DNA of 64,000 nucleotides from Candidatus Cloacimonadota bacterium (GTDB lineage: Bacteria > Cloacimonadota > Cloacimonadia > Cloacimonadales > Cloacimonadaceae): contig JAJBAW010000009.1 in NCBI GenBank assembly GCA_020532545.1, positions 1 to 64,000 of the forward strand, written 5' to 3'. Positions 1 to 64,000 of the stretch are shown piece by piece. Each line of letters begins with the position of its first letter. The stretch's first letter is position 1. Made by a program: the position numbers and the translations under genes. Below the pieces are notes generated by a model. The model saw only the letters and a program-made list of their open reading frames with translations, was not told where the DNA came from and ran no database searches.

Positions 1-3000
1 CGCCATAGGAGAGCTTTGCCCTTTACCTTACGGTTGCAGGCATCTCCCGGGCTTACACCTGAACGGACAATTGGGTGGGTTGGATTCTCACCAACTTCCC
101 ATGCAACGCTTCGTGGCGCACCGGATTCTGCATATCTATTGAAAAATGCAATTTTTGGAAGTTCCCAACTGACAAATCTTGAAACCATAAACTTAAAAAT
201 TGCTTCAATTACCGATGATCTCTCTCTATTGTCAGCATCTTTTACAGACACATTGGTTGAATGTACAGATAGAGCACTTAAGTTGGGCTATCTTGCCATA
301 AACGCTTCGATGCTATATGATTGTTTGTATCATTATTATCAAAACATGGACACATCCAATCCTTATTACGCTCCTTATGATGGGAACTTGGATAAATTGA
401 AGAACGTCATGTTAATGTGCATAGATTTAATGATGAGTACCGAAACATATTATGAGTCCATATTCGATATTCCAAGCAGTTCATATTTGAAATACAAACA
501 CGGGTATTGGGCGTCCAATTTTCCGAAAAGTCCCCACCCTGTGTATCCTGGGTTCAGCTTAATTCAGTATAGATTATCGATGTATGGCGCATTAGGATTG
601 ACTTCATTGTTGCTGTCTGCGACCGACTCCAGTATTGAAGACGAAATGTTAGACATTGTATCATATGTTGACAGTATGCTGGTTACATCAGAAATACCAT
701 TAACCTTCTCAGATGAGTATAAGAAAGCTGGCATGTTGGCTTTTCATACTTCAAATAGCGGAGCATATTTTGAGAGTTTGGGCTACTTGGGATTCCTCAT
801 GGAACATTTGTCCCCATACTTTGTGGCCAGAAAAAGGTTATCAGTTAGTAGCGTAAATTACTTCGATAATCCATATATAGTATCATGGATCAGTGACCTG
901 ACGCAGAAAGTGTCGCCCACAGGAGAAGACTGGGTATATAATGATTCTAAGTACTTACGTAAGATAAACGCTTGCGTTGCATATGCTTTCTATCAGAACA
1001 CGACCGACAGCCAAAACATTAACAATAAATGCTCGTGGTACATCCGTACAAAAAGGGACTGGCTAACAACAACGCCGCTATTACTGCAAGGTTGGATGGA
1101 TAGTTACTTTTATGTTTTGTACTTTTCAGACCCTTATAAATTCCCCAAGATGTTAAATTGCAATGACATACCAAATGTGATCAGTGAGGGGTCATGGTCG
1201 AATTCCGAGTTTTCAGTTCTTACGGCATTGCCTGATGTGCCCGCAGTTGATAGTGCAGTGTACCGATCAAAACCAACCATGCAAATAACTCATGAAAACA
1301 GCTTTTCTGGCTATCATAGTCAGGCTGATCAATCTAGCTATTCGTTTTTCTATAACGGTAAGCAGTTTCTTATTGATCCTGGTTATTACCGTACAGGTTG
1401 GAAAGATGGAAGGACTTTTTGTCGATCACCATATGCACATAATATGCTCATCGTAAATCCATCGGAGACAGTACAGAGCAGTTTACTAAGCAACTTGGGT
1501 GGTGACTATCGGCCGTTAAGTGCTTTTCGTTATTACGAAAAAGAGACTGTGACTCCAGAAGAGATGGTTGAAGATCCTTGTTTTAGGAAATACTTCCAAA
1601 AGAGTCCCGATTTAGACATCCTTAGCCTAAAACTTGGGTATCGCAACTCTGATAATAACTCTCTACCACTGGAGCAACAAGTAGAAATAGCAAGTCTATC
1701 GCGATCATTCGTCAGAGATAAGGACTTGTTTGTTATCTATGATGATGTCACTTCACATGATGAAGAGAATTTCTATGACTACTGGAATCTGTTGCACTTT
1801 GGAGTAAGTCCAGGTTCAGCTGCAGATGTTGTATTGGATAACAATGTGTTCTCAGTAAAGCAAAGTTCGGGCTCCGGGTTTGATTACCTGGAAATTGCTT
1901 GCGGATCCTTTTCACCATATTATTCGGGAACCGTTAAGGAAACTTCTGTGAATTTATTAAATTTTCCAAATTGTCAATATTTGCCTTATAATAGTCATAT
2001 TCGGGGTAAACAAGTCGCAACTGCAGCTCAGAATCCAAAGTTTATTACAGTTTTAGCCCCAAGATCAGGTGGTACTCCCAGAGTGCTTGATTCTGTTACC
2101 GTAATTGATTCTATATATTGTACTGCTGTTACAAGTATATCAAGCAGCGTCCCAGCTACGGAAACCTTAACACTGATTGGATGTACTGATGGGGGTGAAA
2201 ATGCAATTGATATATTAGATATTGCTATAGAGACAGATGGAAAAATGTTTATGGCTACTAAATACAGAGATTCTCCGTCTATTTCTTTAGATCGATCCAT
2301 TGTTTTACTGAATGGCGAATATCTGCGAGTCGATGGCACTGACCTTCTGCATTTGTACAACAGTGACATCAAGGGAATCACAGCATCATATATGCTAAAC
2401 AAGCTGGATGTGGTATGTCACGATACCTCAATTTCACATCCCAGATTTAGGGTGTATAGATCAGGTGCTGATCCAGAACAATTTACTGCAGTCATGCTAA
2501 CATCTGTCGAGCCAATGTATCCCGTGCCTCCTTCAGGCGATCCAAATCATCGATTCTATTCAACAGATATACTTCAGTCTTTAGCCTATGATGATCAGTA
2601 TTTCTATGTGAACTATGCTTGGGCTGATTTAGAAGCAGCAGGGCTGATTAATGATAATCTGGTAATCGCTAAGGGAACTATTCCGCAAACTGAGCTTTAT
2701 ACCGACCTCAATATTCAGGGAGATATAGAGATCACTGGCAATATCACAATCGCAGGTGGTGCCAGTATGGAAATAGGACCGAACAGCTCTGTATTGGTTT
2801 CTGAGGGAGTGACAATCCACAATCGTGGATTACTATCTATAGATGGTGGGAATTCGAGATCCATAACTATGGATACCAGCGACCAACAATGGTTGGGTAT
2901 TCTTACATACCAGAATGCCTACCTTTTTTGCAACAACGCTATCATCAAAAGAGCCAAGATTGGCATTCAGGCCAGAGGTGCAGTAACAATTACCAATAGT

Positions 3001-4374
3001 GAAATCCAGAATTGCGATCAGGGTATATCTATAGATATGAGAACTCCTTTCATCATCGTGAATAATAGGATCCTCCAAAACAATACTGGCATCGTGATTA
3101 TGAATAATTATATCGCCAGCTCCTTAGGGTATATAAGCGACAATGAGATAACGCAAAATGACATAGCTATGCTGATCTACAATAGCAATACCATGATTCT
3201 CAAGAATGATATTCACAATAATGCTTCGGTGGGGCTAATTATGCTCCGGAGCTCCGAGCCGATAGTCAGAGAATGCAATATCTCTTATACTGAAATCAAT
3301 GGTAGCTCAGGTCCAGAAATAAGGCTTCTAAACGACTCATATCCGATCTTAGACGAAAATAGCAATGATATCAATGCCGATGGAATAGGATATTCTCTAT
3401 ATTACCAAAGCTCTGGTGGGCTTGAGCCTATGAAGGCAACAAATAATTATTGGGGAACTACTGATGCGCGGCAGATCCGAGCCTCAATTTATCCTCCTTC
3501 GTGGAGAGTGGATTTTGAACCATTTAGCTCGGAGCCGAATACATTCTTCATACATTCAGGAGATAACCTGTTCAAGCAGGCTCTGGCGGCAGAAGAAAGT
3601 GGAGATCAAGCACTGGCCAGGCAGCTATATACCAGCATAGCTACAAATGAACCGGATAGTCTGTATGCTTTGCAGAGCTTGGGAAGACTAAACTCCATTT
3701 ATGCAGGATATCCAGACTTGTTAAATGATTTGCGCGGGATATATGATGCCTATATGGTAGCCTGCAGCGACAGTGTCCTGATAAAAGGTGCTCAGGCTAA
3801 ATATGCCATACTTGATAGACTGGATGGCCTGTACACTGAGGCAATTCAAGGTTATGAAGACCTTTTGCTACTTTCCACTACTGAAATGGATTCGCTCTTG
3901 TGTCTGCTCGATATAGCATATACCATGCAGGATATGTATTATGACGACTCAGGCAAGGCTGCCCATTCGACAATGTCATATCAATCAAATGGAATCTCGA
4001 TCTCCACCCTCAAAGATGCAAAACATACGGTTGAGCAGTTATGGGGTAAGATATTGGCTAAATCAGAAGATGAGTCAATCTACAACGCTCCGGTTCCCAC
4101 CAAATTGGAGGTGAGCAATTATCCAAATCCCTTCAATCCATCCACCACGATAGCATTCTCAGTACCGGAAGCAGGCAAGGTGCGCCTTACTGTCTATAAC
4201 ATTCGAGGACAAAGAGTACGCGATCTGATAGATGATAACATGATGAGAGGCTTCCATAAAGTGATATGGGATGGTAAGGATAATGGTAACAGCTCAGTTA
4301 GTTCTGGATTGTACTTTGTCAGAATTGATACTGGGAGCAATGCAGTGGTCAAAAAGGTAATGATGTTAAAATAG
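1..4374 (+). CDS. Heparinase II/III-like, beta-helix secreted protein with FlgD-like C-terminal sorting domain (5' end unresolved)
   Basis: The frame is open from the window edge to a TAG at 4374, about 1450 residues. Numbering from the TTG at 16, residues ~420-700 resemble the heparinase II/III C-terminal beta domain: an 'FLIDPGYY' strand, then an arginine and 'AHN'. Residues ~890-1160 are a right-handed beta-helix of NosD type with repeated NN-rich turns. Residues ~1180-1325 are alpha-helical and TPR-like. Residues ~1360-1452 are the sorting domain (NYPNPFNPST, ending KKVMMLK). This suggests a surface-bound polysaccharide lyase-like protein. No signal peptide or Shine-Dalgarno site is visible. 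The first ~45 codons oppose the riboswitch at 27-135, so they are probably not coding. TTG at 139 is the next in-frame start, but it also lacks a signal peptide. The gene may be 5'-truncated or joined to foreign sequence. Confidence 0.75.
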   Translation, partial: RHRRALPFTLRLQASPGLTPERTIGWVGFSPTSHATLRGAPDSAYLLKNAIFGSSQLTNLETINLKIASITDDLSLLSASFTDTLVECTDRALKLGYLAINASMLYDCLYHYYQNMDTSNPYYAPYDGNLDKLKNVMLMCIDLMMSTETYYESIFDIPSSSYLKYKHGYWASNFPKSPHPVYPGFSLIQYRLSMYGALGLTSLLLSATDSSIEDEMLDIVSYVDSMLVTSEIPLTFSDEYKKAGMLAFHTSNSGAYFESLGYLGFLMEHLSPYFVARKRLSVSSVNYFDNPYIVSWISDLTQKVSPTGEDWVYNDSKYLRKINACVAYAFYQNTTDSQNINNKCSWYIRTKRDWLTTTPLLLQGWMDSYFYVLYFSDPYKFPKMLNCNDIPNVISEGSWSNSEFSVLTALPDVPAVDSAVYRSKPTMQITHENSFSGYHSQADQSSYSFFYNGKQFLIDPGYYRTGWKDGRTFCRSPYAHNMLIVNPSETVQSSLLSNLGGDYRPLSAFRYYEKETVTPEEMVEDPCFRKYFQKSPDLDILSLKLGYRNSDNNSLPLEQQVEIASLSRSFVRDKDLFVIYDDVTSHDEENFYDYWNLLHFGVSPGSAADVVLDNNVFSVKQSSGSGFDYLEIACGSFSPYYSGTVKETSVNLLNFPNCQYLPYNSHIRGKQVATAAQNPKFITVLAPRSGGTPRVLDSVTVIDSIYCTAVTSISSSVPATETLTLIGCTDGGENAIDILDIAIETDGKMFMATKYRDSPSISLDRSIVLLNGEYLRVDGTDLLHLYNSDIKGITASYMLNKLDVVCHDTSISHPRFRVYRSGADPEQFTAVMLTSVEPMYPVPPSGDPNHRFYSTDILQSLAYDDQYFYVNYAWADLEAAGLINDNLVIAKGTIPQTELYTDLNIQGDIEITGNITIAGGASMEIGPNSSVLVSEGVTIHNRGLLSIDGGNSRSITMDTSDQQWLGILTYQNAYLFCNNAIIKRAKIGIQARGAVTITNSEIQNCDQGISIDMRTPFIIVNNRILQNNTGIVIMNNYIASSLGYISDNEITQNDIAMLIYNSNTMILKNDIHNNASVGLIMLRSSEPIVRECNISYTEINGSSGPEIRLLNDSYPILDENSNDINADGIGYSLYYQSSGGLEPMKATNNYWGTTDARQIRASIYPPSWRVDFEPFSSEPNTFFIHSGDNLFKQALAAEESGDQALARQLYTSIATNEPDSLYALQSLGRLNSIYAGYPDLLNDLRGIYDAYMVACSDSVLIKGAQAKYAILDRLDGLYTEAIQGYEDLLLLSTTEMDSLLCLLDIAYTMQDMYYDDSGKAAHSTMSYQSNGISISTLKDAKHTVEQLWGKILAKSEDESIYNAPVPTKLEVSNYPNPFNPSTTIAFSVPEAGKVRLTVYNIRGQRVRDLIDDNMMRGFHKVIWDGKDNGNSSVSSGLYFVRIDTGSNAVVKKVMMLK
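27..135 (-). promoter_or_regulatory. Cobalamin (B12) riboswitch, leftward
   Basis: Read on the minus strand, this stretch carries the conserved core of the cobalamin riboswitch. A GGTGC element lies at 122-118. GGGAA (100-96) is followed by GGTGAGAATCC (92-82). A B12-box-like AGCCCGGGAGATGCCTGC lies at 53-36, close to the family consensus AGcCaGgAGACcTGCC. The variable arm between the core and the B12 box is short, as in compact class-II or AdoCbl variants. The controlled gene would lie left of position 1, typically a B12 transporter (btuB) or a corrinoid-related gene. The 3' expression platform is cut by the window edge. The motif match is by eye; a covariance-model hit to RF00174 or a variant would settle it. 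Confidence 0.68.
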
Positions 4375-4448
4375 CGTCATATGATCATAGGGTGCTTTGA
4401 AGCCTTTCCGTCAAAGAGATTTCTGAAGCATCATCAAAATGAGAATTG

Positions 4449-4475
4449 GGGCACGGTCATCAGATCGTGCCCTTG
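4449..4475 (+). terminator. Putative terminator after the heparinase-like gene
   Basis: A perfect 7-bp GC-rich stem, GGGCACG (4449-4455) with CGTGCCC (4466-4472), encloses a 10-nt loop and is followed by a weak T run (TTGTT). It lies 75 bp beyond the stop codon at 4374. Confidence 0.5.
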
Positions 4476-4794
4476 TTCATGCTACATTCAGTCCACACCA
4501 GCAAATTGCCCTATCGAGGGGCCAGGTTCATTTAAACGGGACTTACCGGGTTTGTTGTGATAGCAACGCAATGTAAATTCTCAAAAGCTATTCGGAAGCT
4601 GATCAATTTATGGTCTAACGTTTTTGGGTAAAACGAGAGCTGCAGAGACATTTTTTGGAAGATCATCATTTGATCTGTCCACAAGGATTCCCTTCGCACT
4701 TTTTCCATAGAGCAATACCAAGTTAATGATTCTGATGTGGTTAGCATATTTGATCAGTCTTAGTTCCTAACTATCGAAAAAGCCAAGAAAAGAG

Positions 4795-4822
4795 TTGACA
4801 AGGAATAAGCCCAAGAGATAAT
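4795..4822 (+). promoter_or_regulatory. Sigma-70-type promoter of the DUF5320-like gene
   Basis: A perfect TTGACA (4795-4800) is followed, 16 bp on, by GATAAT (4817-4822). The predicted start near 4829 gives a leader of about 140 nt before the ATG at 4971. Confidence 0.6.
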
Positions 4823-4835
4823 GAACTTATGTTCA
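4822..4835. promoter_or_regulatory. Palindrome overlapping -10/+1, possible operator
   Basis: TGAAC-TTAT-GTTCA is a perfect 5-bp inverted repeat. It begins at the last base of the -10 box and spans the predicted transcription start, the usual position for a repressor site. No regulator gene is adjacent, so the binding protein is unknown. Confidence 0.4.
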
Positions 4836-4920
4836 CATGGCTGCAATATACAATTGGACTAAATGCTTATTCAAGTGCCAATTGCAACGCGATAGAATAA
4901 TTTACGTTATGAAACAACCT

Positions 4921-4952
4921 GCTGACAGCTAAAGCATAACGCAACTGTCAGC
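4921..4952 (+). other. Leader hairpin upstream of the DUF5320-like gene
   Basis: GCTGACAG (4921-4928) pairs perfectly with CTGTCAGC (4945-4952) around a 16-nt loop, 8 nt before the GGAGGT ribosome-binding site (4961-4966). There is no T run, so it is more likely an mRNA-stability or translation element than a terminator. Confidence 0.4.
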
Positions 4953-4970
4953 CTAAACATGGAGGTAAAC

Positions 4971-5171
4971 ATGCCAAGAAGAGATGGAACAGGACCCCAA
5001 AATAGCTCAGTTAGAGGTAGAGGATTGGGTGATTGTGGTAAACCCGGCAATTCTCAAAACCCAGTAAAACAAGGAAGTAGCAGCAATACTCTGATAGATG
5101 TCGCCGCTCAAGTGCTTTTGAGCCTCATCAGATCCCTGACCTCAAAAAAACCGGATCACAAGCAGGAATAG
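4971..5171 (+). CDS. Small DUF5320-like protein
   Basis: This is a 66-residue protein. The ATG at 4971 is chosen over the in-frame ATG at 4959 because GGAGGT (4961-4966) lies 4 nt ahead of it and overlaps the other. The N-terminus (MPRRDGTGP, then RGRGLGDCG) matches the DUF5320 family pattern 'MPxxDGTGPxG...TGRGxGxC'. Members are small proteins often found near iron-molybdenum cluster-binding (NifX/NafY-like) genes. None of those partners is nearby here; the next gene is a uracil-DNA glycosylase 91 bp downstream. The middle is Ser/Asn/Gln-rich and probably disordered, followed by one hydrophobic helix (VAAQVLLSLIRSL). The function of the family is unknown. It has its own promoter and possible operator. 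Confidence 0.7.
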   Translation: MPRRDGTGPQNSSVRGRGLGDCGKPGNSQNPVKQGSSSNTLIDVAAQVLLSLIRSLTSKKPDHKQE

Positions 5172-5189
5172 TCTCTGCAATGCCCAAAT

Positions 5190-5251
5190 AGTGATTTATA
5201 ATCCGACAGTTGTTCTGCGTCCCAAAACGCCACAGAACTGAGATAATCACT
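5190..5251 (+). other. Nested inverted repeat ahead of the uracil-DNA glycosylase gene
   Basis: The outer arms AGTGATT (5190-5196) and AATCACT (5245-5251) enclose a second hairpin. That hairpin is formed by GTTCT (5212-5216) with AGAAC (5234-5238) and GCGT (5217-5220) with ACGC (5227-5230). It ends 11 nt before the ATG at 5263, so the folded leader could influence translation. No T run follows. Confidence 0.35.
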
Positions 5252-5262
5252 GATTATACCTT

Positions 5263-5991
5263 ATGAATTTACCAAATCTTAAGCACTGCAAACTCTGCGA
5301 ACTGCACAAAAGCAGAACTCATGTGCTGCTGGGTGAGGGCGATCCTCAAGCCGATATTATGCTCATAGCCCAAGCGCCAGGAGAGCTGGAGGACAGAGAA
5401 AACCAGATCTTCATCGGCCCCTCCGGCCAGATGCTGGATCGCCTGTTTGCAGATTGCGGAATCAAGAGAGAAAATATCTATATTACCAATCTCTTGAAAT
5501 GTCGCCTGCCGCAAAACCGACGTCCCAAACAGTGGGAAATCGCAGCTTGCGCAATCTACCTGGAAGCAGAAATCCGTCTGGTGCAACCCAGAATAGTCTC
5601 ACCCCTGGGCTATTATGCCACCAAATACAGCTTTGAAAGCAGAGGCCTGAAGCCCTTTACCAAAGCAGACTATCCTGCTCTGATCGGCAAGGCCTTTCCG
5701 GCAGGGGAGCTGATCATTTATCCCCTCAGCCATCCCACATCACTGATCCATCATCCTGAGTACTATCCCGCTAATGTGGCATACTATAAAAGGCTATTAC
5801 ACTGGGAAGAATGCAAATGGTATCGGGTCTGTCCGATCAAGCGTTTCACCGAAGAATTGAGCTTAGATCTCCATTGGGCAGATCAATACTGCTTGGGAGA
5901 TTGGCAGAGCTGTGAACGCTTCCGGCAAGAAGAGGCCGGCATTGCCCATCCTGACAGCCTATTGCCAGATGGATCGTATTTAAACAAATAA
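5263..5991 (+). CDS. Uracil-DNA glycosylase, family 4-type, with extra C-terminal cysteine module
   Basis: This 242-residue protein would excise uracil from DNA. C9, C12, C80 and C96 are placed like the four 4Fe-4S ligands of family 4 enzymes. The 'AQAPGELED' segment (36-44) corresponds to the family's GEAPGxxED active-site loop, and HPTS (157-160) to the second conserved motif (HPS/HPA). The glycine-rich 'GPSG' follows at 52-55. After the catalytic domain, residues ~180-242 form an extension with four more cysteines (C184, C190, C210, C217) and the pattern CP-KRF...YCLGDWQSC...HPD..LPDG. That is a plausible second metal site or zinc knuckle. I recall similar tails in some clostridial and archaeal homologues. 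The radical SAM gene starts 27 bp downstream and is probably co-transcribed. Confidence 0.85.
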   Translation: MNLPNLKHCKLCELHKSRTHVLLGEGDPQADIMLIAQAPGELEDRENQIFIGPSGQMLDRLFADCGIKRENIYITNLLKCRLPQNRRPKQWEIAACAIYLEAEIRLVQPRIVSPLGYYATKYSFESRGLKPFTKADYPALIGKAFPAGELIIYPLSHPTSLIHHPEYYPANVAYYKRLLHWEECKWYRVCPIKRFTEELSLDLHWADQYCLGDWQSCERFRQEEAGIAHPDSLLPDGSYLNK

Positions 5992-6018
5992 TAAAGACCT
6001 TAATCACACGGAGTATAT

Positions 6019-6957
6019 ATGAAATATTTATTTGGCCCGGTTCCCTCGCGTCGCCTGGGCATCTCATTGGGAGTGGATTTGGTTCCCCACAAAGTTTGCA
6101 CGCTGAATTGCGTTTTCTGCGAGGTGGGGCTCACCACTACCCTCAGCATCGAAAGAAAGGAATATGTGCCAATCGATGAGGTGATCCAAGAATTGGCGGA
6201 ATATCTCAGTCAAAAGCCAGAATTGGACTACATCACCTTCTCAGGACAGGGCGAGCCCACTCTGAACAGCGGCTTGGGCAGAGTGGTAAGCTATCTAAAA
6301 GACCAGCATCCCGGCTACAAAATAGCCCTTTTGACCAACGGCACCCTGTTTTGGGACGCGGCACTCAGAGCCGAAGTATCCCGGATAGAGCTGATCTTGC
6401 CAAGTCTGAATGCAGCATCAGATTTCATCTTCCGCAAAATCGATCGCCCGAGCGCCAGCCTTGATATTAACAAGATCATTGAAGGGCTCATCCAATTGCG
6501 TAAAGAATTTAGTGGCAAGATTTATCTGGAAGTATTTCTGGTTCCTGGACTAAACGATACCGAGGCGGAACTAAGCTTGCTGAAAGAGGCTATCATCAAA
6601 ATCAATCCTGATCTCGTGCAGCTCAATTCTCTGGATCGCCCCGGTCCCGAACCATGGGTAAAGCACATGTCTGCAGAAAGGCTCGAATATGTAGCCTCTT
6701 TCCTGAGACCTCTGCCAGTGGAGATCGTAGCCAAAGCTACCAGTAGAAAAAGCATCCAGAGCTTTCAGAAAGACATCTCACAACAGATACTGGATACTAT
6801 AAAACGCAGACCTTGCACAGATCAAGACCTCTGCGATATTCTGGGCCTGCACAAAAACGAACTCAATAAGTATCTCAGCGAATTGTTGGATGAGGATCTG
6901 ATCGAATCCCAGCGCATGGAGCGAGGCTTGTTCTTTTTGCCCAAAGCGTCTAAGTAG
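6019..6957 (+). CDS. Radical SAM protein with C-terminal winged helix
   Basis: This 312-residue protein carries the radical SAM cysteines C27, C31 and C34 (CTLNCVFC), which bind the 4Fe-4S cluster that cleaves S-adenosylmethionine. The N-terminus (FGPVPSRRLG...DLVPHKVCTLNC) is the signature of a widespread COG0731-like subfamily whose substrate is unknown. 'SGQGEPTLN' (~76-84) is the glycine-rich SAM-contact strand. From ~252 onward there is a winged-helix-like segment (ILDTIKRRPCTDQDLCDILGLHKNEL). This suggests binding to nucleic acid or protein. It follows the uracil-DNA glycosylase gene on the same strand. Confidence 0.88.
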   Translation: MKYLFGPVPSRRLGISLGVDLVPHKVCTLNCVFCEVGLTTTLSIERKEYVPIDEVIQELAEYLSQKPELDYITFSGQGEPTLNSGLGRVVSYLKDQHPGYKIALLTNGTLFWDAALRAEVSRIELILPSLNAASDFIFRKIDRPSASLDINKIIEGLIQLRKEFSGKIYLEVFLVPGLNDTEAELSLLKEAIIKINPDLVQLNSLDRPGPEPWVKHMSAERLEYVASFLRPLPVEIVAKATSRKSIQSFQKDISQQILDTIKRRPCTDQDLCDILGLHKNELNKYLSELLDEDLIESQRMERGLFFLPKASK

Positions 6958-7062
6958 GCAGTGCAACCCGCCCCGTTAATTACGAATTCAGCGAACAAGA
7001 TAGAGCTGAGCTTTCAGGTAGGGGAGGGCTACTTTCTGCCCCAACATAGCAGAGAAAGTAAA

Positions 7063-7113
7063 GTGGCTCTCTTCAAGCTGAGTGATCGGGCATTCGGCAC
7101 TGAAGAGAGCCAC
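7063..7113. terminator. Bidirectional hairpin terminator between convergent genes
   Basis: GTGGCTCTCTTCA (7063-7075) and TGAAGAGAGCCAC (7101-7113) form a perfect 13-bp stem around a 25-nt loop, and AGCAGA/TCTGCT arms lie just outside. It sits between the converging genes ending at 6957 and 7175. T runs are poor on both sides. Confidence 0.55.
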
Positions 7114-7174
7114 TATATCTGCTGAAAATCAGTTATTCATTCTGCAGAATATGTTTTCAATTTTAGCAAGTATT

Positions 7175-10120
7175 TCACCTTAGTAGAACCATCTTTTTGC
7201 TGGCACTATAGCTCCCTGAGTTAATTTTGTACAGATAGATTCCACCGGCACATCTCTGGCCACGGGTATCTCTGCCATCCCAACCCCAGGAGTATTCCCC
7301 CGCAGCTTTTTGCTCTGCTGGAAGCTCGTGCACCAATTGCCCTTTGATATTGAAGATTTGAATCTTCACTGGGCTGGCCTCACGCAGTTTGTAAGATATC
7401 CTGGTGCTGCCTGTGAAGGGATTGGGAGAGTTTTGCATGAGGCTTACCATAGGCACAGGCTCTTGGGTGATATCCTCATTGGCGACGGGTTCAGCCAGAG
7501 CTGTAGCGCACACGTTGAGCATGAGTTTGCTTTCCCAAGAGAAGATATCGCTATTCATTTCAGCCCAATATAAAACCGCTTTGTTATCGCACATTGCAGA
7601 GTATAATCCATCGAGATCGCCCTCATGAATGAGCTGGATATTCTGCAAGCTGCCACCCGAATTGATATATACCTGCTTCAGATCGTGCTGGTAATACTCT
7701 GGGCCATCTATCCAAAAGTAGGAGTAAGCACCGTTTTCGAATTGGGTCAATTGCTGGCCGTGATAGATGTATGAGTTTCCGGGCATTCTTAGGCCATCTC
7801 CTTCAAAGAGTGTATTGCCTTGGGTATCCAGCTTTTGCAGGAAAATGCCCAGTGTTTCGTCAGCATACAAAATGCTGATCTCATCATCGAATAGCAGATT
7901 TTTGATCATAGGTAGATCTCCATCTGTCTGGTAGATTAGCAGACCGGCATCACCCCAAAGCCTCAAACCTGAAGTGTTCAGTTTTTGGGCTTTCAGAGTC
8001 AATACGCCATCTTCTATGCCACTTACAAAGCAGTAAAGATCGTCTTCGATAATTCCGGATTGTGCAAGTATGTACAGGTTATAGCCAGGACCTGCATCAA
8101 TCACGGATACTCCTTCTGCAGGCCAATTCGCAGCTACAGAGCCGGTGGGATCTATGCGCAAGGTTTTTACATCATAGGGATTTCCCGAAACCTGATAAGT
8201 AGAGAATAGCAGATATCTGCCCTGGGCATCCAGCCTTGACGTTTCTTGCTGAGGCTGGTTGTAGATTTCCAGGCCGCCAACTTCCCACTGGATAGCGCCA
8301 GCCACGATCCTTTGCCCCTTGATGGCCATTCTGTAGGGATTCACATCTAATAGGAGATAGTTCCAGTAAACATAAGCGGATTCCTCCTCGAATCCGATAG
8401 TTGCCGGTGTGCTGAAGTACTCTTCGATTCCCAGCAAAATGCCACTATCTGGATACAGTCGATTACCTGCCGCATCGATCTCTTGCAGATACAGCTCAAA
8501 ATCCATTTCGTTATAGAGCTTGCTGTAGAACACAAAGAGCGTATTCTGGGGGCTTACTTTTGCTGCAGCTATGGTTTGTTGTCTGTCTTCACTGGGGTCC
8601 AGAGCCTGGCCATTTTCCGGTAGATATGTATCCAAATTGCTATCCAAAATTTGGAAATAGATTTGCGAGGCCAGTCCGCGATCGTCTTGCATGAGGCAGA
8701 TAGTTTTATCACCCAAACTGTAAACTCCATACACATCTGGGTATCCGGAAAGCAGGGAACGGATCTGCGCTCCATCTGCCGCTAAGAGCAGCTCGCCATT
8801 GGCAGCACAGATTTGCCGGAGTATGGAGATCTGATTGCCGTTGTAATCTCCCCAGCAGATCATGGCCTTGTCGGATAGCAAGGTAAAACGGGGAACGAAT
8901 TTTTCTTGCCTGGAAATGCTTATCGTGTCTGCACTAAAGACAGGATTGCCTGTGGGATCAAGCTTCAGCAGCTCGACCTGCATATCTCTGTAGCCAGGCA
9001 AGATCCTCACTACTGTGAGCCAGGTGCCATTCGCAGCATCCACTATCATATCAAGATACATGAAGGAATGCGCATCGGAGAGGATCAAGGGATTTTCGCT
9101 CCCCCAGATGGGTTCCAGATTGGCAGAAAGACGCTGAACTCTGAGTTCGCGCTCAAATCCGTATTCGTTCAAGCTGCCAAGATAAGCTATGATGAATCCG
9201 CCATCTGAGCTTGCGGCAATCTTGATATTGCCATTGTGATGATAGGCGTAACCCAGGGGGAGCTGTTTCAGGCCGCTGTAAACTAAGTTGCCACTGGCAT
9301 CCATCATTTGCATCAGGAGCGGGCTTCCTTCTTGAGTATCTGTGGAATAGATCAGAATATGGCCATCATTGCCTTTCAACATCCTTGCATGCACAGGAAC
9401 CACCGCAGCGGGGTTAAACATCGGATCACTACCGATGATGGTGCCGCTATAATCTACTTTTCGAAAGCTGTTGCCGGTGTAGCGTTCAATATTGATAATC
9501 AATTCGCCAGCATCGGTAAGCAGAAGCTGACCGATGTCAAACCCTACAGAACCATAATTCATCTGCTCTGCCGTCCAGATATTGGTTCCGCTGCCATCGA
9601 AATTTAGCCCTGCCAGGATGTATCCGTTTACGCTATAATCACCCCGATACACCAGGAATGCGCCTCCCAGATTATTCGCGCAAAGTTTTGCCGCAGAGTA
9701 TTTGTAATCCAGAGTCTCGGTCACCAATATTCCGCTATCCGTCCATTGCGCTTGTCCTTGGGAGTTTATCTTCTGCACTTTCAGGATCGCGCTTTGCTCC
9801 AGTGTATCCTGCAACAAAAGTAAGATGATCCCATTATCACTGGTGGCTACGGCCTCCATTAATCTTACAGAGCCTGTCCCTGTGGGAACAGTGATCGGAG
9901 AACTAAATGCGGCATAGCCTGAGTTATTGTATTTCTGGCCCTGGATTTGATAATCGGAGCCAGAACTCTCTTCCCAAAAAACCCAGCTTTCATGTGCTGA
10001 GCTTAGCAGTACATCGCCCCGATATCTAATGTTCTGGGCGGTTCTCACATTAGCAATAGGCTGTGCGCAAAGCAACAAGCTTAACGACATAAAGACTAAG
10101 AAGCTGAGGTAGCGTTTCAA
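7175..10120 (-). CDS. Secreted protein with FlgD-like C-terminal sorting domain
   Basis: This is a protein of about 981 residues. The frame is open to a TTG at 10153, but the better start is the TTG at 10120. That TTG follows AAAGGAG at a normal distance and yields a clean signal peptide (MKRYLSFLVFMSLSLLLCAQ). The body is a long run of beta-strand repeats of roughly 45-60 residues with recurring W, DxxG and 'GGF/GGA.I.Y' patterns, beta-propeller-like. I cannot assign a ligand or activity. Residues ~890-981 are the sorting domain (NSPNPFTGST, then QIFNIKGQLV, ending KKMVLLR), shared with the proteins at 1-4374, 45279-47351 and 57043-60942. Such domains direct proteins to the cell surface by type IX-like secretion in FCB bacteria. 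It is probably transcribed alone. Confidence 0.85.
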   Translation of the reverse strand: MKRYLSFLVFMSLSLLLCAQPIANVRTAQNIRYRGDVLLSSAHESWVFWEESSGSDYQIQGQKYNNSGYAAFSSPITVPTGTGSVRLMEAVATSDNGIILLLLQDTLEQSAILKVQKINSQGQAQWTDSGILVTETLDYKYSAAKLCANNLGGAFLVYRGDYSVNGYILAGLNFDGSGTNIWTAEQMNYGSVGFDIGQLLLTDAGELIINIERYTGNSFRKVDYSGTIIGSDPMFNPAAVVPVHARMLKGNDGHILIYSTDTQEGSPLLMQMMDASGNLVYSGLKQLPLGYAYHHNGNIKIAASSDGGFIIAYLGSLNEYGFERELRVQRLSANLEPIWGSENPLILSDAHSFMYLDMIVDAANGTWLTVVRILPGYRDMQVELLKLDPTGNPVFSADTISISRQEKFVPRFTLLSDKAMICWGDYNGNQISILRQICAANGELLLAADGAQIRSLLSGYPDVYGVYSLGDKTICLMQDDRGLASQIYFQILDSNLDTYLPENGQALDPSEDRQQTIAAAKVSPQNTLFVFYSKLYNEMDFELYLQEIDAAGNRLYPDSGILLGIEEYFSTPATIGFEEESAYVYWNYLLLDVNPYRMAIKGQRIVAGAIQWEVGGLEIYNQPQQETSRLDAQGRYLLFSTYQVSGNPYDVKTLRIDPTGSVAANWPAEGVSVIDAGPGYNLYILAQSGIIEDDLYCFVSGIEDGVLTLKAQKLNTSGLRLWGDAGLLIYQTDGDLPMIKNLLFDDEISILYADETLGIFLQKLDTQGNTLFEGDGLRMPGNSYIYHGQQLTQFENGAYSYFWIDGPEYYQHDLKQVYINSGGSLQNIQLIHEGDLDGLYSAMCDNKAVLYWAEMNSDIFSWESKLMLNVCATALAEPVANEDITQEPVPMVSLMQNSPNPFTGSTRISYKLREASPVKIQIFNIKGQLVHELPAEQKAAGEYSWGWDGRDTRGQRCAGGIYLYKINSGSYSASKKMVLLR

Positions 10121-10426
10121 TTTGTTCTCCTTTGGCCGGAAGGCTGCTTTCAATTATAGTCGCGAGAGTCTCCCGGGACCTTAGCTTCACTGTGATGCAA
10201 TACTTGTTCCAAATATAGAACATTAAAATGTTTCAGAAACTGGCAGGCAGAACTAAAAATGTTTTAGGTTTAGAGAGGAGAAGCGACTTAAAGCAGGACT
10301 TGATAAGGTTTCCAGCTTCATAAAGCTCAGGAGAGAGCAGAATAAATAGTCTGCTTTTCGCAAATAATAGCAACGAGATAGCTTTAACTTCTTATTAGCT
10401 TTGCCTGGTCTCAGCCAATCCAAAAG

Positions 10427-10453
10427 TTAGCAGTCTCACTTTTTGATTGACAA
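10427..10453. promoter_or_regulatory. Degenerate second CIRCE-like site upstream of hrcA
   Basis: A perfect left half-site TTAGCAGTC (10427-10435) is followed after 9 nt by GATTGACAA (10445-10453), which matches 6 of 9 bases of the right half GACTGCTAA. It overlaps the -35 box at 10447. The 9-9-9 geometry equals that of the main site 57 bp downstream. HrcA binding here is inferred. Confidence 0.4.
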
Positions 10454-10474
10454 TTATGCTATCTCGATTAGTTT
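10447..10474 (+). promoter_or_regulatory. Promoter of the hrcA-dnaK operon
   Basis: TTGACA (10447-10452) lies 16 bp from TAGTTT (10469-10474), a weak -10 box. The predicted start falls near 10481, beside the operator at 10484-10510, as is usual for HrcA-regulated promoters. Confidence 0.5.
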
Positions 10475-10483
10475 GTCACCAGA

Positions 10484-10510
10484 TTAGCAGATCACGAGCT
10501 TGACTGCTAA
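10484..10510. promoter_or_regulatory. CIRCE operator (HrcA site) of the hrcA-dnaK operon
   Basis: TTAGCAGAT-N9-GACTGCTAA has the exact 9-9-9 layout of CIRCE (classical form TTAGCACTC-N9-GAGTGCTAA). The same right half-site occurs at groEL (49065-49091) and htpG (35191-35217). It lies between the -10 box and the hrcA start codon. HrcA encoded just downstream should repress here. Confidence 0.82.
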
Positions 10511-10534
10511 CAAATAAATAACGAGGCGGTAAGC

Positions 10535-11593
10535 ATGAAGAAGAATCAAGCGCGTTTGTTCCACACACTGGGAGCATTGGTGGATGAGTATATCCTGAGT
10601 TGCGAGCCGGTTTCCTCACGGATTTTGAACGAGAAGTATCTCACGGATGTATCTTCAGCCACTTTGAGGCTGGATTTGCTCAAGCTGGAGCAGCAGAGTC
10701 TGATCTCCCAGCCCCATACTTCAGCAGGACGGATTCCCACAATATGTGGTTACCGTAGCTATCTGGACTACATAGAAACAGAGCACAAAAACGTGCGTTA
10801 CGAGCGTATGGATAACCTGCGGGAACTGCTGGTACAGAATTACAAAGACACCCCGCGAGCACTACATTTCATCATGCAGATGCTGGCACATGAGACGGAT
10901 CAGCTATCTTTTGTGGCGGAGCCAGAGGTATCGAACGGATATCTTTCCCGCTTGGAAGTGTTTTCGATCGGTGAGCAAAAGCTGCTCTTCCTGGTGAGCC
11001 TGGATAGCGGCTTGGACAAGACTGTGATCATGAAATGCGATTACGATATCAATGAAGCCCAGCTCAAGAAACTGGTGCGTTACCTCAATGATGAATTGGT
11101 GGGACAACGTGTATATGAGATAGCTAACAAAGTATTGGTGGACATGCGCGAACGCACCCAAAATGATAGTGATCTCTTAAGTAACTTTCTCGTGGAATTG
11201 CACAGAGCTTTCATTGAGATTAGTGACTTCTTTATTCATTATGATGGTAGCATCAAGTTTTTGGAGCAGCCGGAATTTGATTCTAAGGAAGCGATCCTGA
11301 ATTTCATGAACCTGATCCAACGGCAGGATGTACTGCTGAATTCGATGCGTAAAAACGATAAAAGCAAGGTAAACATACTGATGGGAGAGGATTTCACAGA
11401 GCCCAAGTGGCATGATTTTGCCTTGATCTATGGCAAGTATGAAGTTTTTGGCATTCCCGGCTATTTGGGTGTGCTTACCCCTCTGAGGACAGAGTATCGC
11501 AAGCTGATACCCTTGATCCGCGATATTACGAATACGATCACAGAGACCACAAAGAAAGGAATGGTCGTGCCCAAGTGGAGTAGAAATGAGTAA
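10535..11593 (+). CDS. hrcA: Heat-inducible transcription repressor HrcA
   Basis: This 352-residue repressor binds CIRCE and is stabilised by GroEL. Residues ~1-75 are the winged-helix DNA-binding domain, with the family motifs EPVSSR, SSATLR and QPHTSAGRIPT. The GAF-like and inserted dimerisation domains follow. The usual recognition-helix text SSATIRNEM reads SSATLRLDL here, which may relate to the altered operator. The start ATG at 10535 follows GAGG at a normal distance. The stop overlaps the grpE start by 8 bp, so the two are translationally coupled. It is the first gene of the chaperone operon and autoregulated through the operators at 10427-10510. Confidence 0.95.
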   Translation: MKKNQARLFHTLGALVDEYILSCEPVSSRILNEKYLTDVSSATLRLDLLKLEQQSLISQPHTSAGRIPTICGYRSYLDYIETEHKNVRYERMDNLRELLVQNYKDTPRALHFIMQMLAHETDQLSFVAEPEVSNGYLSRLEVFSIGEQKLLFLVSLDSGLDKTVIMKCDYDINEAQLKKLVRYLNDELVGQRVYEIANKVLVDMRERTQNDSDLLSNFLVELHRAFIEISDFFIHYDGSIKFLEQPEFDSKEAILNFMNLIQRQDVLLNSMRKNDKSKVNILMGEDFTEPKWHDFALIYGKYEVFGIPGYLGVLTPLRTEYRKLIPLIRDITNTITETTKKGMVVPKWSRNE

Positions 11594-12158
11594 AAAACAG
11601 CAAAAGGATAAGAAAATGCAATCGCAGCCCCAGAATGAAGAGCAAGTGAAAGCAGATATTGAGATAATGTCGAAAACTGTGGAAACAGGGAAAGAGCCAG
11701 ATATTGCTCAAGAGATAATAGATTATAAAGATAAGTACTTACGAACCATGGCGGAATTTGAAAACTACCGCAAGAGAACAAACGCTGAAAAGGCGGATTG
11801 GATTCGGCATGCCACCAAAGAATTGGCACTGCATATCTGTGATGTCCTGGACAATTTTGAGCGAGCTTTATTGCAAGCCAATTCTGATGATCTTGACGCC
11901 TCCTTTGTGGAGGGGATGAGATTGATCGAGAAGCAATTGGCCAGTGCTTTAGGAAAAGAGGGAATCAAGAAGATCGAAGCTTTGGGACAGGAATTTGACC
12001 CTGAATACCACGAAGCCTTGGCTCACATTCCCAGTGAATATGATGAAAACATTGTGGCCGCTATTATCCAAAATGGATACACGATGCACGAGCGTGTGAT
12101 ACGCCCGGTACGTGTAGCGGTCTCAAACGGCAATATAATGAATACCCAGGAGGATTAG
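11586..12158 (+). CDS. grpE: GrpE nucleotide-exchange factor
   Basis: This 190-residue cytosolic protein promotes ADP release from DnaK. An acidic/charged N-terminal tail (~1-45) precedes the long coiled coil (~45-95, with [15 protein letters not shown], the family hallmark). The beta-rich head follows at ~115-185 ([21 protein letters not shown]). It overlaps hrcA by 8 bp, and dnaK begins 1 bp after its stop. Confidence 0.96.
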
Positions 12159-12159
12159 A

Positions 12160-14127
12160 ATGGGAAAGATAATTGGAATAGACCTAGGGACCACAAACTC
12201 ATGTGTGTCCGTAGTAGAAGGCGGGAAACCCGTCGTGATACCAAACGCAGAAGGTGGTAGAACTACTCCTTCTGTAGTAGGATTTACACAAAAAGGTGAA
12301 AGAATGGTAGGCCAATTGGCCAAGCGCCAGGCTGTCACCAACCCCAAAAACACCGTATTTTCGATCAAGCGCTTTATGGGACGTTCCTTCGGCGAAGTGG
12401 GCGAAGAGATTAAACAGGTACCCTACAAAGTGATTTCTGGTCTCAAAAATCAAGCCGCGGTACATATTGAAAGTCAGAATAAAGACTTCACTCCGCAGGA
12501 AATAGCCGCGATGGTGATTGGCAAAATGAAAGAAACTGCCGAGGCCTATCTGGGCACCACGGTTTCCGAAGCCGTGATCACGGTTCCGGCCTACTTTAAC
12601 GACGATCAACGCCAAGCTACCAAAGACGCCGGACGCATTGCCGGATTGGAAGTGAAGCGCATCATCAACGAGCCCACTGCAGCCGCTTTGGCCTATGGCA
12701 TGGAAAACAAGAAAGAGCAGAAAGTGGCAGTGTATGATTTGGGTGGAGGTACCTTTGATATCTCGATCCTGGATATTTCCAGCGGTGTGGTAGAAGTACT
12801 TTCTACTCATGGCGATACCCATCTGGGTGGAGATGACTTTGATAAACGTGTAATAGACTGGATCCTGGATCAATACAAAAAACAGGAAGGAATAGACCTT
12901 TCCAAAGATCCGATGGCTCTGCAACGCCTGCGCGAAGCTGCTGAAAAGGCCAAGATTGAGCTATCTGGAACCCAGAGCAGCAATATCAATCTGCCCTTCA
13001 TCACCGCAGACGCCACAGGACCCAAACACTTGAATATAGACCTCAGTCTGGCAGAATTTAACCGCCTTACCGAAGACCTCGTAGCCCGCTCTATGGAGCC
13101 CTGCAAAAAGGCTTTGAAGGATGCCAAACTCAGCCCTGCCGACATTCAGGAAGTACTACTTGTCGGTGGCAGCACCAGAATCCCGGCTGTAGGCGAAGCT
13201 GTAGAGAAATTCTTCGGCAAAAAAGCTAATCGCAGCTTGAATCCGGATGAAGTAGTGGCTATCGGAGCCGGAATCCAGGGAGCAATCCTTTCCGGTGACG
13301 ACAATGTCTCCGATGTGCTCCTTTTGGATATCACCCCGCTTTCTTTGGGAATCGAAACTCTGGGTAGTATGATGACTACACTCATCCCCAGAAATACGAC
13401 CATACCCACCAAGAAAAGCCAGGTATTTTCCACAGCGGCAGACAATCAAACCGCAGTGACCATCCATGTCTTGCAGGGCGAAAGACCTATGGCTCCTGAT
13501 AACAAGAGCCTGGGTAGATTCGACCTGGTGGGAATCCCTTCCGCTCCGCGTGGAATGCCGCAGATCGAAGTCACCTTTGACCTCGATGCCAATGGTTTAT
13601 TGCATGTCTCTGCCAAAGACAAGGGCACAGGTAAAGAGCAATCCATCAATATCGACCGTGCTGGCAGCATCAGTACAGAAGACATCGATCGTATGATCAA
13701 AGATGCTGAACTGCATGCCGAAGAAGACAAGAAGCGTCAGGAATTCGTCAGCGCCAAAAACGAGCTGGACGCCTTGATCTTCAGCACCGAAAAGAGCCTG
13801 GCCGAACATGGCGACAAACTCCCCGAGGGCGATCGCAAAGAACTCGAGGATGAACTGAAGAGCGCCAAAGAACAGCTTGACAAAGTAGGCGACAAAGCTC
13901 AGATGGATCAGATTAAAGAGAGTCTCTCCAAAAAAGCTCAGAAACTAGGTGAGATCATCTATGCTAAGATGCAGCAAGAGCAAGGACAACAGGGTGGGCC
14001 GGGTTTTGATCCCAATTCTGCCGATTTCAATCCTGATGACTTTGCCAGTCAACAAGAAGAGCCCAAACGCGATGATGGCCCTATCGATGCTGAATTTGAA
14101 GTAATGGACGACAAAGACGATAAATAA
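12160..14127 (+). CDS. dnaK: Chaperone DnaK (Hsp70)
   Basis: This 655-residue Hsp70 has the nucleotide-binding domain at ~1-385 ([11 protein letters not shown], phosphate loop [20 protein letters not shown]) and the linker [13 protein letters not shown]. The substrate-binding domain spans ~395-500, followed by the helical lid and an acidic tail ending [17 protein letters not shown] lies just upstream of the ATG. It refolds proteins with DnaJ and GrpE encoded beside it. A strong hairpin with a T run separates it from dnaJ, so transcripts ending after dnaK would give an excess of DnaK. Confidence 0.98.
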
Positions 14128-14140
14128 ACAATGTAAATTG

Positions 14141-14196
14141 GTTCAAACAGCTTTGCCTGTCGGTGAAAAGCCGCAGACAGGCTGTTTGAACTTTTT
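14141..14196 (+). terminator. Hairpin terminator/attenuator between dnaK and dnaJ
   Basis: GTTCAAACAG (14141-14150) pairs with CTGTTTGAAC (14182-14191), and inside it GCCTGTC (14155-14161) pairs with GACAGGC (14175-14181). TTTTT follows directly. It is a strong intrinsic terminator 14 bp beyond the dnaK stop, yet dnaJ follows on the same strand, so read-through is expected to be partial. Confidence 0.75.
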
Positions 14197-14270
14197 GATC
14201 CAGAAAGTTTATAGCTGAAGCCGGGCCGGGCAACAGCTATGCGACCAGCAATATATTTACAGGAGAAATG

Positions 14271-15428
14271 ATGGCGAAACGAGACTATTATGAAGTTCTG
14301 GGCGTGGAAAAAAGCGCAGATGAAGCGGCGATAAAGAAAGCCTATCGCAAACTGGCAATGCAGTTTCATCCGGATAAGAATCCCGATAACAAAGAAGCAG
14401 AAGAAAAATTCAAAGAAGCCAGTGAAGCCTACGAGATCCTCAGCGACAAAGAAAAACGGCAATTGTATGACCAATATGGACATGCCGGAATAGAAAACCA
14501 ATTTGGTGCAGGAGGCTTTTCCTGGGAAAACTTCACCCAGCGTGGTGATCTCAATGACATCTTTGGAGACAGCTTCTCTTCCATCTTTGAGAGTCTCTTT
14601 GGCGGCGGTGGTTATGGCGGTTCACGCGGTTCTGGCAGAAGCTCAAATCGCGGCGAGGACTTGCAGATTGAGCTATCACTCTCGCTAAAAGAAATTGCCA
14701 CAGGCACAGAAAAGAAAATAAAGATCGGCACCAAAGAAGCCTGCGACAAGTGCAATGGCACCGGCAGTGCAGACGGAGACGTGGAAAGCTGTCCACAATG
14801 CCGGGGCACAGGTCAGGTGCGTCAGGTACGCCAATCCCTGTTTGGACAAATGCAAACCGTGTCGGAATGCCCATCCTGTCGCGGAGAAGGCAAGATCATC
14901 AAGAACAAATGCAGCAAATGCTATGGTGAAGGCCGCATGGGCAAAGTCAAGGAAATCACCGTAAAAATCCCTTCCGGAGTGGAGGAAAACCAATACATCC
15001 GCCTCAGAGGACAAGGAAACATGGGACCCAGAGGTGGGACTCGCGGAGACATCCTGGTGCTCATCCATGAAAAGCAGGACGATCTTTTTGAACGCCACGG
15101 CAATGACATCCTGATCGAATACCCTATCTCGCTTTCTCAGGCAGTTTTGGGCGATGATATTCTGGTGCCCACCCTCACCGGTAAAGTTAAAATGAAAGTT
15201 CCCTCAGGCACCCAAAGCGGTCGGCTATTCCGGCTCAAAGGACAGGGAATTCAGGGTTTGAATACCTATAGCAAAGGCGATGAGATCGTGAAAGTGATCC
15301 TGGTCACACCCAGCAAAATCAGCAAGGAAGAGACCGAGCTTTATACGAAGCTGCGCGAATTTGACAGCAAACGCGATCTGAAACCGGGCCGGGGATTCTT
15401 CTCAAAATTAAGGGACTATTTTAGCTAA
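14271..15428 (+). CDS. dnaJ: Chaperone DnaJ (Hsp40)
   Basis: This 385-residue co-chaperone stimulates DnaK ATPase and delivers substrates. The J domain carries HPD (in HPDKNPDN, ~33-40), followed by a Gly/Phe-rich linker. Four zinc-binding CxxCxGxG repeats come next ([32 protein letters not shown]), then the C-terminal peptide-binding domains. Of the tandem ATGs at 14268 and 14271, the second gives the conventional [11 protein letters not shown] start and a 5-nt spacing from AGGAG (14261-14265). rsmE starts 2 bp after the stop. Confidence 0.97.
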
Positions 15429-15430
15429 AT

Positions 15431-16150
15431 ATGCCCTCGCAATACTATCCCAAGCTGGATCAAGAGACCCAAAGCATCATTCTGGAAGCAGAGGAATTTC
15501 ACCATCTCACCAGGGTCAAGCGCCTGGCCATGGGTCAGGAGATCCAGATCAATGGCGGGAATGGCTATCTGGCCGAGGCCAGGGTGCTCAGGCTGGATAA
15601 GCACAGCGCGTCCATAGAGATTCTTTCTACAGAGTACCACGAGCTGCCTGAGCCTCGCTTTGCCATAGCTTTTGCTTTGCTCAAAAACCATCATGATGAG
15701 CTGGCCATTGAAAAGTGCACGGAGCTCGGAGCGCTGGACTTCTTTCCTCTCAAGACCAAACGCTCTGTGCGGGAAGAGGGCAAAAACACTATTTCCCGCT
15801 TTGAAAAGATCGCTTTGGCTGCGATCAAACAGTGCGACAATCCCTGGTTGCCAAAAGTGCATCCGGCTCTTGATCTCAAAAAAGCCATCACTGAGATCAG
15901 GGCTGCAGGATACACTCCGGTATTGTGTTCGGAGCGTGAGGAAAGCCAGTGGTTGCAGGATCTGGAATCTGGACAAGATTTATGCTTCATAATCGGTCCG
16001 GAGGGGGGCTTCTGTGATGAAGAATTTGACCTGCTCAAAGATCTTCCTAATATTCGTTTGTCGCATCTGATCACCCGGGCAGAAACCGCCGCTATTGCCA
16101 TCTCGGCTCAGTTTCAAGCTTACCGTAGATCAGGCTCTGTAAAAGCTTAA
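15431..16150 (+). CDS. rsmE: 16S rRNA (uracil-1498-N3)-methyltransferase RsmE
   Basis: This 239-residue SPOUT-class methyltransferase methylates U1498 of 16S rRNA. A PUA-like N-terminal domain (~1-70, FHHLTRVKRL) is followed by the knotted SAM-binding domain with the hallmark GPEGGF (near 186) and ITRAETAAI close to the C-terminus. It follows dnaJ by 2 bp; dnaJ-rsmE linkage is common in bacteria. No clear ribosome-binding site is seen, so it probably depends on translational coupling. Confidence 0.94.
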   Translation: MPSQYYPKLDQETQSIILEAEEFHHLTRVKRLAMGQEIQINGGNGYLAEARVLRLDKHSASIEILSTEYHELPEPRFAIAFALLKNHHDELAIEKCTELGALDFFPLKTKRSVREEGKNTISRFEKIALAAIKQCDNPWLPKVHPALDLKKAITEIRAAGYTPVLCSEREESQWLQDLESGQDLCFIIGPEGGFCDEEFDLLKDLPNIRLSHLITRAETAAIAISAQFQAYRRSGSVKA

Positions 16151-16303
16151 TCAGTATAACTATGCAGGCTCGTTTTGCACCCCGTTTCTGTTTTCATGCC
16201 ACTATCTATCACAGCGAAAACGTTCTTACCGAAAGCATGAACGCCTGTCTTCTACATGATGGCTAAGCCATGGCAACCTTCTGCCTTCAATTTGGTTTTA
16301 ACA

Positions 16304-16351
16304 CGCTTTCGCCTCGAATTCACTCGAGGGCTCGAGTCATCTCGAGTCGAA
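16304..16351. repeat. Dispersed CTCGAG palindromic repeat, copy A
   Basis: CGCTTTCG (16304-16311) leads into three CTCGAG hexamers that can fold on one another. The last 18 bases (16334-16351) match copy B (45150-45167) at 17 positions. Both copies begin with CGCTTTCG and lie in gene-free DNA, so they look like one small repeat family. Confidence 0.6.
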
Positions 16352-16623
16352 GGCACGTCGGACACAAGAGCAAGGCACGGGCGTGGTTCCTGCAGTTATC
16401 AACATTTGTCGAAATAGCGATAATGCCCTCTGGTGATGGCCCAATACTCCAAAACACGGCTTTTTATGAGGCGCTTTCGGCAAGATAATAGAGATCTGTT
16501 TAGTGCATTTCGAACAGCTAACTTGAAAAGACTATAAGCTGAAATACCAATAATATAGCCTTAGATGAGTGGCGGATTTGAATCGCGACAGAGAACCTGA
16601 ATACTGGCTTTGCAAAATTCCCT

Positions 16624-16650
16624 TTGACAAGATAGAGAAGGCGATATACT
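16624..16650 (+). promoter_or_regulatory. Promoter of the tatD-tamB gene run
   Basis: TTGACA (16624-16629) lies 15 bp from TATACT (16645-16650), 37 bp ahead of the tatD ATG. The spacer is short, but both boxes are near consensus. AAGGA lies in the leader. Confidence 0.55.
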
Positions 16651-16686
16651 TTGGCACAAACGTAAAAAAAGGATAAAAAACTGATC

Positions 16687-17478
16687 ATGAAGCTCTTTGA
16701 AACTCATGCCCATCTGGACCTTCCGGATTATGATTCCGACCGGGAGAGCCTGATTAATAAATGCTTTAAAAGTGGAATAGAGTACATTATAAATATTGCA
16801 TTCAACAAGGAAACTGCGATGTCCTCGTTGGAGCTGGCACACAAGCATCCGCACATATTTGCCACAGTGGGATTTCATCCCCACGAAGCTACCGAATTCG
16901 ACGCAGAACTGGTCAAGAAACTGGCTCGCGAAAAGAAAGTGGTGGCGATAGGAGAGATAGGTCTGGATTTTTTCCGCAATCTATCGCCATACCCAGTTCA
17001 GCGCGAAGTCTTTGCGAATCAAGCACACCTGGCTGTGGAATATGATCTGCCCGTGATAGTGCACGATCGCCAGGCGCATCAGGAATGTTACAACATTCTC
17101 AAGCAAGAAAGCGTGAAGGAAGCGGTATTTCACTGCTTTTCCGGAGATATAGTCTTTGCACAGCAGGTCTTGGATGCTGGATGGATGATGTCCTTCACCG
17201 GTAGCATTACATACCCAAAGTCCCATTTGGAAGATGTGGTGCGGCTGGTGCCCATGGATAGATTCATGATCGAGACAGATTGTCCGTATTTGCCTCCACA
17301 TCCGCATCGGGGACAGCGCAATAGCCCTCTGCATCTACATTTGATCGCAGAAAAGATTGCCGAAATCAAAGGTATTACACCCAAAGAAGTGGCGGAGGCC
17401 TCGTATAATAACGCTTACCGCTTTTTCCGCATTCCAGCGGATCCCGTAAAAACTCTAAAAACTGGTAGAAAGAAATGA
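16687..17478 (+). CDS. tatD: TatD family metal-dependent hydrolase (DNase)
   Basis: This 263-residue TIM-barrel metallohydrolase has all the expected metal ligands: HAH at 7-9, the glutamate in GEIGLD (~88-93), a histidine in VHDRQAH (~125), a histidine in FHCFSG (~149) and the aspartate in ETDCPYLPP (~197). Family members are 3'-5' DNases or tRNA/D-aminoacyl processing enzymes. The stop overlaps the next start (ATGA), so it is coupled to the outer-membrane protein at 17475. It is the first gene of an eight-gene run. Confidence 0.92.
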   Translation: MKLFETHAHLDLPDYDSDRESLINKCFKSGIEYIINIAFNKETAMSSLELAHKHPHIFATVGFHPHEATEFDAELVKKLAREKKVVAIGEIGLDFFRNLSPYPVQREVFANQAHLAVEYDLPVIVHDRQAHQECYNILKQESVKEAVFHCFSGDIVFAQQVLDAGWMMSFTGSITYPKSHLEDVVRLVPMDRFMIETDCPYLPPHPHRGQRNSPLHLHLIAEKIAEIKGITPKEVAEASYNNAYRFFRIPADPVKTLKTGRKK

Positions 17479-18680
17479 AGAAAGCTATAATATTCAGTCT
17501 CTTAATGATGACCGCTCTGCTTTGGGCTGGGAATTCGATTTTCTCTTATGATGGCTATCCCATCCGCTATTATGGCAAAGATATTTACAGCCTGGGCATG
17601 GGGGACACCGGAGCCAGCGATCTGTTTCGCTTCAATGGTGGCTACGGCAATCCTGCCCAATGCAGCAGGAGCAATAAGACCATCTTTGGCACAGGATTTA
17701 TCTTTGGCTATACCAAATATGAATCCGAATACAACGGTGCGAAAAGCAGTTTTCGGGACGACGCCCTGGATTTTCCTTACTTCAGTGTGTCTGTTCCTTT
17801 TAAGAGACATCGCTTTGGCTTTCAATTCAGCCCCTTTGCAACCGGCGTGGTGAAAAATCAGTTTGCGCGAGCAGACAGCACCATAGAACTTCAGGAAACC
17901 GAAAAGTACATTTATCATGCAGATCTGATTTACAGTTACATATTCCGTGGGCTCAACGTAGGGCTAAGCGGCAATTTCTTTTTTGGTCATGACTATCACA
18001 CCTTTGAGCAGGTTTCTGCAGATTACACAGTGCCGACCACCGAATCACTCAAGAGTAGTTTCAAAAACTCCACCATCACTATCGGTGCAATCCAAACGCT
18101 GAAAGATCAAGCCTTTGGGCTGCATGCCACCTTGCCTGTCACGCTCGAAGGTGAAACCAAGCGTAATAGCTTCCATAGCTCAGAACCTCCTGTAGATTAT
18201 GAATATAAACTGCCACTGATGATGACTGCGAGCTACACCGGAATGATGATCAAAGAACTGAAAGTGGCTTCGGATTTTTCTTATGAGAGATCTTCCGCGA
18301 CTTCCGATGATTTGCGCGATGCCTGGAAAGCGGGAGTAGGTGTGGCCTACGAACCTGAACTGGGTAGGAAAAAGCATTGGTGGCAGAAAGTGCCGCTGAG
18401 AGCCGGATATGCATATCGGCAATTGTCTTTCCCCAGTGCTGGTGAAGATTTGGATGAAAACACTATCAGTGCAGGGCTCAGTATTCCGCTCAAAAACGAA
18501 ATCAACCGCGTGGATCTGGCTTTCCAATATCAGACCAGGGGAACGCTGGAGACCAATCACTTACAGGAAAAGAGCTACATGATGATGTTTGGCTTTACCG
18601 GTTTTGATATCATAACCACAGCGCCAGACCGCAAAGCTCCCCGTGATATTCCCAAGGCAGAGGTGATGGAGCAATGGTAA
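17475..18680 (+). CDS. Outer-membrane beta-barrel protein
   Basis: This is a 401-residue protein with a signal peptide (MKKAIIFSLLMMTALLWAG). The N-terminal 'SLGMGDTGAS...GGYGNPAQ' pattern resembles the start of PorV/PorQ/UPF0164-like barrels ('GxGxAxxA...NPA'). Alternating hydrophobic and aromatic strands continue through ~375 residues, for example FGTGFIFGYTKY. It may be an outer-membrane channel or a component of the surface-export apparatus used by the sorting-domain proteins. That link is inference. It overlaps tatD by 4 bp and recJ by 7 bp. Confidence 0.75.
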   Translation: MKKAIIFSLLMMTALLWAGNSIFSYDGYPIRYYGKDIYSLGMGDTGASDLFRFNGGYGNPAQCSRSNKTIFGTGFIFGYTKYESEYNGAKSSFRDDALDFPYFSVSVPFKRHRFGFQFSPFATGVVKNQFARADSTIELQETEKYIYHADLIYSYIFRGLNVGLSGNFFFGHDYHTFEQVSADYTVPTTESLKSSFKNSTITIGAIQTLKDQAFGLHATLPVTLEGETKRNSFHSSEPPVDYEYKLPLMMTASYTGMMIKELKVASDFSYERSSATSDDLRDAWKAGVGVAYEPELGRKKHWWQKVPLRAGYAYRQLSFPSAGEDLDENTISAGLSIPLKNEINRVDLAFQYQTRGTLETNHLQEKSYMMMFGFTGFDIITTAPDRKAPRDIPKAEVMEQW

Positions 18681-20200
18681 AAGGTCAAAGTCTGTACCAC
18701 AGAGTATTAGAAGCCAGAAATCTGGATCCCGAAACCCTGGAAACCAGTCTGGACGACTTGCCGGATGAACAACTCCTGGCGAATATCGAAACTGCTGCCT
18801 TGCGCATCCATGAAGCGATCTATAGAAACGAACCTGTTATTATCTTTGGACACGACGATCCCGATGGGGTCACCAGCAGTTATATTCTTTATAACTTCTT
18901 AAATAGCATCGGTTTTCAAAAACACAGCTGCTATATTCCCAACCGAAATCTGGAAGTCCACGGTATTCAGGAGAACTTTATCAATCATGTAAGGAAAGGT
19001 GGACACAAGCTGGTCATCACAGTGGATAACGGCATTTCCGCCGCTGATGGCGTAAGAAAGCTTAATGAACTGGGTTGTGATGTGATAATTACCGATCATC
19101 ACCTGATTCAGCCTGATAAAATCCCAGAGGCCTATGCCATCGTAAATCCGCAATTGTCTTATTGTGAATATCCTTTCAAACAGTTGGCCGGAGTGGGCGT
19201 TGCTTTGATGCTGATTCGCTATCTGGCCAAACAGTGGAATCACAAAATAGATCCGGCCAGCTATTTCTGGGCTGCCGTAGGATCGATCGCGGACAAAGTT
19301 CCCATGATCGGTCTGAACCGGATCATCGTGCGCTATGTTCTGGAAAACTTCGACGCTGTGCAGGATCATACCGTGCAATTCCTGCTCAGAAATTACCGCC
19401 GCGTCAGCAGTCCCACAGATGTGTTCAATTTTATTACTTACACTTCACGCCTCATTGCCAATGGCCGGGAAGCCGGTGGAGAACATACAGCCTTAAGGTT
19501 CATGATCCAGATCTCAGATGCCAAAGCGAAGCTTTTTGAAAGCCTGGAAGCACAAAAGAACCTTTGGGAAAGTGACCTGAACCGGGTATTTAATTATCTG
19601 GATACCCTGGCGGCGGATTTTGTGGGCAATTTCTTTGTTTATTATGATGATGATGGGGTGATCCCTTATTCGCTATTGGGCACTGCTGCCAGCTATATAG
19701 TTAATAGACTGCAGATTCCCACCATCATGCTCAAACATCATAATGGGCTCACTGTCTGCGAAGGTCGCTGCTCTGATGGCTTCAATATGGTTGATTCCTT
19801 TATTCATTGTAAAGCCCATCTGATCCAGTTTGGCGGGCATCCCAAGGCCGCTGGTTTCACCATGGAGCCAGATGATTACGATAGTTTCGTGGAATGTTTT
19901 CATGAGTATATCAGCGAAAACTTCGCCCTCCCTGATGAGGATGCGGAGCTGCCCTTCGATACAGAGTGCACACTGGATGAGATGGATGAAAGCGCCTGGC
20001 AGAGCTTGGAATTGCTCTTGCCCTGGGGGCAGGAAAACCCCGAACCTGTCTTGCGCATAAAAGAGCTAAAAGCTGCAGATCTCAGTGGAAACTGGAATTT
20101 GGATAGCAGCAGCCTGCGCCTTGCACGAGCTGCGAAGCGCGATTGCATCGCCATGTGGAGAGGCGCCAGTCAACTCAGGATTCTAAAAGTTCTGGACTGA
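18674..20200 (+). CDS. recJ: RecJ-like DHH single-stranded DNA exonuclease
   Basis: This 508-residue protein matches RecJ, the 5'-3' single-strand exonuclease of recombination and mismatch repair. DHH-domain motifs are FGHDDPDGVTS (~58-68), VDNG (~116-119) and TDHH (~139-142). The DHHA1 motif GGHPKAAGF lies near 386, and an OB-fold-like tail runs from ~415. Motif I reads HDDPDG rather than the common DHDADG. The frame overlaps the preceding outer-membrane protein by 7 bp. The protein is slightly shorter than E. coli RecJ (577). Confidence 0.86.
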   Translation: MVKGQSLYHRVLEARNLDPETLETSLDDLPDEQLLANIETAALRIHEAIYRNEPVIIFGHDDPDGVTSSYILYNFLNSIGFQKHSCYIPNRNLEVHGIQENFINHVRKGGHKLVITVDNGISAADGVRKLNELGCDVIITDHHLIQPDKIPEAYAIVNPQLSYCEYPFKQLAGVGVALMLIRYLAKQWNHKIDPASYFWAAVGSIADKVPMIGLNRIIVRYVLENFDAVQDHTVQFLLRNYRRVSSPTDVFNFITYTSRLIANGREAGGEHTALRFMIQISDAKAKLFESLEAQKNLWESDLNRVFNYLDTLAADFVGNFFVYYDDDGVIPYSLLGTAASYIVNRLQIPTIMLKHHNGLTVCEGRCSDGFNMVDSFIHCKAHLIQFGGHPKAAGFTMEPDDYDSFVECFHEYISENFALPDEDAELPFDTECTLDEMDESAWQSLELLLPWGQENPEPVLRIKELKAADLSGNWNLDSSSLRLARAAKRDCIAMWRGASQLRILKVLD

Positions 20201-20210
20201 GACATAGAGT

Positions 20211-20798
20211 ATGGGAAGACTCAGTGAGGCCGCAAGAAAGTCAATACACCTTAGCTCATTGGTTATTCCATTTGGCTATCGTTATTTATTGGGCTACAAT
20301 CGCCATATGGCGTTTGTCTTGCTGCTTAGTGCTTTGATCATCTCTTTGGTAATAGAATTTAACCGCTTTTGGCAGAGAAGCTTTCGTAAGACCTTTTATC
20401 GCATCTTTGGCTCTATTCTCCGAAGACATGAGTTCAAAGACCTCACCGGTGCCACCTATCTGCTGTTTGCCAGCTTGCTTTGTGTGGCCTTTTTTGAGCC
20501 CAGGATTGCTGCGGCATCCATTGCTTTCTTAAGCATTGGAGATACCTTCGCAGCCCTGATAGGCATGAATTTTGGCAAACGTAAGTTTTTGGGGGGCAGC
20601 AAGACTTTGGAAGGAAGCCTGGCCTGTTTTGTTTCTTGCATGATCTTTGGAATATGGTGGCTGGGCAGTCCCTGGCTGGCCATATTGGGTGCCTTGGCTG
20701 CTACGGGTGCAGAGCTCTTGAACATTGCTTTGGATGATAATATCACTATTCCCCTTACTGCGGGAATAGTGATGTCTCTGGTTAGCGTCTTTATTTAG
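20211..20798 (+). CDS. CTP-dependent lipid kinase homologue (dolichol/phytol/diacylglycerol kinase family)
   Basis: This 195-residue polytopic membrane protein has about six hydrophobic segments. The motifs match the SEC59/DGK1/VTE5 family: 'EFKDLTGATYLL' (~74-85), 'GDTFAALIGMNFGKRK' and 'SKTLEGSLA' (~108-140). These form the CTP-binding site in known members. The substrate may be a polyprenol, diacylglycerol or other lipid alcohol; the sequence does not say which. Its neighbour is a GtrB/DPM1-like glycosyltransferase that would use a polyprenyl phosphate, which makes polyprenol a reasonable guess. Confidence 0.8.
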   Translation: MGRLSEAARKSIHLSSLVIPFGYRYLLGYNRHMAFVLLLSALIISLVIEFNRFWQRSFRKTFYRIFGSILRRHEFKDLTGATYLLFASLLCVAFFEPRIAAASIAFLSIGDTFAALIGMNFGKRKFLGGSKTLEGSLACFVSCMIFGIWWLGSPWLAILGALAATGAELLNIALDDNITIPLTAGIVMSLVSVFI

Positions 20799-20814
20799 AA
20801 AGGAGTGGGCTGAT

Positions 20815-21765
20815 ATGTTATTGTCTTTTGTCATTCCAGTCTTAAATGAAGTAGAATCTCTGGATCAGCTTTATCATGAGATCGTGCAAAACACTGGGAT
20901 TCACAGCTATGAAATCATCTTCATCGATGATGGCTCTACTGATGGCAGTTTCGAGATCATGAAAGGACTGGCAGACGCCGATCCTCAGGTAAGAGTGATC
21001 AAGTTCCGACGCAATTTTGGCAAAGCCGCCGCTCTGCAGAAGGGCTTTGACCTGGCGCAGGGAGAAGTGGTCTTTACCATGGATGCAGACTTGCAGGATG
21101 ATCCTGTGGAGATTCCGGCCTTTCTGGCCAAGCTGGAAGAAGGCTATGATCTGGTCTCTGGCTGGAAGAAAAAGCGTCATGATCCCCTGCACAAGAAGAT
21201 TCCTTCCAAGGTCTTTAATAGCGTCACCGCACACACATTTCATCTGAAACTCAAGGATTATAATTGCGGCTTTAAGGCATACCGGAAAGAATTGGTCAAA
21301 GAACTGAGCCTTTATGGTGAAATGCACCGCTATATCCCGGCTTTGGCTGATGCTCTGGGCTATAAGGTGGGGGAGATCGCGGTACAACACAGAGCCCGGC
21401 AATTTGGCAAAAGCAAATACGGGATCGAACGCTATCTCAGAGGTTTCTTTGATTTGCTCACGGTCAAGATGGTAACTCAATATGCCAAGAGTCCGCTGTA
21501 TCTTTTTGGCCGCATTGGCCTGATCTCTACCGTCCTGGGCAGTCTTATCACGCTGTATCTGGCAGTCTTGAAGATTTTCTATGGAGTACCTTTATCGAAT
21601 CGTCCTTTGCTCTTTTTGGGCATGCTGCTGATCCTTGGAGGCTTGCAATTCGTCTCGCTGGGTCTGATCTCAGAGCTGATCATAAACCGGATCAAGCCTG
21701 CGGAGAAATTGCAGCTATCGATCGAAACCACTCTGAATATTCCGCCCAAGGATACAGATGGATAA
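20815..21765 (+). CDS. Glycosyltransferase family 2, GtrB/DPM1-like
   Basis: This 316-residue protein has a GT-A domain (~1-225) with 'DDGSTDGS' (~38-45) and the metal-binding 'DADLQDDP' (~90-97). Two membrane helices follow (~232-258 and ~266-292). This architecture is typical of enzymes that transfer a hexose from a nucleotide sugar to polyprenyl phosphate on the inner leaflet. AAGGAG precedes the ATG. The stop overlaps the lolC-like start by 8 bp. It may feed envelope glycan or lipid modification. Confidence 0.88.
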   Translation: MLLSFVIPVLNEVESLDQLYHEIVQNTGIHSYEIIFIDDGSTDGSFEIMKGLADADPQVRVIKFRRNFGKAAALQKGFDLAQGEVVFTMDADLQDDPVEIPAFLAKLEEGYDLVSGWKKKRHDPLHKKIPSKVFNSVTAHTFHLKLKDYNCGFKAYRKELVKELSLYGEMHRYIPALADALGYKVGEIAVQHRARQFGKSKYGIERYLRGFFDLLTVKMVTQYAKSPLYLFGRIGLISTVLGSLITLYLAVLKIFYGVPLSNRPLLFLGMLLILGGLQFVSLGLISELIINRIKPAEKLQLSIETTLNIPPKDTDG

Positions 21766-22972
21766 GCTCGAGCTGTTCTTCATCAAACGCTACCTCAAAA
21801 CACCAAAACGGAATCTATTCCGCTTTACTTTTGTATTTATGGTCTTGGGGATCATTCTCTCGGTGGGAATTCTGTCCGCAGGGCTCAACCTTTTTCAGGG
21901 CTATGAATCCAATCTTAAAAGTCTACTGTTGGATAGTTTTGCCCATATCGGCATCCAATCCTCATACGGGGATCTGATCTCAGAGGTGGATAGTGCCAGC
22001 ATCATAGACCGGCTTTCCCAGAAGAGAGAGAGCCTTTCGGCCATTCCCAGCCTGGAATGTCCTCTGTTGGCGCAAAAGGGTGACAAGATCAGGGCCATCA
22101 ACCTTCGCGCTTATGATTTTAACCGGGAATTCCCTTACCAGAAATACGTAAATGGGGGAGAGGGCAAGCTGCAAAGTGGTGAAGTGATCGTAGGCCACTA
22201 CCTGGCTGAAGAGCTGGGGCTGGGCATCGGAGACAGCATTGAGCTGAATTATCCGCGCTTTGACCGCATCACTCCTCTGGGCATTCTTACTGCCCAAAAT
22301 AACTACAAGATCGCCGCACTCTATCGCTCCGGATATTACGAAAGTGATCGCAGCCTGGTAATTTCTACCTTGGAAGATGCCAGAGCTTTACTGCTTTTAC
22401 CAGAAGGATATAGCAAGATTGAGCTGAGGCTGAAAGACGCTGATAAAGCGGGTTTGTTTGCGCGTGACTATAGCGAAGAACTGGGGCAGGATTTCATCCC
22501 CATTCCCTGGAACCTTTATGCCGAGAGTCTGCTGCGCCTGGTAGCCATGGAAAAATGGCTCATATTCATCGTTTTTAGCTTTCTGGTGCTGATCGCAGGC
22601 ATCAATGTGATCTCTGCTGTAAGCACCATCATCATCGACAAAAGCTCCGAGATCGCGGTGCTAAAGACCTTGGGAGCCAGTCACCGTTCGATCAAACGAC
22701 TCTTTGCGCTCAGGGTGGGTGCCATTGCGATCTTGGCCGTTGTGATCGGTCAGGTCTTTGGGGCCGCACTTTCCTGGTTTGTAGAAAAACAGACCTTTTA
22801 CCGTCTCAAGGGAGACGTGTATTTCATCGATACCCTGGGAGCAAGGATCACCTTTCCGAACCTCCTGGTAGTATTTCTTGTGGCCAGCTTTTTGATCTTT
22901 TTGTGTGTGATGTTTCCTTTGAAGCAGATCGAGAAAATGCAGATTATCGAAGTGATCAGGCACAAGCATTAA
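21758..22972 (+). CDS. lolC: Lipoprotein-release ABC transporter permease, LolC/LolE family
   Basis: This 404-residue protein has LolC/E topology. An N-terminal cytoplasmic 'FFIKRYLKTPKRN' precedes TM1 (~22-47), then comes a ~215-residue periplasmic domain. Three more TM helices follow (~268-292, ~318-342, ~370-392), making up the FtsX-like domain. In the Lol system it extracts outer-membrane lipoproteins from the inner membrane and hands them to LolA. The ATPase gene follows 12 bp downstream. A single permease probably forms a homodimer. No lolA or lolB is in the window. Confidence 0.88.
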   Translation: MDKLELFFIKRYLKTPKRNLFRFTFVFMVLGIILSVGILSAGLNLFQGYESNLKSLLLDSFAHIGIQSSYGDLISEVDSASIIDRLSQKRESLSAIPSLECPLLAQKGDKIRAINLRAYDFNREFPYQKYVNGGEGKLQSGEVIVGHYLAEELGLGIGDSIELNYPRFDRITPLGILTAQNNYKIAALYRSGYYESDRSLVISTLEDARALLLLPEGYSKIELRLKDADKAGLFARDYSEELGQDFIPIPWNLYAESLLRLVAMEKWLIFIVFSFLVLIAGINVISAVSTIIIDKSSEIAVLKTLGASHRSIKRLFALRVGAIAILAVVIGQVFGAALSWFVEKQTFYRLKGDVYFIDTLGARITFPNLLVVFLVASFLIFLCVMFPLKQIEKMQIIEVIRHKH

Positions 22973-22984
22973 AGGATTTATGGT

Positions 22985-23656
22985 ATGATACTCAGTGCAA
23001 AACATTTGAAGAAGACATATATTGATAGTGATCAGGTGATCGAAGTTTTGAAAGACGCCTGCCTGGATGTCGCATCCGGAGACTTGATCTGCATTACCGG
23101 AAAATCCGGCAGTGGTAAAAGCACCATGCTGCACATCATGGGTCTTTTGGATGCACCGGATTCTGGCGAATTGATCATGGCTGGCAAGACGATCGAAGCG
23201 AAGAGCCCTGAAGCACCGATGATTCGCAACCGGGATTTGGGCTTTGTCTTCCAGTTTCACTACCTTATCGAAGATTTGACTTCTACTGAAAACGTGGCTT
23301 TACCTCTCTTGATCGCAGGGCAAAGCGAAGCAAAGGCCATGGATAGAGCCAGAGAGCTACTCAGCATTTTAGGCCTGTCCGAACGTCTGAGACGCTATCC
23401 CAATCAACTATCCGGTGGCGAACAGCAACGCGTAAGTCTGGCCCGGGCCTTGGCGAATAGCCCCAAGCTGGTCCTGGCAGATGAACCCACCGGCAATCTT
23501 GATCCCTCTCATAGTAAAGAAGTATGGGATCTCATTTTGAGCCTTAATAAGGGTGAATTGGGGCAGACTTTTGTGATCGTTACTCACGATGTCGAAGCTG
23601 CCCAAGCTGCAGACCAGGTTTTTGAACTTGTCAACGGGATACTGATTCCTGCTTAA
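22985..23656 (+). CDS. lolD: Lipoprotein-release ABC transporter ATPase LolD
   Basis: This 223-residue ABC ATPase has Walker A GKSGSGKS (~39-46), the signature LSGGEQQRV (~142-150) and Walker [10 protein letters not shown] (~162-170). '[17 protein letters not shown]' after the Q-loop is characteristic of LolD/MacB-type ATPases, and the switch histidine is in VTHD. It pairs with the upstream lolC-like permease and is followed 11 bp later by a tamB-like gene, so the run joins lipoprotein export with outer-membrane assembly. Confidence 0.93.
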
Positions 23657-23667
23657 GGATCGCCCTC

Positions 23668-26600
23668 ATGCGTCGCCCCAAAAAGTTCCTCATCCTGATC
23701 TTGGTCTTACTGCTGATCAATGCGCTGTATTTCATCATCTGGTATCCTTTAGGAGGAAGAGACTCTGTTCGTAAGTTACTGGCAGATATGATCGGTAAAA
23801 TGGCAAAATCCGAATTGACTCTGGGGGATTTGCGTATCAGTGACCGACAGATCTTTGCTCAGGACATCAGTTTTGCCACCAATGACAGCTTGATAACAAT
23901 CAAGGGCAAAAGCCTGCGGGTGCGCTACAATCTTTATAAGATACTCTTTTCGGGCTTCAAATTTGATGGTGCAATCTCCAGCGTCGAGATCCTCGAGCCC
24001 AATATCCAAATAAACTTTGTGCAAGGCCCTAAAAAGGATAAACCGCCTAAAAAGCCTTTTGTCTTGCCCGACCTCACCCCTTATTTTGACCGGCTGAGTC
24101 TGGAAGGGGGAACCCTCAGCGCCAATGTCTCCATAAACCTGAAGATACGGCAGGAGGGCTACCTCAAAATCGAAGAGAACCTAAAAGACATCCAGATTGA
24201 AATAAACAATGATACCCAGACCAATCTCAAGCTTAGCGCCACTACTTCCCTGGGTGGGAAGCTCGCAGTAAACGGGATTTTGGACAAGGGACGCATAGAC
24301 TTGGCAGAAGCGGATATCAAAGGTTTTAATCCCCTGTATCTTGCCCATCCTGATATAGAGAATTTTCGCAGTGAGATAAACCTTCATGCCTCATATTCTC
24401 AGCCTCCTGATTCTGCTGAGTTCCGCATGGCAGCAGAAGGCAGAATCAGAGGAACCTCGGCCTTGTTGATGGACCAATATCCCTTGAGCATCTCCTTAAT
24501 CACTCTGGAGGCAGACAATAAGAACGCAAAAGTGGTCATTCACGAAGCCCAGTCCTCAAACAGCATTCTGAAGGCCGAAGTACAAATGCAGGGCTTTGCC
24601 CCATACTTCCGTTTTGACGGCTCCAGCAACGCCTCCACGTCCAAGAAAATGCGTTTTGATGGCTCCAGCGCTTCCCTGCTCGTCGATCTTGCTGATATCA
24701 TGCCAAATCTGTCCGGCAAAGTGCATGCAGATCTTGATGCTTCAGGCACTTTCCGCGATCCTCTGATAGTGGTAAATGCAGATTCCCCCAGGCTGGCTTA
24801 CAAGGAATGGAGCTTTGATGACATCAGTCTTAAGGCCCGATATCAGGATAATACAGTTACAATGCCTGCTGCTACCCTCATGTGGGACAATCAGCAAGTC
24901 GAGCTTGCTGCCACTTTGCAACCTCAGACCATGGAGTTCACCACAGAGCTTAGTACATACAGCATCGAAGGCGAAGAAGGGCTGCTGGCTGCATCGGGCA
25001 GGATCACTGTGGATGGCGTGTTGATCAAGCCTTATCCAGTACTTGAAGCCAATATTTACGATTTTGATTTACTTTTGGATAGCCTCACTCTCAGCGGCGT
25101 AAATGGCTATGCCATGATGAGTCCCAGCAATGGATCGCTATTGTTTGACACCATTTTGGAAAGCGATAATGGCTTTAAAGTCTCCGCGGTGGGGGATATC
25201 CTGGACCAGCACATCTCCGTTGATGCCGATTTTGTGGACCTCGATATTGCGAAGATCTATATGCAGAAACATCTGTTTATGCTGGCACCTATCGTTTCAG
25301 GCCATCTCAATGCCATCATGCACAACCGTGAAATCTGGGTGAAAAGCAATCTGAATACTGCTCTCACCGGTGAGTACGATTATAGTGGCGATCTGGACAT
25401 ATTGGGCTCATTTGACCTGAAAACAAAGCAAATCACCGCCACCGTGTCCTCGGAAAATGGCCAGCTCGCAGGGCAGCCTGTGGATATAGACCTCAGCGTG
25501 GACTACAAGGATCAGCAGCTCAAAGTCTGGTATCTGAAGCTAGAGGACTTTTTGAATCTCTCCGGTAGCGTGAATCTGGCAAATTGGCATGATATGGATC
25601 TGGATCTGGCTTTGGTTAATATGGATTGGCAGCGTTTGACAGACTTCTATCCAGACCTGAAGCTGATGATTCCCGAATTTGCAGAACTCAATCTATTTGC
25701 CAAATACAACCGTGACCAAGAGCAAAAGTTGCAGGCCTGGATCAATCTCCAAAAGCTCGATTTGATCAGCGTGGTTCCCCTTGATCTCAATCTGCATTTA
25801 GATGGAATTCTGGATGATATTGCCATATCTGGTGATGTGAAATCCGGCACTAGTCTGCTTTTGAGCCTGGCAGGGGAGACCAGCCTGGAATCCGATATCC
25901 GGATCTCGTTGCAGGCTATTATGCAAGATATCAAAATGCAGGACATCATGATGGAACCGATTGGAGAAGGCAGCTTTACCGGTTGGGTAGAGGTATCTGT
26001 CGATAGTCTGCTCAGTAAAGAACCGCAGATTGAATTTGCCACGGATCTTTTGGCCCAAAACCTGAAGATTGGTGATTTTATAGTAGATAGTGCCGTAGTG
26101 AAAGCCAGGCAGCAAAGCCGCGCCTTGATAATCGATACTCTTTATGTAAAATCCCAAAATCTATTTGAAGCATACGCACAAGGTTCTCTGGATTATAACC
26201 TTACCCAAAACCAATTCTTCGAAGGAGATAAGACGCTTGATATCGAAGTTTCCGGCGAACTGTTCCCCTGGCTCAAAAAGCTGACCAATTATGTGCGGGA
26301 ATCTTCTGGCAGCTCCGATCTCAAAGTGAGTATAGGCACCTCTGATTACCAATTCAAGGTGCATTCAGGAGAGCTGGATATCCACGATGGCCGCGTGCTG
26401 CTCAAAGACCAGGTAGAACCCATGCGCAATATAGAATTCAAAGGGATCTTTGACGACAATCGCTTCATCATCCAAAAGGGTGAATTTGACATGGGTAATG
26501 GCAGTTTCTATGTGAATAACATCTTCGATGAAGACCCCTCGGAGCATTTTATACTTGCCTTCATCGATCTCGGCTATCTGAGATTGATGATCGAAAAGCC

Positions 26601-27777
26601 CGGTCTGCAAGCCACCATTCCGGTGGTTTCCACACCTAAGTCTCTCACTAATGTCGCCCTAAAAGGTATTAATAGCCGCTATGCCACCATTCGTGGACCC
26701 TTTGATGAAATGAAGATAGAAGCGCATGTGACTGCCTCAAATCTGAATATTCTCTTTCCCCCCGGAGCCGATAATTTGCTGAATCTGATCATGTCTGTAC
26801 GTGGCTCAGGTAAAAAGCCGGATCGTGACCCCGTGCCCTTGCCTTTTAATCTGGATCTTATCGTAACTATCGGCGAGAACGTACGCTATGTAACCTATCC
26901 CACGAATTTCTATCTTAATCCCGGTGGTTTTATGCACCTGATTTATGATGGGAACAGCTTTATCGTACAAGAAGCCAATATCACTTCAGATCGCGGCAGC
27001 GTGGATTTCTTTGGCACTGTCTTCCAAGTGGACCAAATAGTGGTAAACATGATAGACAAACAGGATATACTCAGCTTGAATGGTAGCTTCTACAAGCGCA
27101 CTCCGGATGGCAGCACCATCACTCTCAATGTGACTTCAAGCTCAGATTATGACAAAAGCTTTTTTGACCGTTTAGAGATCCATCTCGGCAGCGATAATCC
27201 CTCAGATCAAAGTATTGTGCAAGTGCTTTCGCGCCTCAGATATGACAAAAGCCAGGACGAAATGTCCGAAGATAAGAAAGACAACCTCTTGCAGGACGAA
27301 GCCCTGGGTCTCATCGGAGGGAATCTGAATGCCTCTGTGCTTACTCCCTTCTTCTTCCCTGTGGAAAATTGGGTTCGTCGTACTCTGAGATTGGATAGTT
27401 TCTCCATCAATGCCGGCTTCATCCAAAACATCTTTACCGAGTATTCTTCCGATCCTTCGCATCTGGCAGAACTTACTGATATCAACAACTTTGGCTCCGA
27501 TATCGCTCAGTTCTCCTCAGCCATTCTGCTGAATAATCTTTCTGTATCCATGAGTAAATACATCGGTTATCGCATGTTTGTGGATTACAAGCTGATGCTG
27601 CAAGAAGCTACTGACCTTCAACAAAAGACCAAGCTTCTACTGTCTCACGAGGCCAGTCTGCGCTTGGTACTGCCCAAGCAGTACCGCTTGGGCTACACCT
27701 TGAATTATGCGCCCCAGGAAAGAGGATTTACCCACGAGATTATGGTGCAACGCTCGCTTAGATTCTGGGGTTTCTAA
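23668..27777 (+). CDS. tamB: TamB-like translocation/assembly protein (DUF490)
   Basis: This 1369-residue protein has an N-terminal signal anchor (ILILVLLLINALYFIIWYPL) and a very long body of alternating beta strands rich in 'D.s.s...l.l.g' repeats. This is typical of AsmA/TamB/VPS13-like lipid-conducting grooves that bridge the periplasm. The last ~350 residues match the TamB C-terminal domain: SDRGSVDFFGT, then 'QSIVQVLSRLRYDK' and 'LNYAPQERGFTHEIMVQRSLRF'. Known homologues transport phospholipid to, or assemble proteins in, the outer membrane. Here it ends the operon begun by tatD. The facing gene's stop lies 20 bp beyond. Confidence 0.88.
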   Translation: MRRPKKFLILILVLLLINALYFIIWYPLGGRDSVRKLLADMIGKMAKSELTLGDLRISDRQIFAQDISFATNDSLITIKGKSLRVRYNLYKILFSGFKFDGAISSVEILEPNIQINFVQGPKKDKPPKKPFVLPDLTPYFDRLSLEGGTLSANVSINLKIRQEGYLKIEENLKDIQIEINNDTQTNLKLSATTSLGGKLAVNGILDKGRIDLAEADIKGFNPLYLAHPDIENFRSEINLHASYSQPPDSAEFRMAAEGRIRGTSALLMDQYPLSISLITLEADNKNAKVVIHEAQSSNSILKAEVQMQGFAPYFRFDGSSNASTSKKMRFDGSSASLLVDLADIMPNLSGKVHADLDASGTFRDPLIVVNADSPRLAYKEWSFDDISLKARYQDNTVTMPAATLMWDNQQVELAATLQPQTMEFTTELSTYSIEGEEGLLAASGRITVDGVLIKPYPVLEANIYDFDLLLDSLTLSGVNGYAMMSPSNGSLLFDTILESDNGFKVSAVGDILDQHISVDADFVDLDIAKIYMQKHLFMLAPIVSGHLNAIMHNREIWVKSNLNTALTGEYDYSGDLDILGSFDLKTKQITATVSSENGQLAGQPVDIDLSVDYKDQQLKVWYLKLEDFLNLSGSVNLANWHDMDLDLALVNMDWQRLTDFYPDLKLMIPEFAELNLFAKYNRDQEQKLQAWINLQKLDLISVVPLDLNLHLDGILDDIAISGDVKSGTSLLLSLAGETSLESDIRISLQAIMQDIKMQDIMMEPIGEGSFTGWVEVSVDSLLSKEPQIEFATDLLAQNLKIGDFIVDSAVVKARQQSRALIIDTLYVKSQNLFEAYAQGSLDYNLTQNQFFEGDKTLDIEVSGELFPWLKKLTNYVRESSGSSDLKVSIGTSDYQFKVHSGELDIHDGRVLLKDQVEPMRNIEFKGIFDDNRFIIQKGEFDMGNGSFYVNNIFDEDPSEHFILAFIDLGYLRLMIEKPGLQATIPVVSTPKSLTNVALKGINSRYATIRGPFDEMKIEAHVTASNLNILFPPGADNLLNLIMSVRGSGKKPDRDPVPLPFNLDLIVTIGENVRYVTYPTNFYLNPGGFMHLIYDGNSFIVQEANITSDRGSVDFFGTVFQVDQIVVNMIDKQDILSLNGSFYKRTPDGSTITLNVTSSSDYDKSFFDRLEIHLGSDNPSDQSIVQVLSRLRYDKSQDEMSEDKKDNLLQDEALGLIGGNLNASVLTPFFFPVENWVRRTLRLDSFSINAGFIQNIFTEYSSDPSHLAELTDINNFGSDIAQFSSAILLNNLSVSMSKYIGYRMFVDYKLMLQEATDLQQKTKLLLSHEASLRLVLPKQYRLGYTLNYAPQERGFTHEIMVQRSLRFWGF

Positions 27778-27797
27778 ACAGGCCTAAACCTAAAAGC

Positions 27798-29150
27798 TTA
27801 AAAAGTGTATTTTACGCCCAGGGCAAATGAGCGCTGGGTATCTTTCAACCACTTGATGTCGCCTTCTTTATCCTTGTATTTCTCCGAGTATTTGGTGATA
27901 AAGAACCAGCGGCGCTTTTCGTTCAAACTCATGGTCACACCGGCTGAGAGCCTGGCTTTGGGAACTGCTATCTTGCCCAGACCGAGTTTATCCACAGAAG
28001 TCTTGCTATAAGAGAACGACACATTTTCCAGGCGTTTGTAACGGGTATCCACTTTGAGATTGAACCAGAGCGATTTCCCATCTTTCAGCTCGTCACCGTA
28101 CATATTTTGCCAGGCAATCATAGTCTTCACCCTTTGCGCGATAGTGGCCTGAATCTTGCCATAGAAGCCGTAAGAAGCCTTGCGATCCATCAGGACATCC
28201 TGTTTTGAGATCACGGAATAATTGGGTGAGCCATCTGCCAGTGTATCATATACGGCTATGGCTCGTTCTTCTTCATAAAAATGATCAAAAAAGCCCGGAG
28301 TGAATTTGTCGCCGTGCCTGCGGTATTCCAGATTGACTTTCACCACATCAAAATCTATATAAATGCCAGGCAGGATGTAGCCTGTGCCACCATCTACCAT
28401 GTGTGCCATTTCTGTGTAAACTCCATATTCCAGCTTATCGTTTTTTACTATGGGCTGTGTGTAGTCTATCCCCCAAAACAGCACATTGTCTCTTTTGGAA
28501 GGTTTTAGCTCTGTATATAGACTGTCTGGCAGGATGTAATCCAGATTGGCATACTGATCCCGGTCTGTATATAGTGAAAACCCCAAGATACCTTGATCCA
28601 CATATTTTAAGGTGGAATCAGGTATGGGATGGATGTGCGCGTTTAGAGCCAGAATATGGTTCTTTTTGGTATCTGAACTAAAGAGCTCGAAGTGGGGCTG
28701 CAGAAAAGTGTCCAGGCTACCACCGATCAGAAAGCCATTGTGCCTCAGATCCGGGTAAAAGTGCATATTTGAGTAGTTTAACATTACCAGCCCATTGCCA
28801 ATGGAATAGTTTGGAAAGCCGCCAAAGTGAAAGTATAAAGGGTCTCCAATCTCAGCATAGCGGAAGTAATAGACTTTCTCCAGTATGTTACCGATATGAT
28901 CCCAATCATTTTCTTTCAAATGATAATCCCGGTCAAAGAGAAAATCAAGATCCAAACCCAAACCAAAGTTCTTGTACTTAATTTCTTGAACCAAACGTAA
29001 CTGGTAGTACTTAACCGAATCAATCTCTACCTTGCCCACCAAGCTCGAGACACTGTAATTTGTGTTTGTTTTTACGTTGAACGGCATATCCTGAGCTGCC
29101 AGCAGCAAAGGGATAAAGGCAAGAACCAAGTATAATAATCCTCGTTTCAT
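27798..29150 (-). CDS. Outer-membrane beta-barrel protein, unassigned
   Basis: This is a 450-residue protein with a signal peptide (MKRGLLYLVLAFIPLLLAAQ). The ATG at 29150 is preferred over the in-frame GTG at 29156 because AGGA lies 7 nt ahead of it. The mature part is almost wholly amphipathic beta strands with aromatic ends (FGLGLDLDF, YFHFGGFPNYSIG). The last residues 'RSFALGVKYTF' end in phenylalanine, as expected for a BAM substrate. I do not recognise the family. A TTGACA-N17-AATATA promoter lies upstream (29179-29207). Confidence 0.72.
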   Translation of the reverse strand: MKRGLLYLVLAFIPLLLAAQDMPFNVKTNTNYSVSSLVGKVEIDSVKYYQLRLVQEIKYKNFGLGLDLDFLFDRDYHLKENDWDHIGNILEKVYYFRYAEIGDPLYFHFGGFPNYSIGNGLVMLNYSNMHFYPDLRHNGFLIGGSLDTFLQPHFELFSSDTKKNHILALNAHIHPIPDSTLKYVDQGILGFSLYTDRDQYANLDYILPDSLYTELKPSKRDNVLFWGIDYTQPIVKNDKLEYGVYTEMAHMVDGGTGYILPGIYIDFDVVKVNLEYRRHGDKFTPGFFDHFYEEERAIAVYDTLADGSPNYSVISKQDVLMDRKASYGFYGKIQATIAQRVKTMIAWQNMYGDELKDGKSLWFNLKVDTRYKRLENVSFSYSKTSVDKLGLGKIAVPKARLSAGVTMSLNEKRRWFFITKYSEKYKDKEGDIKWLKDTQRSFALGVKYTF

Positions 29151-29178
29151 ATCCACATCCTATAGAAAAATCTTTCTC

Positions 29179-29207
29179 TATATTTGATAAAGAACCATAA
29201 TTGTCAA
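29179..29207 (-). promoter_or_regulatory. Promoter of the beta-barrel gene at 29150
   Basis: On the minus strand TTGACA (29207-29202) is followed after 17 bp by AATATA (29184-29179), about 30 bp before the start codon. Confidence 0.5.
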
Positions 29208-29336
29208 GCACAAAGTTCGTCCAGGGCTCGCTCTAATGCTTGAAAACCTGATTTTGCTGTGTTCTATGAATCTTTATTCGGCCTTTACATCCTGGGGATT
29301 ACAGACTTCCTGCTTGATAGCTCATGCTGAAGTTGG

Positions 29337-29373
29337 CGTGTAGATAAGAGGATTTTATACTGCTATCTACACG
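29337..29373. terminator. Hairpin downstream of the CPBP protease gene
   Basis: CGTGTAGATA (29337-29346) pairs perfectly with TATCTACACG (29364-29373) around a 17-nt loop. It lies 52 bp beyond the stop of the minus-strand gene ending at 29425. There is no clear T run, so termination is uncertain. Confidence 0.35.
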
Positions 29374-29424
29374 ACATCTACACTTCATCAAATGGGCGAA
29401 GACCAGGGCAGAAGTAGAGCAGAG

Positions 29425-32400
29425 CTATTCCATACTGCCTTTGGGCATCCCACCCAGACGCCTGCTCAGCAGAAACACTATCAATACTGTTCCCAGATAG
29501 CTCAGCTTATAGGCTGGGATAGCGTTTACAAAGGCATTGGCATATATTCCGCTAATGGGAGCTATCAGGAGTGGGATCAGGGAACACCACAGCCAGAACT
29601 TGGGACTCAGCTGGTTTTGATAGTCCCAGATCAGCCAACCGGCCAGGCCATAGATCAATCCGTTGATCAGAGTATTGACGATGAATTCAGGTTCTGCATA
29701 TAATAGGTTTTGGCTTTGGGCGAACACTAAACCCGCAAAGAGCCAGACTATGGGCACGATATAGAGACGCTTCTTCCCCTGCCGGGTGATTTGCTGAAGC
29801 AAGTAGAGGATAAAGAGGATGAGGCCCGTGAATAAAAAGTATCTAAACATCATCTGTTCCCACACAGCCAGTACCGGAGCCAAAGACAAGGCAGGCTGCA
29901 GATCAGGCACTCTGAGCACAGCAAGTTCCCCTCCTCTATCATGCTTAGACACGATGTAAACACACAGCGTTAAGGCTGGCAGAACCTGCCCAAAGCGACC
30001 CATAATCTTACTTTTGGGTCCCTTGCGATGCTTCAACCACCAGATTCCCCAACCATTGATCAGGGCAACCGCTGCACTTAAAAACACAGATTTCAGCACG
30101 ATCCCGATGATCAGAGCCACCTTTTGATTGGCCAGCGGCTCAGATGTACTGAATTCCCCCACTTGGGTGCGCCAATTGACCAGAGCTACGGCCACAGTGA
30201 GGCTCGACATGATGATCAAGACAATCAGGAATGCCTTCAGATCAAACTCTTTATTGCTCCACATGATCACAGCAAAGATCACAGCTGCAACTATGAACAT
30301 CATGATCAAGACCGTGGACAAGAGCTGATAGGGAAAGGTCAATTGTGCAGAATGGTCGATCTGCCTTTGGGCATCTTCTGGGATAAAGACGAAGCGTGAT
30401 ACCTGCCCGATCTGGTCCCCCATGATTAAGATATTGAGTCTGGCCTGTCCGCTTTTCAAGAGGTAAGCGGAAGTATCCTTCCAGGTGAAGCTCCAATCCG
30501 TACGGTTTGGCAGCTTGTTCGGCACTACGGAGATCTCTTGCAGCTGGGCCAGGATCATCGGATCGTGGGCGAGCACCCACTCCAGAGCTCGAGCTCTGGC
30601 TGCTGACTCATCCAGACTGGGGAGAGCGGTGTCTTCAGACAAAATATGCCGGATTGCCAGCAATTTGCCCGCGGAATTCAACATTACATGGTATTCTTCA
30701 GTGCGTTCTTGCAAAGTACCTTGGAAGCGCTTGTATTTCACCAGCCAGGCATCATCATAGATATATTTATCTCTGAGCTGTAGATAAGCGGCGTAGCTAC
30801 TGTGCTTCACCACAAAATGACGTTGATCCCGATGGCTGCGCTCAATGCTTGGATAGGCACTATATTCTGAGGGCAGAGCCTTGCCAAGCTGTTGGAATAA
30901 GGCCTCATCTGCCTGCTGGATCGCTTGCTGGGCGGAAATCTGCAAGCGGGGACGGACAATCCTGAAAGTCTGTTCCACCCCGTTTACCACCGGCTTCAGG
31001 TAGGTACTGCGATCGAGCCCCGAAGCAGAGATCAAGGCGATTAGCACCACAATCGAGGACCATATTCCTATCCATGGTTTGAAGGCGTAGCCGGATTTAG
31101 CACTTTTCTGTGTTTCGGGGACTACAATCGGGATTTCAGCTTGCGTTTCCGGAGGCACAGGCTCAAGACTAACAAGTTCATCTGGTTTCCAGGCACTATT
31201 GAGGCTACTCTGTGGCACTTCTTGCCAACCCTTGAACAGCCAGTTACTAAGAGTAAATTTGGCTTCTCCTGCCATGGTGGCCTGCGCTTTGCGCCAGAGG
31301 ATGATGAGCAGCGGCAGCAGGAAAAAGATGCTGAAGATGATCCGATCTGGAATCAGGTCGGATGATTTGGTGACAAAAGAACTCATGTTCATGAGCAGGG
31401 CATCGAAACTAAAGTGCCAGATAATAGCCGGCAAGAGGCCAAAACGCAGATAGATGAAGCCCATAATCACAGAGGTGATGGATAGCTCTACCATCCGGGC
31501 GTAAAAAGGCTGTTGGGCGTATCCGGCATGGGCAGCACTGAAGATAAAAGCTTGCAGGATAATCCCCAGGATCAGGAAAAACTTCTTCTTATTCAGCTTG
31601 GTGCCGATGATCAGCATAGTGGCCAGAGGCAGGGCCCGAAACATCGCTTCCTCCCAAAATCCGGCCTGCAGAGCTTGTCCGATGGCTGTGACCCAAGGCA
31701 TTGCTGCACCCAGAATATTGGGATCACTAAAACTGCTGGCTGGGCTCCACCATCCCCACCGGCTTTGGGTGAAGTAGTAAAAGGCGATGATATAAGCCAG
31801 CTCGATGGGCATAAACAGATATCCCCCCAATACTTTGCCCAAGACATTCTTGGTGGGTGCAGTGTCACGCGAAAAGCTCTTCCAAAACTGAACTTGCTGG
31901 GGCATGGCTTCACGGGTAACAGCTTCTGCCACCAGGAAAGTGATAAAAGCGATGGCAGCCAAGAGCAAGCCCTGAAAGATGTTTTGTAGAACCTGCTGCG
32001 TCAGGAATGAACTGGAAGAAGTGGATGTGTCATAAGCCAACCAATGGAAGGAGATGAAGTTCATGCCTGCAAAAAACATGAATACCCCGATCAGTATCGC
32101 CCACATCAGAGCTGGTTTCCAGATGAGTTGCCGGCGCCTGAGCAGCAAGAAAAGCCATACTATCATAGCGATTCCATACAGCAGCATCATGAGCGAAGAG
32201 GCTATCCCAGCTAACATTTCGTTATAGGAACGCATTGCCTCGTAATCTTTGGTAAATTGCTCCGGTATTTTGTGAAAAGGTCTGATGGTGGTCAGCCTGT
32301 CTCCAGAGACAATAAGCTCCAGCCGGATCAAGGCTTCATTGTACTTAAGATCACTGCGTTCATAGGTGAAAGTGTGATCAATGCGTCCATTATCGCGAGT

Positions 32401-32919
32401 TTCTTGGGCCTCCTGAATGAGGGTGTATTGATCCAAGGCTACAGCCCACTGGGTGCGGGCAAGCGAATCTGCCAGAGCAATGGCCTGGATGCGGGATAAG
32501 GCTTTACCAGCCTCAGCTTCGGGAACTTTCTCTTCGAATCCTATGACCTTGCCTGCTGGTGAAAAATAAGAGACTAATTCCCGGGGTTCACCCTCTTTGA
32601 AATGGCGCACATACCAATAATAGGGATGATAATCATCAGAACTGAGTATTTTCTCAAAGGCCTGCTTGCCTCCGGCCCTCAATTCCACGTAGTTCTGAAA
32701 TTCACTATCAGAACTAAAAACTGTCGCCTGGCGATAGTCCTGAAACTGCACTCCCAAGCGATTGTGAAGATTAACTGCTTCCACCAGAGATTCTTTGCGG
32801 CTCATACTAATCTGCATATTCAATATATTGAAGGCTTTATCCGCAAAACGCAGATTGAACATCACCGCCAATATGGCCAGAAAAACGAAAGAAAACCAAA
32901 ACCATGGCTTCTTGAACAT
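29425..32919 (-). CDS. Giant CPBP-family intramembrane protease with internal duplication
   Basis: This is an unusually long (~1164 residues) CPBP/CAAX-protease-like membrane protein; most members have 200-350. ATG 32919 is preferred over GTG 32925, which overlaps the AAAGGAG site. Each half has an N-terminal helix, a ~200-residue extracytoplasmic domain, several membrane helices and a CPBP core. The first core is intact: WEEAMFR (~420), a histidine in AHAGY (~465) and HFSFDA (~505). The second reads WEQMMFR (~1020), and Gln replaces His in 'AQSQN' (~1070), so it is probably inactive. Family members cleave substrates within the membrane (Rce1-like) or protect against bacteriocins. The substrate is unknown. 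Confidence 0.83.
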   Translation of the reverse strand: MFKKPWFWFSFVFLAILAVMFNLRFADKAFNILNMQISMSRKESLVEAVNLHNRLGVQFQDYRQATVFSSDSEFQNYVELRAGGKQAFEKILSSDDYHPYYWYVRHFKEGEPRELVSYFSPAGKVIGFEEKVPEAEAGKALSRIQAIALADSLARTQWAVALDQYTLIQEAQETRDNGRIDHTFTYERSDLKYNEALIRLELIVSGDRLTTIRPFHKIPEQFTKDYEAMRSYNEMLAGIASSLMMLLYGIAMIVWLFLLLRRRQLIWKPALMWAILIGVFMFFAGMNFISFHWLAYDTSTSSSSFLTQQVLQNIFQGLLLAAIAFITFLVAEAVTREAMPQQVQFWKSFSRDTAPTKNVLGKVLGGYLFMPIELAYIIAFYYFTQSRWGWWSPASSFSDPNILGAAMPWVTAIGQALQAGFWEEAMFRALPLATMLIIGTKLNKKKFFLILGIILQAFIFSAAHAGYAQQPFYARMVELSITSVIMGFIYLRFGLLPAIIWHFSFDALLMNMSSFVTKSSDLIPDRIIFSIFFLLPLLIILWRKAQATMAGEAKFTLSNWLFKGWQEVPQSSLNSAWKPDELVSLEPVPPETQAEIPIVVPETQKSAKSGYAFKPWIGIWSSIVVLIALISASGLDRSTYLKPVVNGVEQTFRIVRPRLQISAQQAIQQADEALFQQLGKALPSEYSAYPSIERSHRDQRHFVVKHSSYAAYLQLRDKYIYDDAWLVKYKRFQGTLQERTEEYHVMLNSAGKLLAIRHILSEDTALPSLDESAARARALEWVLAHDPMILAQLQEISVVPNKLPNRTDWSFTWKDTSAYLLKSGQARLNILIMGDQIGQVSRFVFIPEDAQRQIDHSAQLTFPYQLLSTVLIMMFIVAAVIFAVIMWSNKEFDLKAFLIVLIIMSSLTVAVALVNWRTQVGEFSTSEPLANQKVALIIGIVLKSVFLSAAVALINGWGIWWLKHRKGPKSKIMGRFGQVLPALTLCVYIVSKHDRGGELAVLRVPDLQPALSLAPVLAVWEQMMFRYFLFTGLILFILYLLQQITRQGKKRLYIVPIVWLFAGLVFAQSQNLLYAEPEFIVNTLINGLIYGLAGWLIWDYQNQLSPKFWLWCSLIPLLIAPISGIYANAFVNAIPAYKLSYLGTVLIVFLLSRRLGGMPKGSME

Positions 32920-33011
32920 AATCACTCCTTTACTCGGGTGTATTTAATCAAGTCAGGCTTTCGCTAATATACAAACCAACTTGATGCAAAAATAATGATA
33001 GTTCAGATCTA

Positions 33012-33017
33012 TGTCAA
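33012..33017 (-). promoter_or_regulatory. Possible -35 box for the CPBP gene
   Basis: A perfect minus-strand TTGACA lies ~93 bp upstream of the start. The -10 candidate 17 bp on is TATTTT, which is weak, so the promoter is tentative. Confidence 0.3.
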
Positions 33018-33061
33018 GTTTTATATGCAGAATCCAGGATAAAGCATTTTCCGGATAGAAA

Positions 33062-33090
33062 GCAAAAGCCTCAGACAGAGTCTGAGGCTT
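33062..33090 (-). terminator. Rho-independent terminator of htpG
   Basis: On the minus strand GCCTCAGAC (33088-33080) pairs with GTCTGAGGC (33076-33068) around a 3-nt loop, followed by TTTTGCTTT. It lies 23 bp past the htpG stop. Confidence 0.85.
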
Positions 33091-33112
33091 AGATTTAACT
33101 TGGATTATCTAT

Positions 33113-35122
33113 TTATATATAAGACAGTACTTTGTTAGCTGTCTGGATAAAGCTCTTTAGCTCTTCTCCGCTGAAGGGTTTTTGCTCCAGAAGCGACAAA
33201 TCATGGATGTAAGTGCAGAGGGTATCTACTTCCTCTTTCTTGCCGGCTTTGTCCATCTCGAGGATCTTTTGGATCACTTCATTTTCAGTATTGACTACCA
33301 GTGAGTGATTTTTCAGCATATCTCCGGCTCCGCCCATGCGGGAAACCATGTCCATATCATGCCAGCGGCGCATGAATTCGCTAAAGACAATGATGCCAGG
33401 GATCTCTTTGGTTTTGAGGTTCTTCACTTCTACTTTGAGCTCGGTATAGGCCTGATTCTGCAGCTCTTCCATAGCCTTCGTTCCCAGCTTTTCCACTACA
33501 TCTGCGGGTAGATCCAGCAGGTTGATCAGGGTCTGTTCATCCTGTTGGATTTGATAGTTGGTGAGCAGAGTGGCTGCTTCGGGATACTTCTTGAAGAATT
33601 CTTTGAGGCTCTCACCACTGAAAGAAGCTTCCACTTTCTGCCCCAAGGCATTGTAAAACAGTTTTTTAAGATGCTCGCGATCGGTTTCTGATATGCTGCT
33701 ATCGTCCTGATTTACCAGAAGATCGTTCACTTCGCTATCCACACGGATAAATTCCACCTTCTCTAGCTTGCCTTCCAATCTCTGATACAGGTGAATATCC
33801 AGCGGGGAAGTCTGATAGATCACTTCAATGCCCTGCTCTTTCATCAGATTCAAATAGCTCACCTGGGTATCTTCGCTGGCTGCATACCAGATCTTGGTGG
33901 TTTCATCTTTTGAACTTGCGGCATTGCGCAGTTTGTATTCTTCCACCGTGAGATAGTCTCCACTGGCAGATTTGAAGATAGCGATATCGTTCATGGCCTC
34001 AAAGAAAGCATCTTCTTTGAGCATGCCAAACTTGATAAAGGTGTTGATGTCTTTCCAGTATTCTTCATACTTCTTGCGATCTTCTTTGAAGGTAGCCTGG
34101 AAATGATCTGCCACTTTCTTGATGATGTATTTGGAGATTTTTTGCACTTGGGCGTCGTTCTGCAAGAAGCTGCGAGAGACGTTGAGCGGGATATCAGGAA
34201 TATCTATGCCGCCTTTGAGTAGAAGCAGGAATTCCGGGATGAGATCTTCCAGATTGTCTGCCACAAAGACGTTGTTGCAGAAGAGCTTGACCTCGCCCTT
34301 AAACATTTCCGGTTCATTGCGCAGTTTAGGGAAATACAGGATTCCTTTGAGATTGAAGGGGAAATCTACATTGAGGTGAATCCAGAACACCGGTTCCTGG
34401 TAGTCGTGAAAGACCTGTTTGTAAAATTCGAGATACTCTTCTCGTTTAACATCAGCAGGCACGCGATTCCACAGCGCTTCCAGTTGGTTGATCTGCTTGC
34501 CATCAAACATGATGGGGTAAGGCATGAAGTTGCAATAGCGTTCCAGGATTTCCTTGATTTTGTCATCCTGGGCATAATCCTTGGAATCTTCGTTGAAATA
34601 CAAGGTGATGGTGGTTCCCACTTCCTTGCGCTTGCCTTCGGCCATGGTGTATGAAGTGCTACCATCACACTCCCAAAAAGCCGGCTTGCTGCCTTCTTCC
34701 ACGGAGAGGGAATCGATAGTGACTTTGTCCGACACCATGAAGGATGAATAGAAGCCCAAGCCAAAGTGGCCGATGATGTTGCTCTGTACATCTTTGAACT
34801 TGTTCACAAAGTCCTCGGCGCCGGAGAAAGCTATTTGATTGATGTATTTCTTGATCTCGTCGGCAGTCATGCCGATGCCTGTATCTATTATCTTTAAAGT
34901 CTTCTTGGATTTATCCAGCTTGATCTCGATCTTCATGTCTTCTTGTTTGAAGTTCTCATCGGCATATTTGCGCTTTGAGATTGCGTCCACGGCATTGGAG
35001 ACAAGTTCTCTCAGGAAGATGTCATGCTGGGAATAGAGCCATTTCTTTATGATCGGGAAGATGTTCTCAGTATGGATACTGAGTGCCCCGGTTTCTGTTT
35101 TCTTTTGAGTAGCCATGCTCAT
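33113..35122 (-). CDS. htpG: Chaperone HtpG (Hsp90)
   Basis: This 669-residue Hsp90 has the GHKL ATP-binding domain at ~1-230 (FLRELVSNAVDAI, IIDTGIGMT, GHFGLGFYSSFMV), a middle domain (~235-510, with NVSRSFLQND) and a C-terminal dimerisation domain. The usual 'SNASDA' reads 'SNAVDA'. The length is slightly above E. coli HtpG (624). Two starts are possible: ATG 35122 (3 nt from AAGGAG) or ATG 35116 (9 nt). A TTGACA/TATCTT promoter and a CIRCE-like operator lie upstream. That is notable because htpG is not part of the classical HrcA regulon. Confidence 0.97.
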   Translation of the reverse strand: MSMATQKKTETGALSIHTENIFPIIKKWLYSQHDIFLRELVSNAVDAISKRKYADENFKQEDMKIEIKLDKSKKTLKIIDTGIGMTADEIKKYINQIAFSGAEDFVNKFKDVQSNIIGHFGLGFYSSFMVSDKVTIDSLSVEEGSKPAFWECDGSTSYTMAEGKRKEVGTTITLYFNEDSKDYAQDDKIKEILERYCNFMPYPIMFDGKQINQLEALWNRVPADVKREEYLEFYKQVFHDYQEPVFWIHLNVDFPFNLKGILYFPKLRNEPEMFKGEVKLFCNNVFVADNLEDLIPEFLLLLKGGIDIPDIPLNVSRSFLQNDAQVQKISKYIIKKVADHFQATFKEDRKKYEEYWKDINTFIKFGMLKEDAFFEAMNDIAIFKSASGDYLTVEEYKLRNAASSKDETTKIWYAASEDTQVSYLNLMKEQGIEVIYQTSPLDIHLYQRLEGKLEKVEFIRVDSEVNDLLVNQDDSSISETDREHLKKLFYNALGQKVEASFSGESLKEFFKKYPEAATLLTNYQIQQDEQTLINLLDLPADVVEKLGTKAMEELQNQAYTELKVEVKNLKTKEIPGIIVFSEFMRRWHDMDMVSRMGGAGDMLKNHSLVVNTENEVIQKILEMDKAGKKEEVDTLCTYIHDLSLLEQKPFSGEELKSFIQTANKVLSYI

Positions 35123-35155
35123 AAACTCCTTTTTTATAATATGTTTCTGAGCGAT

Positions 35156-35183
35156 AAGATAGTCAGGAGGGCATAATTGTCAA
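35156..35183 (-). promoter_or_regulatory. Promoter of htpG
   Basis: On the minus strand TTGACA (35183-35178) is followed after 16 bp by TATCTT (35161-35156), 34 bp before the first htpG start codon. Confidence 0.6.
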
Positions 35184-35190
35184 GAGATAT

Positions 35191-35217
35191 TTAGCAGTCC
35201 ATGTGGGTGTCTGCTAA
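35191..35217. promoter_or_regulatory. CIRCE-like operator upstream of htpG
   Basis: TTAGCAGTC-N9-GTCTGCTAA on the plus strand (minus: TTAGCAGAC-N9-GACTGCTAA) has the 9-9-9 CIRCE layout. It shares its half-site with the hrcA and groEL operators. It ends 7 bp upstream of the -35 box rather than over the transcription start, unless a second promoter (TATATT directly beside the site) is used. Confidence 0.75.
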
Positions 35218-35279
35218 TATATGGGTGGGATCGATAGATGTATTGACGGTAATAGTATGTATATCAGTGTATTGTCAGA

Positions 35280-35954
35280 TTAACGCTGTAAGCCCGCTTG
35301 TAAGAAGAAGACGCGAGCAGCTTTGACGATAATCTCCATATAATCCAGAGCCTCGTCAAGATCACTCGCGAAGGTGAGTAGGCCATGTCCGGTCCAGATC
35401 AGAGCTTTTTGGTCGGTCAAAACCTTTTGGCTGCTCTGACAAAGCTGGAGCGAACCGGGTGGTTGATGGGGACAGATGGCTACTCCTTCCGGTAAATAGA
35501 GAGGGAGCTCCGGCAAAAGAGAGGCCATGAGTTGGTTAAGTTCCTCTGGATGCTGCATGATGGGCAATGATGACAGGGCAATGATCTCGGCAGGATGGGT
35601 ATGCAGAACCACCGAAAAGCGCGCGTTCTCCCTTTGCAGGCAGCGGTGACTGATCCATTCGCTGGTAGGCTTTGCTGCTTCGGGAAAGAAGGTATCCTGA
35701 TCTTCATTGCAGCTTATCAAAAGCAGATTGTCATGAGGACGGATAGCGGTCTGCCGATAGCGGCTACCTGTGCGGGAAACGATATACCATTTCTCGGCAG
35801 TCGGGATGTGCTTGCCCACGATATCGCTTACATCTATGCTAAGATTGCCGGCATTGGCCTCAGCCCAGCCATAAGAGTGGATCTGGGCGGCTACTTCAGC
35901 TATTTTGTCCAATAGCGGTTGATAGTCTGGATGATTGATAGAAGTTATATTCAT
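35280..35954 (-). CDS. Class II aldolase/adducin family protein
   Basis: This is a 224-residue zinc-dependent aldolase-fold protein. 'GWAEANAGNLS' (~29-39) and 'KPTSEWISHRC' (~100-110) resemble rhamnulose-1-phosphate aldolase (RhaD). 'HTHPAE' (~119-124) supplies two zinc-ligand histidines, and 'GHGLL' (~187-191) a third. It is shorter than RhaD (274), so substrate assignment to rhamnulose- or fuculose-phosphate is open. It overlaps the upstream acyl ligase by 1 nt (TGATG) and is the last gene of the minus-strand block beginning at 44934. No other rhamnose or fucose genes are present. Confidence 0.8.
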   Translation of the reverse strand: MNITSINHPDYQPLLDKIAEVAAQIHSYGWAEANAGNLSIDVSDIVGKHIPTAEKWYIVSRTGSRYRQTAIRPHDNLLLISCNEDQDTFFPEAAKPTSEWISHRCLQRENARFSVVLHTHPAEIIALSSLPIMQHPEELNQLMASLLPELPLYLPEGVAICPHQPPGSLQLCQSSQKVLTDQKALIWTGHGLLTFASDLDEALDYMEIIVKAARVFFLQAGLQR

Positions 35955-37483
35955 CAGCGTTTCTTGCTTCCTTGTTCGCGAACTATCTTTTCGATCTCGC
36001 GGAAATTGACCTTGCCGGAAGCCATCATGGGGATGTCTTTGATCACCAGAAACTGTTTGGGGATAGCGATCGGGGGCAGTTCTTTTTTTAGCTGCTTGAG
36101 CACTTTGTGCATGTCAAAATCTCCGGTAGTCACAGCGGCCACCACGTCAGCACCTTTGGTGGGATTGGGGACATCTACCACGCAGCAGATCACATCATCG
36201 GGCAAAAGATCGCTGAGCAACTCTTCCACTTTTACCAGCGATACCATCTCACCTCCTACCTTCACAAAGCGTTTGAGGCGTCCTTTGTGATACAGGTAGC
36301 CATCGCTATCGATGAGGCCGATATCACCGGTATCGTACCAGCCATTCCGGATGCGCAGCGAGGTTTGTTCCAAGTCGTAGAGATAACCTTCCATCACCAG
36401 ATCGCCTTTCACCAGGATCTTCCCTTCTTGATTGGGACCGAGGATCTTATCTGTATCAATATCGATGATGCGCACCTGGGTATTGGGCATGGGTAGCCCG
36501 ACAGAGCCATGTTTGTGCTGTCCGGGGATGCAGGTGGAGATTACCGGACTGGTTTCGGTGGTGCCATAGCCTTCCAAGACTGTGAGATTGTGCTTGGCCA
36601 GGAATCCTTCGTAGATTTTATCGGGAAGGTGATCTGCTCCAGCAATAGCGATCTTCACCGAGGCAAAATCTCCCGGGCTGGACTTTTGCAAATAGCCGTA
36701 GAAAAAGGCTGGTGTAGCAGCGATAAAAGTAACCTTGTAATCACGGATATAGTCGCATACTGTGCGGTATTCCAAGGGATTGGCATAGGTCACCATGCTG
36801 GCTCCGATCAAAGCTGGTAGCCAGAAATCCACCGTGAGTCCAAAGACATGGAACATCGGCAGGATCGAGGCAAAGACATCATTTTCATCCAAATGGATCA
36901 TTTTGGGGAAGGCATTTACATTGTGCAAAATATTGCGATGTGAAAGCTGCACAGCTTTGGGCTCTTTCTCGCTGCCGCTGGTAAAAAGGATCACGGAGAT
37001 CTCTGAGAGCTCGCCATGATGCACCAGGTTTTTCAGCACAGAAAAGGGCAGTTTGGAGGTCAAAGCCGCTTTGAGCTTGGCCACAAGGGTCACGCCTGCC
37101 AGAATATCCTCTACGAAGATCATGTGATCTATGGGCTGAAGCCCCAGCTTTTTCAAGAGCTGTTTGCTGGTGATGATGGTCTTAAATTGGCATTTTTCCC
37201 GGGCATACCGGCAATTCTCTATGGCCATGGTGGCATAATTTATCATGACCGGGACTTTACCCTTCATCAAGGTCCCCAGGATGGTGAGCATGGCGCCTAC
37301 GCCTGTGGGAAGCAAGATGCCGATGTATCTGCCCTTGATCTTGCCTATGTGTCCGCTCAGGATCAGGCTGGCGATCAGCATTTTGTCATAGCTGTAATCT
37401 GCCCCGGTGGATTTGTCGTACACTGCTATGCGCTGGGGAAAGCGCTTTGCGGTCTCTATAAAGCGTTGATGTAATTGTAGCAT
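35954..37483 (-). CDS. AMP-forming acyl-CoA synthetase / acyl-ACP ligase
   Basis: This ~509-residue ANL-superfamily enzyme activates a fatty or other carboxylic acid through acyl-AMP. The P-loop reads 'FTSGSEKEPKAVQLSH' (~166-181). The motifs YGTTETSP, YDTGDIG and the catalytic lysine in 'SGKVNFREIEKI' near the C-terminus are all present. ATG 37483 is preferred to ATG 37489, which touches the AAGGA site. The protein resembles the ligase half of Aas (acylglycerophosphoethanolamine acyltransferase/acyl-ACP synthetase), so recycling of fatty acids into membrane lipid is plausible. It follows the four-gene membrane cluster by ~10 bp. Confidence 0.85.
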   Translation of the reverse strand: MLQLHQRFIETAKRFPQRIAVYDKSTGADYSYDKMLIASLILSGHIGKIKGRYIGILLPTGVGAMLTILGTLMKGKVPVMINYATMAIENCRYAREKCQFKTIITSKQLLKKLGLQPIDHMIFVEDILAGVTLVAKLKAALTSKLPFSVLKNLVHHGELSEISVILFTSGSEKEPKAVQLSHRNILHNVNAFPKMIHLDENDVFASILPMFHVFGLTVDFWLPALIGASMVTYANPLEYRTVCDYIRDYKVTFIAATPAFFYGYLQKSSPGDFASVKIAIAGADHLPDKIYEGFLAKHNLTVLEGYGTTETSPVISTCIPGQHKHGSVGLPMPNTQVRIIDIDTDKILGPNQEGKILVKGDLVMEGYLYDLEQTSLRIRNGWYDTGDIGLIDSDGYLYHKGRLKRFVKVGGEMVSLVKVEELLSDLLPDDVICCVVDVPNPTKGADVVAAVTTGDFDMHKVLKQLKKELPPIAIPKQFLVIKDIPMMASGKVNFREIEKIVREQGSKKR

Positions 37484-37492
37484 ATTCATTCC

Positions 37493-38131
37493 TTATTTTA
37501 ACAGATGTAACCAGTCTCCCAAGAGAAAATCCAGACGGCCGATCAAAAGTGAAATACGTGCCATCACCGTGTAACCGAAGGTAGCGCCAAAGCTGACCAT
37601 CAGGAACCAGATGCCGACCTTGGAGACAGCCTTGGAGACGCCCTCCTGTTTCTTGCTGAAGTAAAAGAAGTACACGCCACAGATGGTGCCTATGATCATC
37701 AGTAGATTCCCGATTACTTCGGCAGTGGTAGCGGCAGCAAAGGGATTGATCATGGTGGCGGTAAGCTGTTGCAAGATATCGCTCTTCATATACCTGAGCA
37801 TTGAGATGCCGGCCGTGGTGCCCACCATGATGGCGATGGGATAGCGGCTGACCCACTGCGTTTTGGGATGAATGCGCATGAGCATCATGAGTCCCAAAGC
37901 AGCCGGGATGAGCAGAATCATATTGCCCGAGAAATCCTCTGCCAGTTTGGCAAAAAGATTCGGAACCATGATCGAATAGATAATGTAGACCAGCCAATAA
38001 GCCGCGGAAAGGCCTACAAAGACCTGTTCGGCAAACTTATAGAAGGGATTGTCCTTGTACAAAAAGCTGAAGATACACAGGGTGAAAAAAGCAGCGAGCC
38101 AGATGCCCATGGTGTTCATTATGCTAATCAT
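37493..38131 (-). CDS. Uncharacterised polytopic membrane protein (cluster gene 4)
   Basis: This protein of ~212 residues has about six predicted membrane helices and a short loop between the first two (FLYKDNPFYKFAEQVFVGLSA). The frame opens at 38155, but ATG 38131 has a perfect AGGAGG 7 nt ahead and starts the helix directly. It overlaps the preceding gene's stop by 8 bp. I recognise no family. It shares size, helical layout and a 'KFAEQVFVG'-like early loop pattern with the protein at 38948-39646 only loosely. The strict overlap with the three upstream genes implies a stoichiometric membrane complex. Confidence 0.75.
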   Translation of the reverse strand: MISIMNTMGIWLAAFFTLCIFSFLYKDNPFYKFAEQVFVGLSAAYWLVYIIYSIMVPNLFAKLAEDFSGNMILLIPAALGLMMLMRIHPKTQWVSRYPIAIMVGTTAGISMLRYMKSDILQQLTATMINPFAAATTAEVIGNLLMIIGTICGVYFFYFSKKQEGVSKAVSKVGIWFLMVSFGATFGYTVMARISLLIGRLDFLLGDWLHLLK

Positions 38132-38951
38132 TGTTCTTCCTCCTCTTGGCGACAAATACCTTGATATTGCCCAAGGCGATAAAGACGAGAATCAGTAGAT
38201 GGGCTACTGATTGCGCATCCATCTTGGTGGTGGCAGTACCTTTTCTACCGATCAGGCTTTCATATTCACTGGCAGCTTTGAGTCCACCCAAAAGGCCAGT
38301 AAGCTGTTTCTGTTCATTTACATAAGGAAAGAAACCTGGAGCACTTACTGCGGTGCATCCACCGGTAACGGGCACATCGTAAGAATCCCGCGCCACCATC
38401 ATCCATTCCTTCAGTCCGGGCACTCCGCTGGATAGCGAACTCACCCAGGCCACGTCTTTCAAGCGTTTGGTATTCTCCAGCAGGGGAATCTCCTCATAGG
38501 GAGTATTTCTGGTGTCTTTGGGATACACTTCTTTCAGGCCCCGACCCATGGCTTGGATGGTAACCATACCGCCTACCTTGTAGCCGAGATTCACATAATC
38601 CACGCCCCGTTTTTTATCCGGGTAATCGCGCAGCACCTTGTCAAAAGCTTGCTCAGCCATCTGCACTCCCATGGGCCACAGGGCTGTGGCGATGATCTTC
38701 TGCCCTTTTTTGAAGGCGTGTTCGATCATTGCTTCCCCCATAGGTTGCAGCTCGGTCATAGTGGAAGGATCGTAATCAAAGGAAATGATCACCACCTTAC
38801 CTTCAGGGGTGTTTTCGATGAGATCGTAGGCCATCTGCGTGTATCCGGAAACCTCGGTCTTCCAACCGATGGGGAAGAGGAGGGGCAGGGCCACGGCTAC
38901 CAGGAGCACCAGGTAGATGATCCTGCGTTCGACTATTGCGGAAAGCTTCAT
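38124..38951 (-). CDS. Uncharacterised membrane-anchored protein (cluster gene 3)
   Basis: This 275-residue protein has one N-terminal TM helix (~10-28) and one C-terminal helix (~248-266). Between them are ~215 residues expected outside the cytoplasm or in one compartment. That domain has an alpha/beta look: 'GKVVIISFDYDPSTMTELQPM', 'GQKIIATALWPMG' and 'VDYVNLGYKVGG' are successive strand-loop-helix units, Rossmann- or caspase-like. I do not recognise a catalytic signature. Conserved-looking 'SSGVPGLKEW' and 'TGGCTAVSAPGFFPY' segments deserve profile searches. It overlaps cluster genes 2 and 4. Confidence 0.75.
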   Translation of the reverse strand: MKLSAIVERRIIYLVLLVAVALPLLFPIGWKTEVSGYTQMAYDLIENTPEGKVVIISFDYDPSTMTELQPMGEAMIEHAFKKGQKIIATALWPMGVQMAEQAFDKVLRDYPDKKRGVDYVNLGYKVGGMVTIQAMGRGLKEVYPKDTRNTPYEEIPLLENTKRLKDVAWVSSLSSGVPGLKEWMMVARDSYDVPVTGGCTAVSAPGFFPYVNEQKQLTGLLGGLKAASEYESLIGRKGTATTKMDAQSVAHLLILVFIALGNIKVFVAKRRKNND

Positions 38952-39646
38952 TTGTCGCCTCCCAGATAGCTACGCTCTATGCCCAGAATAATCCTGAGAG
39001 AGCTACCCACTATACCCAGTCCAGCGGAGATGAGGATTGCCCTCTGTGCCGCAGTGTTGGGGAATTCCATGATGAAATCCGCCAGATTGGGGAAATGCCA
39101 AAACTGCAGATTTTCGGGCAACCAGCCGGTAAGCATAGTACCGATACTGGTGCGTCCGATGATCACTATGATAGCAGTGATCATGAGCAGGTTTGATTCC
39201 AGTCCACGGATGATAAAGGCTCTGTACGCCGCAGAGGCGATGAAGAAGGCAAGTAGCGAAAACAGCGTAGCCGAAAGCGGTAAATAGGCATTTTCAAAGA
39301 GATAGTCAAAGGGCTTTTGTCCCAGCCAGGCCTGAATCCCTGCTGCATCTCCCATGATGCCGGGAGTTTCCTGCATACCCCATAAGAGGCCAAGCACGAG
39401 CATGAGCCCAAAGCTGATCAGTCCCGCCAGATGGTACTGCCAATTATCGAGTTTGTGCACTATTTTGTGGGTATTCATCCTGATCAGGCTGATTTGTCCC
39501 AAGAGGATGGCAAAACCGGAGATAATCATGAACCAGCCTTCCAGGGTGGAGACGATCTGGTTGAAAGGACTATGCGGGATAAATTCTGAGAGCAGAACGA
39601 TAACGCCTACTATGAAAGCGAAGAAAAGTGGTGCAGAGCTTTTCAT
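38948..39646 (-). CDS. Uncharacterised polytopic membrane protein (cluster gene 2)
   Basis: This 232-residue protein has about six membrane helices and polar loops carrying 'NTHKIVHKLDNWQYHL' and 'EFPNTAAQRAILISAGLG'. It overlaps both flanking cluster genes by 4 bp (ATGA junctions). I recognise no family or catalytic motif. As one of four tightly coupled membrane genes it probably forms the core of a complex with the 275-residue soluble-domain protein. Confidence 0.75.
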   Translation of the reverse strand: MKSSAPLFFAFIVGVIVLLSEFIPHSPFNQIVSTLEGWFMIISGFAILLGQISLIRMNTHKIVHKLDNWQYHLAGLISFGLMLVLGLLWGMQETPGIMGDAAGIQAWLGQKPFDYLFENAYLPLSATLFSLLAFFIASAAYRAFIIRGLESNLLMITAIIVIIGRTSIGTMLTGWLPENLQFWHFPNLADFIMEFPNTAAQRAILISAGLGIVGSSLRIILGIERSYLGGDK

Positions 39647-40740
39647 GAGATTGCTCCTACGATAAATTCTTTGAGGTTTGAGATGCCCATGATTTCCAAT
39701 ATCACGCCCACAATGATGAGCAGGATGATGAGGAGCTTGCCAAAATCGTGCCCCTTGAGGCTGCCAAGCTGTTGAGGGTCTTTGGAGAGATAGGCGCTGG
39801 CAGCAAAAAGCTCTTCACCGATCAAGGTATAATCACAAGTGACTACAAAGAAAGGCAATTGATGCGCTTGAGCGGTACCCGCAGTCTGGATGGCACCGGT
39901 GGCAAAGCCGGTTTCGGCCAGAATCAAAGACTCCGCATAAAAGGAGCCCATAAAGAAGTTTGCCGCAGGCTTTCTGCGCAGCATGATGCCATCTATTCCT
40001 GCAACAAAGCCAAATTGGTCGTCGGTGAGATAAAAGATATTGTCGGGCTTGTAGGCATCCAGTCTTCCTACTTTGATATAGGCTTCCCGCACCACTTCTT
40101 TGGCGGCAGAGAGTACCATAGAGAACCTACAGGGCACGATGATTTCTGTATCATATTCCGCAGCTCTTTCGGCCAGATGGCTGAGGATGGTGAGGCTGGC
40201 AATGGTCTGAATATCATCCAGATCGCTGATGCCAGGCACATAGAGGATGGGTTTTCCCTTTTCCGTAGCACGTCCGATGGCTTCTTCCATGCTATCCAGT
40301 CCAGCGATGCGGCGAATGAAGAATTCCTTGCCGTGCCGGGCAGCCTGGATGTAATACAGAATGGCAGCACAGACGAGCAGGAGCAGGATCAAGAAGCCAA
40401 GCTTACCCATATAGAACCACTGTTCGCGAGTTTGGGCGGTGGCCAGAAGCGTGAGATCGTCATCTTGAAAATAGGCTTTGAGCTGATAGTGGTATTCATT
40501 ATTGGGCAGCAGCTCGTTATCTCTGAAGCTTCCGGTGGCATCGACACTGGTGACCAGGATCCGGACTGGTTCGTCAGCATTTTGTCTGCTGATTTCCACC
40601 TTTTTCACCATCGGGCTTAGTTCCCAGGCAAGGTCAATGGATTTGCCATCGTCCCAGGGAGTGTCCTTAGCGGAAAAGGTATTTGCCAGCAATAAGCTGA
40701 TCAAGATAGAAAACAATAAACACAGTAGTGGTTTACGCAT
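39643..40740 (-). CDS. Membrane protein with FN3-like ectodomain and DUF6754-like region (cluster gene 1)
   Basis: This 365-residue protein begins with a signal peptide (MRKPLLCLLFSILISLLLA). A ~90-residue fibronectin-III-like domain follows (DGKSIDLAWELS...NNEYHYQLKAY), then a TM helix (~112-132). A ~200-residue cytoplasmic domain contains 'GKPILYVPGISDLDDIQTIASLTIL', 'RFSMVLSAAKEVVREAY' and 'MGSFYAESLILAETG'. A final TM lies at ~336-356. The large domain resembles what I recall as DUF6754 in other uncultured bacteria; I cannot verify this. It is the first gene of a four-gene overlapping cluster of unknown function. Confidence 0.75.
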   Translation of the reverse strand: MRKPLLCLLFSILISLLLANTFSAKDTPWDDGKSIDLAWELSPMVKKVEISRQNADEPVRILVTSVDATGSFRDNELLPNNEYHYQLKAYFQDDDLTLLATAQTREQWFYMGKLGFLILLLLVCAAILYYIQAARHGKEFFIRRIAGLDSMEEAIGRATEKGKPILYVPGISDLDDIQTIASLTILSHLAERAAEYDTEIIVPCRFSMVLSAAKEVVREAYIKVGRLDAYKPDNIFYLTDDQFGFVAGIDGIMLRRKPAANFFMGSFYAESLILAETGFATGAIQTAGTAQAHQLPFFVVTCDYTLIGEELFAASAYLSKDPQQLGSLKGHDFGKLLIILLIIVGVILEIMGISNLKEFIVGAIS

Positions 40741-40806
40741 GTGTATTCTCCTTTTCAGAGATATTGGGAATGGGGATGTCTGGTGGATAGAGCAGGATAG
40801 ACCTTC

Positions 40807-40836
40807 CCCAAAACCGGATAGAGCTCCGGTTTTGGG
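40807..40836. other. 12-bp perfect hairpin inside the minus-strand block
   Basis: CCCAAAACCGGA (40807-40818) pairs with TCCGGTTTTGGG (40825-40836) around a 6-nt loop, between the lipoprotein gene and the four-gene cluster. There is no T run on either strand. It may protect or process the mRNA, or act as a weak terminator. Confidence 0.5.
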
Positions 40837-40862
40837 AAATATCTGAAGTTTTCAGGCATTAT

Positions 40863-41660
40863 TTATTTTTGAAAAGCAGCTTTGATCTCATCCGTTTTGG
40901 CGATGATCTCTTTCAATTGATCCTTTGTGTAGGTACGGTTTTGATCGCTATCTATGATAGCCTTTACTTCTTTCAAAAGCTTGAGGGATTCTACAAAGGC
41001 TTCTTGTTCCACGATGTGAGGGGTTTTGATCTGCTGCATATTGAGCACGAGGCTGTTGAAGGTTCCCTTTTGGGCCAGCACAGTGGTTCTCTCGGCATTA
41101 TAGTTTTGATTAATCAACCAAGCCACACGGTTTGCAGCTTCGATCCATCCGCCCAAGAGCATCAGGGTGTAGTTATCAAAGTTCTCATTTTCCCAGAGTT
41201 TGCCTTCTACATCACCTTTGTGAAAATCGAGGGCTTTATCCAGCTCTTCCCACTGTTCGTTTTCGATCATCTTCTTCATCTGATCGCCCAAACGGTTGAC
41301 TTCTGATTCCAGAGCCAGCAGTGAGGTGAGATTCATCATGGAAGCTGAGATTTCGCTGAGTTTAGTCTTGTTGCGACCTTTTGCAGCCAAGACCGCATCA
41401 GCGGTTAAAAGTCCCAGAGAAAAGGCATTACGCACTTCTTCCTGCTTGGTTTTGTAGATTTTGGCAGGCACGGCGGCAGAAATGTCTTTTACCTGTACCT
41501 GATCCAGTGCTACATATACTTCTTTGAAAGAAGGCAGTGGGGCAAAGGTGATTACTTGTTCTACCAGCTCTTCACTAGGAACTTGCTCTACCTTTTTCTT
41601 ACAGGCTACCAAGCTCAGCACCATGATCAATACCATTGCGATGACTATCCGAGTCTTCAT
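40863..41660 (-). CDS. Putative lipoprotein
   Basis: This 265-residue protein has a lipoprotein signal (MKTRIVIAMVLIMVLSLVAC, lipobox LVAC, then KKK). The mature part is helical, with 'FSLGLLTADAVLAAKGRNKTKLSEIS' and 'LLGGWIEAANRVAWLINQNY'. This pattern resembles small periplasmic all-alpha proteins. I do not recognise the family. It starts 10 bp after the ABC transporter stop on the same strand and precedes the four-gene membrane cluster. It may be the periplasmic or outer-membrane partner of either. Confidence 0.75.
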   Translation of the reverse strand: MKTRIVIAMVLIMVLSLVACKKKVEQVPSEELVEQVITFAPLPSFKEVYVALDQVQVKDISAAVPAKIYKTKQEEVRNAFSLGLLTADAVLAAKGRNKTKLSEISASMMNLTSLLALESEVNRLGDQMKKMIENEQWEELDKALDFHKGDVEGKLWENENFDNYTLMLLGGWIEAANRVAWLINQNYNAERTTVLAQKGTFNSLVLNMQQIKTPHIVEQEAFVESLKLLKEVKAIIDSDQNRTYTKDQLKEIIAKTDEIKAAFQK

Positions 41661-41670
41661 TATTACTCCT

Positions 41671-44600
41671 TTATTCCTTGAAATAGACTTTTAGTTTTAT
41701 CCAGGTGATCAGATTCAGCACAAAGGCAAAAAGCAGGATCACCAGGGCATTAAAATTCCAGGTACGGCAGTGACGCTTTCCCCAGATCTTGTAACTGGAC
41801 ATAAATTCATTGCGCCCTGTATTCATTACCTTGCCGTCCATCATACTTACGGCAGAATTCAGATAGCTGTTCACGATCTCATTAGGATCCCATTTTTCGG
41901 CGATAGCGGTTTTGGCATAATACACTTCTGCACGCCGCTTTTGGAATTCCTTTTGGCTAATTGCAGCATTCCTGTAATCGTGTAAATATGTCAATTCCTT
42001 TTTTTCGATTCGGCGTAAAGCACGGTGAAATTTAGTGTTTTTGGCATAAGCTGTGGTGAGTCCTTCAAAGAGCCAGCGCGAGGGAATAGCCTGCACCACT
42101 TCGGGAATCGGGTGTCTTTGCCAGAGGGTGAGATTGCGGTTCATACGTTCAAATTCGATCACTGCGCCACCAAAGATGATTTGCGGGATCAAGATCAAGG
42201 GCAGCAGGTTGATGATCACGCGGTTTTCTTTGATGAAGGCAGAGCACAAAAGCCCGATGGAATTGCCTACCATGGAAGCCAAAAAGAAATAGAGGATGCT
42301 GCTGAAGCCCAGTCCCTTTACGCCCAGTATCAAGGAAGCAATAGCTTGATAAAGGGTGGCCTGGACCAGGCCAAAAAAGCAGAGCGTGATGATCTTTGAA
42401 AGGAGATAGCTGCTCATCTTCAGATTCATGAGTCGTTCTCTGAGCACGATCCTGCGTTCACCCAGAATCTCTTCGATGCTATTTGACATCCCCAAAAAGA
42501 TAAAGGCGATGAGGGAGACGAAGACGTAGATAAAGACATTGTTATTATCATGATAGGAATAGCTGGCGCTGGTGGTGTGTCGCAGGATAAAGGCGATGAT
42601 CAAGGCCAGCAGCGGTGCTTCGATGAAGGTGATAATCTGATTTGTGCGGCCGCGGAACTTCATTTTGAAGCTACGCGAGATGAAGGTCAGAAGGCTTAAG
42701 ACATAGCTTTTGAGCCCCATGGGTTTGCGTCTGCGTTTTGAACTGGGGATGGTAACGCTGGTTTCGAGAGCATCGCTTTGGATCATCTCAAAGAGCATCT
42801 TGCGCTTGAATTTATCGCGCCAATACTCCGGAGGAAACATGCGCTTGGCCTGCACCTGTTTTTGCAATTGTTCATACACCGGCTGGCCCTGAGCGTCATA
42901 TTCTGGATAGGTGATGACATCGTAAAAGTAATCCGAAGTCTTTAGGTGCCGTTTGGTCTCGATCTCGGTCTTATTATTGCTCAACAATTGCAGCTCTTCA
43001 TCAAAATAGGCAAAGCTCTCATTGGGAGTGCCATAAAATGCCACTCTGCCACCCATGTCCATCATCATAACCCGGTCAAACTTGCGATAGATGCTGCTAT
43101 TGGGCTGATGGATGGTGATGATCACGATCTTGCCCTGTTCGCAGAGCTTGGACAAAATGCCTATGATCTGCTCCGCGTCATTGAAGGAAAGGCCGCTGGT
43201 GGGTTCGTCACAGATGATGATGGTGGGCTCAAAGAGCAGTTCCAAAGCGATATTCAGGCGTTTGCGTTCTCCGCCGGAGAGGTTTTTGACGCTGGTTTCT
43301 CCCACAATGGTATCGTGGTGATGGTTTAGCTTCACATGGAAAAGGATGTTGTTTACCTTTTGCTCGATCACGGATTTCTGCAATTTCGGCATCCGGAGCC
43401 GCAGGCGGTAGTAGAGGTTCTCATATACGCTGAGATTGGGATAAAGCATGTCCTGCTGTGGCACATAGGCCAGATATTCCAGGAAGTAATTGAGATTCGA
43501 ATGGATGGGTTTGCCGTCGATCAGGATCTGCCCATAGGTGGGTGTGATTTCGGTGGCGAGCACGTTGGTAAGGGTGGATTTTCCGCAGCCGCTTTGTCCC
43601 AAGATCGCCACGAGCTGTCCCTTTTCCACTTCAAAAGACACCGAATCCAGAGCGAGCTTGCCATCCCGGAAGAAGTGTTTGATATCGACCACAGAGAGCT
43701 TTTGCATCTCAAAGGGAGTCTCGATGAGGTCGTAGAAATTATTGATCCGGTAATTGCGTTTTTCGATGGTCAGAATATCTGAATTCAGGACAATCGGTGT
43801 GGCCTCATTCACCACCTTGCGATTCACATAGATGCTGTAGCCCTTTTTGGGCGGCAGCACATGATAGCTCTGCCCCCGGAGCTCGATCAAGGCAATGCTG
43901 TTTTCGCTATCCTCACGGCTGATGGAAAAATAGCCCTTTTCCAGATAGATGTACAGCCGTTTGGGGATGTAATCATCCACTCCGATGCTGCTGCGGTTTT
44001 CGATCACCATCACCAGATGGAAGGGCGCATAGCCCCGGATCTGCATAGTATCGTCAAAAAAGACTTCATGGCGGCGGTTGTGAGCAAGCTCACGGCCATT
44101 CAGGGATACCACTCCGCTGGTGACCACTATATTGAAGCTATTGTGTTCTTTATATACGATAAAGTCATAACTGCTTTTACGAAAGGCTATTACATCGCTT
44201 TCATCACGCAATGCATACAGATTTTCCAGACAGCTATGGGAATAGTTTCTCCCACCCAGAGAGAGCATGGCATCATCCGAAAGCAAAATGATGGAATTGC
44301 GCTCCGGCGCCTGGGAGTTGATCAGCGCTCCTGAGCTGGAGGGGATGCTCAGGAAAAGGTATTTATCGATGGCGAAGATCGCGCATTCGTAAGAGCTGAG
44401 CCGCTCACTGCGAAAGGCGATATCTGTGCCGGCTCCAGAGCCAAAGACCACGTAATCTGAAAACACGGAATGCTTGAGATGGCTGAGATGATGACGGCAG
44501 GGAATGGTAACCAGGCCAGAGCGATTGTGCTCCAGATGATCCACCAGCGGCAAAAAGACCTCAGTGGAGATATTGAGCTGTTTGCTGAACTGCATGATTT

Positions 44601-44934
44601 CTGTGAGCTCAGAGATAGCAAAATCAGCCTCTGTGCGCGCCATGATCACCAGGGATTGGAGAACCCGGATTTTATCAAAAAGCGAGAGATGCCGATCCAG
44701 AAATCTCAGAACTTCCTCGATATCAAATTCGCTTTCCATGATCTGCTTTACATAGGATTCCCAAGAGACATCGACTTGCGCAAAAAGATTGGTGAGCAAT
44801 GAGTACAGAATGTCCGTCTCACTAGCAGTGATATCATCACCTTTGAGATTGTAAACATAAAGTCTGGTGACCATATCAATGGTCTTTTTTAGGCGCTCCT
44901 GATTCTCACGCATCAGCGTGGGCGTTCTTAACAC
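41671..44934 (-). CDS. ABCG-type ABC transporter with TerB-like and FHA-like N-terminal domains
   Basis: This is a 1087-residue fused half-transporter. Residues ~1-145 are helical and look TerB-like ('FDKIRVLQSLVIMARTEAD', as in 'd.ak..al..la.aDg.v...E'). Residues ~150-400 carry two beta-rich, FHA-like stretches ('SLNGREL...' and 'YVNRKVV...NSDILTIEKRNYRI'). The ATPase domain has GQSGCGKST (~441), LSGGERKR (~550) and CDEPTSG (~575). The GERKR signature and 'TIHQPNSSIYRKFDRV' mark the ABCG/White family. The C-terminal ABC2-type membrane domain (~750-1087) has six helices. The GTG start at 44934 follows GGAG at 7 nt. The substrate is unknown. The lipoprotein 10 bp downstream may be a partner. 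Confidence 0.85.
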   Translation of the reverse strand: MLRTPTLMRENQERLKKTIDMVTRLYVYNLKGDDITASETDILYSLLTNLFAQVDVSWESYVKQIMESEFDIEEVLRFLDRHLSLFDKIRVLQSLVIMARTEADFAISELTEIMQFSKQLNISTEVFLPLVDHLEHNRSGLVTIPCRHHLSHLKHSVFSDYVVFGSGAGTDIAFRSERLSSYECAIFAIDKYLFLSIPSSSGALINSQAPERNSIILLSDDAMLSLGGRNYSHSCLENLYALRDESDVIAFRKSSYDFIVYKEHNSFNIVVTSGVVSLNGRELAHNRRHEVFFDDTMQIRGYAPFHLVMVIENRSSIGVDDYIPKRLYIYLEKGYFSISREDSENSIALIELRGQSYHVLPPKKGYSIYVNRKVVNEATPIVLNSDILTIEKRNYRINNFYDLIETPFEMQKLSVVDIKHFFRDGKLALDSVSFEVEKGQLVAILGQSGCGKSTLTNVLATEITPTYGQILIDGKPIHSNLNYFLEYLAYVPQQDMLYPNLSVYENLYYRLRLRMPKLQKSVIEQKVNNILFHVKLNHHHDTIVGETSVKNLSGGERKRLNIALELLFEPTIIICDEPTSGLSFNDAEQIIGILSKLCEQGKIVIITIHQPNSSIYRKFDRVMMMDMGGRVAFYGTPNESFAYFDEELQLLSNNKTEIETKRHLKTSDYFYDVITYPEYDAQGQPVYEQLQKQVQAKRMFPPEYWRDKFKRKMLFEMIQSDALETSVTIPSSKRRRKPMGLKSYVLSLLTFISRSFKMKFRGRTNQIITFIEAPLLALIIAFILRHTTSASYSYHDNNNVFIYVFVSLIAFIFLGMSNSIEEILGERRIVLRERLMNLKMSSYLLSKIITLCFFGLVQATLYQAIASLILGVKGLGFSSILYFFLASMVGNSIGLLCSAFIKENRVIINLLPLILIPQIIFGGAVIEFERMNRNLTLWQRHPIPEVVQAIPSRWLFEGLTTAYAKNTKFHRALRRIEKKELTYLHDYRNAAISQKEFQKRRAEVYYAKTAIAEKWDPNEIVNSYLNSAVSMMDGKVMNTGRNEFMSSYKIWGKRHCRTWNFNALVILLFAFVLNLITWIKLKVYFKE

Positions 44935-45119
44935 GCAATTTCTCCGAAGAGGCCAGTGACCTTAGAAACAAAATACATCGATAAAACTCTCTCAAATAAG
45001 ATATTAAAGCTTGCAGACTAAACTGGAGAATGGGGGCAGGATGTCAAGTAAAAAGCTTCTGGCTATACTTTATTACGTGATACTCCCAAAAGCCCTTCCG
45101 GTTCGACTTGATTTCAATG

Positions 45120-45167
45120 CGCTTTCGACTCGAGATGACTCGAAACCCTGAGTCATCTCGAGTTGAA
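45120..45167. repeat. Dispersed CTCGAG palindromic repeat, copy B
   Basis: ACTCGAGATGACTC (45128-45141) and GAGTCATCTCGAGT (45150-45163) form a perfect 14-bp stem with an 8-nt loop, preceded by CGCTTTCG (45120-45127). The right arm is shared with copy A at 16334-16351. Confidence 0.65.
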
Positions 45168-45230
45168 CTCTAATCAAAGACAAGTTCATGGCTAAAGCGA
45201 GAGCCGAGGCAGCTTCGAAGTAATTAGGAT

Positions 45231-45259
45231 AAAAAAACCCGAGGAAATCCCCGGGTTTT
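45231..45259 (-). terminator. Rho-independent terminator of the VIT/VWA gene
   Basis: On the minus strand AACCCGGGG and CCTCGGGTT form the stem around ATTT, followed by TTTTTTT. It lies 20 bp beyond the stop codon at 45279. Confidence 0.9.
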
Positions 45260-45278
45260 CTATATCTGTTATATTGTG

Positions 45279-47351
45279 TTATTTACTCATTACCATTTTG
45301 CCACTTAGCTGGGTGTCACCAAAATCGATCACGTAAAAATACACAGCGCTGGGCTGAAGCATGCCTTTCATATCGGTTCCATCCCAAAACACTTCATATT
45401 CACCTTTACCATCCACGTGCAGAGCCAGGGTGCGGATAACTTGTCCACGCAGATTGTATATTTTTACTTTCACCAATCTTTTGGCACTATTCGTTACAGC
45501 AAAGCGAATCACTGTGCTGGGATTGAAAGGATTGGGGAAATTCCCTCTCAGAATGTAGGCCGGAGTGACATCCGGAGTAGCTACGTCGTCTTCAATAGCA
45601 TCAGGTTCGCCTCCGGTGAAACTGGTGAAAATAGACAGTACACCATAGGCCAGGCTGATATCGATGATTTGTTGACGATACCACTGAGCTTCCTGAGTGT
45701 TCGCAGGATGGCTGTAATACATGCCCATGAGGTATTCAATCTTCATCTTAGCCCAGATTTTGGTAAGAAATTGTTTTTCTGTGACCAGGCTGGTGGCTAG
45801 CTCCATATCGTAATCGTAAGCGACTATATTGTTATAGGCCTGACCGGTAAAATTGATATCAGTATTGCCCCCGTACAAGTATCTTCCTGAAACCAGCATC
45901 TGATATCCTTTATAGACATTGGGCAGAGGATTGGGATACACTTCTGAGATTGCGGCCTCAGCGCCAAAGCTGATCTGGGGGTTGATCAACACGGGATTGG
46001 CAATGATATTGTAAAAGGAGGTGATCTCAGTTTCCAGATCGTTATCTCCCAGGAATCGAGCCATTCCGCCATTCTCCAGAGCCAAAAGTGTAAGTAGCTG
46101 TTCGTTGACACTAGAGCCAATACCGAAATTAAATAAATTGAGGTCCACTTCACATTGATGCACGAGATTCGATACGTGCTGGACCAAAGCAGGGGTCCCA
46201 TAGATTCCCTGGTTAGCCTCACCATCCGTAAAGAAGATGATGATACTGGCATTATTGGGATTGGCGGTCATGAATTGAGGAATTGCCAGATCGAAGGCAG
46301 CGCTGATATTTGTCATCCCGGATGCCACCAGCGAATTTATATGGGTGTGCGCTGCAGCACGATTGTCAGGACTGGCCACAGCGTGTGCGTTAAGAAAAGT
46401 GGTGGCATTTGAGGAAAAGGATACGATGTTAAACATATCGTTGGGATTCAGATGGTCCACGATGTAATTTGCCGCATTTTTAGCTTGCAGCATCTTGGTG
46501 CCACTCATGCTGCCAGAACGGTCTAAAATAAAGGTAAAGGTTTTATCTATCACCACATCGTTGTCACTGGCATCCGGCTCGGCAATAAACAGGAAAAAGC
46601 CTTCGGGATGTTCATCCGGAACTTTATCCAGCTTGGTGCTCATGCTGAAAAGCCCAAGTTGCTCCGGATCAAGGGTGTAGCTTACCTTAAAATCAGCTAT
46701 ATTGATCTGGTTTGAAGTAGCAAAAGAAACCTGAGCATTATGCCCGTCATTGCTGATCTCGCCTACTAATCCTTCCAAACTTATGCCCATGATGGTGCGT
46801 TGCGAACTAAGCGCGAAATCCAAAGAGATCTGCGATATCGGGATAGTTTGTAGAATCTGGTAATTGTTTTTATATTCGAAGGATACAGTACCTTGATCGT
46901 ATGGTAAAAGCATCACATAAGTGAGCTCCACCCGGATCATTTCTCCTGCTGCCACGGGATTTGTGAAATTGTAAAACAGGGGATTGTCTCCCATGTATCC
47001 CAGCAGGTTGTAGGGCCATCCTTGAGATGGATTGGGCGGCAAAGAATCCTGCGCCACAGGAGCAAAATTGGCGATATACCACTGTTCATCGTATCGCCAC
47101 CGGAGCTGAGTAGCACTGGCTCCTTCTGGCAGAGGGAATACATATCTCGGGGCGTTTGCCTGGTAGGTATTTACAAATTCTTGAGAAGAGGTGACTATGG
47201 CTACTTGATCTTCCACCTCCACAGATACCTCACTACTGGTAAGTTTGTAGTATTGGTTATTGTACACACCGGTTACCAGTACTCCGTTACCAAATATTGG
47301 CAGTGCAAAAAAAAGCATTACTACCAAAGACACTAATAGTGGCGTTTTCAT
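45279..47351 (-). CDS. VIT and von Willebrand A domain protein with C-terminal sorting domain
   Basis: This 690-residue secreted protein has a signal peptide (MKTPLLVSLVVMLFFALPIFG) and a VIT domain (~25-150, with 'YVFPLPEGASATQLRWRY'). The VWA domain (~270-450) has a complete MIDAS: DRSGS (~276-280), the Thr in 'GMTNIS' and the Asp in 'FTDGE'. Residues ~600-690 are the FlgD-like sorting domain (NFPNPFNPST, ending GKMVMSK). The VIT-VWA pair is that of inter-alpha-trypsin inhibitor heavy-chain homologues, thought to mediate metal-dependent adhesion. A surface adhesin role is inferred. AAGGAGG precedes the ATG, and a strong terminator follows. Confidence 0.9.
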   Translation of the reverse strand: MKTPLLVSLVVMLFFALPIFGNGVLVTGVYNNQYYKLTSSEVSVEVEDQVAIVTSSQEFVNTYQANAPRYVFPLPEGASATQLRWRYDEQWYIANFAPVAQDSLPPNPSQGWPYNLLGYMGDNPLFYNFTNPVAAGEMIRVELTYVMLLPYDQGTVSFEYKNNYQILQTIPISQISLDFALSSQRTIMGISLEGLVGEISNDGHNAQVSFATSNQINIADFKVSYTLDPEQLGLFSMSTKLDKVPDEHPEGFFLFIAEPDASDNDVVIDKTFTFILDRSGSMSGTKMLQAKNAANYIVDHLNPNDMFNIVSFSSNATTFLNAHAVASPDNRAAAHTHINSLVASGMTNISAAFDLAIPQFMTANPNNASIIIFFTDGEANQGIYGTPALVQHVSNLVHQCEVDLNLFNFGIGSSVNEQLLTLLALENGGMARFLGDNDLETEITSFYNIIANPVLINPQISFGAEAAISEVYPNPLPNVYKGYQMLVSGRYLYGGNTDINFTGQAYNNIVAYDYDMELATSLVTEKQFLTKIWAKMKIEYLMGMYYSHPANTQEAQWYRQQIIDISLAYGVLSIFTSFTGGEPDAIEDDVATPDVTPAYILRGNFPNPFNPSTVIRFAVTNSAKRLVKVKIYNLRGQVIRTLALHVDGKGEYEVFWDGTDMKGMLQPSAVYFYVIDFGDTQLSGKMVMSK

Positions 47352-47446
47352 AATCGCCTCCTTATATATATATTGCGTGTTTAAGTAAGATGCAATATTT
47401 GAGCCATACTGACAGATAGTCCCAGGCTGAGCCAGGAACTTATCCT

Positions 47447-47803
47447 CTAAAAGGTCAATACCTTATCGCTATCCACCACCCAATCGGCAAGTTCTGCCAT
47501 GGTGGATTTTGCTGCACCTTCAAAATAGGGCTGGTTTTTGTGAATACCGCAACGGGCCATGCAAGTCCCGCATACTTTTACAAAAACTCCTTTGCTGATG
47601 AGGTCTTTGAGCATTTGCGAGAGGTCCTGATCGTAACCTTCTGGCGGTTTGCACAGGTCGCGGGCCATGTCCACAGCATCGTTCATCAGGAATATCCTGA
47701 GTTCGTGGCCGTTTGCTCTGAGGGTTTCGGCCAAGCGCAGGCCATTCCAGGTGACATCGGTATTGTCATAGGGTTCGCGGTTGAAGATGATCAGCACTTT
47801 CAT
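47447..47803 (-). CDS. DsrE-like protein
   Basis: This 118-residue protein has the DsrE/YchN fold pattern: N-terminal 'KVLIIFNREPYDNTD' with the loop after strand 1, then 'NGHELRIFLMNDAV'. A later 'VCGTCMARCG' (~78-87) has three cysteines where the family carries its sulfur-relay cysteine. Related proteins handle sulfur or serve as small redox partners. The start is 3 bp after the stop of the small membrane-protein gene, making a three-gene operon with the L,D-transpeptidase. The link between sulfur relay and cell-wall crosslinking is unexplained. Confidence 0.83.
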   Translation of the reverse strand: MKVLIIFNREPYDNTDVTWNGLRLAETLRANGHELRIFLMNDAVDMARDLCKPPEGYDQDLSQMLKDLISKGVFVKVCGTCMARCGIHKNQPYFEGAAKSTMAELADWVVDSDKVLTF

Positions 47804-47806
47804 GTT

Positions 47807-48040
47807 TTACTCCTTTAATGATCCTTTATTTCTCAATTTTCCATTCTCCATTCTCAATTTATTAGCTTTGGTCTCGCGATCCGTACGGTGCCAGATCAGG
47901 TGCAGCTCAAAGCCCACAAAAGCCAGGAATAAGCCGAACAGCCCCCTCCATCCTAAAGCAGGGTAGAGCAGATATAAGGCTGCTGCCATGATGATCCATT
48001 CAACTATAGCATGTATGTTTTGATTCATTTTCATCTTCAT
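47807..48040 (-). CDS. Small membrane protein of unknown function
   Basis: This 77-residue protein has two membrane helices (~11-25 and ~29-48) and then 'IWHRTDRET'. The first ATG (48040) has AGGAG 6 nt ahead. The last ~20 residues (KLRMENGKLRNKG) are encoded by near-repeats of 'AATTGAGAATGGAGAATGG' type. The original gene may therefore have ended earlier and read into a simple repeat. It lies between the L,D-transpeptidase (9 bp upstream) and DsrE-like (3 bp downstream) genes. I do not recognise the family. Confidence 0.65.
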   Translation of the reverse strand: MKMKMNQNIHAIVEWIIMAAALYLLYPALGWRGLFGLFLAFVGFELHLIWHRTDRETKANKLRMENGKLRNKGSLKE

Positions 48041-48049
48041 CTTCGTCTC

Positions 48050-48766
48050 CTATTTAATAATGTCCACAGGGATATTCCCTTTGTCCTCGATGGCTGCTTT
48101 AAGCTTCAGCAATTCAGCATTATGCAGGCGGATACAGCCTTCGGATTCATCGGTGCCGATAGAGGAGGGTTTGTGGGTGCCGTGGATACCGATTCCCCGC
48201 CAGGTATTTCCGGAAAAAGAACCTTTGGCACCGGTGTAAAGAGCAATAAAGAAAGGACCATAGGCATCTCTTACCGGCCCTTTGCCATCCCCAAAATCGT
48301 GTTCCCAAGCGCTGGAATCCTTGATGTCATTAACCTCAAAGTGTCCTTCGGGAGTGGCGTTATCGCCTACTTTGGTTTTATCGCTGGGGTTTTTGCCCAA
48401 GGCCACACTGTAACTGGTCTGCAGCTCACCATTCCGGTAATGATGCAAGAGGTGACGAGTCTTTTCGATGAGCAGGTAATCTCCCTTGGTGATCATGCGG
48501 GCGTCCTTGGTGCGGGTGGGGTCCGGGGCTTTACGCACGCTGTCTGATATTGCAGGAGCAGCCTCTGTGGGTGATTCCGGGATAATTACTTTCACGCCAT
48601 CCTGCACTGTTGCGTTTGTGAGCTTGGCTTGGGAAGTCTTTCCTTTGTGGATCAAGCTCCAATAGAAGATCAGCAGGGCGATAAGAATCAAGCCCAGGAT
48701 AATGATCAGGCAGGAAGTTCCCGGGTTCTTGCGGTTACGTAAATGTCTTAAGCTTTCGAATTTCAT
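48050..48766 (-). CDS. L,D-transpeptidase (YkuD family)
   Basis: This protein of ~238 residues begins with a TM anchor (~17-36, CLIIILGLILIALLIFY). The frame opens at 48868, but ATG 48766 has AAGGA at a normal distance and gives the compact cytoplasmic start MKFESLRHL. The catalytic YkuD domain spans ~115-237: the histidine in 'GIHGTHKPSSIG' and the nucleophile in 'SEGCIRL' (Cys ~210). It would form 3-3 crosslinks in peptidoglycan or attach proteins to it in the periplasm. It is the first gene of a three-gene operon and divergent from groEL. Confidence 0.92.
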   Translation of the reverse strand: MKFESLRHLRNRKNPGTSCLIIILGLILIALLIFYWSLIHKGKTSQAKLTNATVQDGVKVIIPESPTEAAPAISDSVRKAPDPTRTKDARMITKGDYLLIEKTRHLLHHYRNGELQTSYSVALGKNPSDKTKVGDNATPEGHFEVNDIKDSSAWEHDFGDGKGPVRDAYGPFFIALYTGAKGSFSGNTWRGIGIHGTHKPSSIGTDESEGCIRLHNAELLKLKAAIEDKGNIPVDIIK

Positions 48767-49038
48767 GTCTTTATCCTTTAGTAAAAATCTGAGATACGGT
48801 ATCATTTCAATCTGAATCCATGTTTTCAAGACATAAGGGAATGTCAAATGAAATAAACCATTGCGCACTTTCTACTTGCCAGATCCTGATACTTTGTAAA
48901 GAGTCGCCAAACTGTGCGTATTTGTCCAATTGAGTCTGGATAATCGAAGAGATCGACGGATTTGAGATACAAGTGCACAGTTTTTCATGGAGAATATCCG
49001 CAAAATTGGCAAAACAAAGCAGAAAATTAAATTTGCTC

Positions 49039-50770
<1,732 letters not shown>

Positions 50771-50796
50771 ACAAACAAACATACAATATAAATGCG

Positions 50797-50824
50797 AAGC
50801 CTCCCTGTCATGGGGAGGCTTTTG
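50797..50824 (+). terminator. Rho-independent terminator of groEL
   Basis: AGCCTCCC (50798-50805) pairs with GGGGAGGCT (50812-50820), a short loop between them, then TTTT. It lies 28 bp beyond the stop. Confidence 0.85.
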
Positions 50825-50869
50825 CATATTGACAAAAACTGGCAGCAGAAAACTTATGCATAGATAAAC

Positions 50870-52171
50870 ATGAAATTTAAGGAATTAAGCCCCTCAGTAC
50901 GCCATACAGTGATCCTGCTCATGGCAGCAGCGGTCTTCAATGGCGCGATCCAGTCCCTGGGACAAACGCAGGACATCATAGCCCGCAAGGCTCTGCTTGC
51001 CCAGGATTGGCAACTCATGTTGATGACCATGATTTCACCGATTTCAAACTTTCTGTCGATCTGGTGGGGAAGGCTGTTTGAGCGTTCCCGGCACAAATCC
51101 CGATACTTTCTACTAGCGGGCGTATTTGGGAGACTGGTGCTGCTCTATGCCATCTGGCTGACCACAATGAACGAATACCTGGTAATGATGGGCCTGATGT
51201 TCTCGGCAAATTCACTGCTTATACCCGCACAGAATACGATCTATCAAAAGAATATCAGAGATAAACGTCGGGCCGGTATCTATGGTTACGCGCTCAGTCT
51301 CGGAGTAGGGGTTTCCATAGCCTTGACCTTTGTGGCAGGACGGCTTTTGGATAGCAGTGAAAATAGCTTTCGCTGGATCCTGGCCATCACCGGAGTCGCC
51401 GGCTTTATCAGTTGCTTTTTGCTTTCCAGAATCAAGATTAATCAGCCACTTATCGACGCCGGGCTGCGCAAGCCAAAGATCAAGCTTCGGGATGTCTTTC
51501 TGGATCCCATCATCCGTACCCGCACTCTGCTCAAAGAAAACAAACCATTTGCCTGTTTTGAACGCAGCTTCACTCTCTACGGCATGGGCTTTATCATGAT
51601 GCAGCCCATCATCCCTATCTATATGGTGGATAAGCTGCAACTCAGCTATACCAGCAACTTTCTGGCCAAAGGCATTCTATCGCAGGTAGGGATGCTCCTG
51701 CTTTCTCCAGTCCTGGGCAAGCTGCACGACAAGATGCATCCTCTGAAGTATATCGGTTTCAGCTTTGCCCTGCTGATGGTCTTTCCCTTGCTGTTTGTGC
51801 TTTCCTCCATCTGGGCAGGAGAATCCGCGATCGCTGTGGCAATTGTCTTTTTGGCATACAGCATCTTCGGTGTGGCAATGACAGGAGTGAATATGGCCTG
51901 GAATATGTCCTCCATCTGCTTTGCCGGAGCTCAGGATGCAGCGATGTATCAGAGTGTGCATGTCACGCTCACGGGAGTAAGAGGCCTGTTGGCTCCAGTC
52001 TTGGGCTTTGCTCTGCTTAGACTCATCAGTATCGAATCTGTATTTATCGTGGCTGCGGGGTTTTTGGCGTTGGCCTCCTTCATCAGCTTTAGAGACTATC
52101 ATAGACTAAAATTCAAAAGCGTGAATTTAATGGATGATCTTTCCTGTCAGAGTACAGGCGATGATGACTAA
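50870..52171 (+). CDS. Major facilitator superfamily transporter
   Basis: This 433-residue protein has 12 predicted membrane helices in two halves with a central cytoplasmic loop (~185-220, RIKINQPLIDAGLRKPKIKLRD). 'NIRDKRRAGIYG' after TM4 and 'GKLHDKMHPLKYIG' in the second half resemble the conserved basic MFS loops. The substrate cannot be inferred. No ribosome-binding site is visible. A TTGACA (50829-50834) with ACTTAT 17 bp on would place the transcript start within ~10 nt of the ATG, so a near-leaderless mRNA is possible. Confidence 0.85.
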   Translation: MKFKELSPSVRHTVILLMAAAVFNGAIQSLGQTQDIIARKALLAQDWQLMLMTMISPISNFLSIWWGRLFERSRHKSRYFLLAGVFGRLVLLYAIWLTTMNEYLVMMGLMFSANSLLIPAQNTIYQKNIRDKRRAGIYGYALSLGVGVSIALTFVAGRLLDSSENSFRWILAITGVAGFISCFLLSRIKINQPLIDAGLRKPKIKLRDVFLDPIIRTRTLLKENKPFACFERSFTLYGMGFIMMQPIIPIYMVDKLQLSYTSNFLAKGILSQVGMLLLSPVLGKLHDKMHPLKYIGFSFALLMVFPLLFVLSSIWAGESAIAVAIVFLAYSIFGVAMTGVNMAWNMSSICFAGAQDAAMYQSVHVTLTGVRGLLAPVLGFALLRLISIESVFIVAAGFLALASFISFRDYHRLKFKSVNLMDDLSCQSTGDDD

Positions 52172-52317
52172 TAAGCAGCGCCACTATACAAAGAGAAAGA
52201 ACAAATGCTGGGCCAGATAGCAGGCTACATCAAGAAAGCAAGATATAAAGCGGATTTACTTGACAAAATAGCCTGAGTTTAGGAAACTGATTTCTAACCG
52301 CTAAGGGGGTGGGATTG

Positions 52318-53418
52318 ATGAGAAAAAGACTTTTAATTGCTACAGGTGGGGGCGATTGCCCTGGCCTCAATGCAGTGATCAGAGCAATAGTCAAACGTGC
52401 ATCGCAAGAGCGCGAATGGGAAATACTGGGCTCTATCGATGCTTTCGATGGCGTCTTGTGGGATCCTATGCGTTTGATGGAACTCACCCCTGAAAAAGTG
52501 GCCGGTATTCATGTGAGAGGTGGCACGATCCTGGGCACAACGAACAAGGGCGGACCCTTTGCCTGGCCGGTGAAGGATGCCCAAGGAAATTGGACCACGG
52601 TGGATCGTGGACAGGACTTTATCGATCGTCTACGTTATCAAAATATAGATGCTGTTATCAATATCGGTGGAGATGGCTCGCAACGCATCTCACAAAGACT
52701 TTTTGAGATGGGCTGTCCTGTAATCGGGATTCCCAAAACCATTGATAATGACCTCTCAGACACAGATTTTACCTTCGGTTTTCAGACCGCGGTGGATGCA
52801 GCTACAGATGCTGTGGACAAATTGGTGACTACAGCCGCCAGCCATCATCGGGTTTTGATCCTGGAAGTGATGGGTCGCTACGCAGGCTGGATCGCGCTTC
52901 ACGCTGCTATAGCAGGTGGGGCAGAAGTTTGCCTGATTCCCGAGATTCCTTATAGCATCGAGAAAGTAATGAAAGCCATTGTAGACCGCTTGGATAATAG
53001 AGGCCGTGGCTTTGCTAATATCGTGATCGCTGAAGGAGCTTGCCCCATCGATCAAGGTATGTCATATTCCGAAAACGATACCCCCGGGGCGATGAAAATC
53101 AGACTGGGTGGAGCTGCCTTGAGACTTTCTGCCGAGCTCAGCGAAGCCGGCTGCCCGCTCGAGATTCGCGAAACCATATTGGGACATCTGCAACGCGGAG
53201 GAACTCCCAATGCCTTTGACCGTATTTTGGCCGCCCAATTTGGTGTAAAAGCCTTTGAACTGGCTTTGGAGCAGAAATGGGGATACATGGTGGCCTATCG
53301 TCATCCCAATATCGAAGCAGTCCCCATCAAAGATGCGATCCAGGATTACAATCTGGTGAACCCCCAAGGCAATCTGATAAGAACAGCGCGAGGACTGGGG
53401 ATATCATTAGGAGATTAG
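52318..53418 (+). CDS. pfkA: 6-phosphofructokinase (G/K active-site type)
   Basis: This 366-residue phosphofructokinase converts fructose 6-phosphate to the 1,6-bisphosphate. The ATG at 52318 follows GGGGGT by 7 nt. The frame also opens at GTG 52309. N-terminal GGGDCPGLN (10-18), GGDGS (117-121), PKTIDND (139-145) and MGRYAGWIA are present. The two diagnostic positions are Gly120 and Lys140. ATP enzymes have Gly/Gly and PPi enzymes Asp/Lys. Gly/Lys marks the intermediate 'group III / clade X' class, whose phosphoryl donor varies. So ATP or pyrophosphate use is unresolved. Confidence 0.93.
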   Translation: MRKRLLIATGGGDCPGLNAVIRAIVKRASQEREWEILGSIDAFDGVLWDPMRLMELTPEKVAGIHVRGGTILGTTNKGGPFAWPVKDAQGNWTTVDRGQDFIDRLRYQNIDAVINIGGDGSQRISQRLFEMGCPVIGIPKTIDNDLSDTDFTFGFQTAVDAATDAVDKLVTTAASHHRVLILEVMGRYAGWIALHAAIAGGAEVCLIPEIPYSIEKVMKAIVDRLDNRGRGFANIVIAEGACPIDQGMSYSENDTPGAMKIRLGGAALRLSAELSEAGCPLEIRETILGHLQRGGTPNAFDRILAAQFGVKAFELALEQKWGYMVAYRHPNIEAVPIKDAIQDYNLVNPQGNLIRTARGLGISLGD

Positions 53419-53493
53419 TTTTTGAGCTGTGCTTTACAAGCATAGAAGCTATAATATTTATTAAATATACAAAAAAATACATGGAGGCTTAAC

Positions 53494-54414
53494 ATGCCAA
53501 AAGTCCTTATTGCCACAGAAAAACCCTTTGCAGCTGAAGCAAGCGCAAAGATCAAAGCCGAGCTTGACGCGGCGAAGTACGAGTACACATTTTTGGAGTC
53601 TTATACAGACCCTAGTGCCTTTCACAAAGCAGTAGCAGATGTGGAAGCCCTGATCATCCGTAGCGACAAAGTAACCGAAGAGGTGCTCAACGCTGCCAAG
53701 AAACTGAAAATAGTAGTACGCGCCGGAGCCGGCTATGACAATGTGGATCTGAAAAGTGCCACCGCTCATGACGTGGTCGTAATGAACACCCCCGGTCAGA
53801 ATTCAAACGCCGTGGCCGAATTGGCCATCGGTATGATGATCTATCTGGCACGTGGAAAATTCAATGGTAAGAGCGGAGTAGAACTGGCCGGAAAAAGATT
53901 GGCTCTGTTTGGATATGGCCATATCGCCCGTATCGTCGCCAGAATGGCTCAAGGATTCGGAATGCAGATTTATGCCTATGATCCTTATATCTCCGCAGAC
54001 ATCATGACCAAAGACAATGTGAAGCCGCTGACTAAGGTAGAAGATATCTTCAAAAACGGCGATTACGTGTCTCTGCATATTCCCTCAAATTCCGAAACCA
54101 AGAAATCCATCAATTGGGACATGCTTTCCCTGCTTCCTGAGGGTGCCACCCTCGTAAATACCGCTCGTAAAGAAGTGATTGATGAAGATGGCCTGCTCAA
54201 AGCCTTTGCCGATAAAAAAGGTTTCTGCTATGTCAGCGACGTAGCTCCGGACAATCTGGATAAGATCAATGAGCAATTTGCTGATCGCATCTTCTGCACA
54301 CCCAAAAAGATGGGAGCGCAGACCGCAGAAGCCAATGTGAATGCCGGCATCGCTGCCGCCAGACAGATCATTGGCTATCTGGAAAAAGGCGACAAGACCT
54401 TTAAGGTAAACTAA
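53494..54414 (+). CDS. serA: D-3-phosphoglycerate dehydrogenase, short Bacteroidetes-like type
   Basis: This 306-residue D-2-hydroxyacid dehydrogenase probably carries out the first step of serine synthesis. The Rossmann motif reads 'FGYGHIARIVA' (~140-150), and the catalytic arginine lies in 'NTARKEVIDEDGL'. The usual catalytic histidine segment (TPHxG) is replaced by 'TPKKMGAQTAEAN' (~269-281). I recall the same text in short Bacteroidetes homologues annotated as SerA. There is no C-terminal ACT domain, so serine feedback of the classical kind is unlikely. GGAGG lies 7 nt before the ATG, and a terminator follows. Confidence 0.88.
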   Translation: MPKVLIATEKPFAAEASAKIKAELDAAKYEYTFLESYTDPSAFHKAVADVEALIIRSDKVTEEVLNAAKKLKIVVRAGAGYDNVDLKSATAHDVVVMNTPGQNSNAVAELAIGMMIYLARGKFNGKSGVELAGKRLALFGYGHIARIVARMAQGFGMQIYAYDPYISADIMTKDNVKPLTKVEDIFKNGDYVSLHIPSNSETKKSINWDMLSLLPEGATLVNTARKEVIDEDGLLKAFADKKGFCYVSDVAPDNLDKINEQFADRIFCTPKKMGAQTAEANVNAGIAAARQIIGYLEKGDKTFKVN

Positions 54415-54453
54415 ATAACGCCTGTTGAATGATGTTATAGATGACACAAGGCT

Positions 54454-54487
54454 TGCCCGCTGGAACTTTCTGGCGGGCATTTATTTA
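54454..54487 (+). terminator. Rho-independent terminator of serA
   Basis: TGCCCGC (54454-54460) pairs with GCGGGCA (54473-54479), extended by CCAG-type pairing, then TTTATTT. It lies 40 bp beyond the stop and 15 bp before the next start. Confidence 0.75.
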
Positions 54488-54501
54488 GGATAAGTAAGAA
54501 C

Positions 54502-56283
54502 ATGAGCTTCAGATACATCGGATTGTGCCTCATTCTGGCAGCTTGCTGTGCAGTCAGCTTTTTGGGTGCACAAGAAAGCAGCCCTCCAGACAGTCTGTTA
54601 AATATACCCGATGCTAATCTGGGAGGCGATCTCCAGCATATAATGCACAAGCATAAGCTGCTGATTAGAATGTATCCTTTGCTGTTCAGAACTGAAGATA
54701 CAGAAGCCCAATCATCAGAAAAACCTGAGGATTTTGAAGAGTATCGGGGCAGAAGAATCGCCAAAATCAACATCATCTCGAAAGATGTGTTCAATAAGCC
54801 CAATAGTGCCAATACTTCAAGACTGTTTGGCGGTCTGATCCGTTTGGGAAATACCCTGCACCCCAAGACCAGGGAGCGCCTTATTCGAGATCAGCTTTTC
54901 TTTACCGAAGGAGATAGCCTGAATCCCGAATACCTGATCAGCAATCTTCAGTATATATACGATCAGGCTTTGTTCTCTGAGATCGAGTTTGAGATTGTGT
55001 ACACACCGGACAATGAGGTTGAGATCAATGTCTATACACGGCAGAAGTTCTTCCTCAAAGTGAATGGGAGTTTTGCAAATAAGAACAAGTTTAATATCGG
55101 TATCTTCGATAGAAACCTGTTTGGGCTGGGACATTCCTTGGAAAATACCTGGTATATAGACTCAAAAAACCAGGAAACAATCGGTTGGGAGAGTTCTTTC
55201 ACGAATTCCAATGTGCTGGGTAGCTTTGCTCAGGGCATTGTGCACTGGGTTGATCTGCCCGGTCAAAGGCAGGTAGAACTCAAGGTTCAGCGTCCCTTTA
55301 TCTATCCACTGTTCAGATACTCTGGCGGCAGTGAATTTAACTCAAATAGCATCTCTGCCCCCAAAGATAGTGTTTCGGTAAACAAGATGGAATCGGGGGC
55401 TTGGATAGCCCGCAATTTTGATTACTTTGACTATCCTCGTTATGCTTATGCCGCTCTTTCCGTAAATCGGGACTGGTACCCCAAGCGTCCTTCCTCAACC
55501 GTGGAAACCGGTATGCCCTGGCAGGAATCTTTCTTTGCGTTGGGGGCTCTGGCCTTTACTCAATCCGTATATCGCTACATGCCCAGAGTCAGCTCTTTCC
55601 TGGATAACGACCATCTACCGGTGGGATTTCTTTTTGAACTGTATAGTGGAGTGGATATTGGGGAATATAAAACGCGCCCATTCTCCGGCCTGTATGGCTC
55701 GTTATCCATCTTTCCCGGCGAAGACCAGTATTTATATTTAAAATCAGCTTTGGAAGGGTTCTGGGTGGACGGAAGGGTAGAAGAGGGAGTATTCGCTCTG
55801 GAACCTCTATATATCTCGCAGACTACAAACCTGGCAAGGATAAAAGCACGCAGTTTTATAAACGCAAGATACGTCCGCAGCCGCAGAATTCTGGAAACCC
55901 AAAGCATTAGCCTGAAATCCAGTCCGGTTTACCGGGGCACCAAGGATTTGAGCGGAACAGACCTGATTTATACCAGTCTGGAAGAAGACCTGTCTTTACC
56001 CTTATCCATGTTTGGTTTTCAGATCACGACCTTCGCTTTTGCTGATATGGCCTTCATGAGAGATGACCGGCTAGAAAAGAACAAGAATAGTAGTCTTTTT
56101 TCTCAAGGCCTTGGACTCAGATTGCGCAATCCCAGCTTGATTTGGGATTTTATCGAACTATTTCTCAGCATAGACCAAAGCCTCAAATCCAAACCGGGTT
56201 TTGGTGTGGAACTCCGCCTTAAAAGCCCGGTAAATTTGGAAGGATTTACAGGAAGACGTCCGCAGAGATACGATTTCCAGTGA
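54502..56283 (+). CDS. POTRA-like/beta-barrel outer-membrane protein
   Basis: This is a 593-residue protein. The N-terminus (MSFRYIGLCLILAACCAV...LGAQ) is a signal peptide; LAAC could also act as a lipobox. Residues ~85-175 look like one POTRA domain: 'IAKINIISKDVF', 'LIRDQLFFTEGDSLNPEYLISNLQYIYDQALFSEIEFEI' and 'EVEINVYTRQKFFLKV'. The pattern of strand, two helices and paired strands fits BamA/ShlB/TamA-like proteins. The remaining ~410 residues are beta-barrel-like. A role in inserting or secreting outer-membrane proteins is inferred. It has one POTRA where BamA has five, so it is not BamA itself. Confidence 0.75.
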   Translation: MSFRYIGLCLILAACCAVSFLGAQESSPPDSLLNIPDANLGGDLQHIMHKHKLLIRMYPLLFRTEDTEAQSSEKPEDFEEYRGRRIAKINIISKDVFNKPNSANTSRLFGGLIRLGNTLHPKTRERLIRDQLFFTEGDSLNPEYLISNLQYIYDQALFSEIEFEIVYTPDNEVEINVYTRQKFFLKVNGSFANKNKFNIGIFDRNLFGLGHSLENTWYIDSKNQETIGWESSFTNSNVLGSFAQGIVHWVDLPGQRQVELKVQRPFIYPLFRYSGGSEFNSNSISAPKDSVSVNKMESGAWIARNFDYFDYPRYAYAALSVNRDWYPKRPSSTVETGMPWQESFFALGALAFTQSVYRYMPRVSSFLDNDHLPVGFLFELYSGVDIGEYKTRPFSGLYGSLSIFPGEDQYLYLKSALEGFWVDGRVEEGVFALEPLYISQTTNLARIKARSFINARYVRSRRILETQSISLKSSPVYRGTKDLSGTDLIYTSLEEDLSLPLSMFGFQITTFAFADMAFMRDDRLEKNKNSSLFSQGLGLRLRNPSLIWDFIELFLSIDQSLKSKPGFGVELRLKSPVNLEGFTGRRPQRYDFQ

Positions 56284-56430
56284 TTATCCCGAATGCCGAT
56301 AAGCCCTCACTGGCTTGGTGATAAGATGCTGCTTGAAAGCCTATAATCAAGGAATCCAGATAAAAAGGTTTGACAAAAACAGAAAGCTTAAAAACTATGG
56401 ATGCAATGAAGAATTTCTTGGGAGATGATA

Positions 56431-56964
56431 ATGTCTGAAACACAAAAGAATACACAAAAGAAGACTGATGAAGTGCCCGCTGTGGCCAGTAGACACAAGA
56501 TAAGTCTTGTAGAATTGATCTTGATCCTGCTGCTGGTCGGCTTGGTCTTTGTCTTTATCTTTGGCATGAAACAACTGAAGACGGATAAGAAAGCAGAAGG
56601 CTTTGCAAAGACAAAGTTTGAAGCTATCCTGCCCGTACTGCAAACTGCGATCGATGCTGCGGAAGCATTCAAAAGAACAGATGATTTTGGTGATTACCCC
56701 TTTGACTTTGGTCAATTAAATCTCACCGCAACCGATGATTATGCCATCAACAGCGATGCTGAGGGCGTACAGTATATCGAAACCAATGATTTTAAGATTC
56801 TGTATGATGCCGAGAACTTTGGCTTCACTACCATCACCAAGGATGAATTTGGCAAAGCCGGCATCAAGGTGATATACATACTTGCCGAACGCAGCTACAA
56901 AGTGGAAGACCCTACTCCGGATCGCAAACCGACTATCCGGGATGAATGGTTGCCGCAGAATTAA
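56431..56964 (+). CDS. Prepilin-like membrane-anchored protein
   Basis: This 177-residue protein starts at ATG 56431, 6 nt after GGGAG; ATG 56425 abuts that site. A 23-residue polar leader precedes 'ISLVELILILLLVGLVFVFIF', which resembles the type IV prepilin N-terminus ([FILM]-x-L-x-E). The glutamate (E28) is at +5 if cleavage followed K23. The residue before cleavage is Lys rather than the Gly that prepilin peptidase normally needs. The C-terminal ~120 residues have alternating strands ending 'YKVEDPTPDRKPTIRDEWLPQN'. It may be a pseudopilin-like or uncleaved bitopic protein. No pilus genes are nearby. Confidence 0.7.
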   Translation: MSETQKNTQKKTDEVPAVASRHKISLVELILILLLVGLVFVFIFGMKQLKTDKKAEGFAKTKFEAILPVLQTAIDAAEAFKRTDDFGDYPFDFGQLNLTATDDYAINSDAEGVQYIETNDFKILYDAENFGFTTITKDEFGKAGIKVIYILAERSYKVEDPTPDRKPTIRDEWLPQN

Positions 56965-56990
56965 CAGCTAAGTCTTAGACCTTAAAAGAA

Positions 56991-57026
56991 TAGAGCCGCA
57001 TGCTAGCATGCGGCTCTAACTTTTTT
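56991..57026. terminator. Bidirectional terminator, perfect 28-bp palindrome
   Basis: TAGAGCCGCATGCT (56991-57004) is followed directly by its exact reverse complement (57005-57018). T6 follows on the plus side, and TTTT precedes it on the minus strand. It serves the convergent genes ending at 56964 and 57043. Confidence 0.9.
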
Positions 57027-57042
57027 ACCCTAAAGTGTAGGG

Positions 57043-60000
57043 CTATTTCATCAACAGCATTTTGATGCTTTTGGTGGAATGAGGCGATTTGATCCGGGCA
57101 AAATAGACTCCGCTGGCCACGGAGCGGCCATGCAAGTCTGTTCCATTCCAGAGCAGTTTGTGATTTCCAGAGCCCAGGATTCCTTTGTGAAGGGTATTTA
57201 CCTTCTGTCCCCGGATGTTATAGATATCCACGCTGCAATCCATAGCTGCGGGGGTATCAAAGGCAATAGTAACCGTGGGGTTGAAAGGATTGGGATAGGC
57301 TTTGATCTTGCCCAAAGGGCTCACTACGATGTCAGAATTGCTTACCGGATAGTTGTAGATCACGATGCTGCCAGTGTATTCACCTGCTTCCGGTAAATCT
57401 ACAGTGAATTCACCATCACCCTCTAGAGTATGTGCAAAGCCATTCAGGTAGAATCTCACTGTCCAGTTTTCCGGCACAGCGCTAAAGAGGCTTTCAAATT
57501 CCATCGTTCCCGTCCCTTCGGTATTCAGGACAAATCCAAACTCCTTCGAAGTCTCTTCTTCAGAGAAATCCTTGCGTAAATCCTGCTTTAGATATCCATC
57601 CTGGTAGGTTTCCAAATCCGGAGCTATCAAGGATAAAGTGGTGGCTGGGCTTACCGGTTTGCTGGGAGCGGCAGGCAAATCCACCCTGAAATCGTAGCCA
57701 TTGCTAGCTATCGCACTGGAGCCAATGGTGATCCAATCCATATCAGTCTCAATGTCCTTTGCCTTCAAGGTAATGGTCCATTTTGGAGCCGGAGGTTGAA
57801 TCTGGGGTGCATCATAAAATGGATAGAACTTCATGCTGATGTTATTGCCAGGGTTGGCATAACTCTTAATGAAGAAGGATTCATAAGGTTCGATGCGGTT
57901 CACCAACTGATAGGCGCCGTCACGATAGACGTAGATTGCACTGGAGATCATCTTTTGGTTGATCAGTTCAGAGAATTGGAAGAGGCTGTTATTTACCGTA
58001 AAGTGCAATGAAGAGATATCATAATGGCACAGATGCGGATTCGCCACAAAGTTCCAGCCGGGTTCGATTTCCACTTCGGTAGCATCTGCAACCACATCTA
58101 AAACTGTGCTTTGAAACACAAAATCCGTAGCTTTCACAAAGTATCCCAAGCCATTGGCAAATTCATTCAAAGCTATCCAATCTTCGCCATAAACATAGCC
58201 CAGAGCACCAGGTCCAAAGATATAATCCATGGTGAAGCTGCTCTGCGGGAAGGGGTTGCTCTTTGTGTACCAGCCGGGTTCGTTATAGAGCAGATTCATT
58301 CTAGGCACGATAGAGAAGGTATAAGGAGATGCATAAACCTTGCGCAGCCCATCGGTAGCCACCACTTCCAGATAAGCTTTGGTTTCCGGCATATCTATGC
58401 TCTGCGGGATGATGTAGCTAAAGCTGGAGGTATTGGGGGGGATATTTGGGAAAATAGCCAGGGAATCACTGGCACTCTTGAGGTACAGATTCATATGGTC
58501 GATCAAGAAAGGATTCACATTGCTCCAGGAAAGGTCTATAGTATTTCCGCCCTGATAGATTTGGTTATCCTTGAATCCGTAATTGACTGAAGGCTGGAGA
58601 TTGCCCCAATACAGAGTCATGGTGCGGACATTGGAATTGCTTACCATGAATTCATAGGGACCGCTCTGCAGATCGTGCCAGGCGCCGTTTCCTGTGTCGT
58701 AAACATAGATCTTTTCTGCTCTGGTTCCCACGGTAGGCACGCTGAGATAGAGGGGAACATTGTATTGGCTGGAGCGCACACGCAGATTCCAGGTTTTGAG
58801 ATCGGTGGCTACATCATAGCCTGCTTTGACTTCACGGCCTAGATGTGTACCATTCTGACCCCAATAAGGTTGCCAGAAAGCGAGCCAGACATAGCTTCCA
58901 CTAGGACCACCTTTCGAGGTATCCCAGTATGTGTCCGAGCCGTCTGTAGCATAAGGATTTTGACTGAATGAGATTAAATCCGTGAGGCTGCCGTTGGCAT
59001 TGGAGATCTGCAGATCGTGAACCAATTTCGCGCAAGCAGATTGTTGCACATTGTGGATATATTCGTAGTCGTTGGGCCCTATCATGCTGATGCGATAAGT
59101 GAAATCCACGCCATTGGGGCAGTTCAGATCCCAATATTCATAGCTGGAGCTTCCGCTTAAGAGCAGAGGATTGTCCACATAAGTATCGATCATTTCCCAA
59201 TCAGAGTCCGCCGTCTTGCGGTACACCCTAAAGCCTTGCAATCCGCTGTGCGAACCTACTGTCCAATACAAACGCACAGAAGCAGTCATGCCATGCGCTA
59301 GATAGCTTGTCACGTTGGCGGGAGCAGGAGAGGTGGTAACCTCATTGGACAATGGCGAGTAGTTTCCATTTTTGTCGCGGGCACGGATTTTGAAGAAGTA
59401 GTTGGTACTGCTATTCAGGCCAGTTACATTGATGCTCTCATAGGCTTGTGAGGCAAGCATGGAGTCATTATTCCTATCATAGATTTGAAAGTTTTCTTCT
59501 GTGATGGGCGCCGTAGCATAGAGTATCTCATAGCTGTCAAAGTCATAGGCATCGCTTTTGTCCCAGCCCAGGGTCACATAATACATGGAAGTATTGATCA
59601 CAGTCAGGTTTTCCGGAGTGGGGGGGACCAGGCCATCATCCATGGCAAACATGTCATCCAAAAGGCTTTCCAGGTCGATTATCCAGCGGGAATAGTACTT
59701 CCTGACATTGGTATAGAGATTATCAAAATCCCATCTGCCATTGTCTTCGTCCCAACCGTAGAACCATTTGTAGTTATTCTCGGTCTCGTCGTAGGCATTG
59801 GGCAGTTCATCCATCTCAATATGGAACCAGGGGTCGTAGACATCAAAATCGTTCCAGCCGCTCAGGGTATAAATCGATTGCTGGCTTTGGGCATATCCGG
59901 GCAGATCAATGTCTCCATTCACCGGGTATTCTACTTCACCATCGGAGAACGTAAAGTCATGGATGCTGTAGTTTACCGCATAATACTGGTTTAGAAAGAC

Positions 60001-60942
60001 ATCTTCATGGGCGCCAATGGTATTTGCCGGGATCATCAGATGATCTCCCTTATTGATCAGATCATTTTTCATGCTGCTCAGATCACGAATGGGGAGATTA
60101 GGGCAAAGACCTGGATTCCCAACAGATAGCTGAGTATCCGTGTAGCCCACATGACGATTCCAGTCATAAGAGTGGATTTGCGCAGAGAATTCCCTGTGGC
60201 CAAAATCAAGGCGGATTTTATCAGCAAATCTTTTGTAAGCTACATTAAAGGGATGGTTGGGTACCCTGGTGGGGTCGCTTAAAGATTTTGTATTTGTGTA
60301 AGAACCAACATTGGTCCAACGCACCTCCCGGCCTGTACCGGAAATGATAAGATACGAAGCATCCCAAGTGGTGAAAGCATCGTAGCTCATAATGGTGGTG
60401 GGGAAGTCATCTGTGGGATGGGGCGCTGTTACTATGATCGGCCTGCTACTATCTGGGCTGTAAATATACAGCCCCCAACCGTAGTCAAAAGCACCATGCT
60501 CATCATCATAGAGCTCATCAGGTGTACCATTGTCGTCATAATGATCCCAATTCGGGATTTCCCGGAGCATATAAAAGGTCCGGTTCGTATCGGTATCGTG
60601 AAATTCTACTACCTGATAGGGGAAGCCTGCCGAATTTATGGCAGTTTGCGCTTGGTCCAACAAACCGGCCAGAAAGAGATCGACGATAGCCCCCCATTGA
60701 TTCAGTTCGGAAGTAGAGGCTCTGTAAAAGTCACCAAAACCGTTAGTTTGTCGATCAAATGGTGCATAAAGGTTATAGTTTTGGGATGCTATACCTTCTG
60801 CAATATGGGAAATCCAATTATCGTAAACACAGTTATCTTCGCTACCAATGAGAAATTTCTCCAGCGAAGCGGTCTCTGAAATGAAAGCGGGAAGGGCAAC
60901 GAGTATTGCCAGCAGCCCGATCATAAGGATTGCTTTTTTCAT
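57043..60942 (-). CDS. Large secreted protein with fibronectin III domains and C-terminal sorting domain
   Basis: This is a 1299-residue protein with a signal peptide (MKKAILMIGLLAILVALPAFIS) and AGGAG 5 nt before the ATG. Residues ~60-430 form an unassigned domain with histidines and acids ('VTAPHPTDDFPT', 'GHREFSAQIHSYDWNRH', 'GAHEDVF') arranged like a zinc-hydrolase site. Two fibronectin III domains follow (~440-640). A long beta region carries a 'SNVRTMTLYWGNLQPS'-type repeat. Residues ~1205-1299 are the FlgD-like sorting domain (AYPNPFNPTV, ending KMLLMK). A secreted peptidase or amidohydrolase is possible. The family is not identified. Confidence 0.85.
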   Translation of the reverse strand: MKKAILMIGLLAILVALPAFISETASLEKFLIGSEDNCVYDNWISHIAEGIASQNYNLYAPFDRQTNGFGDFYRASTSELNQWGAIVDLFLAGLLDQAQTAINSAGFPYQVVEFHDTDTNRTFYMLREIPNWDHYDDNGTPDELYDDEHGAFDYGWGLYIYSPDSSRPIIVTAPHPTDDFPTTIMSYDAFTTWDASYLIISGTGREVRWTNVGSYTNTKSLSDPTRVPNHPFNVAYKRFADKIRLDFGHREFSAQIHSYDWNRHVGYTDTQLSVGNPGLCPNLPIRDLSSMKNDLINKGDHLMIPANTIGAHEDVFLNQYYAVNYSIHDFTFSDGEVEYPVNGDIDLPGYAQSQQSIYTLSGWNDFDVYDPWFHIEMDELPNAYDETENNYKWFYGWDEDNGRWDFDNLYTNVRKYYSRWIIDLESLLDDMFAMDDGLVPPTPENLTVINTSMYYVTLGWDKSDAYDFDSYEILYATAPITEENFQIYDRNNDSMLASQAYESINVTGLNSSTNYFFKIRARDKNGNYSPLSNEVTTSPAPANVTSYLAHGMTASVRLYWTVGSHSGLQGFRVYRKTADSDWEMIDTYVDNPLLLSGSSSYEYWDLNCPNGVDFTYRISMIGPNDYEYIHNVQQSACAKLVHDLQISNANGSLTDLISFSQNPYATDGSDTYWDTSKGGPSGSYVWLAFWQPYWGQNGTHLGREVKAGYDVATDLKTWNLRVRSSQYNVPLYLSVPTVGTRAEKIYVYDTGNGAWHDLQSGPYEFMVSNSNVRTMTLYWGNLQPSVNYGFKDNQIYQGGNTIDLSWSNVNPFLIDHMNLYLKSASDSLAIFPNIPPNTSSFSYIIPQSIDMPETKAYLEVVATDGLRKVYASPYTFSIVPRMNLLYNEPGWYTKSNPFPQSSFTMDYIFGPGALGYVYGEDWIALNEFANGLGYFVKATDFVFQSTVLDVVADATEVEIEPGWNFVANPHLCHYDISSLHFTVNNSLFQFSELINQKMISSAIYVYRDGAYQLVNRIEPYESFFIKSYANPGNNISMKFYPFYDAPQIQPPAPKWTITLKAKDIETDMDWITIGSSAIASNGYDFRVDLPAAPSKPVSPATTLSLIAPDLETYQDGYLKQDLRKDFSEEETSKEFGFVLNTEGTGTMEFESLFSAVPENWTVRFYLNGFAHTLEGDGEFTVDLPEAGEYTGSIVIYNYPVSNSDIVVSPLGKIKAYPNPFNPTVTIAFDTPAAMDCSVDIYNIRGQKVNTLHKGILGSGNHKLLWNGTDLHGRSVASGVYFARIKSPHSTKSIKMLLMK

Positions 60943-60963
60943 GTATTCTCCTATATGCTGCGT

Positions 60964-60993
60964 ATATTATTACAAGATTTACTTTTATTTCAA
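60964..60993 (-). promoter_or_regulatory. Promoter of the 1299-residue secreted protein
   Basis: On the minus strand TTGAAA (60993-60988) is followed after 18 bp by TAATAT (60969-60964), 22 bp before the start codon. Confidence 0.45.
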
Positions 60994-61048
60994 GAAGCAA
61001 GAGAAGCCGGAATTCGTCAAGCTTTATTTAGATCTTTCTTTTTTGTGA

Positions 61049-61076
61049 TTGACAAAATTCAGCCTTTTTGTAAAAG
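61049..61076 (+). promoter_or_regulatory. Promoter of the COG2426-lpxB-acyltransferase operon
   Basis: TTGACA (61049-61054) is followed after 16 bp by TAAAAG (61071-61076), 35 bp before the TTG start at 61111. It is divergent from the promoter at 60964-60993. Confidence 0.45.
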
Positions 61077-61110
61077 ATACCGCAACATACACATATATAG
61101 GAGTTTGAAT

Positions 61111-61683
61111 TTGATTCATAAAACGTCAAAGACACTTTGCATCACTCTGCTGCTCATGCTAGCCCTATCTGGCTTACATGCGGCTTCATTTGCGGATGGT
61201 ACTGTGAACTGGCTGGCAGCCAAAGGTCTCAGCCCCCGGCTGATCGTGCTCATCATCTCGATGTTGCCACTAATCGAGCTCAGAGGATCCATTCCTGTAG
61301 CTATTCTACTGTTCAATATCCCCTGGTTGGAGGCGGCAATTATCTCTATTTTGGGGAACATGATTCCGATTCCTTTTATACTGCTTTTCATCGAGTGGTT
61401 TTTGGGGCTGATCAGCAAGGTTCCCATCGGTGCAAGATTCACCTCCTGGCTTTTTACCCGTACCCGCAGGAAAGGAAAGGCCATTGAGCGTTACGAAGCC
61501 ATTGGACTGGTCACATTTGTGGGCATTCCGCTGCCTGGTACAGGAGGCTGGACAGGCGCCTTGGCCTCCAGAATCTTCGGCATCAGCTTTTGGAAATCCC
61601 TGCTATATATTTTGCTGGGGGTGATTGCGGCCAGCGCTATCGTGACTCCGTTATCCCTAATGGGAAAGATGGCGGTGCATTGA
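61111..61683 (+). CDS. Small multidrug export-like membrane protein (COG2426)
   Basis: This protein of ~190 residues starts at TTG 61111. AGGAG lies 7 nt ahead, and a hydrophobic N-terminus follows (TLCITLLLMLALSGLHA). The frame also opens at 60955, but that start precedes the predicted promoter. Motifs are 'ISMLPLIELRGSIPVAILLF' and 'GIPLPGTGGWTGALAS' (the re-entrant GxP...PGTG signature of the COG2426/Sm_multidrug_ex family, related in fold to DedA). It has about five membrane segments. Its transport role is unproven. It overlaps lpxB by 1 nt. Confidence 0.8.
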   Translation: MIHKTSKTLCITLLLMLALSGLHAASFADGTVNWLAAKGLSPRLIVLIISMLPLIELRGSIPVAILLFNIPWLEAAIISILGNMIPIPFILLFIEWFLGLISKVPIGARFTSWLFTRTRRKGKAIERYEAIGLVTFVGIPLPGTGGWTGALASRIFGISFWKSLLYILLGVIAASAIVTPLSLMGKMAVH

Positions 61684-62828
61684 TGGACAAATTAATCACA
61701 ATCTTTTGGCTGGCTGGAGAAAGCAGTGGCGATTTGCATTGCGAATTGATCATGAAGGCCTTGGCAAAAGATGGCAAGCGCTATCACCATGTGGGTATAG
61801 GCGGGCCAAAAATGCAGGCTCAGGGCCTCAAGCCGCTTTTCCCGTTCGATCGTTTTGCGGTGATGGGATTTGTAGAGGTGCTTGCGCATCTTGGCTTTTT
61901 TCTCAAGGTGGAACAGAGCATCAAAAGACTTTTTGAAGAAGCAAAGCCTGATCTGGTGATCCTGGCGGATTATCCCGGGCTCAATCTACGCATTGCCCAT
62001 CTGGCGGATGAATTTCGCATTCCGGTCTTATACTATATCGTTCCGCAATTTTGGGCCTGGAAACATGAGCGGGTCTTCAAGATCAAAGCCAATGTAAATC
62101 ATGCAGCTTGCATCCTGCCCTTTGAGGAAGAATTGCTTACCATTCATAATATTGCCTGCACTTATGTGGGACACCCCATTGCGGAAGAGATTGAGCACAA
62201 GATGGATCGCGATGCCTTTGCCAAGTTCTTTCATTTGAATCCAAACAAAAAGTGGCTGGGATTCTTCCCCGGCAGTCGCAATAGCGAAGCGAAGAAGATG
62301 CTGCCCACTTTCCTGAAAGCTGCCAAAACCTGGGATCAAAAGGAATACGAAATCCTCGTCTCAAAATCTCACGGGGTCAATCACCAGCTTTTTATGGACA
62401 TGGTATCGGGTACTGGAATGCCAAATCTCAATATCATCGATGGCTATAATTACGATATGATGCAGCACTGTGATGCTTTGGTCTGCACCTCTGGCACCGT
62501 TACTTTGGAGGCTGCGTATATCGGTACTCCCTCTGTGATCTGTTATAAGGCCAATCCCTTGTCTTACCTCATTGGAAAGCACTTGATCCGGGTTTCCCGT
62601 ATAGGCTTGCCCAATATCATCCTGGACAATGATGTGCTGCCGGAACTTGTGCAACATGACATGAGCGCTCACAACATCAACGCCAAACTCCGGGAAATTA
62701 TCCCCGGCAGCCCGAGACGCGATGTAATCCTGCTCGAACTAAGGAAGCTAAGAGCTATGTTAAGCGACAAAAAACCCAGCGTGGAAATGCCCAAAATCAT
62801 CGAGCAGATGTTGATTACCTATGGCTGA
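61683..62828 (+). CDS. lpxB: Lipid-A-disaccharide synthase LpxB
   Basis: This 381-residue GT19 enzyme joins 2,3-diacylglucosamine-1-phosphate to UDP-2,3-diacylglucosamine to form the lipid A disaccharide. 'LAGESSGDLHCELI' (~9-22), 'VGIGGPKMQ', 'DYPGLNLR', 'PQFWAWK', 'LPFEE' and 'TSGTVTLEAAYIGTPSVICYK' match the family. The ATG at 61683 shares its A with the preceding TGA; the frame opens earlier at 61590 without a better site. The stop overlaps the acyltransferase start by 8 bp. Its presence shows lipid A production and a diderm envelope. Confidence 0.96.
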   Translation: MDKLITIFWLAGESSGDLHCELIMKALAKDGKRYHHVGIGGPKMQAQGLKPLFPFDRFAVMGFVEVLAHLGFFLKVEQSIKRLFEEAKPDLVILADYPGLNLRIAHLADEFRIPVLYYIVPQFWAWKHERVFKIKANVNHAACILPFEEELLTIHNIACTYVGHPIAEEIEHKMDRDAFAKFFHLNPNKKWLGFFPGSRNSEAKKMLPTFLKAAKTWDQKEYEILVSKSHGVNHQLFMDMVSGTGMPNLNIIDGYNYDMMQHCDALVCTSGTVTLEAAYIGTPSVICYKANPLSYLIGKHLIRVSRIGLPNIILDNDVLPELVQHDMSAHNINAKLREIIPGSPRRDVILLELRKLRAMLSDKKPSVEMPKIIEQMLITYG

Positions 62829-63417
62829 GTTCTGGCGTCCCATCTATAATACCCTGGCTTGCTGGCTCTTGCGTTTCATCAAAGCCACTCTCAAGTTTGA
62901 GGTGAGCAATCAACCAGATTGTGAGCCCGTGGTCTATGCCTTTTGGCACCGCAATCAGATCTATTTGGGTCTGCTCAGATTGGGTGATGCTATGGCCGTG
63001 ATGGTATCGGCCTCAAAAGATGGTGAATTGATCGCCGGACCGAGTGCCAAAATGGGCTATACCGTGGTGAGAGGATCTAGCAGCAGGCAGGGTTCCCAAG
63101 CTTTGAAAGAGATGCTGCGCTATGCCAAAACCATGCCCGTGGCTATCACTCCTGATGGTCCCAGGGGGCCAGTGGGAACGATCAATCCAGGGCTCTTCCA
63201 TATCGCACTTTTGGCCAAAATCCCGATCGTGGCAGTTGCTTGTGATTCCAATAGAGAATGGATATTCAATTCCTGGGACAAATTCCGTTTTCCCAAACCT
63301 TTTGCCCGTGTAAAGATAATGTATTCTGTTCCTATATATATAAGAAGCAAGGCTGATATCCCAAAGGCGGAGCTCGAGTTCAGGAAGTTTATGGCTGCTG
63401 CGGAGAACGAGTTTTAG
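62821..63417 (+). CDS. Lysophospholipid acyltransferase family protein (DUF374)
   Basis: This 198-residue DUF374 protein has 'YAFWHRNQIYL' (~38-48, histidine motif), 'MVSASKDGELIA', 'GYTVVRGSSSRQGS' and 'ITPDGPRGP' (~103-111), the hallmarks of this LPLAT-like family. It probably adds an acyl chain to lipid A or a related glycolipid; the position next to lpxB fits. One N-terminal hydrophobic helix anchors it at the inner membrane. It is the last gene of the operon starting at 61111. Confidence 0.88.
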   Translation: MAEFWRPIYNTLACWLLRFIKATLKFEVSNQPDCEPVVYAFWHRNQIYLGLLRLGDAMAVMVSASKDGELIAGPSAKMGYTVVRGSSSRQGSQALKEMLRYAKTMPVAITPDGPRGPVGTINPGLFHIALLAKIPIVAVACDSNREWIFNSWDKFRFPKPFARVKIMYSVPIYIRSKADIPKAELEFRKFMAAAENEF

Positions 63418-64000
63418 GGTGCTGAAGTGCTGGAGTTTAGTGGTTCTGGATCAAGAACGCTAACTTACTTATGTTTTGAACCCCAATCTTTCAAAGATCA
63501 AGATAACCAAACTTTAGCCCCATAGCCCTTGCTGCCAGTATTCTAATCAGAGCTACTAAAAACTTGTAACTTGTAGCTTGTAACTTGTAGCTTGTAACTT
63601 GTAGCTTGTAACTTGTAGCTTGTAACTTGTAGCTTGTAACTAATAACTGATAACCGATAACTTGTAAATTCTGCCCAGATTATTCTATCCCATCTCTATC
63701 ATCAGTTGTTCAGAAAGGCCGCGACAAGTCACTGGATGGCAAAGTGAAAAATAAGCAGATTAGCTTATGATAAAAAGCGGAGACTGTTCAACAAGTTCGA
63801 TTATTTTCCAATAACTTAGCTGATTCAATAGTCTAAAGAGTGGGCGAGGCCTCCTTCCTGCAATCTATTTCTCAGAATTGACATGGCAGCTTTGGATAGT
63901 TTTTCAGGCAAAACAGTGAGTGTTCCTGTGTCGTTAGATAGCAAATTGGAATGAAACCCTTTTAAGTATCCACTTTTATCAGGGTCGTTGCAGTTGGCAA
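63418..64000. other. Gene-free right edge, 583 bp
   Basis: No credible gene, tRNA or terminator is seen. It contains the heptamer tandem repeat (63562-63638) and a degenerate continuation (TAATAACTGATAACCGATAAC, 63641-63661). Beyond 63700 nothing is recognisable. Confidence 0.6.
63562..63638. repeat. Tandem heptamer repeat, 11 copies
   Basis: Eleven perfect 7-mers (77 bp) consist of a first ACTTGTA followed by five 14-bp units ACTTGTA-GCTTGTA. Every heptamer ends in CTTGTA. The unit is not a multiple of three and no open frame crosses it, so it is non-coding. Confidence 0.9.

Follow-up and report, generated by a model that had tools for sequence, protein, structure and literature searches.

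In the platforms of type IV pili and type II secretion systems (PilM-N-O-P and GspL-M), an ASKHA-fold ATPase-like cytoplasmic protein stands together with small inner-membrane partners. The MutL/GlmL family (PF13941) is known from operons of B12-dependent mutases, and so an envelope role of a MutL protein is not implied by membership of this family alone. The Pfam entry PF20539 (DUF6754) is a domain of unknown function, and it leaves uncovered both the genes B, C and D that accompany it here and its association with MutL and with a protein termed E below. We analysed four overlapping membrane genes, A to D, in a 64,000-nucleotide stretch of DNA from Candidatus Cloacimonadota (the window) and compared them with these systems. 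Judged by the databases and the open-access literature searched, we could not place the A-B-C-D gene system in any known kind; this open-access literature offered no usable information about DUF6754 or about a membrane complex associated with MutL.

The initial annotation had described four open reading frames of 365, 232, 275 and about 212 residues overlapping by 4 to 8 bp, and all of them are present on the minus strand (Table 1). The A/B and B/C overlaps are both TCAT (4 bp each), and the C/D overlap is CTAATCAT (8 bp). An alternative TTG start of D, 24 bp upstream, would give a protein of 220 residues instead of 212. The acyl ligase, aldolase and lipoprotein genes around the four genes were rejected as core members because they stand beside A-B-C-D in Cloacimonadota only. 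The ABC transporter of the window was also rejected, since ABC ATPases are so common that their presence carries little weight. This 1087-residue ABC-2 type transporter (41671-44934, minus strand) combines ATPase and membrane domains in a single chain, and its N-terminal region of about 400 residues looked FHA-like by eye, with no FHA domain among the matches listed at E 1e-4.

Table 1. Positions of the four genes and of their neighbours in the window
Feature	Position	Strand	Description	Basis
Gene A	39643..40740	-	365 aa; signal peptide, FN3 ectodomain, TM, cytoplasmic DUF6754 domain, TM (topology predicted)	ORF, PF20539, model, fold matches
DUF6754 domain of A	39664..40428	-	residues 105-359	motifs GRATE, AESLILAETG and CDYTLIGEELFAASAYL kept across phyla
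Gene B	38948..39646	-	232 aa, polytopic, 6 candidate TMs	ORF, hydropathy; homologues follow A throughout
Gene C	38124..38951	-	275 aa; TM, alpha/beta domain (probably periplasmic), TM	ORF, hydropathy, model
Gene D	37493..38131	-	212 aa, polytopic, 5 candidate TMs	ORF, hydropathy; homologues follow C
Lipoprotein gene	40863..41660	-	265 aa, directly upstream of A; accessory	adjoins A again in Cloacimonadota only
AMP-binding acyl ligase gene	35954..37489	-	511 aa, 3 bp downstream of D; local companion, non-core	Pfam; recurs in close relatives only
Class II aldolase/adducin-family gene	35280..35954	-	224 aa; local companion, non-core	Pfam; recurs in close relatives only

Hydropathy of A gave a signal peptide, an ectodomain, a transmembrane helix, a domain of about 200 residues and a second transmembrane helix, and that of C gave a domain of about 215 residues between two transmembrane helices. 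The models of both proteins were confident (A, 79 aligned sequences, mean pLDDT 92.5, pTM 0.78; C, 81 aligned sequences, mean pLDDT 95.4, pTM 0.90). Hydropathy and models together bear out the FN3-like ectodomain and large, putatively cytoplasmic domain ascribed earlier to A and the alpha/beta domain held between two membrane helices ascribed to C, and hydropathy agrees with the description of B and D as polytopic. As to topology, the charged stretch RHGK...RR after the transmembrane helix of A suggests that the DUF6754 domain is cytoplasmic, and the positive charge at the N- and C-termini of C indicates that its alpha/beta domain is probably periplasmic. When the whole model of A, the DUF6754 part included, was searched against solved structures, FN3 domains dominated the result and the matches listed covered essentially the FN3 part. 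The same search with C gave just partial Rossmann-type overlaps (query-normalised TM-score of 0.35 or less), and neither the profile of DUF6754 nor that of C matched a PDB sequence up to E 10. Of A and C, both modelled confidently, only the FN3 part of A resembled a solved structure.

The alpha/beta domains in the models of A and C have a similar order of strands and helices ahead of the last transmembrane helix. Homology between the cytoplasmic domain of A and the domain of C, suspected from motifs, was not supported by profile comparison (probability of 4.6% or less), leaving a resemblance only, and A, B, C and D had no detectable sequence relation to each other. Conservation peaks in the cytoplasmic DUF6754 domain and in the membrane positions of B and D and is lower in the ectodomain of A; the conserved motifs and positions fit either an active site or a machine with tight packing.

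The cytoplasmic domain of A clearly belongs to PF20539 (E 1.4e-122, 408 bits against a gathering cut-off of 27), and no Pfam, NCBIfam or PADLOC family was above threshold for B, C and D. The earlier statement that no function can be assigned to the four proteins therefore stands for B, C and D, and for A it needs the qualification that a named family exists, itself of unknown function. Searches of Pfam, NCBIfam and PADLOC-DB with A to D, and of PDB with the profiles of DUF6754 and C, matched no known transporter, secretion or defence family. A defence system was rejected as no model of PADLOC-DB, which covers known and candidate anti-phage defence, matched A to D, MutL or E. We also rejected an Mrp Na+/H+ antiporter, for which B scored 12.9 bits against the subunit G equivalog cut-off of 151, and a sub-threshold resemblance to DUF679.

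Of the 88 sampled genomes of the window's phylum (Cloacimonadota), 86 encode DUF6754, usually in three copies per genome within the family of the window. A scan of GTDB species contigs gave at least 578 stretches encoding relatives, and the best 80 of these at least 578 loci, from about 15 phyla, were read. Among these 80 loci, 95 of 110 A genes were in an intact A-B-C-D run, and most of the remaining 15 were cut by contig or locus ends. The record names of these loci include Cloacimonadota, WOR-3/Stahlbacteria, Zixibacteria, Fermentibacteria/Aegiribacteria, Coatesbacteria, Latescibacteria, Riflebacteria, Poribacteria, Edwardsbacteria, Gemmatimonadota, Caldithrix, Neomarinimicrobiota, Planctomycetes and others. 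Because the four genes recur in the same order in about 15 phyla, their arrangement is not due to chance. The initial annotation had taken them as a candidate undescribed complex, which should neither be found as separate genes in most genomes nor match a known transporter or secretion system; both expectations agree with the intact runs and with the searches of Pfam, NCBIfam and PDB, and the four genes form one conserved unit. An ordinary operon, with membrane proteins of unrelated function, would account for the short overlaps, which are common in bacterial operons, and for the lack of sequence relation among A to D, but is hardly credible in view of the order kept in about 15 phyla, the duplication of whole sets and the co-occurrence of A and C even where they are unlinked.

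Several loci depart from the usual run. Other genes are inserted within it at L110 and L120; in the former, labelled Caldithrix (L110:11846-16367, plus strand), a Por_Secre_tail protein is encoded between A and B and an NYN-domain protein between C and D. In Zixibacteria, one A gene stands alone without B, C and D (L093:9632-10747, plus strand), and the same genome has a full set at L096. The B protein of G026, a genome from the order of the window, has 396 residues with an apparent TPR-repeat insertion between membrane helices (L041:4821-6011, minus strand). Note that an Armatimonadetes-labelled set (L056) fell inside Cloacimonadota on the C tree, and its genome is probably mislabelled.

Within the best 80 of the at least 578 loci, A-B-C-D sets are often in tandem, in two or three copies. 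The genome of the window (G000) has a second paralogous set in the order A2-B2-C2-D2-A3 (C85; L034:4683-12995, plus strand), and genome G020 has the same layout. The three DUF6754 copies are one A of the window type and two of about 1,000 residues flanking B2, C2 and D2; these second-set A proteins have 994 and 920 residues, with ectodomains of about 700. In a tree of 105 C proteins, a group of 34 (SH-aLRT 99) was separated from the window type and contained the C proteins of the second cluster in Cloacimonadota, those of the last copy in most Zixibacteria arrays and those from Poribacteria. The same division requires only two changes on a tree of 124 A domains; the sets therefore largely duplicate and descend as units. 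By these trees, which are quick searches without bootstrap, midpoint-rooted and with no order of events claimed, the sets split into types long ago, the window carrying one and the second set of the same genome another. The gene overlaps had been read as a sign of fixed stoichiometry, which overlap alone does not show, and a simple 1:1:1:1 rule is made doubtful by the additional A gene (A3), by the paralogous sets in tandem and by the A and C genes that are unlinked in five Planctomycetota genomes.

Clustering of the neighbours at the A-B-C-D loci identified a MutL-family protein, the protein E (about 375 residues) and a protein of about 130 residues, c2. MutL matches PF13941 with 412 bits (gathering cut-off, 27), with PF13941 matches in 40 of 40 relatives as well, and is thus a member of the MutL/GlmL family by the Pfam cut-off; it differs in its length (about 620 residues against about 460), in its score against the NCBIfam GlmL equivalog NF040745 (218.6 bits, below the cut-off of 475) and in tracking A-B-C-D in Planctomycetota. 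The N-terminus of E and that of the MutL-E fusion described below have weak similarity to the RnfC/NqrA barrel-sandwich domain PF13375 (E 0.0075 and E 4.5e-5, respectively), both scores being under the family cut-off. The rest of E had no Pfam match, c2 had no family match, and a PDB sequence search with E and MutL gave chance-level matches only. Homology of E to C or A was considered and rejected, as profile comparison found none.

The order c2-MutL-E was found beside A-B-C-D in Zixibacteria, Fermentibacteria, Riflebacteria and Planctomycetota, and c2-MutL in Coatesbacteria; at least one of c2, MutL, E and c11 is present in 32 of the best 80 of the at least 578 loci. In Cloacimonadota, c2-MutL-E forms a separate operon (L128 and L131), and this phylum also has a MutL-E fusion of about 950 residues (L040:3-2876, plus strand; L127:7761-10610, minus strand; and C80 in the genome of the window), which in G026 lies directly upstream of a second-type set (L040). 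E was found in 14 of 15 A-B-C-D genomes from many phyla, the exception being the Poribacteria genome G101. Two further observations concern other neighbours. ExbB/ExbD genes adjoin A-B-C-D in WOR-3, Fermentibacteria, Zixibacteria and one planctomycete, and in WOR-3 (L064, L067, L069, L070 and L092) D is followed by genes for a DUF4388 protein, two small membrane proteins and then ExbB, ExbD and TonB; such neighbours are suggestive of an energised envelope system, with no base rate for comparison. In the planctomycete G153 (L151:1113-6192, plus strand), genes that looked PilM-like and pilus-platform-like by eye lie on the strand opposite to the adjoining E, possibly by chance.

A phyletic profile, as proposed in the initial annotation, was drawn up for Planctomycetota, in which A was present in 39 of 148 genomes and C in the identical 39. 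E was present in 36 of the 148 (35 of the 39 A-bearing genomes and 1 of the 109 others) and MutL in 40 (37 of 39 and 3 of 109), two of the three MutL matches outside the A-bearing genomes being weak or partial. The Fisher P values for association with A (C, 1e-36; E, 3e-28; MutL, 7e-29) are optimistic because shared ancestry is ignored, and they concern one phylum; in a small sample from a second phylum (n = 4 genomes only), A and E were found together in 4 of 4. In G125, G172, G185, G206 and G231, A and C are far apart or on different contigs, indicating that their co-occurrence is not mere linkage. Two genomes (G134 and G145) have A and C without MutL or E, with incomplete assembly as a possible cause, two (G180 and G211) have A and C without E, MutL being partial in G211, and G216 has MutL and E without A.

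From the kept gene order, the co-occurrence in Planctomycetota, the c2/MutL/E neighbourhood, the fusion at L040 and the wide occurrence of E, we conclude that A to D, MutL and E very probably act as one functional system, of which c2 is perhaps also a part. The earlier proposal of a four-gene machine thus appears right as to the unit and probably incomplete as to its members. A secondary or ion-coupled transporter or channel, with B and D as the pore, A and C in regulatory or substrate-binding roles, and MutL and E linked through a shared pathway only, has in its favour that two polytopic proteins with conserved membrane positions plus a periplasmic domain are a common transporter layout. It nevertheless seems rather unlikely, as no Pfam or NCBIfam transporter family was above threshold and as near-obligate co-occurrence with MutL and E and tandem paralogous sets with variable large ectodomains would be unusual for a transporter. 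Alternatively, MutL and E might be a reactivase supporting a B12-dependent or other radical mutase, with A-B-C-D importing or handling the cofactor or substrate. The GlmL family to which MutL belongs is named after methylaspartate mutase, and in Fermentibacteria a TonB-dependent receptor gene and ExbB/ExbD/TonB genes follow A-B-C-D, but in the loci read we noticed no gene for a mutase next to the sets, and MutL scores far under the GlmL equivalog cut-off, so that we regard this explanation as quite improbable.

We consider it evenly balanced whether A to D, MutL and E form an envelope machine driven by ATP or else a simple transporter or scaffold, and give about the same weight to A-B-C-D being the inner-membrane core of an envelope system that cooperates with a cytoplasmic ATPase module of MutL, E and c2. 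In such a machine, B and D would form the membrane body, and, with the topology predicted from charge, A would hang its FN3 ectodomain (in other copies an ectodomain of about 700 residues) in the periplasm, where C would hold its alpha/beta domain. The DUF6754 domain of A would face the cytoplasm as a docking surface for MutL-E, and binding and hydrolysis of ATP by MutL might drive the membrane complex to assemble or to cycle between conformations, by which it would move or build something across the envelope. The set types arose by duplication; many phyla have them in tandem, the genome of the window has them at separate loci, and they may be paired or specialised versions. Besides the evidence for a single system, this explanation draws on the confident models of A and C, the old set types common to the A and C trees and the presence of DUF6754 in nearly all sampled genomes of the phylum. 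Several genomes count against it: in Cloacimonadota, G029 and G033 have MutL but no DUF6754, G216 has MutL and E but no A, G101 has A-B-C-D but no E, and the sets of G134 and G145 are accompanied by neither MutL nor E. A structural or regulatory envelope scaffold, anchoring or sensing through FN3 with MutL as a switch or assembly factor and no ATP-driven movement, would suit the FN3 and other variable ectodomains, which suggest binding, and ASKHA proteins such as FtsA and PilM can be assembly factors. Conservation is highest, however, in the DUF6754 domain and in the membrane positions of B and D rather than in the ectodomain, and a scaffold seems distinctly unlikely.

The core residues of the A-B-C-D set are held across phyla, and the family databases and open-access literature searched give no function for it. 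If the proposed ATPase-linked machine is correct, it would add to the known kinds of inner-membrane machine, extend the role of the MutL family beyond B12 enzymes and provide a first function for DUF6754. The prediction from co-occurrence that A to D, MutL and E act together is testable in cultured planctomycetes. A new class of such machines, in which one or more A-B-C-D units of old, distinct types are energised or assembled by MutL with E and c2, is a tentative proposal that we hold at slightly less than even probability, and we extend it with the same reserve to Cloacimonadota, WOR-3, Zixibacteria, Fermentibacteria, Riflebacteria, Planctomycetota and other lineages.

Among the described systems, ExbB-ExbD-TonB and TolQR are sometimes encoded near A-B-C-D, but A to D themselves match neither MotA_ExbB nor ExbD, and so such genes are neighbours only and the set does not belong to the ExbB/ExbD/TolQR or MotAB systems. 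The type IV pilus and type II secretion platforms are likewise distinct in sequence, as A, B, C and D match no pilus or secretion inner-membrane family of Pfam and MutL matches PF13941 instead of a PilM family; the likeness to PilM-N-O-P and GspL-M is one of logic only, in the combination of an ASKHA-fold ATPase-like protein with small inner-membrane partners.
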